From Actinomycetota bacterium (GTDB taxonomy: Bacteria; Actinomycetota; Acidimicrobiia; Acidimicrobiales; Aldehydirespiratoraceae): a DNA stretch of 41,433 bases. Every line of letters starts with the position of its first letter. Position 1 is the stretch's first letter. The notes below the pieces were generated by a model. It searched no databases. It was not told the origin of the DNA and worked only from the letters and a program-made list of their open reading frames with translations. The stretch is from positions 1-41,433 of the forward strand of contig JAACCU010000207.1 of the NCBI GenBank assembly GCA_009937405.1. The letters run 5' to 3'. The position numbers and the translations under genes were made by a program. Positions 1 through 41,433 of the stretch are shown in pieces.

Positions 1-2
1 AA

Positions 3-128
3 AAGGCACCAGCCAAAAAGGCCGCACCAAAGAAAGCCGCCAAAAAGGCACCAGCCAAAAAGGCCGCACCAAAGAAAGCCGCCAAGAAAGCACCAGCCAA
101 AAAGGCCGCACCAAAGAAGGCAGCCCGG
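3..128 (+). repeat. 42-nt (14-aa) tandem repeat encoding KAPAKKAAPKKAAK
   Basis: Near-perfect recurrence of 'aaggcaccagccaaaaaggccgcaccaaagaaagccgccaa'. Confidence 0.85.
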
Positions 129-140
129 AGGCGTCGCTAA
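3..140 (+). CDS. C-terminal tail of a histone H1-like / Lys-Ala-Pro-rich DNA-binding protein (5' partial)
   Basis: In-frame translation KAPAKKAAPKKAAK repeated about 3 times, then RRRR and a TAA stop; the frame is open from the window edge. Confidence 0.8.
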   Translation, partial: KAPAKKAAPKKAAKKAPAKKAAPKKAAKKAPAKKAAPKKAARRRR

Positions 141-239
141 TCCGACGCCTCGTTTGTAACGAACGATGACCGAACACCCCGACCATGCGTCGCGGTGTTC
201 GCCGTTTTCCGAGGGATAGACCCCCTAGCCTTCATCGCC

Positions 240-1940
240 ATGGCAGCGCAGTTCATCTTCACCATGCACAAGGTCGGCCGTTTCATCCCGCCCGACCGCG
301 ACGTACTCAAGGACATCACCCTCGCCTTCTACCCAGGGGCCAAAATCGGCGTGCTTGGCCCCAACGGCGCGGGCAAGTCAACATTGCTCAAGATCATGGC
401 GGGCATCGACCAGGAGTTCTCCGGCGAGGCCCGGCTCACTGATGGCTTCACCGTCGGCATGCTCGAACAGGAACCGCGCCTCGATCTCGAAAAGGACGTT
501 CTGGGCAACGTGATGGATGGCGCCGGCGAGGCCGCCGAATTGCTTGCCGAGTACGACAAGGTCATGGCGGGCTGGTCCGACCCGGATGCCGACTACGAGA
601 AACTTGGTGCCAAGCAGGCCAGCATCGAGTCAAAAATCGAGGCGCTCGATGCATGGGATCTTCAACGCAACGTCGAGATCGCCATGGACGCACTCCGCAC
701 GCCGCCTGGCAACACCCCCGTCGACAACCTCTCTGGTGGCGAAAGCCGCCGCGTAGCACTGGCCCGACTGCTGCTGTCGAAGCCCGACCTCTTGCTCCTC
801 GACGAGCCCACCAACCATCTCGATGCCGAGTCCGTTGCCTGGCTCGAGCGCACCCTGCAGGACTACGCCGGCACCGTCGTCGCGATCACCCACGATCGCT
901 ACTTCCTCGATAATGTCGCAGGCTGGATTCTCGAACTCGACCACGGTAGGGGCATGCCCTTCGAGGGCAATTACTCGGGCTTTCTCGAACAGAAGGAAGC
1001 CCGTTACGACCAGGAGCAAAAGGACGACGACAAGCGCGTGCGAACACTTCGGCGCGAGCTGGAGTGGGTTCGCATGGCGCCAAAGGCCCGCCAGGCTAAA
1101 GGCAAGGCTCGCCTCCAGCAGTACGACAAGCTGCTCGAAGAGCAGAAGAGCGCCGAGGGCCGCAATCAGGAACTGGAGATCCTGATCCCCTCAGACAAGC
1201 GTCTCGGCAATGTCGTCATCGAAGCCGAGCATCTCAGCAAGGGCTTTGGCGAGAAGCTCCTGATCGATGACCTGTCCTTTACCCTGCCGCCCGCCGGCAT
1301 TGTTGGCGTAATTGGAGCGAACGGCGCAGGCAAGTCGACGTTGTTCAAGATGATTATCGACGCGGCCGAAGGCACGAATAATGCTGAGGCTGGCCCTGAC
1401 TCTGGCGATCTTCGCATCGGTTCGACCGTCCAACTCGGCTACGTCGACCAGGACCGAACGCTCAACCCCGACAAGACCGTCTATGAAGAGATCACCGGCG
1501 GCGTCGACAACCTGACCGTCGGCGGCCGCGAGATCCATGGCCGCGCCTATGTGGCATCGTTCAACTTCCGCGGGTCCGATCAGCAGAAGAAGGTTGGGAA
1601 GCTCTCGGGTGGCGAACGCAACCGGGTGCACCTTGCCAAGGTCCTGAAAGAGGGCGCCAACGTCCTCCTCCTCGACGAGCCGACCAATGACCTCGATATC
1701 GATACCTTGCGTGCGCTCGAAGATGCAGTGGAGGCCTACGCCGGTTGCGCAGTGATCGTCAGCCATGATCGCTGGTTCCTTGACCGTGTGGCCACCCACA
1801 TCCTGGCCTTCGAAGGCGACTCACAGGTCCGCTGGTTCGAAGGAAACTTCACCGACTACGCCGACTATCGCAAGCGCGAACACGGCGTCGACGCCATGCG
1901 TCCCCATCGGATCAAGTACAAGCCGGTCTCTCGCGCCTAG
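240..1940 (+). CDS. ettA: ABC-F family ATPase, energy-dependent translational throttle protein EttA
   Basis: Two ABC domains (GPNGAGKST, LSGGESRRVALARLLL, LLLDEPTNHLD; GANGAGKST, LSGGERNRVHLAK). The N-terminal FIFTMHKVGR...PPDRDVLKDITLAFYPGAKIGVLG is typical of EttA. The ORF extends upstream to 195, but ATG 240 fits the family start. Confidence 0.93.
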   Translation: MAAQFIFTMHKVGRFIPPDRDVLKDITLAFYPGAKIGVLGPNGAGKSTLLKIMAGIDQEFSGEARLTDGFTVGMLEQEPRLDLEKDVLGNVMDGAGEAAELLAEYDKVMAGWSDPDADYEKLGAKQASIESKIEALDAWDLQRNVEIAMDALRTPPGNTPVDNLSGGESRRVALARLLLSKPDLLLLDEPTNHLDAESVAWLERTLQDYAGTVVAITHDRYFLDNVAGWILELDHGRGMPFEGNYSGFLEQKEARYDQEQKDDDKRVRTLRRELEWVRMAPKARQAKGKARLQQYDKLLEEQKSAEGRNQELEILIPSDKRLGNVVIEAEHLSKGFGEKLLIDDLSFTLPPAGIVGVIGANGAGKSTLFKMIIDAAEGTNNAEAGPDSGDLRIGSTVQLGYVDQDRTLNPDKTVYEEITGGVDNLTVGGREIHGRAYVASFNFRGSDQQKKVGKLSGGERNRVHLAKVLKEGANVLLLDEPTNDLDIDTLRALEDAVEAYAGCAVIVSHDRWFLDRVATHILAFEGDSQVRWFEGNFTDYADYRKREHGVDAMRPHRIKYKPVSRA

Positions 1941-2076
1941 TGACTCGTTGTCACAGAGCCGTGTTTCGATAACCGCGCACGCCCTGGCTCATCGGGTACC
2001 AGCCCGCCCGCGGCCGCAGACTCGGGTTCGGCTCTGGCGAGTCAGGTAGGTCGCTCATTGGGTTACGGTATCGGCC

Positions 2077-2835
2077 GTGCACTCCACCGATGACCACCGA
2101 CTCGCAGCAGATCTGGCCGAACAGGCCGGTGCTTTACTGCTCAAGCTTCGGGCCCGTCTCACTGCCGACGATGCTCCGCCGGCTGTGCTCAAAGCCGAAG
2201 GTGATCGGCAGGCCCACGAGCTACTAATGCAGGAACTGACCGAGGCCCGACCCGGCGATGCAATCCTCAGCGAGGAAGGCAAGGACGACAAGGCTCGTCT
2301 CGACGCCGAGCGAACATGGATCGTCGATCCGCTTGACGGCACCCGCGAGTACTCGGAGGTACCTCGCACTGACTGGGCCGGGCACGTGGCCTTGGTCAGC
2401 GACAACCGACCGATCGCAGGCGCTGTCGCCTTGCCAGCATTGGGACTTGTGCTCTCAACCGCTGACGTGCCGACCCTCGTTCCCGCCGGAGCGACTCCAG
2501 CGCGCATGATCGTGTCCCGAAGCCGTCCGCCAGCAGCGGCGACCCACGTTGCCAACGTCATCGGTGCTGATCTCGTCCAGATGGGTTCAGCGGGGGCAAA
2601 GGCCATGGCCGTCGTGCGCGGCGAGTGTGAAATCTACGTTCACAGCGGCGGCCAGTACGAGTGGGACTCGTGCGCACCGGTCGCCGTCGCAGCGGCCGCC
2701 GGTTGCCATGCGAGTCGTCTCGATGGTTCAGAGCTCCTCTACAACCAGGACGATGTCTACTTGCCCGATCTGATCGTGTGCCGGCCTGAACTGGCCGAGT
2801 CAGTGTTGGCCGCTCTCAACACCTTTGAGGGCTGA
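2077..2835 (+). CDS. cysQ: 3'(2'),5'-bisphosphate nucleotidase / inositol monophosphatase family (CysQ-like)
   Basis: ILSEEGKDD and WIVDPLDGTREYSE metal-binding motifs, C-terminal WDSCAPVAVAAAAG; GTG start. Confidence 0.85.
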   Translation: MHSTDDHRLAADLAEQAGALLLKLRARLTADDAPPAVLKAEGDRQAHELLMQELTEARPGDAILSEEGKDDKARLDAERTWIVDPLDGTREYSEVPRTDWAGHVALVSDNRPIAGAVALPALGLVLSTADVPTLVPAGATPARMIVSRSRPPAAATHVANVIGADLVQMGSAGAKAMAVVRGECEIYVHSGGQYEWDSCAPVAVAAAAGCHASRLDGSELLYNQDDVYLPDLIVCRPELAESVLAALNTFEG

Positions 2836-2838
2836 GCG

Positions 2839-3288
2839 TCAGAGGTTCAAGGAGTAGGAGTAGAAGTCGGCGTTGACAATCTCGTAGCCGAGCTTCTCGT
2901 AGAGATGTTGGCCTGCCTGGTTGGAATGTTGCGTCAACAGATCAACCCGCTTCGCTCCATCGGCGACGGCATGGTCTTGGGCTTGATTCATAAGTCGAGT
3001 TCCGAGTCCGGTCTTGCGCTCATCGGCCTCGACGTAAAGGTCATAGAGGATGTGGATCTTCACCGCTTCCACCGAACAGAACGATGAATAGCACTGGACG
3101 AAACCCTTCGCTACGTCGCCGTCCATGGCCACCCAGATGATCGATTCCTCGTTGGCGATTCGGTCCGAGATGTATTCGGTAGCCAGCGAGCGGTCGGGTG
3201 CGCACTCGTAAAACTGTCGGTAGAGGTCGAACAGTCGACCAACCTCACCAATATGGAAACCGTCAGCGCGCACGATCTCGAGGGTCAT
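2839..3288 (-). CDS. GNAT family N-acetyltransferase
   Basis: Acetyl-CoA loop-like LYVEADERKTGLGTRLMNQA and HLYEKLGYEI. Confidence 0.85.
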   Translation of the reverse strand: MTLEIVRADGFHIGEVGRLFDLYRQFYECAPDRSLATEYISDRIANEESIIWVAMDGDVAKGFVQCYSSFCSVEAVKIHILYDLYVEADERKTGLGTRLMNQAQDHAVADGAKRVDLLTQHSNQAGQHLYEKLGYEIVNADFYSYSLNL

Positions 3289-3348
3289 GGCGCCAGGCTA
3301 GTCGTCCCACTTGTTGGTCTCGCCCCTCCAACCAGCCAGACTGGCCGA

Positions 3349-4941
3349 GTGAACGGTTCCCCCACCGAGCATCCTGACGACTACGAACTCGGCGTCTTCA
3401 CCGACGACGGGCCGTGGATCGTCGTGCCTGACGAGCTCACTTGGTACGCCGGTGTGGCGGCTCTTCGAGCGGCAACCCGACGCCGACTCCCGGCCTTGAT
3501 AGCGCCGTCTCGGCGGTTTCCTGGACGACGCACACTGAAGGTGGTCCGCCACTTCGGCGTCGGCATCGTTGCCTGGTTCCTGACAGGTCGGCGCAAAGGA
3601 GGCAGCAAATCCACCGCTGACCTCAGCCGACGGATGCGCAAGGCCGCTGAGGTTCTTGGTCCGACCTATATCAAGCTCGGCCAGATCATCTCAAGCGGCG
3701 AAGGCATCTTTCCGCCCGAACTCGTGGCCGAGTTCATCAAGTGCCGCGACCAGGTACCGGCCGAGACCTTCGACAAGATCCGAGCCGTCGTTGAAGCCGA
3801 ACTCGGACGTCCCATGGAGCACATTTTCGCCACCTTTGAGCGAACTCCGATCGCGGCCGCATCAATCGCACAGGTCCACGCGGCCACACTTCTCGACGGC
3901 ACCGAGATTGTGGTGAAGGTGCAACGGCCGTCGGTCGACGAGCTCGTTCATCAAGACCTGGCGGTAATGGCATGGCTGGCACCGATGCTGGTGGGCCGCA
4001 TTCCCGTGGCGTCTCTCGCCAACCCGCCCGCCCTCGTCGAAGTCTTCGCTCACACCATCAGTGAAGAGCTTGACTTCCGTGTCGAAGCCGCCAACATGCT
4101 CGATGTTGCGAAGGTCTTCGCAAAACTTGGTCAACGACAGTTCGTGGTGCCCCGCCCGCACGCCAATTTGGTGACCCGACGGGTGTTGGTGATGGAGCGG
4201 CTCGACGGATTCCGATTCGATGATCTCCAGTCCTATGAAGAGCATGACGTCGATCCACGTGCCGTCGTGCGCTCGGGGATGATCGGTTTCATGGAAGGGG
4301 CCCTTATCCATGGCGTGTTCCATGGCGACTTGCATGGCGGAAACCTCTACGTCCGCCCCGACGGTCGCACCGCATTGCTCGACTTCGGAATCACCGGTCG
4401 AATGAGCGAGAAGCGCCGTCTGGCCTTCGTGAAGCTGCTTATCGCCGCCACCATGAACGATGCCCTCGGACAACTTGGAGCGCTACGCGACCTCGGCGCT
4501 CTGCCCGACGACACCGACCTTGCTCAGGTTGCCCACGATCTCGGCCTGATGGATGAGGTCATCGACCCGACCACGATGCAACCCGAAGAGCTGGTGGCCG
4601 AGCTTCAACGAGTGGTAAACGCACTGCTTGGATACGGGGCTCGCATGCCAAAGGAACTAATGCTCTTCGTGAAAAACATGGTGTTCCTCGACGGCGCTAT
4701 TGCTCGACTCGCCCCAGACCTTGACCTCATGGCCGAGATCGCCCACGTGGCCACCTACTTCGCCACCACCCCCGGCATGGAACTGGCCGCGCAGGTCGGC
4801 ATGGCCCCCGACGAGTACGAGTTTGATGCCGGTGGTGTCAGAGCTGCGTTTGGCGTCGACGGCTCGATCGAATCGCTGACCTACCGCGAGCTCCAGGAGC
4901 GGCGGGAGACAATCCGGAAACGCCTGCGCTCACGCGCCTGA
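3349..4941 (+). CDS. AarF/ABC1/UbiB family protein kinase-like protein
   Basis: [49 protein letters not shown] and [10 protein letters not shown] motifs. GTG start at 3349 avoids overlap with the GNAT gene. Confidence 0.9.
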
Positions 4942-4984
4942 TCCCTCCGCGCGGTCTTGCGATCGCTCGTCTATCGTCGCCAGA

Positions 4985-5650
4985 ATGCGTCTCGTTGTCG
5001 CCGAGTGCACCGTTGACTATGACGGGCGCCTCCAAGCTCATCTCCCCGCCGCCACCCGCCTCGTCATGGTGAAAGCCGATGGTTGCGTGGCCATTCACGC
5101 CGATGGCGGGGCTTACAAGCCGCTCAACTGGATGAACGCCCCCAACCGGCTCAATGAAGATCCTGAAGCCGGCATATGGACTGTCACGAGCCCCAAAGGC
5201 GAGGTCCTCATCATCACGTTCCACAACATCGTGAGCGATACCGCTCACGACATGGGATCCGACCCCGGCTTACAGAAGGACGGCGTCGAAGCACACCTCC
5301 AGAAGCTTCTGGCCGACGACCCGACCTATATCGCCGAAGGATTGAGGCTTGTCCGCCGGGAGTACCCGACCGACATCGGTCCCGTCGATCTCATGTGCCG
5401 AGACGAGGACGGCAAAGCCGTAGCAGTGGAGATCAAACGACGCGGCGAAATCGACGGTGTCGAGCAACTGACCCGCTATCTCGATTTCCTGAACCGCGAC
5501 CCCCTGTTGCGGCCAGTCCGAGGCATCTATGTTGCTCAGGAGATCAAGCCGCAGGCCAAGGTGCTCGCCACCGATCGCGGCATCGATTGGATTGAAGTCG
5601 ACTATGACGAACTGCGAGGCATCGAGTCACCCAACCTGAAGCTTTTCTGA
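4985..5650 (+). CDS. nucS: Endonuclease NucS (non-canonical mismatch repair)
   Basis: [33 protein letters not shown]...YKPLNWM, C-terminal nuclease domain [34 protein letters not shown]. Confidence 0.93.
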
Positions 5651-5667
5651 GCCGAGTCAACGCTAGT

Positions 5668-7350
5668 TTGGCATCCATGCGAAAGGCGCTCGTACTAGTC
5701 GCGGCGTTGATCGTGGTGTTTGCGGCGGGATGGATCATCGACGACAAGATTCTCGGTGGCGACATTTCGCGCAACGTCTCGATTGGCGGTGTTGAGGTTG
5801 GTCGATTCAGCGTCGACGAAGCCGGCCAGCGTCTCGACGAGGCCGGCTTCGACCAGCGAGAGCTACACCTCACATGGTCCGGGCTCTCGGTCACCCGAAC
5901 GGCCGAGGATTTCGGCGTTTCCGTCGACTACAGCGATGCCCTTGCTGATGCCGCAAATCGTGGGGGTTTCTTTAGACAGCCGTTTCGCTGGATCGGATCC
6001 CTTTTCTCATCCTCGTCATACGACGTCACCTATGATCTCGACGACACCGTGCTCGCATCCTTCTTCGGCATAGGCGACGACGCCGTCTTTCCCCTCGACT
6101 TCGGTCGACCCGCCATCGAGTTGGTCGATGGCGAATTCGTCGAGGTTGATGCCCGGTCGGTGGCGACCGTCGATGTAGCAGCGCTCAGAGGTGAGGTCCT
6201 CGCGGCCGCACGCGACGAAACCATCGGGGCTGAAATCGCTGTGCCGGTCGAGGGTGAGACGAGTATCGATCGCGGTGCAGACGAGATCATTGCTCAGGCC
6301 AGCGAGATGACGGCGGGCGGCATACAGGTCCGCTTGAAAGGCCAGTTCGAGATCATCAACATCCCTGAGGCTGCCGTTCGATCTTGGATCGTGTTTGGGG
6401 GCACCAGCACATCCCCGACAATTGAGCTGAATCCCAGTCTCGTGCAATCCACGATCGAGACGCTCTATCTCGGTATTGGAGAAAAGGGGGAGGACGCCAA
6501 ATTCCGCATCAGTATCACGGGCGACGTGCTCATTGTTGGTGGCGCGCTCGGAAGTGTCTGCTGTGATCCTGCCATCGTCGAAGCCATCCATGAGGCACTG
6601 CTCGACGGCGACAATCTCGTCGAGGTCTGGCCGATCGAGGACCCCGATGCTCACGGCATCGCCTGGGCTGAGTCACTCGGCGTAACCGAGCTCATTGGCG
6701 AGTTCACGACGTACTACAAGCCAGGCCAGACCCGAGTCACCAACATCCATCGCATCGTGGAGCTGACGCAGGGGGCGCTCATCCACCCTGAGGAGACCTT
6801 CTCCATCAATGAATACGTAGGCGTGCGCACGCGAGTCAACGGGTTCGTTGACGCTGGTGTGATCATGAACGGCACCTTCCAGACCTCGGTCGGTGGAGGT
6901 ATCAGTCAGTACGCCACCACACTCTTCAATGCAGCATTCTTCGCCGGACTCGACTTCGGCGAATACCAGAGCCACTCGATCTACATCAGTCGCTACCCGT
7001 ACGGGCGCGAGGCCACGGTGTCGCACCCGCACCCCGATCTACAGATCAAAACCACCACGCCCTACACGGTGCTGGTCTGGCCCACGGTCACCGCCGACTC
7101 GATCACAGTGTCGCTCTACTCGACGCCCTACGTGACCGGCGAACAGACCGGACAGACCGAGGCACGCGAGGCTGCGTCGTGCACACGGGTCGCGACCGAA
7201 CGCACCCGCACCTACGAAGACGGCCGGGTCGAAATCGACCATGTGACAGCCCGCTACCGCCCGGAGGGCGTGGCCTGCGACGGCACCTCGACAAGGCCCA
7301 CGACCTCCACATCGACAACAACAATCCCGACGTCAACCTCGTTACCGTAA
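5668..7350 (+). CDS. VanW family / peptidoglycan-binding-domain membrane-anchored protein
   Basis: N-terminal TM, PG-binding-like repeats, VanW block (FSINEYVGVRTRVNGFVDAGVIMNGTFQTSVGGGISQYATTLFNAAFFAGL...HSIYISRYPYGREATV), Thr/Ser-rich tail. Confidence 0.88.
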   Translation: MASMRKALVLVAALIVVFAAGWIIDDKILGGDISRNVSIGGVEVGRFSVDEAGQRLDEAGFDQRELHLTWSGLSVTRTAEDFGVSVDYSDALADAANRGGFFRQPFRWIGSLFSSSSYDVTYDLDDTVLASFFGIGDDAVFPLDFGRPAIELVDGEFVEVDARSVATVDVAALRGEVLAAARDETIGAEIAVPVEGETSIDRGADEIIAQASEMTAGGIQVRLKGQFEIINIPEAAVRSWIVFGGTSTSPTIELNPSLVQSTIETLYLGIGEKGEDAKFRISITGDVLIVGGALGSVCCDPAIVEAIHEALLDGDNLVEVWPIEDPDAHGIAWAESLGVTELIGEFTTYYKPGQTRVTNIHRIVELTQGALIHPEETFSINEYVGVRTRVNGFVDAGVIMNGTFQTSVGGGISQYATTLFNAAFFAGLDFGEYQSHSIYISRYPYGREATVSHPHPDLQIKTTTPYTVLVWPTVTADSITVSLYSTPYVTGEQTGQTEAREAASCTRVATERTRTYEDGRVEIDHVTARYRPEGVACDGTSTRPTTSTSTTTIPTSTSLP

Positions 7351-7387
7351 CGACCCTGTGCCTCACGCTGATCTAGAGAAGACTGAC

Positions 7388-8578
7388 GTGGATATTGCCA
7401 TCATCGGCGCCGGACCGGCCGGGACAGCCGCGGCCACTCTGCTGGCGCGGGCCGGCCGCGAAGTCGCAGTATTCGATCGAGCGAGCTTTCCTCGCGACAA
7501 GTGCTGCGGTGACGGCTTAACCGCGCTTGCGCTCCGAGAGCTCGAGACGCTGGGTCTCTCCCCGACCACCGTCGAAAGCTGGCAGCCCGTGGACGATGTC
7601 GTTATCCGGGGTCCGTCTGGACGCGAGATGCGGTACCCCCTGCCCGCGGGACCAGGCATCCATGCCGCTGTTGCGTGCCGAGAAGACCTCGACAACTCCC
7701 TTGTCGACCTTGCTCGTGCCGCCGGCGCCGACATTCGGGAGTCGACGCCCTTGCGCGACGCTACGGCATCCGCTGACGGCGTTGAACTCACCGTCGGCGA
7801 TGGCGAACACATTGTCGCCCGTCATGTGATCGCCGCCGACGGGATGTGGTCACCGACCCGCAAGGCACTGGGTCTCGCCATCGACGGCTATCGCGGTGAG
7901 TGGCATGCGTTTCGCCAGTACTACCGCAACGTCTCCCCCCGGGCATCAAGAGAACTCCTCATCTGGTTCGAGAAGGATCTCCTGCCTGGCTACGCCTGGT
8001 CGTTTCCTCTCGCCGACGGACGAGCGAACATTGGCTTCGGGATCCAGCGGGGCGGGGGCCGCGCCGTTGGCGCCATGAACGAACTGTGGCTCGATCTTCT
8101 CGAACGACCCCATATTCGCGACGTTCTCGGGCCCGAGGCGGAGCCTGAGGGTCGCCATTTGGCATGGCCTATTCCCGCTCGGGTGGGGCGGGTTCCGCTT
8201 GTTGGGCCATCGACCATGTTCGTGGGTGACGCAGCCGCAGTCACCGACCCGATGACCGGCGAGGGCATCGGTCAAGCGCTTCTTACCGGCCGACTGGCGG
8301 CTGAGGCAATCCTGCATACCATCAACCCAGAGGAGTCCTACGAGCGCGAAGTTCGTGGTGAACTGGTCGCTGACGATCGGATGGCCCGCGCCATGATTTC
8401 TCTCCTTGGCCGCCCAATGATCGCCCGCGGCGCGATCCAACTGACGGGGGCCACCGACTGGACACGGCGAAACTTCGCTCGTTGGATGTTCGAGGACTAT
8501 CCCCGAGCAATGATTGCCACCCCGCGCCGATGGCATCGCGGCATGTTCACCGGATCTGGGGCATTTGCTGCGGAGTAG
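7388..8578 (+). CDS. Geranylgeranyl reductase family FAD-dependent oxidoreductase
   Basis: VDIAIIGAGPAGTAAATLLARAGREVAVFDRASFPRDKCCGDGL and GDAAAVTDPMTGEGIGQAL. GTG 7388 has an upstream AGAGAAG; the ORF opens to 7358. Confidence 0.9.
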   Translation: MDIAIIGAGPAGTAAATLLARAGREVAVFDRASFPRDKCCGDGLTALALRELETLGLSPTTVESWQPVDDVVIRGPSGREMRYPLPAGPGIHAAVACREDLDNSLVDLARAAGADIRESTPLRDATASADGVELTVGDGEHIVARHVIAADGMWSPTRKALGLAIDGYRGEWHAFRQYYRNVSPRASRELLIWFEKDLLPGYAWSFPLADGRANIGFGIQRGGGRAVGAMNELWLDLLERPHIRDVLGPEAEPEGRHLAWPIPARVGRVPLVGPSTMFVGDAAAVTDPMTGEGIGQALLTGRLAAEAILHTINPEESYEREVRGELVADDRMARAMISLLGRPMIARGAIQLTGATDWTRRNFARWMFEDYPRAMIATPRRWHRGMFTGSGAFAAE

Positions 8579-8636
8579 GCCAGTGGGAGCCGACACGCAA
8601 CCGCTCAGCTGAGCGACATCCCTCTACGCTGATCCT

Positions 8637-9155
8637 GTGACAGACGCGATCGATCGCATCGATGACCGTATCGATGAGCTATGGGATGTCTTTCGAGGCA
8701 ATCCTGTGCTCGATCGACTCTTTTACACTGCATCAGAAGCCGCCGACTTCTCTGTGCTCTGGCACACGCTGGGTGTGATCAAAGCGATCCTCGATGACGA
8801 TCCCAAGACCGCTATTGCCATCAGCGCCGCCCTAGGTGTTGAGGCCGGGCTGATCAACGGCCCTGTCAAGTCGATGTTTAAACGCTCCCGACCGGTTCAG
8901 GAACACGAACGTCCGTACAAGCTTCGTCAGCCAAAGACGTCGAGCTTCCCAAGTGGCCATGCGTCAGCCGCCATGGTTGCTGCTGCGATGCTCAGCCGTG
9001 GGGGGAAGGCGCCGCTCTGGTACGCGCTTGGCGCGATCGTCGCTGCTAGCCGGATCCATGTGCGCATCCACCACGCCAGCGACGTCGCCGGCGGAATCGT
9101 CGCCGGCGTTGTCATGGGCCGAGTAGCCCACGCCTTGACCGACCGGCTGCTCTGA
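8637..9155 (+). CDS. PAP2 superfamily phosphatase
   Basis: KSMFKRSRP, SSFPSGHASAA and SRIHVRIHHASDVAGG phosphatase motifs; GTG start. Confidence 0.9.
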   Translation: MTDAIDRIDDRIDELWDVFRGNPVLDRLFYTASEAADFSVLWHTLGVIKAILDDDPKTAIAISAALGVEAGLINGPVKSMFKRSRPVQEHERPYKLRQPKTSSFPSGHASAAMVAAAMLSRGGKAPLWYALGAIVAASRIHVRIHHASDVAGGIVAGVVMGRVAHALTDRLL

Positions 9156-9187
9156 AAAACAGCGCAGAGGTGTGCCCCTGGTGTGAC

Positions 9188-9361
9188 TTAGTTGGCCGAA
9201 GCCGGCTCGGCGGGAACGAAGGTGAGGATCATCCGGAGGTCGAGCAGCATGTCAGAAACCTCGGCGCTGGCCACGAGCTTGCGCCGCTGCAGACTGCCAA
9301 GTTGGCGATCGATCAGCGAAAGCGCTTCGTCGAGCATGGCTCCATCGATGGTTTCGGTCAT
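9188..9361 (-). CDS. Small uncharacterised protein (57 aa)
   Basis: Hand translation MTETIDGAMLDEALSLIDRQLGSLQRRKLVASAEVSDMLLDLRMILTFVPAEPASAN*; it fills the gap between neighbours and falls below the 60-aa ORF-track cutoff. Confidence 0.6.
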   Translation of the reverse strand: MTETIDGAMLDEALSLIDRQLGSLQRRKLVASAEVSDMLLDLRMILTFVPAEPASAN

Positions 9362-9450
9362 GACGAAACCCTAGTCGCGCGTTGAACGCCATCCCGTGGT
9401 GGGACTGCATCAGATTCGCTGATTGAGCCTTACGGCATACCATCCCCAGT

Positions 9451-10224
9451 ATGAACATCAAGGACTCAGTAGTCGTGGTGACCGGCGCGGCAAGCGGAAT
9501 CGGACGGGCGATGGCTCGACGATTCGCCGCTGACGGCGCCGGCACCGTCGTTGTAGCCGACCTCGATGGCGATGGCGCTGCCGCGGTAGCCCGCGAAATC
9601 GGCGGTCGAGCTGAGACCCTCGATGTCACTGATGAGGATGCCCAGCTCGCCATGATCAATCGCACCGAAGCGGAGTGGGGCCCGATCGAGCTCTGGTGCG
9701 GCAATGCAGGCGTCGCCAGCAACGGTGGCCTCGAGCTCGACAATAAGGCGTGGGAGTTCAACTGGCAGGTAAACGTGATGGCCCACGTCATCACGGGTCG
9801 TCACATGATCCCTCGTTGGGTCGAACGAGGCTCTGGCCATTTCCTCATCACCGCCTCGGCCGCAGGGCTACTCACCAACCTCGGCACTGCGCCCTACGCC
9901 GTGACCAAGCACGGGGCAGTGGCGCTCGCCGAATGGATTGCGATCACCCACGGCGATGACGGTGTTCGAGTTTCTTGTCTGTGTCCCCAGGGGGTTCGAA
10001 CACCGATGACCGAAGCCGACGGCGAGATGGCCATCGAGGTCGTCAAAGCGATGGGCATGATCGAACCCGAGGAAGTCGCCGACTGTGTTGCCGCAGGGAT
10101 CGCCAACGACGATTTCCTGATCCTTCCCCACCCCGAAGTCTCCCGGTATGAGCAACGGCGTACCGGCGATCGCCAACGATGGCTGTCCGGCATGCGCAAG
10201 CTGCAGGCAACCCTGTCGCGATGA
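9451..10224 (+). CDS. SDR family oxidoreductase
   Basis: VVVTGAASGIGRAMARRFA, GNAGVASNGGL, YAVTKHGAVALAEW. Confidence 0.92.
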   Translation: MNIKDSVVVVTGAASGIGRAMARRFAADGAGTVVVADLDGDGAAAVAREIGGRAETLDVTDEDAQLAMINRTEAEWGPIELWCGNAGVASNGGLELDNKAWEFNWQVNVMAHVITGRHMIPRWVERGSGHFLITASAAGLLTNLGTAPYAVTKHGAVALAEWIAITHGDDGVRVSCLCPQGVRTPMTEADGEMAIEVVKAMGMIEPEEVADCVAAGIANDDFLILPHPEVSRYEQRRTGDRQRWLSGMRKLQATLSR

Positions 10225-11294
10225 GCTTGGACCCCGCTACCGCGGCCGTCTACCAGGCCAATGCACGTGAGTGGACCAAGGCGCGCGTCGGCAAGGACGT
10301 TTCCGCTGCTGCTCGCTTGATGGCCCGTGATCCTGGGGAGGGTCCAATTCTCGACATTGGGTGTGGGCCCGGCTACTTCTTAGCTGAGTTGCCTCAGGGC
10401 TCTATCGGCCTTGACCCAACGGTGGGCTTCCTTGAGTTGCTTGGCGATCGAGTGCCCGGTGCGCTCGGTGTGCGAGGTGAAGCGGGGGCCTTACCCATCC
10501 GATCTGCATCGATCGGTGGAGTCCTGGCAAATGCCGTCTACCAACACTTGCACCGTCATGACCTGCCGATGGCATTCGCCGATCTCCACCGCGTTCTCCA
10601 ACTCGATGCACCAGCCGAGATCATCATCTTCAGTGGTGATAGCGACATGGTCTACACAGATGCCACCGACTCCTTCCCTGGACGGGGCTATTCGTTCTGG
10701 CCTGCCGATCGTTTCCGCGACGTCCTGGTCGGTGCCGGGTTCCTGATCGAGACCTTCGAGGATCGCGACGCCGACCAATGGCCACCGTTGCTTGCGGGCG
10801 TGCGTCGTTCTCGCACGCTCCCCGACATTGTTGGTCCCGACATGAAGTTGCTCGTCTGTGGCTTGAACCCATCGGTCTACTCAGCTGACGTCGCCGTGGG
10901 CTTCGGCCGACCCGGCAATCGCTTCTGGCCGGCTGCGCTCGCAGCAGGCCTCGTCACGCTGGATCGCGATCCACGTCATGCTCTTGTGAACCATGGGGTG
11001 GGGATGACCGACCTAGTAAAACGGGCCACACCGCGCGCCGATGATCTCTCTCGGGACGAATATGCCGATGGCGTCGCCCGCCTTGATCGCCTGTGCGAAT
11101 GGCTTGAGCCCGAGGTGATCTGCATGGTCGGCCTTGCTGGCTGGCGGGCCGCCGTGAACCGCAAAGCTGCCGCAGGGTGGCAGGAAGAAACCTTGGGCGG
11201 GCGTCCCGTTTATGTCATGCCGTCTACGAGCGGCCTGAACGCCCACTCCAGCCTTGATGACCTGACCGAGCACCTCCGCGTGGCCACGAACTAA
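10221..11294 (+). CDS. Fusion protein: SAM-dependent methyltransferase domain plus Mug/TDG-type mismatch-specific DNA glycosylase
   Basis: N-terminal ILDIGCGPGYFLAELP...GLDPTVGFL (class I MTase). C-terminal KLLVCGLNPSVYSADVAVGFGRPGNRFWPAALAAGLV...VMPSTSGLNAHSS (Mug motifs). One uninterrupted frame; ATGA overlap with the SDR stop. Confidence 0.88.
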   Translation: MSLDPATAAVYQANAREWTKARVGKDVSAAARLMARDPGEGPILDIGCGPGYFLAELPQGSIGLDPTVGFLELLGDRVPGALGVRGEAGALPIRSASIGGVLANAVYQHLHRHDLPMAFADLHRVLQLDAPAEIIIFSGDSDMVYTDATDSFPGRGYSFWPADRFRDVLVGAGFLIETFEDRDADQWPPLLAGVRRSRTLPDIVGPDMKLLVCGLNPSVYSADVAVGFGRPGNRFWPAALAAGLVTLDRDPRHALVNHGVGMTDLVKRATPRADDLSRDEYADGVARLDRLCEWLEPEVICMVGLAGWRAAVNRKAAAGWQEETLGGRPVYVMPSTSGLNAHSSLDDLTEHLRVATN

Positions 11295-11334
11295 TTCACG
11301 TTGGGGTGTGTCCCCGGTGGCACTGGTATCCGGG

Positions 11335-12315
11335 TCAGGCGCCGCTCGGAGCGAGATCTCGGATCGCCTCGTCGATGTTGGTGTCGCCAAATGGCATGAC
11401 TGACAGCACGGGACAGGTGATTCCCGCGTCGACGTAGCGTTGGAGGTGTGCTCGGCACTCGTCGGCGTTGCCGCTGATGATCAGATCGTCAACGACCGCA
11501 TCCGGAATCTTTTCGAGAGCCCCCTTGCGATCGCCGGCCGCCCACTGTTGCCAATGCTCACCAAGTTGATCAGTGCGCCCCATCCACTCGTGGAAGGCCT
11601 TGTAGACGGGAACATTGAGGTACGCGGCCATCGCGAACTTCCCGGAAGCAAGCACCGTCTCACGATCTTCGGACGGGGCGACGAAGAGCCGAGCTACAAC
11701 CTCAGCCTGGGCGTTCTCCTCACGAACGATGGCGGTGACCTTCTCGGTGTCCGCGACCGAAAGCCAGTTGACGATGGCGCCGTCACCTTCACGCCCTGCG
11801 AGACGCAACATGCCTTCGCGTAGGGCGGCAATCAGAATCGGGACCTGCTCGTCGAGCTTCACGCTGAGCCGGAACCCCTTGACGGTGAAGGTGTCGTATT
11901 CCTCGGTGACCTTCTCGCCTGCGAGCGCCGCTCGCAGGAACCGCACGGTGTCGCGCATGCGCTTGTAGGGCTCATCGAACGGGATGCCGTTCCACCGCTC
12001 GACGATCACGTTGGACGACGTGCCAAGACCGGCCACGAACCGGCCGGGAGCGGCGCTGGCCATCGCCGCTATCGATTGAGCCATAAGCGCTGGGCCCCGC
12101 GTGTAGACGGGGAGGATGGCCGTGCCAAGACGCATCGAGGGCGTCCATACCGATGCCAGGGCGAGGGGCGTAAGGCCATCCTCTCCCATTGCCTCCGCAG
12201 ACCAGAGATCTGTATAGCCGGCAGCCTCGAGTGCCTGAAATCGTTCACGCTGGGCGTGGAGCGGACCACCAAGCGGGACCGTCATTCCGTATCGGGACTG
12301 GGTCGTTGCTGTCAT
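11335..12315 (-). CDS. LLM class F420-dependent oxidoreductase (luciferase-like)
   Basis: MTATTQSRYGMTVPLGGPLHAQRERFQALEAAGYTDLWSAE, LGTAILPVYTRGPALMAQ, GRFVAGLGTSSNVIVERWNG. Confidence 0.9.
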   Translation of the reverse strand: MTATTQSRYGMTVPLGGPLHAQRERFQALEAAGYTDLWSAEAMGEDGLTPLALASVWTPSMRLGTAILPVYTRGPALMAQSIAAMASAAPGRFVAGLGTSSNVIVERWNGIPFDEPYKRMRDTVRFLRAALAGEKVTEEYDTFTVKGFRLSVKLDEQVPILIAALREGMLRLAGREGDGAIVNWLSVADTEKVTAIVREENAQAEVVARLFVAPSEDRETVLASGKFAMAAYLNVPVYKAFHEWMGRTDQLGEHWQQWAAGDRKGALEKIPDAVVDDLIISGNADECRAHLQRYVDAGITCPVLSVMPFGDTNIDEAIRDLAPSGA

Positions 12316-12363
12316 AGCCCCAACTTTAGGCCCACTGTCACACCCCCTCGGCATAGTAGTGAC

Positions 12364-12540
12364 ATGACCTCCCAGCTTCTCCTCCTCGAAGACCACCCTC
12401 AGTGGAAGCTCAAGCCGGAAATCCGTGAGCAGGGCCTGCGTGGTATCGCCAATGCTCGTGCCGTGCTCCAGGAGGCTCAGACAAAGGCTCGTGCGGAGGC
12501 GCTCGAGCCCGAGCCCGAGCCGCTTCCCGACGCAGCCTGA
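12364..12540 (+). CDS. Small uncharacterised protein (58 aa)
   Basis: MTSQLLLLEDHPQWKLKPEIREQGLRGIANARAVLQEAQTKARAEALEPEPEPLPDAA*; divergent from the LLM gene. The ORF track extends further upstream. Confidence 0.6.
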   Translation: MTSQLLLLEDHPQWKLKPEIREQGLRGIANARAVLQEAQTKARAEALEPEPEPLPDAA

Positions 12541-12570
12541 TCTGCTTTCGGTCCCGAATCCCCCAAACTG

Positions 12571-13149
12571 GTGCCCGTGAAACGTGTTCTACTTGCATCC
12601 CTCGCTCTGGGCCTGGCTCTCTCGTCGTGCACCGACATAGCCGAGTCGACGTCTACATCCTCCGTCAGAGCGCTCGGCTCCACTCCCGTGGCGACGATCT
12701 CCGATCAGGACTCTCTGGCTCCCAACGCCACAGTTGATCGAGTAGTCGACGGCGACACGATCGTGGCTGACATCAACGGCACCCGAGAACGAGTGCGACT
12801 CCTCGGCATCGACACGCCGGAGTCGGTGGCGGAGACCAGGCCTGATCAGTGCTACGGCGTCGAAGCCAGCGACTATCTGAAGGCTCTTCTTCCCAAGGGC
12901 ACCGAGATCACCCTGATTCGTGACAAGGAAGTTCGAGACCAATACGACCGTCTACTCGCATACGTCATCCGTAGCGATGACCAACTCTTCGTCAATCTCG
13001 ATCTTCTGCTGCAGGGCTACGCCGGGGTGCTGATCTACTCCCCAAACGATTATTACGAGGCCCTGTTCACAGAAGCAGAGAACACCGCTATCAGCGGTGA
13101 CGTGGGGCTCTGGGGCGTTTGTGGAGGCCCTGACGTTCCACTGGAGTAG
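12571..13149 (+). CDS. Thermonuclease-family (SNase-like) lipoprotein
   Basis: Lipobox-like LGLALSSC, then TVDRVVDGDTIVADINGTRERVRLLGIDTPE and RDQYDRLLAYV. Confidence 0.9.
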   Translation: MPVKRVLLASLALGLALSSCTDIAESTSTSSVRALGSTPVATISDQDSLAPNATVDRVVDGDTIVADINGTRERVRLLGIDTPESVAETRPDQCYGVEASDYLKALLPKGTEITLIRDKEVRDQYDRLLAYVIRSDDQLFVNLDLLLQGYAGVLIYSPNDYYEALFTEAENTAISGDVGLWGVCGGPDVPLE

Positions 13150-13158
13150 CGTCCCATC

Positions 13159-14004
13159 GTGGAGTCACTGGCTGAGGCACTCGGATTTACCGCCGACCAG
13201 CCGGTCTTGATCCTAAGCGCCGATCTCGCCGGTTCGACCCACGCCGCCACTGCCGCCACGCTCACGGCAATGCGTAACGGCTCGGCAACCACGGCCACAT
13301 TGATGATGCCGGGCCCGTGGTCGCGTCACGCCGTCGACCAGTTCAACCACAGTGCCCACGCGAATGACGATGTTGGCTTGCACCTCACGCTCAACGCCGA
13401 ACTCGATTGTTTCCGATGGGGTCCGCTGACGCATGCGCCGAGCCTGCTCGACGGTGACGGCGGGTTCCCTCGCACCATCGGCGACCTGTGGGACCACGCC
13501 GATCTCGAAGAGGTTCGACGCGAATGTCGTGCCCAGATCGAACGGGCTCAAGTGTGGGGGCTCGACATCACCCACCTCACCACTCACATGAGCGCCATGC
13601 AACAACGGCCCGAATTCTTCGATGTTCTCCTCGACATCGCCTGCGAAGCAGACCTGCCGGTGCGATTGGAAGGCTCGGGCGCCGAAACCGCAGCCGGATT
13701 CCCGTTTCGCCGTCTGGCATCTGAAGAAGGCATCTTTATGCCTGACCAATTCCACCTGATGCGCGGAGGGTCGCGTTCCGCCCTGGACGCCTACCTGGAT
13801 GCGCCGAGGGCCGGGGTCACCGAAATCTCGTTCGAGCCCGCCCTTGCGGCCGAGGAGCTTCGCGCCATCGACCCGACGGCCACCGGCCGCATCGATGATC
13901 TCGCTGTCTTAACCGATCGCAGACTCCCCGATCGTCTCGCTCGCGCCGGTGTTACCACCATTGGATACACGGCGATCCGAGAGCTTCAGCAGTCTCGGAG
14001 CTGA
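13159..14004 (+). CDS. ChbG/HpnK (YdjC-like) family deacetylase
   Basis: LILSADLAGSTHAATAATLTAMRNG, DDVGLHLTLNAEL, ITHLTTHMSAMQQRPEFFDV. Confidence 0.8.
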   Translation: MESLAEALGFTADQPVLILSADLAGSTHAATAATLTAMRNGSATTATLMMPGPWSRHAVDQFNHSAHANDDVGLHLTLNAELDCFRWGPLTHAPSLLDGDGGFPRTIGDLWDHADLEEVRRECRAQIERAQVWGLDITHLTTHMSAMQQRPEFFDVLLDIACEADLPVRLEGSGAETAAGFPFRRLASEEGIFMPDQFHLMRGGSRSALDAYLDAPRAGVTEISFEPALAAEELRAIDPTATGRIDDLAVLTDRRLPDRLARAGVTTIGYTAIRELQQSRS

Positions 14005-14014
14005 ACCAGCGTCG

Positions 14015-14389
14015 TCAGAGGCTGGTAATCGGTGCGAGCGCAGCGAACGCTGCTTCGCGTACATCACGCAACTCGAGGAGCCATACGACATGGTCACCCT
14101 CGATTTTCACCGCTCCGCGCATGAACGATGCGTCAGTGCTGTGTTCGCCGCTGAGCAGAGCACGCGCCTCGTCGAACGAGAGCGTTGCCACCACATCGGG
14201 AGAGTAGGCCTTGCCGGGTGCAATTCCTGTGACCACGCCCCCCTCAATGACAGCGTGGCAGGTGACCTTGCCATCTGGACCGCCACTTATCGCATACTGG
14301 AGAACCGCCGAGGCATCGCCGGCTGGAGGAAGCGCCGCCAACGTTGCAGTGGCTTCGGTGAACCAGTCCTCACTCAGGAACTGACTCAT
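14015..14389 (-). CDS. SCP2 sterol-binding-domain-like protein
   Basis: SISGGPDGKVTCHAVIEGGVVTGIAPGKAYSPDVVATLSFDEARALLSGEHSTDASFMRGAVKIEGD-type SCP2 pattern; starts overlapping the mca-like stop. Confidence 0.75.
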   Translation of the reverse strand: MSQFLSEDWFTEATATLAALPPAGDASAVLQYAISGGPDGKVTCHAVIEGGVVTGIAPGKAYSPDVVATLSFDEARALLSGEHSTDASFMRGAVKIEGDHVVWLLELRDVREAAFAALAPITSL

Positions 14390-15273
14390 CCTGAAGCACC
14401 AATCCGCTCGCGGATCCCGGCGAACAGGTCGTCCTCAGGGGCACCAGCCCACTCGGGGCCACGGGCCAGGCGATAGTCGTCCCAGGGATGCAGACGATCC
14501 TCGACGTGGTGGGGAAGGCCAAACCAGAAGGTCGATTCCGGATCTATTTGGGTGGCGTGGGCAAGCAAACCTTCACGGCGTACATGCATGAAGCCTTCGA
14601 TATTCACCCGCGACGTGATCTTGTGGTCGCTGTCGGGACGCTCAAACCAGCCCTCGTCGTAAGGCGATTCGATCCCGTGCTCGAGGAACGCGTCGTGGCG
14701 AGCCCGAATACGAGCTCGCGACCAACTCGAGTAGTAAATCTTGGTAACAGCCCAGGGCTCCCCGAGCTCCGGGCGGTATTCAGCGTTCGCGGCACGATCC
14801 ACGGCCGGATGGGTGATGTCGTACACCCGGAGATGATCGGGATGCTGGTACGAGCCCTGATCCTCGGGATAGGTGACAATGACCTGCGGACGCTCAAGTC
14901 GCAGCAGTCGCACCAAACGATCAACGGCCTCATCAAGCTCAGCCGCAGCGAAGCAGTCTTCGTGGAAATTGGCGTCGCTCTCCGGCATGCCGGAGTCGCG
15001 GTACCCCAGCATGTGGACCTGGTCGTAGCCGATCGCCTCGGCGGCGGCATCAAGCTCTGCTCGGCGCACGGCCTGGAGGTTCTCGATCACTTCAGGCCGA
15101 TCCATGGCCGGGTTGAGGATGTCGCCCTCTTCTCCGCCGGTGCAACACACCAGCACAGTGCGGATGCCTTCGGCGTTGTATCGCGCGATCGTGCCAGCGC
15201 CCTTGGAGGCTTCGTCATCGGGATGGGCATGCACCGTGAGAATGCACAACTGCTCGGTCGTGGCGTCGCTCAT
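14386..15273 (-). CDS. mca: PIG-L family deacetylase, mycothiol S-conjugate amidase-like
   Basis: LTVHAHPDDEASKGAGTIARYNAEGIRTVLVCCTGGEEGDILNPAMD, YPEDQGSYQHPDHLRVYDITHPAVDRA. Confidence 0.9.
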   Translation of the reverse strand: MSDATTEQLCILTVHAHPDDEASKGAGTIARYNAEGIRTVLVCCTGGEEGDILNPAMDRPEVIENLQAVRRAELDAAAEAIGYDQVHMLGYRDSGMPESDANFHEDCFAAAELDEAVDRLVRLLRLERPQVIVTYPEDQGSYQHPDHLRVYDITHPAVDRAANAEYRPELGEPWAVTKIYYSSWSRARIRARHDAFLEHGIESPYDEGWFERPDSDHKITSRVNIEGFMHVRREGLLAHATQIDPESTFWFGLPHHVEDRLHPWDDYRLARGPEWAGAPEDDLFAGIRERIGASG

Positions 15274-15413
15274 ACTCTCAACGACGATATCTCGCCAACC
15301 GACTCATCCACGAAGGTCAACATCGGGGTATGCGGACACGACGGCAAACCACATCGCAGCTCGTGCTGCGGCACCAGCCTGGCATAGGCTGAATCCGCTG
15401 CTTCAGCTGTCGA

Positions 15414-15980
15414 TTGGTGGATATGGCGACTTTCTTAATTGTGGGTGCACCGATCGCCCTCCTACTGCTCTGGGCCATCGTGTCGTTCAACCGATTCGTG
15501 TCGCAGCGACAGTTGATCGATAACTCATGGTCAAACGTGGAGACGGAACTGCGCCGCCGCCATGACCTGATCCCCAACCTGGTCGAGACGGTGCGGGGTT
15601 ACGCCGAACATGAACAGGCCACCTTCGTTGAGGTCACCGAAGCCCGGCGAGGCGCTGTCGCCGCCTCCGGCCCTGCCGACAAACACCAGGGTGTCGAGCA
15701 CGCGTTGACCGCTGGCCTTCGGCAGCTGATGGCAGTCAGCGAGGACTACCCCGACCTACTCGCCAGCCAGCGGTTCCTTGACCTGCAGCGCGAACTCGTG
15801 ACCACCGAGGACCGAATTCAGGCTTCCCGCCGGCTCTTCAACGGCAACGTGCGCGACTACAACCGGCGGGTCGAATCGATTCCCTCGATGCTTATCGCCA
15901 CGATCGGCCGCTTCTCCAAATCTGACTACTTCGAAGTCGAACCCGCAGTCGCCCTCGTGCCGAACGTCGGCACGACCTGA
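15414..15980 (+). CDS. LemA family protein
   Basis: FNRFVSQRQLIDNSWSNVETELRRRHDLIPNLVETVRGYAEHEQATFVEVTEAR and FNGNVRDYNRRVESIPS. Confidence 0.92.
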   Translation: MVDMATFLIVGAPIALLLLWAIVSFNRFVSQRQLIDNSWSNVETELRRRHDLIPNLVETVRGYAEHEQATFVEVTEARRGAVAASGPADKHQGVEHALTAGLRQLMAVSEDYPDLLASQRFLDLQRELVTTEDRIQASRRLFNGNVRDYNRRVESIPSMLIATIGRFSKSDYFEVEPAVALVPNVGTT

Positions 15981-16000
15981 CCGCGTTCTCGGCCACGAAG

Positions 16001-17029
16001 CTAGGGGACGGTTCGGTCAGAGACCCACTGGGCAGTCGGTGCATCTATCAATGCAGCGAGCTGGAGTAGCACGACGTCATAGTTGACCCGCCAGCCGGCG
16101 AAGTCGTTCCACGCTTGCTCTCGGTCAGCTTTCACCGGCAATCCCTCATTGCGCAGCCGGTCATACACCTCGTCGTATTCGGCGCGGCTGACCGAGATGG
16201 AGTCACCCGGCTGGGGGCCGTCGGGATAGACGAATCCGAAGACGTCGGCGATCCGACGCAACGCGAGTGCACCAGTTCGAATCATCAACGCGGCACGGGG
16301 CTCTCGAGGCAGATCGAGCGTCGAGTGATACAACGACGCCGCATCAAGAGCGATGCCTGCACTGACAATCCAGCTGCGATCCGGGACCGGGGATCGGAAG
16401 AAGACAAGTATCGGGAACGACGTGTGAGTCTCTTCGACCTCGACAAACCAATTTTCCCACTCGCCCCACATCTCGCTGACCTGGCCGAGACCGGATATTT
16501 GCTGGGTTCGCACGAGGAGCGAGGCTGGGCTGGCCGTGCCGTCGCTCCATGTCGATCGGAGGTCAAGCTTGGCGACTGCGATCTCGCGTCGGGAGAACGC
16601 GCTGTACATGGTCGGTAGGAAGCTGATGAGTAAGGCGACGAGACCCAAGCCGACGAGTCCCTCGAAAATCGCGAGAAGAAGTGTCGGCAGATCGTCGGTT
16701 GTGCGAAATCCAAGTGTGGTCAACGACGACCCCGAAAGGACGAGCGCGTCGCGGTAAGGCTCAACGCCTAGGGCCCAAAACGTGGCGCTGCAGCCGAGGA
16801 GCACCCCAATGCTCCAGACAAGCGGCAAGACGAGAAGCGCAGTCGGGGCGAAGCGAGCCTTCATCGCTTCGCTGCCGCGGTAAAAGACCGATCGGAGCAG
16901 TCCGAACACGGCTCGCGAAATCCACACCTGCTTCGCGCGGGGCACGACAACTGTGCGACTCGCCAAGCCCATCGTGGCCAGCACCATCATGGCACCCGCC
17001 GTTCCTACCAGGATCCGCAAAATCGTCAC
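16001..17029 (-). CDS. Membrane protein with ion-channel-like pore helix and soluble C-terminal domain
   Basis: Two or more TM segments flanking SGSSLTTLGFRT, then GLVGLGLVALLISFLPTMYSAFSRREI; long soluble tail. Confidence 0.65.
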   Translation of the reverse strand: MTILRILVGTAGAMMVLATMGLASRTVVVPRAKQVWISRAVFGLLRSVFYRGSEAMKARFAPTALLVLPLVWSIGVLLGCSATFWALGVEPYRDALVLSGSSLTTLGFRTTDDLPTLLLAIFEGLVGLGLVALLISFLPTMYSAFSRREIAVAKLDLRSTWSDGTASPASLLVRTQQISGLGQVSEMWGEWENWFVEVEETHTSFPILVFFRSPVPDRSWIVSAGIALDAASLYHSTLDLPREPRAALMIRTGALALRRIADVFGFVYPDGPQPGDSISVSRAEYDEVYDRLRNEGLPVKADREQAWNDFAGWRVNYDVVLLQLAALIDAPTAQWVSDRTVP

Positions 17030-17267
17030 GATGCCAGTCTGCCGGGGTCAGCAACGGATCAGGGACAGATAGCCGCTGGGTTGGAACTCAGGTGAACAAG
17101 TGGCGTGTTAGCCGAGCGAGAACGTCGTTCACTCCTTGACTTTCGGGTCGGGGAGGTCTTCGCTCAGCCAGTTGACGCCACCAAACGATGTGAACAGCCA
17201 AACCAGATGTGGAAACTGGGGTCCAACCCGAACGACGTCGGGACCAACCCAATGAACCCGTCGACTT

Positions 17268-20200
17268 TCATCGAAAGTCCCGAGACGGCAGCGTCTTGAT
17301 GACCGGTAGCGGCTCGATCTTGTCAGCCACCACATTGATCACCCCTTCCTCCTTCTCTAGACGGCCTCTAATAAGCAGCGCTGGCGCGCCCCGAGCCGCC
17401 TTCTTGTATCGCTGCCAGCAACCCTTCGAGATCACGACATTGATGAGCCCGGTCTCGTCCTCGAGGTTCAGGAACGTGGTGCCGCCCGCAGTGGCAGGCC
17501 GTTGACGATGGGTGACCACACCGCCAACGAAGACCCGTTCGCCATCTGGATGATCAACCAGCCCCGTGGCCATGACGACCCCGATCTTGGTGAGCTCGTC
17601 ACGAATGAAGATCGTGGGATGACCATCGGGGGCAATGCCCGTTGCCCACAAGTCGGCATGCGCGGTCTCCTCTGGCGACATTCCCGGCAGGGTCGGCGCA
17701 TCGATGCCGGTGATGATCCCGGGTAGACGATCCGCTGAGGTCTGCGCCATCGCCCCTGCAGTCCACAACGCAGACCGCCGGTCAATGCCAAAGCAGCCGA
17801 ACGCTCCCGCCGTGGCCAGCGCTTCCAAAATCGGCAGCGACAGCTTCGGCACACGACGTCGCAGATCCTCCACCGATGTATACGGGCGTCCCGCTGAAAT
17901 CTCCTCGGCCAAATCGGCCCCGATCCCCCGCACATAGCCAAGACCAAGGCGAACCTCGGCTTCCCCATCACCTTCGAGGCTGGCCGAGGCCGCAGACGCA
18001 TTGAGGTCCGGCGTATGCACCGCCACGCCATGGCGTCGAGCATCGCCCACCAGTGTGTGCGGCGACCAGAACCCCATTGGTTGGGCATTGAGCAGAGCTG
18101 CACAGAATGCGGCCGGGTAGTGATACTTGATCCACGACGAGGCGTAGACAAGATACGAAAACGACACGGAGTGGCTTTCGGGAAAGCAGTAGTTGGCAAA
18201 CGCGGCCAGCTTCAACCAGATCTGCTCGCCGAGCTCGTCGTCGATCCCGTTGTCTCGCATGCCGGCAAAGAAGCGTTCCTTCAGCTGCTCCATGCGTTCA
18301 CGACTGCGCTTCGATCCGATGGCTTGGCGCAGCTTGTCGGCCTCGGACGGCGTGAAGTTGCCGACATCGATAGCGATCTGCATCAGCTGTTCTTGAAACA
18401 GGGGCACACCAAGCGTCTTGGCCAATGCATTCTCCAGCAATGGATGGAGATAGGTGACCGGTTCGAGTCCGTTGCGGCGGCGGATGTAGGGGTGCACTGA
18501 TCCGCCCTGGATCGGGCCTGGGCGAATGAGTGCCACCTCCACTACCAGGTCGTAGAAGCAGCGGGGCTTGAGGCGAGGCAGGGTGGCCATCTGGGCCCGG
18601 GATTCGATCTGGAAGACGCCGATCGTGTCGGCCTTCTGGAGCATGTCGTAGACCTCTGACTCCTGGGGGAGCGCGGCCAGATCAATATCGACACCGTGAA
18701 AGTCACGGATGAAGTCGATGGCGTAGTGCAGGGCCGACAACATTCCGAGGCCGAGGAGATCGAACTTCACGAGCCCGGCGGCGGCACAGTCATCCTTGTC
18801 CCATTGCAGGACGCTGCGGTTCGGCATACGCCCCCATTCGACGGGACACACCTCGATCACCGGGCGATCACACATGACCATGCCGCCGGAATGAATGCCG
18901 AGGTGACGGGGGAAATGCTCGACCTCTGCCGCCAACTCCATCACTTGAAGCGGAATCGATGTGTCGGAATCGACAGCTCCGGCTTGCGCCATACGGTCGG
19001 AGACATTTCGCCACCCGTCGACCTGCTTGGAGAACGCGTCCTGCTGGCCCTGGGCGTACCCCAAGGCCTTGGCCATGTCTCGAATCGCCGATTTCGAGCG
19101 GTAGCTGATGACGTTCGCGACCTGGGCGGTGTGGTGGCGACCATGACGTTCATAGACGTATTGGATGACCTCCTCGCGACGGTCGCTTTCGATGTCGATA
19201 TCGATGTCGGGTGGTCCGTCACGTTCTGGCGACAGGAAGCGTTCGAACAACAGGCTGAGGGAGACGGCATCGGCGTTAGTGATGCCGAGGGCGAAACAGA
19301 CCGCAGAATTGGCAGCCGAGCCCCGGCCCTGGCAGAGGATGTCGGACTTGCCGCAAAAGTCGACAATGTCCCAGACAACAAGGAAGTAACCGGGAAACCC
19401 GAGCTGGTCAATCAGGGCGAGCTCTCGGTCGAGTTGGGCCCATGCTCCCTCGACCCGCTCGGCTTCACGCGAGCCATAGCGACGGGTGCCGCCTTCTTCC
19501 ACAAGTCGACGGAGAAATTTTATCTCGCTCAACCCGTCGGGGCACGGGTACGGCGGAAGGTTAGGTGCCACCAGTGAGAGGTCAAACGCACACTCGAGTC
19601 CGAGTGCAGCGGCTCGTTCGACAACCCCGGGGTAACGAGCGAAGCGGGCGGCCTGCTCCTCACCAGATCGCAAGGGCATACCGGCGGGTGGAAGCCAGCC
19701 GTCGATCTCATCAAGGCTGCGCCGGGCTCGAACTGCAGCCAAGGCCGAGGCCAAGCGGTTACGAGCGACTGAGTGGTGGTGGGCGTTGGCGGTGGCGAGG
19801 ATGTCGACGCCTGCGGCCACAGCCAGCTGTGCCATCCCGTCGTTGCGAACCGAGTCGGCGGGCATCCCGTGGTCCCACAGCTCGACGAACACGTTTGGTC
19901 GACCGAAGTCGCTGACGAGACGGTCAAGTTCGCGCCGGGCTGCTGCGGGTCCCTGGTTCACCAGTGCCGCTGGCACCGGCCCTTTCCGGCACGCGGTGAG
20001 CACAGCCCAGTGATCACCCGAGCCTGTGCCACCTAGCTCGACAAGCCGTTCATACGGGATGCGGGGTGCCCCCTTCTCCCCCGCCAACTGGCCTTCGCTG
20101 ATCGCTCGGGCGAGCAAGGCATAGCCCCGTGGGTCACGGGCAAGAATGACGAGGTGCTGACCGTGGGGATCAGGCGGGCCCGCACGATTCAGATCTGCTG

Positions 20201-20633
20201 AGGTCAGCGGTGATGCCGAACGATCCGCCCGGTCCCCGGGTGGCGCCAGCAACGTGAGCTCGGCGCCGAAGATCGTTGGCAGGCCAATCGCCTTGGCGGC
20301 TTCGGAGAATCGGACCACGCCGTAAAACCCGTTGTGGTCAGTGAGCGCCAGTGCTTCGAGCCCGAGCCGAGCTGCTTCCTCGGCTAACTCCTCAGGGCGT
20401 GAGGCACCATCGAGGAATGAGAAGTTGGAGTGGCAGTGCAGTTCCGCGTAGGGAACTCGCCCGCGCGTTCGAACTGGCTCGGCGGGTGGCGTGTAGTCGC
20501 CCCGCTTGCGGGTCCAGGCCGGGCTATCGCCGCCGTCTCCCTCCCACAACTCCCGGACACGGCCCGTCGTCGGACGATCAGACAGAGTCTGCTCGAGGTC
20601 CTTCCACGGCACGTTCGGACTGTTCCATCCCAC
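17268..20633 (-). CDS. dnaE2: Error-prone DNA polymerase DnaE2
   Basis: 1121 aa. PHP domain AELHCHSNFSFLDGAS...LALTDHNGFYGVVRF, Pol III alpha-type PDIDIDIESDRREEVIQYVYERHGR, C-terminal OB fold. Confidence 0.95.
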   Translation of the reverse strand: MGWNSPNVPWKDLEQTLSDRPTTGRVRELWEGDGGDSPAWTRKRGDYTPPAEPVRTRGRVPYAELHCHSNFSFLDGASRPEELAEEAARLGLEALALTDHNGFYGVVRFSEAAKAIGLPTIFGAELTLLAPPGDRADRSASPLTSADLNRAGPPDPHGQHLVILARDPRGYALLARAISEGQLAGEKGAPRIPYERLVELGGTGSGDHWAVLTACRKGPVPAALVNQGPAAARRELDRLVSDFGRPNVFVELWDHGMPADSVRNDGMAQLAVAAGVDILATANAHHHSVARNRLASALAAVRARRSLDEIDGWLPPAGMPLRSGEEQAARFARYPGVVERAAALGLECAFDLSLVAPNLPPYPCPDGLSEIKFLRRLVEEGGTRRYGSREAERVEGAWAQLDRELALIDQLGFPGYFLVVWDIVDFCGKSDILCQGRGSAANSAVCFALGITNADAVSLSLLFERFLSPERDGPPDIDIDIESDRREEVIQYVYERHGRHHTAQVANVISYRSKSAIRDMAKALGYAQGQQDAFSKQVDGWRNVSDRMAQAGAVDSDTSIPLQVMELAAEVEHFPRHLGIHSGGMVMCDRPVIEVCPVEWGRMPNRSVLQWDKDDCAAAGLVKFDLLGLGMLSALHYAIDFIRDFHGVDIDLAALPQESEVYDMLQKADTIGVFQIESRAQMATLPRLKPRCFYDLVVEVALIRPGPIQGGSVHPYIRRRNGLEPVTYLHPLLENALAKTLGVPLFQEQLMQIAIDVGNFTPSEADKLRQAIGSKRSRERMEQLKERFFAGMRDNGIDDELGEQIWLKLAAFANYCFPESHSVSFSYLVYASSWIKYHYPAAFCAALLNAQPMGFWSPHTLVGDARRHGVAVHTPDLNASAASASLEGDGEAEVRLGLGYVRGIGADLAEEISAGRPYTSVEDLRRRVPKLSLPILEALATAGAFGCFGIDRRSALWTAGAMAQTSADRLPGIITGIDAPTLPGMSPEETAHADLWATGIAPDGHPTIFIRDELTKIGVVMATGLVDHPDGERVFVGGVVTHRQRPATAGGTTFLNLEDETGLINVVISKGCWQRYKKAARGAPALLIRGRLEKEEGVINVVADKIEPLPVIKTLPSRDFR

Positions 20634-20647
20634 ATCTTTGACCGTAG

Positions 20648-20663
20648 ACGAACATTTGTTCGT
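20648..20663. promoter_or_regulatory. LexA/SOS box upstream of dnaE2
   Basis: Perfect palindrome ACGAACATTTGTTCGT containing actinobacterial/Gram-positive CGAACNNNNGTTCG, about 15 nt from the dnaE2 start. Confidence 0.92.
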
Positions 20664-20666
20664 TTA

Positions 20667-21854
20667 CTACATGGAATCTGGTTCGTGTTCGAGGGTCAGA
20701 TAGACGGTTCGAACGGCGAGAGCTTCGCGAACTTCAGCAGTCATGTCCTCGGCAAACTCTGCTCGATAGGCCTCATCGGTCACCACCTGAACAGCAAACT
20801 GCAGACCCGACATCATGCCAATAAAGGCCGACACCAAAATCAGCTGCCGGGTAAAGACCAGCTCTCCGCCCAGCACGTTCCAGTAAAGCGCCCAGTCCGC
20901 AGACCGGGTCAGTTCGGTGGCCGTCGTCCACTGCACGAGGGTTCCCTCTCGCACCGTCAGCAAACCAAAGACGATATAGAACGCCGTAATCACGACCGCC
21001 ACAAGCGCAATCTGTATCGCCTGGGCGACGAACAGCAACATGCCGACATTGAACTCGGCACGATGTCCGAGCGCGGGAGCGCCCGGCGGCTTCTCATCAT
21101 CTCCCGGCACCAACCCCTCGACCGGAGTATCGACACATCGGCCCCGAACATCCGCCCAATCATCGAACCGAGCGAGATCGACGGTGATCCGCCGCACCGA
21201 AAACACGACAAATGCTGCACCGATCCCCGTGATCAGTACTGACACGAGCCCGAAGTACGCAAGGGTGAAGTCGTTGGCCACCTGCCACATCTCGGCGTTG
21301 AGAAAGATAAACGCGGAGAAGACGAGAAGGATCGGCAACGACTTCATGGCAAGCGTGGCAACATCGCCGATCTGACGGGTGACCTGCCCGAGCGACCACC
21401 GCATCATCGGGAACAGGCCCCATGAGGTGACGACATAGGCAAGACCAAGGATCACAAGATTCGAGACCAGGATCGTGACGAGGTTGTCGCCGACCGCACT
21501 CTCCGAGCCGATCGCCGTCGGCACAAGCGGAAGACCCAGATAGAGGATCAACTCAACGAGTCCGACGCTGTTGGGCAACTGCAGCGGCCGTCGGCCACGA
21601 AAGCGATTTACGAGGGCAAGCGCTGCCACCATCGCTCCAACGCCCGCAATAAAGGCGACGAGTTGGCTCCAGCCATTCCAGCGATCACCAAAGGCAAGGA
21701 ACAACTCAGCAAAGACCACGATTGTGAGGAAGGGCGCCGTGCGGGTGAGCACGTCCTCGGTGGCCGAATAGTCATCGATCAGGTGCGGCAACCCGCGGCG
21801 CACAAACCAGCGCTCACAGCGACCACGCTGGATGATCTTTGAAGGCTCGGTCAT
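20667..21854 (-). CDS. Polytopic integral membrane protein, uncharacterised, inside the SOS mutasome cassette
   Basis: 395 aa with about 8 hydrophobic segments; 18 nt after the imuB stop on the same strand. Confidence 0.85.
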   Translation of the reverse strand: MTEPSKIIQRGRCERWFVRRGLPHLIDDYSATEDVLTRTAPFLTIVVFAELFLAFGDRWNGWSQLVAFIAGVGAMVAALALVNRFRGRRPLQLPNSVGLVELILYLGLPLVPTAIGSESAVGDNLVTILVSNLVILGLAYVVTSWGLFPMMRWSLGQVTRQIGDVATLAMKSLPILLVFSAFIFLNAEMWQVANDFTLAYFGLVSVLITGIGAAFVVFSVRRITVDLARFDDWADVRGRCVDTPVEGLVPGDDEKPPGAPALGHRAEFNVGMLLFVAQAIQIALVAVVITAFYIVFGLLTVREGTLVQWTTATELTRSADWALYWNVLGGELVFTRQLILVSAFIGMMSGLQFAVQVVTDEAYRAEFAEDMTAEVREALAVRTVYLTLEHEPDSM

Positions 21855-21872
21855 TGCACCATGATGGTCGCC

Positions 21873-23429
21873 TCAGTCCCACACCGCGGTGACCCACCAC
21901 TGGCCTCCTTCAAGCGTGAGCATGCGGGCAACACCATCGCTGGTGACGATCTGAAAGCGGGCCTGGCGTCGATGTGTCTCAGCGTCCCACCAGCGTTCGT
22001 CGATCGGCCACGGACCGGCCCACGCCGCAACCTCAGCCCGGGTGTGATTGTTGCGGAGTTCGACAGGAGGCGCCGAAAGCAAACCTCGACCATCGACCTG
22101 CACGGGTTCACCCGCCTCATCCACCACCTCGACCACTCTTGGCGCAGCGACCACCCTCGTGGGTGATGGAGTTGGCAAGCCACCCGGCCAAGGAGGCTGC
22201 TCAGAGTCGTCGAACAAGGTGCGGCCTCGCAGCTCGACGGTGGCCGCCGGCACGAGCATGAGCCGCTCACCAAAATGACGCCCACCTCGTCGTTCCACAA
22301 CACGAACAGCATCGGCGCCGAGTTGGCCTTGAAGACGAGCAGCCACCCTCGCCGCTCGCTCATCGACCTCCGTCTCCCCTCCCCAGAATCCAAGCTGACG
22401 ACCCTTGGCGGCAATGAGTTCGTCAGGCATCAGCGACACCCGACTGATCCCCCCACTTGGACGGGTGGCGGCCGGCCCGTTGAGCCAGCCATCGAGTTGC
22501 CATCGCACCCGGTCAGCCACCGCCGCATCAGACAACGTGCCCTCGTGGCGCCAAAGCCGCACGAACTCCTCACCGAATTCGGTTTCAGCTTCAATCGCCA
22601 CTCGCACGCAGGTCACACCGGCACGCCCGAGACGCTGATGGAACTCATCGGCAAGGCTGCGGGCAACAAAGGCGACCCGGTCGACCTGGAGCGCTGGTGG
22701 ATCGATTTCGGCGCTCACCGACCAGTCAACGGGAGGGTGCCGCGCATCAGGGGGCCGTTCGTCGAGTCCTGACGCAAGCCGATGAGCGGCGAGACCCTCA
22801 GAGCCAAATCGGGCCAACACATCGGTGGCCGGTAGCGCGGCAAACGCGCCAAGCGTGCCGATACCGAGACGCACGAGCACATCGGCCAACTCTGGTCGCT
22901 CGAGCACGGCCACACGCATCGGCGCCAGGAACTCGGCGACCTCTCCTTGAGCGATCAGCCGGGTTGGCTGAGCCGCCCGGGCCGCAAGCTCTGCTGCGAA
23001 TGACCCATCGGCGATACCGATACGCACCTCTGTGCGGCCGTTTAACACCGTACCCATGGCCTCACGAATGAGGTCAGCGACCTTCTCGTCTCCACCGAAA
23101 TAGCGAGATGGACCCAGGGTGGTGACGGCACAGGTGCCAGGACGGATGATCTCGATACGAGGCGTGATGTTGTCGAGGGTGCCAATCACCGGTTCGAAGG
23201 TGCGAGCCTCTCGGGCTTCATCACGTTCGTGAAGCTGCAGGTCTGCACATCGGGCCTGGGCCACTCGACGCCGCAGCCCCCGCACAACGCCATGCTCACG
23301 GGCACTAGGCGACGACGCCACAATCCGGTTGGCGTGGACGACGGCCACTGGCTCATCGAGCGGTACACCTGTCGCCACAACTGGCCAATCGGGACACCAG
23401 GCAACAAGTGTCCGCACGGGGACGACCAT
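21873..23429 (-). CDS. imuB: ImuB, DNA polymerase Y-family protein
   Basis: VRTLVAWCPDWPVVATG...EPVAVVHANRIVASSPSAREHGVVRGLRRRVAQARC plus Y-family little-finger region; adjacent to imuA and dnaE2. Confidence 0.9.
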   Translation of the reverse strand: MVVPVRTLVAWCPDWPVVATGVPLDEPVAVVHANRIVASSPSAREHGVVRGLRRRVAQARCADLQLHERDEAREARTFEPVIGTLDNITPRIEIIRPGTCAVTTLGPSRYFGGDEKVADLIREAMGTVLNGRTEVRIGIADGSFAAELAARAAQPTRLIAQGEVAEFLAPMRVAVLERPELADVLVRLGIGTLGAFAALPATDVLARFGSEGLAAHRLASGLDERPPDARHPPVDWSVSAEIDPPALQVDRVAFVARSLADEFHQRLGRAGVTCVRVAIEAETEFGEEFVRLWRHEGTLSDAAVADRVRWQLDGWLNGPAATRPSGGISRVSLMPDELIAAKGRQLGFWGGETEVDERAARVAARLQGQLGADAVRVVERRGGRHFGERLMLVPAATVELRGRTLFDDSEQPPWPGGLPTPSPTRVVAAPRVVEVVDEAGEPVQVDGRGLLSAPPVELRNNHTRAEVAAWAGPWPIDERWWDAETHRRQARFQIVTSDGVARMLTLEGGQWWVTAVWD

Positions 23430-23432
23430 GAG

Positions 23433-24152
23433 TCAGCCCTGCGTAGCGAGGGCCGGTGCTTCGACGGGGACGAGCTCAGGCCGGCCCAGCGGACCAGGCA
23501 GCAACATGTCGGCCGATCGCGGTCGAGCCGATGCTCCTCGCCCGCCGCCGTTCACCGTCACCCGACGGGACTGCAACACCCCATGACCACGCCCAAGCCC
23601 CGACCACTTACTTTCGACAACCTCAAGCTGCACGTCTGCCCCTCTGGGCCAGCGACCATTGGTGCACACCAGCACCGACCCTCGTGCCCGCAGCCGCGCC
23701 GAAAGGCGCCGGGCCTCAGCATCACGGACCCGGTGACGGGGTGCCACCAACACGATGTCGACGGCGCCGACGAGCGCGGCAACTGCAGCACTCCACGACG
23801 ATGGCTCCGGGTCAACGACCAGCACTCGCTGGAGGGCAACCCCCACTTCCTCGGCAGCCGCAAGCCCAAGGTCCGGATCGCCAACTACGGCAACCCACGA
23901 ACCAGTCGTTGAGGCAGCCGCTGCGATAGCCAATGCCAGTGCGGTCGATCCCGAACCAGCAACTGACACCGTCGAGCCGCGCCGCAAACCTTCAGGGAAA
24001 AGGTCGATCAACTCAGCGAGAAGTGGCAATGTTCGTTCCCGGGCCAGCGCCATCGGAGCGACCCGGTCACTAACTAGTTGCAGCCTGACGCGCCGATCTG
24101 CGATTGCCTCGTCGGGGTCGACGACAGAGAGCAGCGACACCGGAGAAGCCAT
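23433..24152 (-). CDS. imuA: ImuA'-like RecA-fold protein
   Basis: ARERTLPLLAELIDLFPEGLRRGSTVSVAGSGSTALALAIAAAAS with degenerate Walker A; directly upstream of imuB. Confidence 0.85.
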   Translation of the reverse strand: MASPVSLLSVVDPDEAIADRRVRLQLVSDRVAPMALARERTLPLLAELIDLFPEGLRRGSTVSVAGSGSTALALAIAAAASTTGSWVAVVGDPDLGLAAAEEVGVALQRVLVVDPEPSSWSAAVAALVGAVDIVLVAPRHRVRDAEARRLSARLRARGSVLVCTNGRWPRGADVQLEVVESKWSGLGRGHGVLQSRRVTVNGGGRGASARPRSADMLLPGPLGRPELVPVEAPALATQG

Positions 24153-24164
24153 ACTTTCTCACTA

Positions 24165-24182
24165 TACGAACATCTGTTCGTA
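24165..24182. promoter_or_regulatory. LexA/SOS box upstream of imuA
   Basis: Perfect 18-nt palindrome TACGAACATCTGTTCGTA (CGAACNNNNGTTCG), 12 nt from the imuA start. Confidence 0.94.
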
Positions 24183-24210
24183 TTATGCAAGTTTGGGATC
24201 GGGTCGTGCC

Positions 24211-25704
24211 TCAACTGGATCTCGGTGTTACCCGTCCGTTGGTTTGTCGCACGAGAGCGGTTGCGAACACAAGACAGCCAATGGATATGGTCCCTGTTGC
24301 GACATGTATCCACGCCAACCCGTGTCGGATCGCGTCCTTTGTCTCAGTCCCAAGAGAAATGTTTTCGCCCGCAATGACGTCGCGTACCGCGTCAACGTCG
24401 CCCACCTCAAGGTCAACGACAAGAAGAACTATGGCGCCGGCCAGGGCGATGCCGTACATGATGGCTAGTTGCCGGATGAACTGATGAGCGGCCGTGACCC
24501 GGCCCATTTCGGATATGTCGCTGCTGGCCTGCAACAGGGTGAGACCAGCGGTGGTGACCATGCCGACTGATATGCCGATGAGTGCAGACGCAGCGAACAG
24601 CAATGACAGGGGCCAGTCAAGGGCGATGGTGATCCCGGCCGCGCCGATAGAGGGAACAATCAGCCAACAGCCAAGGAGAATCACATCACATTCGCGCCAC
24701 TTGTTGAGCACTCGGCTGTACACGAGCGAACCTAGCGTCCAACCCAGGCTGAGAAATACCAACGAGATTGCGGCGAATTCCACCGACCGGCCCCGAGCAG
24801 TCTGCACATAGAAGGGCAGGAAGTCGTCGACGGCCAATGCGTTGAACATCACCAGACCGGTAGTGACATGCACCCATCTCAGCGGGAACCGGGTGAAATG
24901 TTCGCGGGCCAGCACAGGTGCATCGACACGGCCGCTGTGATTCCAGTACAGAGCCATCAACACCACCGTCGCGGCGAGTGCTGCGCCGCTTGCCCACCAA
25001 TGCACGCCGATCTGGGCCACAGCCACCAGGGAGCACACGATCAGCAGGGCCATCAGACCCACACCTTTCCAGTCAGTCTGGATCTGTGACGGGTGCTGTC
25101 GCGTGGTCGGAAGTGTGGTCCACCCCGACGCAAGCGCGATCACAGCCAATGGGACTTGGATGATGAAGATGATCCTCCAGCCGCCGAAGGCCAGCAGAAC
25201 CCCGGCGAGGGCTGGGCCGCCGAGCCCCATGATTCCGAACATCACCGACTGGGCGGCGAATGCTTGCGGGCGGAGCTCATGGGGATAACCCACGCCAATG
25301 GCCGCAAGAGCCACCGCGAACAACAAGCCGCCACCGAAGCCCTGCACACCACGGGCGAGAATCAGCAACGGCATCGACGGCGCTGCTGCCGCCGCCAACG
25401 TGGACAGAAGAAACCAGATCCCGGTGATACGAAACGTACGGCGAACACCGATCGCGTCGATGACCGGCCCCGCCACCACCACAGCGATTGCCGACGTCGC
25501 CAAATAGGCGGTGAACACCCACGGCAAGAGGCCGATCTGCCCCAGATCCTCAGCGATGCTGGAAAGCGCCGCAATCAGTGCAAGCGTGCCGAAGCCAACC
25601 AAGGCGACAATCGTCAAGGTCGCGAGCGTCATCGGCAGATACGCCCCCGACCAGATGCCAGAGACCTTTTCTACGCCATCGTCACCGGTGCTCTGCTCAC
25701 TCAT
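24211..25704 (-). CDS. MFS transporter (DHA2/multidrug-like)
   Basis: About 12-14 TM; VFTAYLATSAIAVVVAGPVIDAIGVRRTF, LARGVQGFGGGLLFAVALAAIG. Confidence 0.9.
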   Translation of the reverse strand: MSEQSTGDDGVEKVSGIWSGAYLPMTLATLTIVALVGFGTLALIAALSSIAEDLGQIGLLPWVFTAYLATSAIAVVVAGPVIDAIGVRRTFRITGIWFLLSTLAAAAAPSMPLLILARGVQGFGGGLLFAVALAAIGVGYPHELRPQAFAAQSVMFGIMGLGGPALAGVLLAFGGWRIIFIIQVPLAVIALASGWTTLPTTRQHPSQIQTDWKGVGLMALLIVCSLVAVAQIGVHWWASGAALAATVVLMALYWNHSGRVDAPVLAREHFTRFPLRWVHVTTGLVMFNALAVDDFLPFYVQTARGRSVEFAAISLVFLSLGWTLGSLVYSRVLNKWRECDVILLGCWLIVPSIGAAGITIALDWPLSLLFAASALIGISVGMVTTAGLTLLQASSDISEMGRVTAAHQFIRQLAIMYGIALAGAIVLLVVDLEVGDVDAVRDVIAGENISLGTETKDAIRHGLAWIHVATGTISIGCLVFATALVRQTNGRVTPRSS

Positions 25705-26237
25705 GGACGCGCCATCCGCGTGCCTCTCAAATCAAGTCATGCGAGAAGCGCCACGTGAAGGCGGTCCCCGGCTCGTTGAGAAGGGCAGTTCGCCCAGAAG
25801 ACGAAGGCCAATCACCGTGCCATGCACGCAACGCTAGCTGGTAAGCGAGTCCATGGTGATTTGTGACCGCGCCGTATTGTTCGAGACGCCGAATATGCGG
25901 GATGCCTTGATGTCAAAGACCATTTCAGCGACGCGGCCCAGTATGAGTAGTTCTGACCGGGCCGCCCGTCGCTACCCCACGGTCTTGCGTGTTACGGATC
26001 GCATCTAGGACGCTGCCAGGCAACCGACCGAATCCGACCAATCCATCGCCAACCCGGCACAAAGCGAAGAGTACGCATGACGAACCGGTATACGTAACAG
26101 GCCAAATCCTGTGAGCAGCGCAGTTCCCGTGAGGCCGAAACTTCGAATACGCTCTACCTTCTCAACCCTTGACCGGCATGAGACCGAACGCAACCCGATA
26201 GCCACGTACCACCGGTCACTGCAGCCGAGGAGGCGCC

Positions 26238-27383
26238 ATGGGATGGTCAGTAAACCGCCCAACCGGATTGACCTGGAACCAGCCAGAGCTGTCGACCAAG
26301 GGGTACACCCTTGTCACCCCGAGCTCGGATCAAACGGCATATCTCCTCGACATGAACGGCCGCGTCGTCCATACATGGACCTTCGAGACGATCAAACCCG
26401 GGTACGGGCGTTTACTCGACAACGGCAATCTCCTCATGTCAGGTTCCGATGTCAACCTTCCGGAACCCCCTGAGGATGAGCCGACCAAAGCCCCGCCGCC
26501 GTTCGCTCGCCATGTCACCCGTCTGGGCGGATACAAGACGACCCTGCTCGAAGTCGACTGGGACGGCAGCGTCGTCTGGCGCTACGAAAGCAGATTTCAA
26601 CATCATGACTTCGTGAGACTTCCCAACGGCAACACGATGGTTCCCGAGTGGGTGGAGCTCTCCGCGGAACTCCACAAAAAAGTGCGCGGCGGGCACCGAC
26701 TGCCGCGTGAACGGCTGCCTCGGCTACTCGGCGACGACCTCGTCGAGATCGATCCGGCGGGGAATGAGGTCCGTCGCATCCATACGTGGAAGCTGCTCGA
26801 CCCGGTCCGCGATCCCATCCATTCGACGAAGCGCCGGTGGGAATGGACCCACGTCAACGCCATCGATGTAAACGACGCAGGCGACATTGTGTTCTCGGCA
26901 CGAACCAACGACCGCGTCTGCGTCATCGATGGAGCCACAGGAGAGTTGAAGCTCAAGTTCACCGACACTCACGGCCAACATCACGCCACCTGGGTGGGCG
27001 ATGATCTGATTCAAGTGTTCGACAACGGAGTGTCGGCCTCACGTGTATTGGAGATTTGTGTCAGCACCGGCGACATTGCCTGGAAGTACCAGAGCCGACC
27101 AATGCATCAATTCTTCTCGAACTACATCTCGGGCGCTGAACGGCTGTGGTCTGGATCCGTCCTCGTCTGCGAGGGGTCGAGCGGCCGCATTTTCGAGGTG
27201 ACGCGCGACCACCAGGTGGTATGGGAGTGGATCAACCCATTCGTCAACCACCGACCCAACGGAGATCCAGCTGTGGGCATCTACCGAGCGCACCGATACC
27301 AGGCCGACCATGCTGCTCTCCAGGGCCGAGACCTCGACCCGAAAGCTCACGCGAACCTCAACCGCCTCAACGGACTTACGTAG
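26238..27383 (+). CDS. Arylsulfotransferase (ASST)-family-like beta-propeller protein
   Basis: YTLVTPSSDQTAYLLDMNGRVVHTW, LLEVDWDGSVVWRYESRFQHHDFVRLPNGNTMV, EWTHVNAIDVNDAGDIVFSARTNDRVCVID. Confidence 0.85.
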   Translation: MGWSVNRPTGLTWNQPELSTKGYTLVTPSSDQTAYLLDMNGRVVHTWTFETIKPGYGRLLDNGNLLMSGSDVNLPEPPEDEPTKAPPPFARHVTRLGGYKTTLLEVDWDGSVVWRYESRFQHHDFVRLPNGNTMVPEWVELSAELHKKVRGGHRLPRERLPRLLGDDLVEIDPAGNEVRRIHTWKLLDPVRDPIHSTKRRWEWTHVNAIDVNDAGDIVFSARTNDRVCVIDGATGELKLKFTDTHGQHHATWVGDDLIQVFDNGVSASRVLEICVSTGDIAWKYQSRPMHQFFSNYISGAERLWSGSVLVCEGSSGRIFEVTRDHQVVWEWINPFVNHRPNGDPAVGIYRAHRYQADHAALQGRDLDPKAHANLNRLNGLT

Positions 27384-27428
27384 CCGCACCTAGCGCCACG
27401 ACTCCGATGCTAGTCACGAAGGTGCGGC
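27383..27428. terminator. Inverted repeat after the ASST-like gene (possible terminator)
   Basis: GCCGCACCT (27383-27391) and AGGTGCGGC (27420-27428), 9/9 complementary; 28-nt loop and no clear T-tract. Confidence 0.35.
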
Positions 27429-27551
27429 CAACCTTCTCTCAGATCGACGGACGGCCAATCGACACCATTGGACCATGAGATTGACCTGCCGCTGGGGCTT
27501 GCTCGGCGTGGTGGTCACGTAGCCCGGGAGCGATGCGTCTATCGTCGTGCC

Positions 27552-27911
27552 ATGGGCCTTGAGTGGGAACAAGTCGTTGTCGCCACGCCTGACCCGGGTG
27601 CGCTGGGTCGGTGGTGGTGCGAAGCGCTCGGGTGGGTCGTCGTCGATGACGGCCCATCGGTCTTTGAGATTCGGCCACAGCCAGATCGTCTTCCAGGAAT
27701 CTTGTTCTTGGCCGTCGATGAGCCCAAGCAAGGCAAGAACCATCTACATATCGATCTTCGTCCTGACGACCAAGACGCGGAGGTTGACCGACTCATCGCG
27801 CTCGGAGCATCTCGTCGTGATGTTGGACAGGGCGACGTCTCGTGGGTGGTGTTGGCCGATCCGGAGGGCAACGAGTTCTGTGTTCTGCAGAGCCGTCGAG
27901 CTACGACATAA
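27552..27911 (+). CDS. VOC family (glyoxalase-like) protein
   Basis: WEQVVVATPDPGALGRWWCEALGWVVVDD...NHLHIDLRPDDQDAEVDRLIALGA...WVVLADPEGNEFCVL. Confidence 0.9.
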   Translation: MGLEWEQVVVATPDPGALGRWWCEALGWVVVDDGPSVFEIRPQPDRLPGILFLAVDEPKQGKNHLHIDLRPDDQDAEVDRLIALGASRRDVGQGDVSWVVLADPEGNEFCVLQSRRATT

Positions 27912-28004
27912 GCACGCGGGAACGCTTGGGGCAGCGATGCAAAGGTGCCGTAGCCGGTGTGCACGAACACCCACCCGAGATCTGGCAATGAGCTGTGAGG
28001 TCGG

Positions 28005-28220
28005 TCAGATGAGCTGGATCGGGCAAGCGGCGCCGTTCAAACCGTCGACGGCTGCGCCCAGTTTCCTGCCGAACACGCCGCCCCGAGTGATCGTGAGTTC
28101 GACCGCCAGCTTGAGGAGGTCCGGATCAAGCAACACCTCGTGCCCGTCGATGTGATGGACCGAGTAACCGTCGAGGCGCCGCCCCTTCGTCCTGGTATCA
28201 ACTGATACCTCGAACTCGCG
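28005..28220 (-). pseudogene. Copy 1: 5'-truncated remnant of the IscA/HesB-like gene at 30581-30889
   Basis: Translates REFEVSVDTRTKGRRLDGYSVHHIDGHEVLLDPDLLKLAVELTITRGGVFGRKLGAAVDGLNGAACPIQLI*, collinear with copy 3; no N-terminal part recognisable upstream. Confidence 0.85.
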
Positions 28221-28349
28221 TTAACCCCTCATCCTGGACCGACGGCCCATATGTGCCGTTCGTGAGCGGGCTCGGACGGTTGGAAAGCGCGGTGTGGAGC
28301 GGGGACCGATGCCCGTGATTTCCGAGCCGGTGCTTGCGACGCGTCCGGG

Positions 28350-29105
28350 TCAGGGCTTTCGCCAGACGGATATGTGCGATGACGATTCGTCGGTGAAAGG
28401 GGATCGGTGCCAATCGGCCCAGCGTGCTTCGAGCGTCATTCCTGCGAGTTCGGCCATGAGGTCAAGTTCTGATGGCCAGACGTAGCGAAAGGCTGGAGAA
28501 CTGGTTCGCACTTTGTCGCCATTGATGTGGAAGTGGTGCGAGACCGAGATCTGATTCACGAGGTCCACGTACTCTTCGAAGCCGAGGTGATTCGCTGACA
28601 CATCGAACGGCACGATTGTTTCGCCCGGAGCGAGTCGGTGGAGCTGCGGCATCATGTTCTCGATCAAGAAACACCCGCCCGGCGCAAGGTGCGCTGCAGC
28701 ATTTCGGAAACAATCCACCTGCTGTCGCTGGGTTCGCAGGTTCATGATCGTGTTGTAGACGAGATAGACGAGGGCAGCATCGTCGCAGACTTGTGTCTCG
28801 GTCATGTCGCCAAGCGTCACAGAAACGGCGCCCGCCGGGTCCTTCTTCCGGAGTTCCGCCAGCATCGGTTCCGAGAATTCGATTCCATGCACTTGCACAC
28901 CCGCCGCAGCCAAAGGCAGCGCCACCCGTCCAGTGCCCACTGCGAACTCGACAGCCGAGCCATCTCCGACTAAGTCGTTGAGAACGGTGACGGTCGGGTC
29001 GAGAATCTCCGGGCTGTATAGCTCGTCATCTGGGTCGTCGTACTCGGCGGCGACCACAGGGTTGAGGTGCGGGTCAGGTAGGGCGAGATACTCCGATGCA
29101 GGCAT
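28350..29105 (-). CDS. Class I SAM-dependent methyltransferase
   Basis: VEFAVGTGRVALPLAAAGVQVHGIEFSEPMLAELRKK...FLIENMMPQLHR; start chosen at 29105, ORF opens to 29282. Confidence 0.85.
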   Translation of the reverse strand: MPASEYLALPDPHLNPVVAAEYDDPDDELYSPEILDPTVTVLNDLVGDGSAVEFAVGTGRVALPLAAAGVQVHGIEFSEPMLAELRKKDPAGAVSVTLGDMTETQVCDDAALVYLVYNTIMNLRTQRQQVDCFRNAAAHLAPGGCFLIENMMPQLHRLAPGETIVPFDVSANHLGFEEYVDLVNQISVSHHFHINGDKVRTSSPAFRYVWPSELDLMAELAGMTLEARWADWHRSPFTDESSSHISVWRKP

Positions 29106-29212
29106 GGCGTGAGCTTTGCACGGATCAAGACCAGCGGGCTGGGAGTTACCGCCGGACCCCGGGTATCTGGACCCGCCCATATCCGGCAATATCGAGCTGC
29201 TCTGGGAACGCC

Positions 29213-29341
29213 TCAGATCGGCTGAATGGAGCAGGCCGCTCCGTTGAGGCCGTCGACTGCAGCCCCGAGTCAGCGGCCGCATACATCACCCGACACGATG
29301 GTCAACTCGACCGGAAGCTTCAGCAGGTCCGGATCGGGCAC
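29213..29341 (-). pseudogene. Copy 2: shorter 3'-end remnant of the same gene with an internal stop
   Basis: DPDLLKLPVELTIVSGDVCGR*LGAAVDGLNGAACSIQPI*, collinear with copies 1 and 3. Confidence 0.85.
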
Positions 29342-29461
29342 GCGCTATGTCCCCACGTGCGATCTGCAGGCCACGAGCGTAGGGATGCTCAGCGTCCCTG
29401 CGATTGACGAAGTTGTCGGGATGCGCGATCGTGCCATCCGCCCAACTGAGAGAGAATCGGT

Positions 29462-30313
29462 GTGTTGACGCCCGGGACGTACATGATTGATGTGGGCGAC
29501 GTCGTGCTCTCCGTTGCGATCAGCGGCTCGGGGCCGCCATTGCTTCTCACTACTCCCGGGTGGGGGGTGAGCATCCACGCATACCAGCACTTGCGCCCTT
29601 TGCAGGAGCGCTTCACCGTCGTCTGGGCCGAAACGCGGGGAACAGGGAAATCCAGCGCGCCGGACAATGGCGACTACAAACTCACGTCATTCACCGCCGA
29701 CGCGGAGGCACTCCGTGTGGCGCTCGGAGCCGAGCGGTGGTGGGTAGCAGGACACTCGACCGGCGGTGTTCTCGCTCAGCACTACCTGGCCCACCACACG
29801 GATCGGTGTCTCGGTGCAATCCTACTCTGCACCTATCTGCCACTCGAGCCGGGCCGCTTCGACGACGTCGTCGCCCGAGCCACAGCACGAGCAGGCGACC
29901 CAAGATGCGATCGCGCCATCGAGGCGTTCTCCACGCCAGTGGCAACCGACGACGAAGCAACGAAGAAGCTCGGCGAACTCCTACCCCTGTACTTTCACGA
30001 CGTGGAAGCTGCGGACCGGTTCATGGCCGAGTGCGATGGACTGTCGTGTCGCGTCGCGGCGATGGTCGCGGAGGACGAGACCAATCTCGATCGGACCGCA
30101 GTCGAGATCTTGCCGGGCATCGATCTCCCGGTCGTGATCGTCGCCGCTTCGAATGACTTCGTGTGTTCAGCGCCATGGAACCAGCAGATCCACCAGCTCA
30201 TCCCTGGTTCGAAGTTCGTGTTCATCGAGAATGCGGGGCACTTCCCGTGGTTCGAACAGCCCGGCCAGTTCTGGTCCGGGCTCGATGACGCCCTGCCGGC
30301 TCTTCAAGGGTGA
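29462..30313 (+). CDS. Alpha/beta hydrolase
   Basis: GSGPPLLLTTPGWGVSIHAYQHL, WWVAGHSTGGVLAQHYLAHH (GHSTGG nucleophile elbow), FIENAGHFPWFEQP. Confidence 0.9.
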   Translation: MLTPGTYMIDVGDVVLSVAISGSGPPLLLTTPGWGVSIHAYQHLRPLQERFTVVWAETRGTGKSSAPDNGDYKLTSFTADAEALRVALGAERWWVAGHSTGGVLAQHYLAHHTDRCLGAILLCTYLPLEPGRFDDVVARATARAGDPRCDRAIEAFSTPVATDDEATKKLGELLPLYFHDVEAADRFMAECDGLSCRVAAMVAEDETNLDRTAVEILPGIDLPVVIVAASNDFVCSAPWNQQIHQLIPGSKFVFIENAGHFPWFEQPGQFWSGLDDALPALQG

Positions 30314-30367
30314 CCTGCCGGTATTGGCAGCGATGGTCCTCGGAAGTTCGATGGGGCGACCAGAGTC

Positions 30368-30547
30368 ATGAACGAAGCTGGGCCGAACGAGATTCTCGTT
30401 ATGTCAACTGTGGTCCAGACAATGGGAGTCGGCGCACGTCGATTCAGCCCCGTTGGAGTCCGAGAGTTGAGGGGCAGCGATGAGCCAAGGGAACTGCATT
30501 CGCTGATCGACGACACAAGCATGTCTCAGTCCAAAGACCACCCATAA
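30368..30547 (+). pseudogene. C-terminal remnant of a class III adenylate/guanylate cyclase
   Basis: 59-aa frame MNEAGPNEILVMSTVVQTMGVGARRFSPVGVRELRGSDEPRELHSLIDDTSMSQSKDHP* matches the common cyclase C-terminal pattern (GEILVSSTV...F...G..ELKG...P..L..V); no catalytic core in frame upstream. Confidence 0.7.
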
Positions 30548-30580
30548 CCGGCAATATGAAGCGCCTGTTCCCAGTGAGTC

Positions 30581-30889
30581 TCAGATCAACTGGATGGGAC
30601 AGGCAGCACCGTTGAGGCCTTCGACAGCGGCACCGAGGCCGCGGCCGAACACACCGCCCGACACGATCGTCAACTCCACCGGAAGCTTCAACAGGTCCGG
30701 ATCGAGCAACACCTCGTGCTCACCGACGCGCTGACGGGTGTAGCCGTCGAGACGACGACCCTTCGTTCTGGCATCGACCGATACCTCGAACTTCTTACCT
30801 CAACCGAACGGCTCAAGCAGATCAATGATGGCTGTCCCGCCCTTTCGGCGAATGTTGGCCGCTGCCTTCTCGGTCACATGAAGTTTCAT
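30581..30889 (-). CDS. Copy 3: IscA/HesB-like 102-aa reading frame with one in-frame TGA (candidate selenoprotein or nonsense allele)
   Basis: MKLHVTEKAAANIRRKGGTAIIDLLEPFG[TGA]GKKFEVSVDARTKGRRLDGYTRQRVGEHEVLLDPDLLKLPVELTIVSGGVFGRGLGAAVEGLNGAACPIQLI*; 103 codons with only codon 30 (30802-30800) interrupting. Confidence 0.6.
30770..30785 (-). promoter_or_regulatory. bSECIS-like hairpin downstream of the in-frame TGA
   Basis: RNA sense GGUAUC-GGUC-GAUGCC: 6-bp stem (one U.G), 4-nt loop containing GGUC, 14 nt after UGA. Confidence 0.4.
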
Positions 30890-31011
30890 AACGGGTTCAA
30901 CCATCTCACGACACAGTCGATTCCCCAACCAGCAAGACTGACATGGTGCTGTGTCTGACTCCAGAAGCGCTGGTGCGACCAATGTGACACTGCCGAGTAG
31001 GGTCGGCGACC

Positions 31012-31752
31012 GTGAGCGCCCGCGAGAGAGCCGACAAAGACAGCGAGCGATTCGACGAGTGGATCCGTCATGCGAACGAAAGCGGCGAAGAACCAGCCAT
31101 CCCGGCTGCCACCGTCGTGGTGTTGCGCGACACCGATGACGGCATGCAGACCCTGATGCTGAAGAAGAACTCCAAGATCGCTTTCGGTGGCATGTGGGTC
31201 TTTCCCGGCGGCAAGATCGATGCCAACGACTATGACGAAACCGGCGACCTCGTTGCTGCGGCACGCCGCGCCGCCGTGCGCGAAACCCACGAGGAAGCCC
31301 AACTTGACGTCGACGCCGAGTCACTGGTGATGATCGCCCATTGGATCCCACCATCGATTGCGCCGAAACGGTTCGCTACCTGGTTCTTCGCAGCTCCGGT
31401 CGACACCGACCACGCCGTGATCGACGACGGCGAGATCGTCGAAATGGAGTGGACCACGCCCTCCGCCTGCCTCGCTCGCCATCATGAGGGAGAAATCGAG
31501 ATCGTTCCCCCCACATGGATCACGCTCCACACTCTTCGCAACTACACCACCGTGGCCGAAGCCCTCGAAGATCTTGCCTCCCGCCCCCCTCTTCACTATG
31601 CGACTCGGGTGACCAAGGGTGAACACGGCCGCGTGGTTATGTGGCAGGGCGACGCCGCCTACGAGTCCGGCGATGCAGCCGCCGAAGGCGGACGCCACCG
31701 ACTTGAGATTCGGGAGTCCGGCTACGTCTACGATGACTCAGGAGCCCTATAG
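31012..31752 (+). CDS. NUDIX hydrolase
   Basis: MWVFPGGKIDANDYDETGDLVAAARRAAVRETHEEAQLDV (Nudix box-like, GX5EX7REXXEE). Confidence 0.9.
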   Translation: MSARERADKDSERFDEWIRHANESGEEPAIPAATVVVLRDTDDGMQTLMLKKNSKIAFGGMWVFPGGKIDANDYDETGDLVAAARRAAVRETHEEAQLDVDAESLVMIAHWIPPSIAPKRFATWFFAAPVDTDHAVIDDGEIVEMEWTTPSACLARHHEGEIEIVPPTWITLHTLRNYTTVAEALEDLASRPPLHYATRVTKGEHGRVVMWQGDAAYESGDAAAEGGRHRLEIRESGYVYDDSGAL

Positions 31753-34086
31753 GTGACTGCTGAACTCCCTGGACTCACGGCGGCGGAGGTCGACGAACGC
31801 ATCGCTGATGGGCGCATCAACAATGTGCCGGATGCTCCAGTTCGCACCCTTCCGCAGATCATGCGGGCCAATGTCTTCACACCGGTCAACGCGATCATCG
31901 GCACACTCTTCGTCTTGATCCTTGTGGCTGGCTTTCCAGCCGACGCACTCTTTGCCGGCGTGGTCGTCTCCAACAGCGTTATCGGGATCGCACAGGAAGT
32001 GAAGGCTCGACGCACGCTGAACACGCTGGCCGTGCTGTCTGCACCGAAGGCTCGCGTCCGCCGCAATGGCACCGCTGAAGAGATCGGCGTTAGCGGCGTC
32101 GTGGCCGACGATCTTCTTGAACTCGCCCCCGGTGACCAGGTCGTGGTTGACGGTGAGATCGTGGCTGGGTTCGGCCTTGAGATCGACGAGTCGCTGCTCA
32201 CCGGCGAAAGCGATCCCGTTGAAAAGAAACTCAGAGACGAGGTGATGTCGGGCTCGTTCGTGTCGGCTGGCTCCGGCCTCTATCGCGCCACCAAAGTCGG
32301 GGCTGATAGCTATGCGGCCAAGCTCGCCGAGGAAGCACGGCGCTTCGAACTCGCCGGCAGCGAACTCCGAGAGGGGGTCAACCTGGTCCTGCGTTGGCTG
32401 ACGTTCGTCATCCCGCCGGCGGCGGTCCTACTGCTTCTCCGCCAGCTCGACACTCAAGATCGGTGGCAGGATGCCCTTCAGGCCACGGTCGCCGCGGCCG
32501 TGGCGATGGTGCCCGATGGACTCGTGCTCCTCACCAGCCTGTCGTTCATCACCGGCGTGATCACACTTGCCCGCCGCCAGGTACTGGCCAAGGAGCTTGC
32601 CTCGGTAGAACTGCTCGCCCGTGTCGACACCCTCTGCCTCGACAAAACCGGGACAATCACTACCGGCGAGATCTCGCTCGGAGGTGTCGTCGCCCTCGGC
32701 ACAACCACCGAAGACGAAGCAGCCGCGGTGCTCGGCGCGCTCGGGGCATCTGATCCGTCTCCCAACGCCACCCTCCAAGCAATCGTGGCGCACTACGACT
32801 CGCCGGGTTGGGCCGTTGGCGAGTGCATGCCGTTCTCCTCGGCGCGCAAATGGGCGGCGACCGAATTCTCTGGCCGCGGCACGTTCTATCTCGGTGCACC
32901 CGACATCCTTTTCGGTTCCGATGACACTGACGAACGAGCGCTAGCCGAGCACGCTGCAACGCAAGGCACCCGGGTTCTTCTGGTGACCAGATCCGATGTG
33001 GGCTGGTTTGGGGGTGAACTCGGCCAAAGCCGTGCCCCCGTCGCCCTCGTCCTTCTCGAAGACACGGTTCGCCCCGATGCCGAAGAGATCTTCGGATACT
33101 TCCAACGCCAGGGAGTGCAGCTGAAGGTGATCTCCGGTGACAACCCCGCCACCGTCGCCGCGGTTGCGCGGCGGGCCGGCATAAGCGACACGGCCATCGG
33201 ATACGACGCTCGCGACCTTCCCGAGGAGCAAGAAGCCCTTGCCGACGTGCTCGATGTCACCACTGTCTTCGGACGGGTGACACCACACCAGAAACGGGCG
33301 ATGGTGCACGCCTTGCAGAGCCGCGGCCATACGGTGGCCATGACTGGCGACGGCGTCAACGACGTCCTCGCTCTCAAGGATGCCGATATGGGAATTGCCA
33401 TGGGCGCCGGCTCATCGTCGACCCGGGCCGTGGCCCAACTTGTGCTTCTCGATAACAAGTTCGCCACCCTCCCTCGAGTACTTGCCGAGGGCCGCAAGGT
33501 CATCAACAACATCGAACGAGTGGCCAACTTGTTCCTCACCAAGGCGGCCTACGCCGTCCTGCTCACCGCACTCGTCGCTATCGCCGGATCACCATTCCCG
33601 TTTCTTCCTCGCCAACTCACACTGATCGGCACGTTTTCCATCGGCCTTCCCGGCTTCTTCCTTGCCCTTGCTCCCAACGACTCGCTTGTACGCGGTGGCT
33701 TCCTGGAACGGGTGCTGCGCTTCTCGATCCCCGCCGGCGCCGTCGCCGGGACAGTGACCTTCGTGCTCTACGAGATCGTGCGGCGGATGAACGACGTGAC
33801 ACTTGCTGAGGCCCGTACCGCAGCCACGGTGACGCTCCTTTTGATCGGGCTAGCAATCCTCATCCTCATCAGTCGACCGCTGAAGCCATGGAAGCTCGGG
33901 CTCGCAGCGGCCATGGCCGGGTTGTACGCGTTCAACATGGCGCTACCGGCCGCTCGCGAGTACTTCGAACTCGACTTGCCTCCCTTGAGAGCATGGGTGG
34001 CGGTTGCCATCGCCGCAGCGATCGGCGCCGGCAGTGCAAGCCTCGCCACCCATCTCCTCGATGAGCAATCCAGTGAGGCCCGCTGA
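31753..34086 (+). CDS. ctpE: P-type cation-translocating ATPase (CtpE-like)
   Basis: DESLLTGESDPVEK, LCLDKTGTITTGEI, TGDGVNDVLALKDADMGIAMGAGS, MVPDGLVLL TM motif. Confidence 0.88.
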   Translation: MTAELPGLTAAEVDERIADGRINNVPDAPVRTLPQIMRANVFTPVNAIIGTLFVLILVAGFPADALFAGVVVSNSVIGIAQEVKARRTLNTLAVLSAPKARVRRNGTAEEIGVSGVVADDLLELAPGDQVVVDGEIVAGFGLEIDESLLTGESDPVEKKLRDEVMSGSFVSAGSGLYRATKVGADSYAAKLAEEARRFELAGSELREGVNLVLRWLTFVIPPAAVLLLLRQLDTQDRWQDALQATVAAAVAMVPDGLVLLTSLSFITGVITLARRQVLAKELASVELLARVDTLCLDKTGTITTGEISLGGVVALGTTTEDEAAAVLGALGASDPSPNATLQAIVAHYDSPGWAVGECMPFSSARKWAATEFSGRGTFYLGAPDILFGSDDTDERALAEHAATQGTRVLLVTRSDVGWFGGELGQSRAPVALVLLEDTVRPDAEEIFGYFQRQGVQLKVISGDNPATVAAVARRAGISDTAIGYDARDLPEEQEALADVLDVTTVFGRVTPHQKRAMVHALQSRGHTVAMTGDGVNDVLALKDADMGIAMGAGSSSTRAVAQLVLLDNKFATLPRVLAEGRKVINNIERVANLFLTKAAYAVLLTALVAIAGSPFPFLPRQLTLIGTFSIGLPGFFLALAPNDSLVRGGFLERVLRFSIPAGAVAGTVTFVLYEIVRRMNDVTLAEARTAATVTLLLIGLAILILISRPLKPWKLGLAAAMAGLYAFNMALPAAREYFELDLPPLRAWVAVAIAAAIGAGSASLATHLLDEQSSEAR

Positions 34087-34090
34087 GCTC

Positions 34091-34969
34091 ATGACCGAAC
34101 GCACCGTGCACCTGCTGGTCAGCCCGGATGCGGGCCGCGGGAAGGCAGCGAACGCTCTCACAGCGATCCGGGCAACACTTGCTAGCGAAGGCGTTGACGT
34201 GGTCGACATCAGCGGTACGACTGCCGCAGATTCTTTAGAGGCTGCCTGCCAAATCGTTGACCAGGGGGCTGAACGCATCGTCACCGTGGGCGGTGACGGA
34301 CTCATACACCTTGCTCTCCAGGCAGTCGCTGAAACCCAAACCGTCCTCGGTGTGATCCCAGTCGGGACCGGCAACGACTTTGCTAGGGCTCTTGGTCTCC
34401 CCACTGATCCGGCAGAAGCCGTCCACTCTGCCCTTGGCTCAGCGCTCCCGACGGACGCGCTACAGATCGGCGAACACTGGGTGGCGTCTGTGGCCACCGC
34501 TGGCTTCTCCGGAGACGTGAACGAGCGAGCGAACGGCATGCGGTTGCCACGGGGCCATTCCCGGTACACCATCGCCACATTGCTTGAGTTGCCCCGTCTC
34601 AAGAACCGGCGGGTCCGCCTGACCATCGATGATGTGGTGCACGAGTACGACGCTGCGATGCTGGCATTTGCCAACACCCGAGACTTTGGTGGCGGAATGC
34701 AGATCTGCCCTGACGCTGACCCCGGAGACGGATTGGTCGATATCACCGTCGTCGCTGACATCGGGCGATTCGAGCTTCTGAGGTTCTTCCGCTTGGTGTT
34801 CGACGGTCGCCACCTTGCGCACCCAAAAGTCCACTCGCATCGCGGCTCAGAGGTCACGATCGAGTGCGAGAATCTTGCGTTTTGGGGCGACGGTGAACCA
34901 CTCGGCGCGGCCCCGCTCAAATGTCGTGCCGTATCCGGGGCGATCCGACTCGCCCGTCCTGCCTTCTAA
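34091..34969 (+). CDS. Diacylglycerol kinase / lipid kinase family protein
   Basis: VHLLVSPDAGRGKAANAL, VTVGGDGLIHLALQA, LGVIPVGTGNDFARALGLP, ICPDADPGDGLVDITVV. Confidence 0.92.
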   Translation: MTERTVHLLVSPDAGRGKAANALTAIRATLASEGVDVVDISGTTAADSLEAACQIVDQGAERIVTVGGDGLIHLALQAVAETQTVLGVIPVGTGNDFARALGLPTDPAEAVHSALGSALPTDALQIGEHWVASVATAGFSGDVNERANGMRLPRGHSRYTIATLLELPRLKNRRVRLTIDDVVHEYDAAMLAFANTRDFGGGMQICPDADPGDGLVDITVVADIGRFELLRFFRLVFDGRHLAHPKVHSHRGSEVTIECENLAFWGDGEPLGAAPLKCRAVSGAIRLARPAF

Positions 34970-34981
34970 CGCGGCAGTTGT

Positions 34982-35323
34982 TCAGGCAGTGCGAGCCATC
35001 GCGTTGCGAGCACGATCTTCGGCGATTCGCTTGCGGCCGATGATCGGCGTGGTGGGAGGGAAGCCGGCGTCGGCTCGCTCGCTCTCCGATTCGCCACCCC
35101 AGTAACCGAGTTCACGGTTGGTGCGGGCGTAGTCACGGCATCTCGAAAGGGAGTCACACTCGCCGCAGATCACGCTGGCAGAAGCCTCGCGTCGCACTCG
35201 AGCCTCGGGGCGCTCGGCGAAAGGCGCAAAGAAGATGTCGCTGTGTCCGGCGCAGGATGCTGAATCCATCCATCCCGTCGGACCAACTGGTCCTAATATC
35301 TCCATGTCCAACATGTCGATCAT
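34982..35323 (-). CDS. WhiB family transcriptional regulator
   Basis: SASCAGHSDIFFAP...VICGECDSLSRCRDYARTNRELGYWGGESESER: four Cys and the GYWGG turn. Confidence 0.92.
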   Translation of the reverse strand: MIDMLDMEILGPVGPTGWMDSASCAGHSDIFFAPFAERPEARVRREASASVICGECDSLSRCRDYARTNRELGYWGGESESERADAGFPPTTPIIGRKRIAEDRARNAMARTA

Positions 35324-35638
35324 TCGCGTGCTCGCTTCCCTGGGGACTTTCTTCCACACCGCCCGATGTGTCGCCTGGTTCCCCGTTCTGCTATGTCCGA
35401 ATCTAGGAAACCACAGCGCAAATGTCCCGTGAATTCTGATACGTATTTCCGCTAGTCGATATCTGTTTGAAAGATAGGCACTGTTCAACCTACCTGCAGC
35501 ACGAATTCAGCGTAATCCCTCAACAATAGTCGGAGGCGTGGGGCCAACGCACAACGAACAGGGCATTGCCGTCTTCGCCGGGATCCTGACAGACCCAACG
35601 GTGGCCACCATCGTCACGTCGGCGTTACGACATCACGG

Positions 35639-36301
35639 CTACTCCCCGACCATCGCCCCGGCCTCGTTGTCCGACTCAAGGATCCGCCAGACGACGAGCG
35701 ACTGAAGCGACTCATCACGGGAGGGATGAAGTTGCTGGGGCGAAGAGCTCTCCACCAGGCACCATTCACCAGCCGCTTCAAGGGAGTCGGCGTGGACCAT
35801 GAGATCGTCGGTGATGTCTTGACGCACGGTGATCACAACCGCCGCCCCCTTCCGACCCACACGAACCAGTTCGGCGAACGCCTCGCCGCCAACGTGGCCG
35901 TGCGTGAATACTCCAGTAGAGACCACGGCATCAACCGATGCCTTCGCCAGCGGTAAATCGAGAACTGTCGCGTGGATCAGCTGGTCGTAGACGCCAAGGC
36001 GCTCCGCCGCAGCAAGCATTCCCAACGAGAAGTCCACACCGATCAGTTCGCCCTCAAATCCACATGACCGGAGCGACACACCCACGCGCCCTGTCCCGCA
36101 GCCCGCGTCAAGCACGACCGAACCCGGGCCGTAAGCCATCAACCGCTCCGCCGCAATGTGAGGCCCCCGCCAGCCCCACTCGTCATGATCGGTATCGTAC
36201 GTCGATGCCCAACGGTCATACCGTTCGGTCAAATCCGAAGCATCAGAATCGAATATCCAGTCGAGGAAGTCAGCCTCACCCCCTGACCGCTCCGAAGTCA
36301 T
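35639..36301 (-). CDS. Class I SAM-dependent methyltransferase
   Basis: YDRWASTYDTDHDEWGWRGPHIAAERL...VVLDAGCGTGRVGVSLRSCGFEGELIGVDFSLGML; 4-nt overlap with the upstream mct-like gene. Confidence 0.9.
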   Translation of the reverse strand: MTSERSGGEADFLDWIFDSDASDLTERYDRWASTYDTDHDEWGWRGPHIAAERLMAYGPGSVVLDAGCGTGRVGVSLRSCGFEGELIGVDFSLGMLAAAERLGVYDQLIHATVLDLPLAKASVDAVVSTGVFTHGHVGGEAFAELVRVGRKGAAVVITVRQDITDDLMVHADSLEAAGEWCLVESSSPQQLHPSRDESLQSLVVWRILESDNEAGAMVGE

Positions 36302-37524
36302 GCCGACGCGACCACACCATCGTCGTGAAGAGCGCCGATCTCAGCGGCAGACAGGCCGAGCGTCTCGCTGAGGATCTGCTCAGTGTGCTCACCCAGGCGA
36401 GGCGCGCACGTCGGCTCGACCGGCAGCATCCCCCCGAAGGCCACCGGCGACCCAGGTGTGAGATAGGTACCGATGCCCGGCTGCTCGACATCCCTGAAAA
36501 GTTCGCTCTCTGTCGAACAGCGAGGATCGTTCTCGACCAACTCGGTGAAACTCTGATAACGACCCCAACAAACGCCAAGGGCGTCGAATCGTTGGGCAAC
36601 CTCATCGATCGTGTGCCCAGCGATCCATGGAGCGATCTTGGCGGTGACGGCCTCACGGTGCAGGAACCGTTCGCCTTCATCACGGAAGTTGCTACCAAGG
36701 TCAGCCTCAAGCGAAGCAACAGCAGCTGTCGCGTCGGTGGCTTCAAGGAGGCCAGACCATTGCTTCGGACTGATGCCGACGGCATAGACGAGCGTGCCAT
36801 CGGCACATGTAAAGGTCGTCCCGTAGGCGCCGTAGAGGTCGTTACCGAAGCGCTGACGCTCGGTGCCGGTGATCTGTGCTTCGCCAACATGTCCTAGAGC
36901 GCTCACCGCGACAAGGGCGACGTCGGATAATGCGAGCGACATCTGCGCTCCCTCGCCGTGCAGGATCCTGCGGCGGTCTGCAGCAAGGATGGCGATCGCT
37001 GCAGTCTGACCACAAATCAGATCCCAGGCCGGGAGAACATGGTTTACCGGCTCGGGGGAACCGACCGGTCCAGTGACAAGCGGGTAGCCAATGGCGCAGT
37101 TGACGGTGTAGTCAAGGGCCGTCGAACCGTCCCGGTTGCCGGTGATGCTCAGCGAGATCAGGTCGTCACAGTGTTGCGACAATGCGTCGTGACTCATCCA
37201 GCCCTTCACAGGAAAGTTGGTGAGGAACGTCCCCGCATCAGCGATGAGCGCGGTAAGGATTTCTTTCGCCCGGTCCGACCGCATATCGACAGCGATGGAA
37301 CGTTTCCCCTTGTTGAGTCCGGCCCAGTAGATCGACTCGCCATCTTCGGTGAGCGGCCAACGGCCATAGTCGATCCCGCCCCCGATCTGATCGAATCGGA
37401 TGACATCGGCACCGAGTTGGCCGAGCGTCATACCTCCCGACGGCGCGGCGACGAATGCCGTTCCCTCGACCACACTCAGACCTTCGAGAGGGGGAATCAT
37501 TTCTGTCCTATTCCATGTAGCCAA
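36298..37524 (-). CDS. mct: Class III CoA-transferase family; mesaconyl-CoA C1-C4 CoA transferase (2-methylfumaryl-CoA isomerase)-like
   Basis: LSVVEGTAFVAAPSGGMTLGQLGADVIRFDQIGGGIDYGRWPLTEDGESIYWAGLNKGKRSIAVDMRS..., VNHVLPAWDLICGQTAAI, CSTESELFRDVEQPGIGTYLTPGSP: extended collinear resemblance to Chloroflexus Mct as recalled. Confidence 0.8.
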   Translation of the reverse strand: MATWNRTEMIPPLEGLSVVEGTAFVAAPSGGMTLGQLGADVIRFDQIGGGIDYGRWPLTEDGESIYWAGLNKGKRSIAVDMRSDRAKEILTALIADAGTFLTNFPVKGWMSHDALSQHCDDLISLSITGNRDGSTALDYTVNCAIGYPLVTGPVGSPEPVNHVLPAWDLICGQTAAIAILAADRRRILHGEGAQMSLALSDVALVAVSALGHVGEAQITGTERQRFGNDLYGAYGTTFTCADGTLVYAVGISPKQWSGLLEATDATAAVASLEADLGSNFRDEGERFLHREAVTAKIAPWIAGHTIDEVAQRFDALGVCWGRYQSFTELVENDPRCSTESELFRDVEQPGIGTYLTPGSPVAFGGMLPVEPTCAPRLGEHTEQILSETLGLSAAEIGALHDDGVVASA

Positions 37525-37661
37525 CCGGGTGCAAACCCTACTGCCGTGACGCGGTCCTGCTCATGGCAAGCCATGCTGGCTGGGGATCGTTGAGGCGAAG
37601 GAGTTACAGTCTTCACCAGCGCGTCCGCGCCTAACTAGTCCGCCCCCGAAGAGGAGCTCTC

Positions 37662-38861
37662 ATGCCTGAAGCTGTCATTGTCTCGACCTCGCGTACGGCC
37701 ATCGGCCGAGCCAACAAGGGATCGTTCGTTGATGTCCGTCCCGACGACATGTCGTCGTTCATCCTCACCGATGTCATGAGCAAGATCGATCTCGACCCGA
37801 CCGAAGTCGAAGATGTCATCTGGGGCATCGGTCAGCCCGGTGGCGAGGGCGGCTACAACATCGCCCGCGTGATCTCGTCCATGCGGGGCCTGGAACTCCC
37901 CGGCGTCACCGTCAACCGCTACTGCTCGTCATCGCTGCAGACCATCCGCATGGCGGCCCACGCCATCAAGGCCGGTGAGGGCGATTGCTTCGTCGCTGGT
38001 GGCGTCGAAACCGTCAGCCGCTACAGCCAAGGTGCTTCCGATACCGGATCTCACAACGAGAAGTTTGCTGATGCAGAAGGCCGCACCAAGTCCCGCGCCG
38101 GCGGAGACGCCGATAGCTGGCAGGCCCCCGCCGGGCTCCCCGACATCTACATCGCCATGGGTCAAACCGCTGAGAACGTGGTCCAGCAGACCGGCATCAG
38201 CCGCCAACGCCAGGACGAATGGGGTGTGCAGTCCCAGAACCGTGCCGAAGCCGCCCAGGCTCGCGGCCTGTTCGAGCAGGAGATCACGCCCTACACCCTC
38301 GCCAACGGCACGATTATCAGCCAAGACGACGGCATCCGCGCCGGAACGACCTACGAGAAGGTGTCGACCCTCAACCCGGTCTTCCGACCCGACGGCACCG
38401 TCACCGCTGGCAATGCTTGCCCGCTCAACGACGGCGCTGCTGCCGTTGTGGTGATGAGCGACACCAAGGCAAAGGCGCTCGGTCTCGACCCGATCGCTCG
38501 CATCGTGTCATCCGGCGTTTCTGCTCTCAACCCAGAGATCATGGGCCTTGGTCCGATCGATGCCAGCCGTCAGGCTCTTGCCCGCGCCGGCATGACCGTC
38601 GCTGATCTCGATCAGATTGAGATCAACGAAGCCTTCGCCGTCCAGGTCGTCGGCTCGGCCGACGTGCTTGGGCTCGACGAAAGCAAGCTCAACCCGAACG
38701 GCGGCGCCATTGCACTCGGTCACCCCTTCGGCATGACCGGTGCCCGCATCATGACCACCCTGCTCAACGGTCTGGGCGACTCCGGCGGCACCATCGGTCT
38801 CGAAACCATGTGCGTCGGCGGCGGCCAGGGCATGGCGATGATCGTCGAGCGCCTGAACTAG
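37662..38861 (+). CDS. Acetyl-CoA C-acyltransferase (thiolase)
   Basis: VIVSTSRTAIGRANKGSF, VNRYCSSSLQTIRMAAHAI, NEAFAVQVV, NPNGGAIALGHPFGMTGARI, CVGGGQGMAMIVE. Confidence 0.95.
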   Translation: MPEAVIVSTSRTAIGRANKGSFVDVRPDDMSSFILTDVMSKIDLDPTEVEDVIWGIGQPGGEGGYNIARVISSMRGLELPGVTVNRYCSSSLQTIRMAAHAIKAGEGDCFVAGGVETVSRYSQGASDTGSHNEKFADAEGRTKSRAGGDADSWQAPAGLPDIYIAMGQTAENVVQQTGISRQRQDEWGVQSQNRAEAAQARGLFEQEITPYTLANGTIISQDDGIRAGTTYEKVSTLNPVFRPDGTVTAGNACPLNDGAAAVVVMSDTKAKALGLDPIARIVSSGVSALNPEIMGLGPIDASRQALARAGMTVADLDQIEINEAFAVQVVGSADVLGLDESKLNPNGGAIALGHPFGMTGARIMTTLLNGLGDSGGTIGLETMCVGGGQGMAMIVERLN

Positions 38862-38881
38862 TCCTCACACAAAGAACTGAC

Positions 38882-38915
38882 AAAGCACGCCTGGGGTCTG
38901 TCCCAGGCGTGCTTT
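38882..38915 (+). terminator. Rho-independent-type terminator hairpin
   Basis: AAAGCACGCCTGGG-GTCTGT-CCCAGGCGTGCTTT: perfect 14-bp stem, 6-nt loop, then GGTTTTC. Confidence 0.85.
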
Positions 38916-38995
38916 GGTTTTCGTGGCGGACGGTCAATCCTTTGCGTTTGGACCTAGAGCGGTACCATCATCGACGCCGGCTACCGAGGGAATCT

Positions 38996-41433
38996 ATGGA
39001 TACCACCACCGCTGATGTCGACGCTGGTCACTTCTTTCTTGGACCTGTTGTTGACCCCAAATCTGGCGACCCCATCACCGACGAACGGATCATCTACGAA
39101 GCCGCCGATCTGACTACGCACGGCGTGATCGTCGGTATGACCGGTTCGGGCAAAACTGGTCTCGGCATGTGCCTGCTCGAGGAGGCGCTCCTGCAGGGCA
39201 TCCCCACACTGGTCATTGACCCAAAGGGCGACATGGGAAACCTGTTACTCACGTTCCCTGATCTGGCACCGAGCGACTTTCGTCCTTGGATCAATGAGGG
39301 CGAAGCCAAGCGCGACGGCGTGAGTCCCGACGAGTTGGCCGCATCGACTGCGGAGTGCTGGGAAGACGGCCTCGCTGGGTCAGGCATCGGCAAGGACCGC
39401 ATTGCTCGGCTCCGGGCCGAGACGGACATGACGATCTATACGCCGGGCTCCAACTCCGGCGTTGCCCTAAATGTCATTGGCGACCTACGGGCGCCGAGTG
39501 ACGCCAACGATGCTGAATCGTTGCGAGAAGAAATCGACAGCCTCGTCCAAGGTCTCCTTGGCCTGGTCGGCGTTGAATCCGACCCGCTCTCGGGCCGAGA
39601 GCATGGCTTGCTCGCCAACCTCATTGACCACAGCTGGTCAGCGGGCAAGGACCTCGATCTCGCTCGGCTCCTCGCCCAAATCCAGCAGCCGCCAATGCGA
39701 AAGCTCGGCGTCATCGAGATCGACACGTTCTTCCCGCCCTCTGATCGCACCGCACTTGCCATGAAACTCAACGGCCTGCTCGCCTCGCCAGCGTTCGCGG
39801 CCTGGGGCGAAGGCATTCCACTCGACATCGCTTCGATGCTGGAGACACCGCAGGGCAAGCCTCGAGCTGCCATCATCTCCATCGCCCACCTTTCCGATGA
39901 AGAGCGGCAATTCGTTGTCACCCTCGTGTTATCAAAGCTGGTCACCTGGATGCGGTCCCAGCCCGGAAGCCCGGATCTTCGCGCCCTCGTCTATATGGAT
40001 GAGGTGTTCGGGTTCGTACCTCCCACCGCAGCACCTCCGGCCAAGCGGCCGATCCTCACGATCCTCAAGCAAGCCCGCGCCTTCGGCGTCGGAATGGTGC
40101 TGTCCACCCAGAACCCGGTCGATCTCGATTACAAGGCCATCTCCAATGCCGGGACGTGGATGATTGGGCGTCTGCAAACCGAACGAGATAAGGCTCGCCT
40201 CCTCGAGGGCATGCGATCGGCGGGTGGCGACGCCGACATCGATGCCATTGGCGACACGATCGGCGGGCTTGGTAAGCGAAAATTTCTACTGCATACCACT
40301 CGTGGCGGAGCACCAACGACCTTCGGGACTCGCTGGGCGATGTCGTACCTCCCGGGCCCGTTGACCCGCGACCAGATCTCTGTGCTGATGAAAGACCAGC
40401 GCCGCGCCACGCCTACAGCAACCGCACCATCAACTACTCAAAGCAGCGCGGCGTCCACCCCGGCAACGACTCAGGCTCCCCCCGAGCCTGAGCTCGCCGA
40501 CGACGAGACAGCCATCGCACCCGAGGTCGCCGAAGGCGTGCAGGTCAGATTCCTCGACCCGGCCGCGGCCTGGGCTGATACGGCCGGCGCCGAAGCCGGG
40601 GGCCGCCGACTCCAGCCGGCACTCGCAGCCCGGGTTCGGCTCCTGTTCGATGACACGAAGGGCAACCTTCGCCACGAAGCCGAGTGGGAAGCCGTCGTGC
40701 CGACACTGGGCGCAGACGTCAACGGCATCGATTTTGTGCCGGTCGATTATGACGACCGGGACCTACGTTCGGTGGCGCCGCAAGACGCCGTCTACGTGCT
40801 TCCCGACGCAAAGATCCATACAAAAACATTCTTCCGCGATGCCGAACGGGCGCTCAAAGATCACCTCTACCGCAGCGAGTCACTGACCCTTCTCCGCAAC
40901 GACGAACTGAAGCTCTACAGCCGGGTAGATGAGACCCAGGAACAGTTCGTCGCCCGCTGTGAGAAGGCAGCCGACGATCTCCTCGACGATGAAGCCGCAA
41001 AGCTGCGCACCGCTATGGCCAAGAAGGAAGATCGAATTCGTGTTGCCATCTCCAAGGCCGAAGATCGGGTAGCCGAGCTACAAAGCGACTCTTCGGATCG
41101 CAAGCGAAACGAAGTTCTCAGTGGAGCGATCGATGTGATCGGTGGCCTGTTCGGCGGCAAGAAGAGCGCTCGAAGCGTCCTTGGCGGAGTACGACGGGCC
41201 TCCTCAAAGCGCCGTACCAGCGCCAACGCGTCGAATCGGCTCGAGACGGCCAAGAACCGACTCGAAGAAAAGGTGGACGAACTCGACGAACTCGCCGACT
41301 TGCTCACCGACACGCTCGAAGATGCTGCTGACGAGTGGGACACCAAGGCCGCCACGATCGAAGAATTCCCCGTTGGTCTCGAAAAGACCGACATCACAGT
41401 CGAGGACCTCGTGTTGGTCTGGGTTCCGACCTT
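38996..41433 (+). CDS. HerA/DUF853-like ATP-binding protein with C-terminal coiled coil (3' partial)
   Basis: Open to the window edge: MDTTTADVDAGHFFLGPVVDPKSGDPITDERIIYEAADLTTHGVIVGMTGSGKTGLGMCLLEEALLQGIPTLVIDPKGDMGNLLLTFP...ALVYMDEVFGFVPP...TILKQARAFGVGMVLSTQNPVDLDYK; Walker A/B and sensor motifs. Confidence 0.88.
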   Translation, partial: MDTTTADVDAGHFFLGPVVDPKSGDPITDERIIYEAADLTTHGVIVGMTGSGKTGLGMCLLEEALLQGIPTLVIDPKGDMGNLLLTFPDLAPSDFRPWINEGEAKRDGVSPDELAASTAECWEDGLAGSGIGKDRIARLRAETDMTIYTPGSNSGVALNVIGDLRAPSDANDAESLREEIDSLVQGLLGLVGVESDPLSGREHGLLANLIDHSWSAGKDLDLARLLAQIQQPPMRKLGVIEIDTFFPPSDRTALAMKLNGLLASPAFAAWGEGIPLDIASMLETPQGKPRAAIISIAHLSDEERQFVVTLVLSKLVTWMRSQPGSPDLRALVYMDEVFGFVPPTAAPPAKRPILTILKQARAFGVGMVLSTQNPVDLDYKAISNAGTWMIGRLQTERDKARLLEGMRSAGGDADIDAIGDTIGGLGKRKFLLHTTRGGAPTTFGTRWAMSYLPGPLTRDQISVLMKDQRRATPTATAPSTTQSSAASTPATTQAPPEPELADDETAIAPEVAEGVQVRFLDPAAAWADTAGAEAGGRRLQPALAARVRLLFDDTKGNLRHEAEWEAVVPTLGADVNGIDFVPVDYDDRDLRSVAPQDAVYVLPDAKIHTKTFFRDAERALKDHLYRSESLTLLRNDELKLYSRVDETQEQFVARCEKAADDLLDDEAAKLRTAMAKKEDRIRVAISKAEDRVAELQSDSSDRKRNEVLSGAIDVIGGLFGGKKSARSVLGGVRRASSKRRTSANASNRLETAKNRLEEKVDELDELADLLTDTLEDAADEWDTKAATIEEFPVGLEKTDITVEDLVLVWVPT

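Follow-up and report, generated by a model that had tools for sequence, protein, structure and literature searches.

A gene in the 41,433-nucleotide stretch of DNA analysed here (the window) encodes a known DNA-repair family in an unusual form. A single protein carries a class I SAM methyltransferase fold (approximately residues 1-195) followed by a complete Mug/TDG-family DNA glycosylase (residues 196-357). The fusion is an ancient two-domain protein of one bacterial class, joined early in the Acidimicrobiia, and on many later occasions its methyltransferase fold was trimmed to the same half. Comparison of the sequences leads us to favour, with a probability of roughly two in three, a reading in which a Mug lineage was fused to a small-molecule-type methyltransferase and has conserved base excision, for which methyltransferase catalysis is not needed, while the half-fold would act as a structural or accessory module. 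The features of the locus are as follows.

9451..10224, + strand: SDR-family oxidoreductase; its stop codon overlaps the start of the fusion gene (ATGA, 10221-10224)
10221..11294, + strand: methyltransferase-Mug fusion gene, an open frame of 357 amino acids plus stop
10221..10541, + strand: SAM-binding N-terminal half of the methyltransferase (residues 1-107), missing from reduced orthologues
10353..10373, + strand: methyltransferase motif I, DIGCGPG (residues 45-51)
10542..10805, + strand: C-terminal half of the methyltransferase fold (residues 108-195; helix D, strand 5, helix E, strands 6 and 7), the module found in most reduced orthologues
10806..11291, + strand: Mug/TDG-family DNA glycosylase domain (residues 196-357)
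10860..10874, + strand: glycosylase motif 1, GLNPS, with catalytic Asn216 (N18 of E. coli Mug, N140 of human TDG)
11010..11012, + strand: Asp264, first residue of motif 3 (K68 of E. coli Mug, N191 of human TDG, N204/N123 of UNG)
11220..11240, + strand: glycosylase motif 2, PSTSGLN (PNPSGLN in ordinary Mug)

The initial annotation had described a single frame joining a methyltransferase-like domain to a Mug-type glycosylase, and the frame proved to be genuine. It is open throughout, and Pfam profiles match both parts above cut-off, Methyltransf_11 at residues 44-127 (E 9.7e-9) and UDG at residues 203-345 (E 8.8e-12). The sequence motifs quoted in that annotation are present in the protein, and the glycosylase is complete, as it had stated: the catalytic Asn is in place, and residues 201-353 match E. 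coli Mug in a PDB search (E 4.8e-20), with human TDG matching as well. The score against the NCBIfam Mug equivalog falls below the cut-off (85.7 of 144 bits). An in-frame ATG lies upstream at 10179; homologues favour the start at 10221. Codon-position GC is typical of coding DNA on both sides of the junction. A frameshift or assembly error near codon 210 had been named as a possible source of the fusion. Such an artefact is ruled out by copies of the same fusion in congeneric genomes, at 91%, 83% and 81% identity, and by its presence in many other genera and in other orders. Three UDG-superfamily genes were found in the window's own genome; one is the fusion, which is the sole Mug-type gene there and of which no second copy was found.

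Elsewhere in the window, a NucS/EndoMS mismatch endonuclease gene (4985-5650, + strand; NCBIfam 361 bits) lies five genes upstream of the fusion; it is found close to the fusion in only 8 loci. A mutagenesis cassette consisting of DnaE2 error-prone polymerase, a Y-family-polymerase-like (ImuB-type) gene and ImuA' (17268-24152, - strand) shares the window with NucS and the Mug fusion.

The two-domain architecture, which the initial annotation had suggested looking for in relatives, is indeed widely shared. Matches were found in 206 of 397 genomes of the order, and about 75 among the matches listed span the whole protein; a search of the class added at least 18 further full fusions, together with 9 shortened forms, from other orders. 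In the GTDB family to which the window belongs, genera g1, g4, g6, g7 and g9 carry the full fusion, and g3 and g8 the shortened form. No Mug-type gene of the fusion lineage was matched in genera g2, g5 and g10, whose genomes each have just one or two UDG-superfamily genes of other kinds. The fusion was not found outside the class Acidimicrobiia in a sample of the phylum, in which no match exceeded 46% identity and those seen were stand-alone Mugs. Searches of plasmids with the glycosylase domain and of phages with the whole protein likewise gave stand-alone Mugs only. The named records among the fusion matches are Acidimicrobiales or Acidimicrobiia metagenome genomes, and a literature search of papers outside subscription found none on a Mug-methyltransferase fusion.

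The full-length methyltransferase has the features of a class I SAM enzyme. Among 46 full-length members, Y11, D45, G47, G49, G51, L91, P92, H109, G171 and A172 are invariant and R155 and W160 nearly so; motif I has the form GxGxG, and the acidic residue at the end of strand 2 (D65) is kept in at least 90% of members. Within the window's genus the SAM-binding half shows a dN/dS of about 0.08, as low as that of the glycosylase, indicating purifying selection. The invariant SAM motif and this low ratio argue that SAM binding matters in the full-length lineages, and in lineages of the window's type the full SAM site may allow the module to bind SAM or to catalyse weakly; a real methylation reaction is conceivable there. 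Matches to methyltransferase families (Pfam, NCBIfam) are without exception weak, and most are to small-molecule types, in agreement with the initial annotation; the closest profiles are 3h2b, glucose O-methyltransferase, BioC/UbiE-like enzymes and the DVU_1556 family. The best PDB match, 3h2b, aligns over residues 39-180, sharing motif I, the LPxAL helix, the FSG of strand 5, a Trp and the AGF strand. It differs in being stand-alone in its PDB entry, the matched chain having no glycosylase domain. It is a SAM-dependent methyltransferase of C. glutamicum.

We fetched 100 loci for comparison; these were picked from search matches, and the proportions of the forms are not those of a random sample. 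The full methyltransferase is present in 49 of them (window included) and in one further locus with a frameshift; about half are shortened. Of the 50 shortened N-termini, 41 were matched at E<=1e-3 by an HMM of the C-terminal half (residues 108-194), which matched 0 of 1000 shuffles and no N-termini of ordinary Mugs. An HMM of the SAM-binding half (residues 5-107) matched none of the 50. In most of 32 clear cases the homology begins at residue 107-114, and the LPxxLxxxH and GAGF motifs are kept by 37 of 48 remnants but by 0 of 2400 shuffles. The dN/dS of the remnant is mostly 0.15-0.5, and the same remnant was recognised in 7 of the 9 shortened forms found across the class. Its predicted secondary structure comprises helix D, strand 5, helix E, strand 6 and strand 7. 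The standard class I methyltransferase fold has the strand order 3-2-1-4-5-7-6, in which strands 5, 7 and 6 are one contiguous edge. An AlphaFold2 model built from five sequences had a mean pLDDT of 49.5, a confidence too low to reveal an interface between methyltransferase and glycosylase, and was used for secondary structure alone. Three orthologues (L126, L143 and L147) have no detectable remnant, and the half-fold is therefore not essential everywhere. Neither the remnant nor the Asp at the base-recognition position, described below, appears in the initial annotation.

Two loci need separate mention. The frameshifted one (L121, G327:C52) is broken near residue 113 inside a full-length fusion gene; it is either a pseudogene or an assembly error, and was reclassified. 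One genome has two contig-end, fusion-type pieces with diverging N-termini, G044:C80:1-786 and G044:C5:63539-63979 (L123), which probably reflect strain variation or a broken assembly.

Loss of the SAM-binding half has occurred on at least ten occasions, with the other half usually staying attached. A tree of the glycosylase domain requires 25 changes between the full and reduced states; supported branches force at least 10 of these, and none of the bootstrap trees shows just one change. Both forms occur within 12 GTDB families and within three genera (g26, g33 and g39), and they have a common synteny, GGR-PAP2-SDR-Mug-LLM-nuclease-ChbG-mshB, in which the neighbours are geranylgeranyl-reductase-like, PAP2, SDR, LLM oxidoreductase, nuclease, ChbG-like and MshB-like genes. 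The change would have run from full to reduced, since the remnant is homologous to half of a whole methyltransferase. A methyltransferase split off as a separate gene was looked for in the reduced lineages and not found, either in the flanks or in 14 reduced-form genomes, where a search at E<=1e-20 found nothing of the fusion type elsewhere except one weak paralogue in G093. The initial annotation had named homologues always split into two genes as a refuting outcome; none was seen split, those observed being fused or shortened.

As roughly one in two of the orthologues examined lacks the SAM-binding half while occupying the same locus, methyltransferase catalysis appears dispensable, and the retention of the half with strands 5-7 after this loss makes a structural or accessory module its most likely role. 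The history that we propose begins with a Mug lineage specific to Acidimicrobiia, fused early behind a class I small-molecule-type SAM methyltransferase. A damaged or mispaired pyrimidine would be flipped into the glycosylase pocket, and the glycosidic bond would be cleaved by a water molecule oriented by Asn216. Many orthologues at the same locus have since lost strands 1-4 but retain helix D, strand 5, helix E and strands 6 and 7. This edge half-fold, directly before the glycosylase, might dock on the glycosylase, add to stability or contact DNA. We infer the glycosylase activity and its substrate, like the structural role of the half-fold, from these comparisons.

An unlikely but credible alternative is that two independent activities were joined by operon position, the methyltransferase (perhaps with the SDR) acting on a small metabolite and Mug repairing DNA, with the fusion doing no more than couple their expression. 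The small-molecule types among the nearest profiles, the conserved SDR directly upstream and the frequent loss of the methyltransferase domain, as expected of a passenger, all fit such an arrangement. However, a passenger would go whole and with random boundaries, whereas the same C-terminal half is mostly kept, and the SDR stays beside forms without the methyltransferase. The translational coupling pointed out in the initial annotation holds as far as the ATGA overlap and the conserved SDR neighbour are concerned, but since the SDR precedes full and reduced forms alike the coupling is not specific to the methyltransferase, and the SDR is ruled out as its dedicated partner.

The initial annotation also raised the idea that base methylation or demodification is linked to excision. 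In such a coupled enzyme, the methyltransferase would modify DNA, a base or an intermediate of repair, with the glycosylase acting on the product or its deaminated form. In favour of the idea, the window's lineage retains both domains intact and under purifying selection, with an invariant motif I, but we consider it very improbable. No DNA-methyltransferase family is among the Pfam and NCBIfam matches of the 46 full-length members, and inspection of the window's protein by eye, including the segment after strand 4 (NAVYQHLHRHDLP), found neither the amino-methyltransferase motif [DNS]PP[YFW] nor the C5-methyltransferase PC/ENV motif. There is no DNA-binding target-recognition domain, and the repeated losses removed the SAM-binding half and left the glycosylase intact. 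It is still harder to credit that the reduced form is ancestral, or that the two forms represent old paralogues, or alleles exchanged horizontally, and not the outcome of repeated deletion of the SAM half. One ancestral event would simply explain the near-constant boundary of the remnant, and many reduced forms lie in the root region of the tree. Yet a half-methyltransferase homologous to the C-terminal half of the whole cannot easily precede the whole, the forms alternate on the tree, within the same families and genera and at one syntenic locus, and there is one copy per genome.

The active site of the glycosylase is itself distinctive. No clade member lacks N216 of motif 1 (G-x-N-P), which was seen in each of the 99 from the order set and in each of the 27 others from the class. 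Position 264 is Asp in 124 of 126 clade members (99 of 99 in the order set, 25 of 27 in the class), the exceptions being Asn in L192 and L202; all 15 ordinary actinobacterial Mugs examined have Asn. The clade therefore departs from the Asn or Lys with which motif 3 typically begins in Mug/TDG enzymes, and on the tree its glycosylases form their own clade (support 100/100) apart from ordinary Mugs. The fold, order of motifs, catalytic Asn, PGNRFW motif and C-terminal motif 2 are shared with E. coli Mug and human TDG, and S271 of human TDG corresponds to a Ser at residue 335 of the fusion. The fusion differs from both in having Asp264 for Lys68/Asn191, and its clade in having an N-terminal methyltransferase or half-methyltransferase. 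Lys68 of E. coli Mug is the first residue of motif 3 and is equivalent to N91 of UDGX (PMC10776899); the corresponding Asn191 of human TDG contacts the base edge (PMC3488261).

DrMUG of Deinococcus radiodurans (PDB 2c2p/2c2q) also has an Asp at the start of motif 3 (D84), with a Lys three residues on, and the PSTS form of motif 2. An Asp here thus varies within the Mug/TDG family and does not disqualify the clade from membership. DrMUG belongs to a Deinococcus group known as MUG2, and reportedly still excises uracil. The fusion clade falls outside that group: it keeps Asn216, whereas motif 1 of DrMUG is GTAPS with no Asn; the catalytic Asp93 of DrMUG aligns with Ala273 of the fusion; and the two group separately on the tree. 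Asp264 is ruled out as a counterpart of Asp93, from which it lies nine residues apart. A DrMUG-like glycosylase without the motif 1 Asn (GLAAG) was seen on a Microvirga plasmid (L182, 544-1053, + strand).

In UNG, changing Asn to Asp at the matching position gives cytosine excision with uracil activity retained (PMC11289083, PMC3989344). The UNG mutants N204D and N123D resemble the fusion in this change at an equivalent base-recognition position, but they are laboratory mutants of family 1, whereas the Asp of the fusion is natural and in family 2. Since the same change makes UNG excise cytosine, an altered base specificity is predicted for the clade; as DrMUG has an Asp there too, Asp264 is no proof of it. 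It is a rather doubtful extension that the whole class swapped its ordinary Mug for an Asn-to-Asp lineage with an exapted half-methyltransferase as N-terminal module, one that would act on mispaired, oxidised or otherwise modified cytosine besides or instead of uracil.

These observations suggest that a worn-down methyltransferase survives as a structural component of a repair enzyme in which the residue that reads the base has changed too. The Acidimicrobiia would then have run the same experiment many times in parallel, cutting an enzyme fold to the same half and keeping it as an accessory domain on a different enzyme. Because the Asn-to-Asp change occurs in a large natural family, the base selectivity of Mug/TDG enzymes becomes directly testable on wild-type proteins, and the fate of the SAM-binding half cautions against assuming that a methyltransferase fused to another enzyme supplies a partner reaction.
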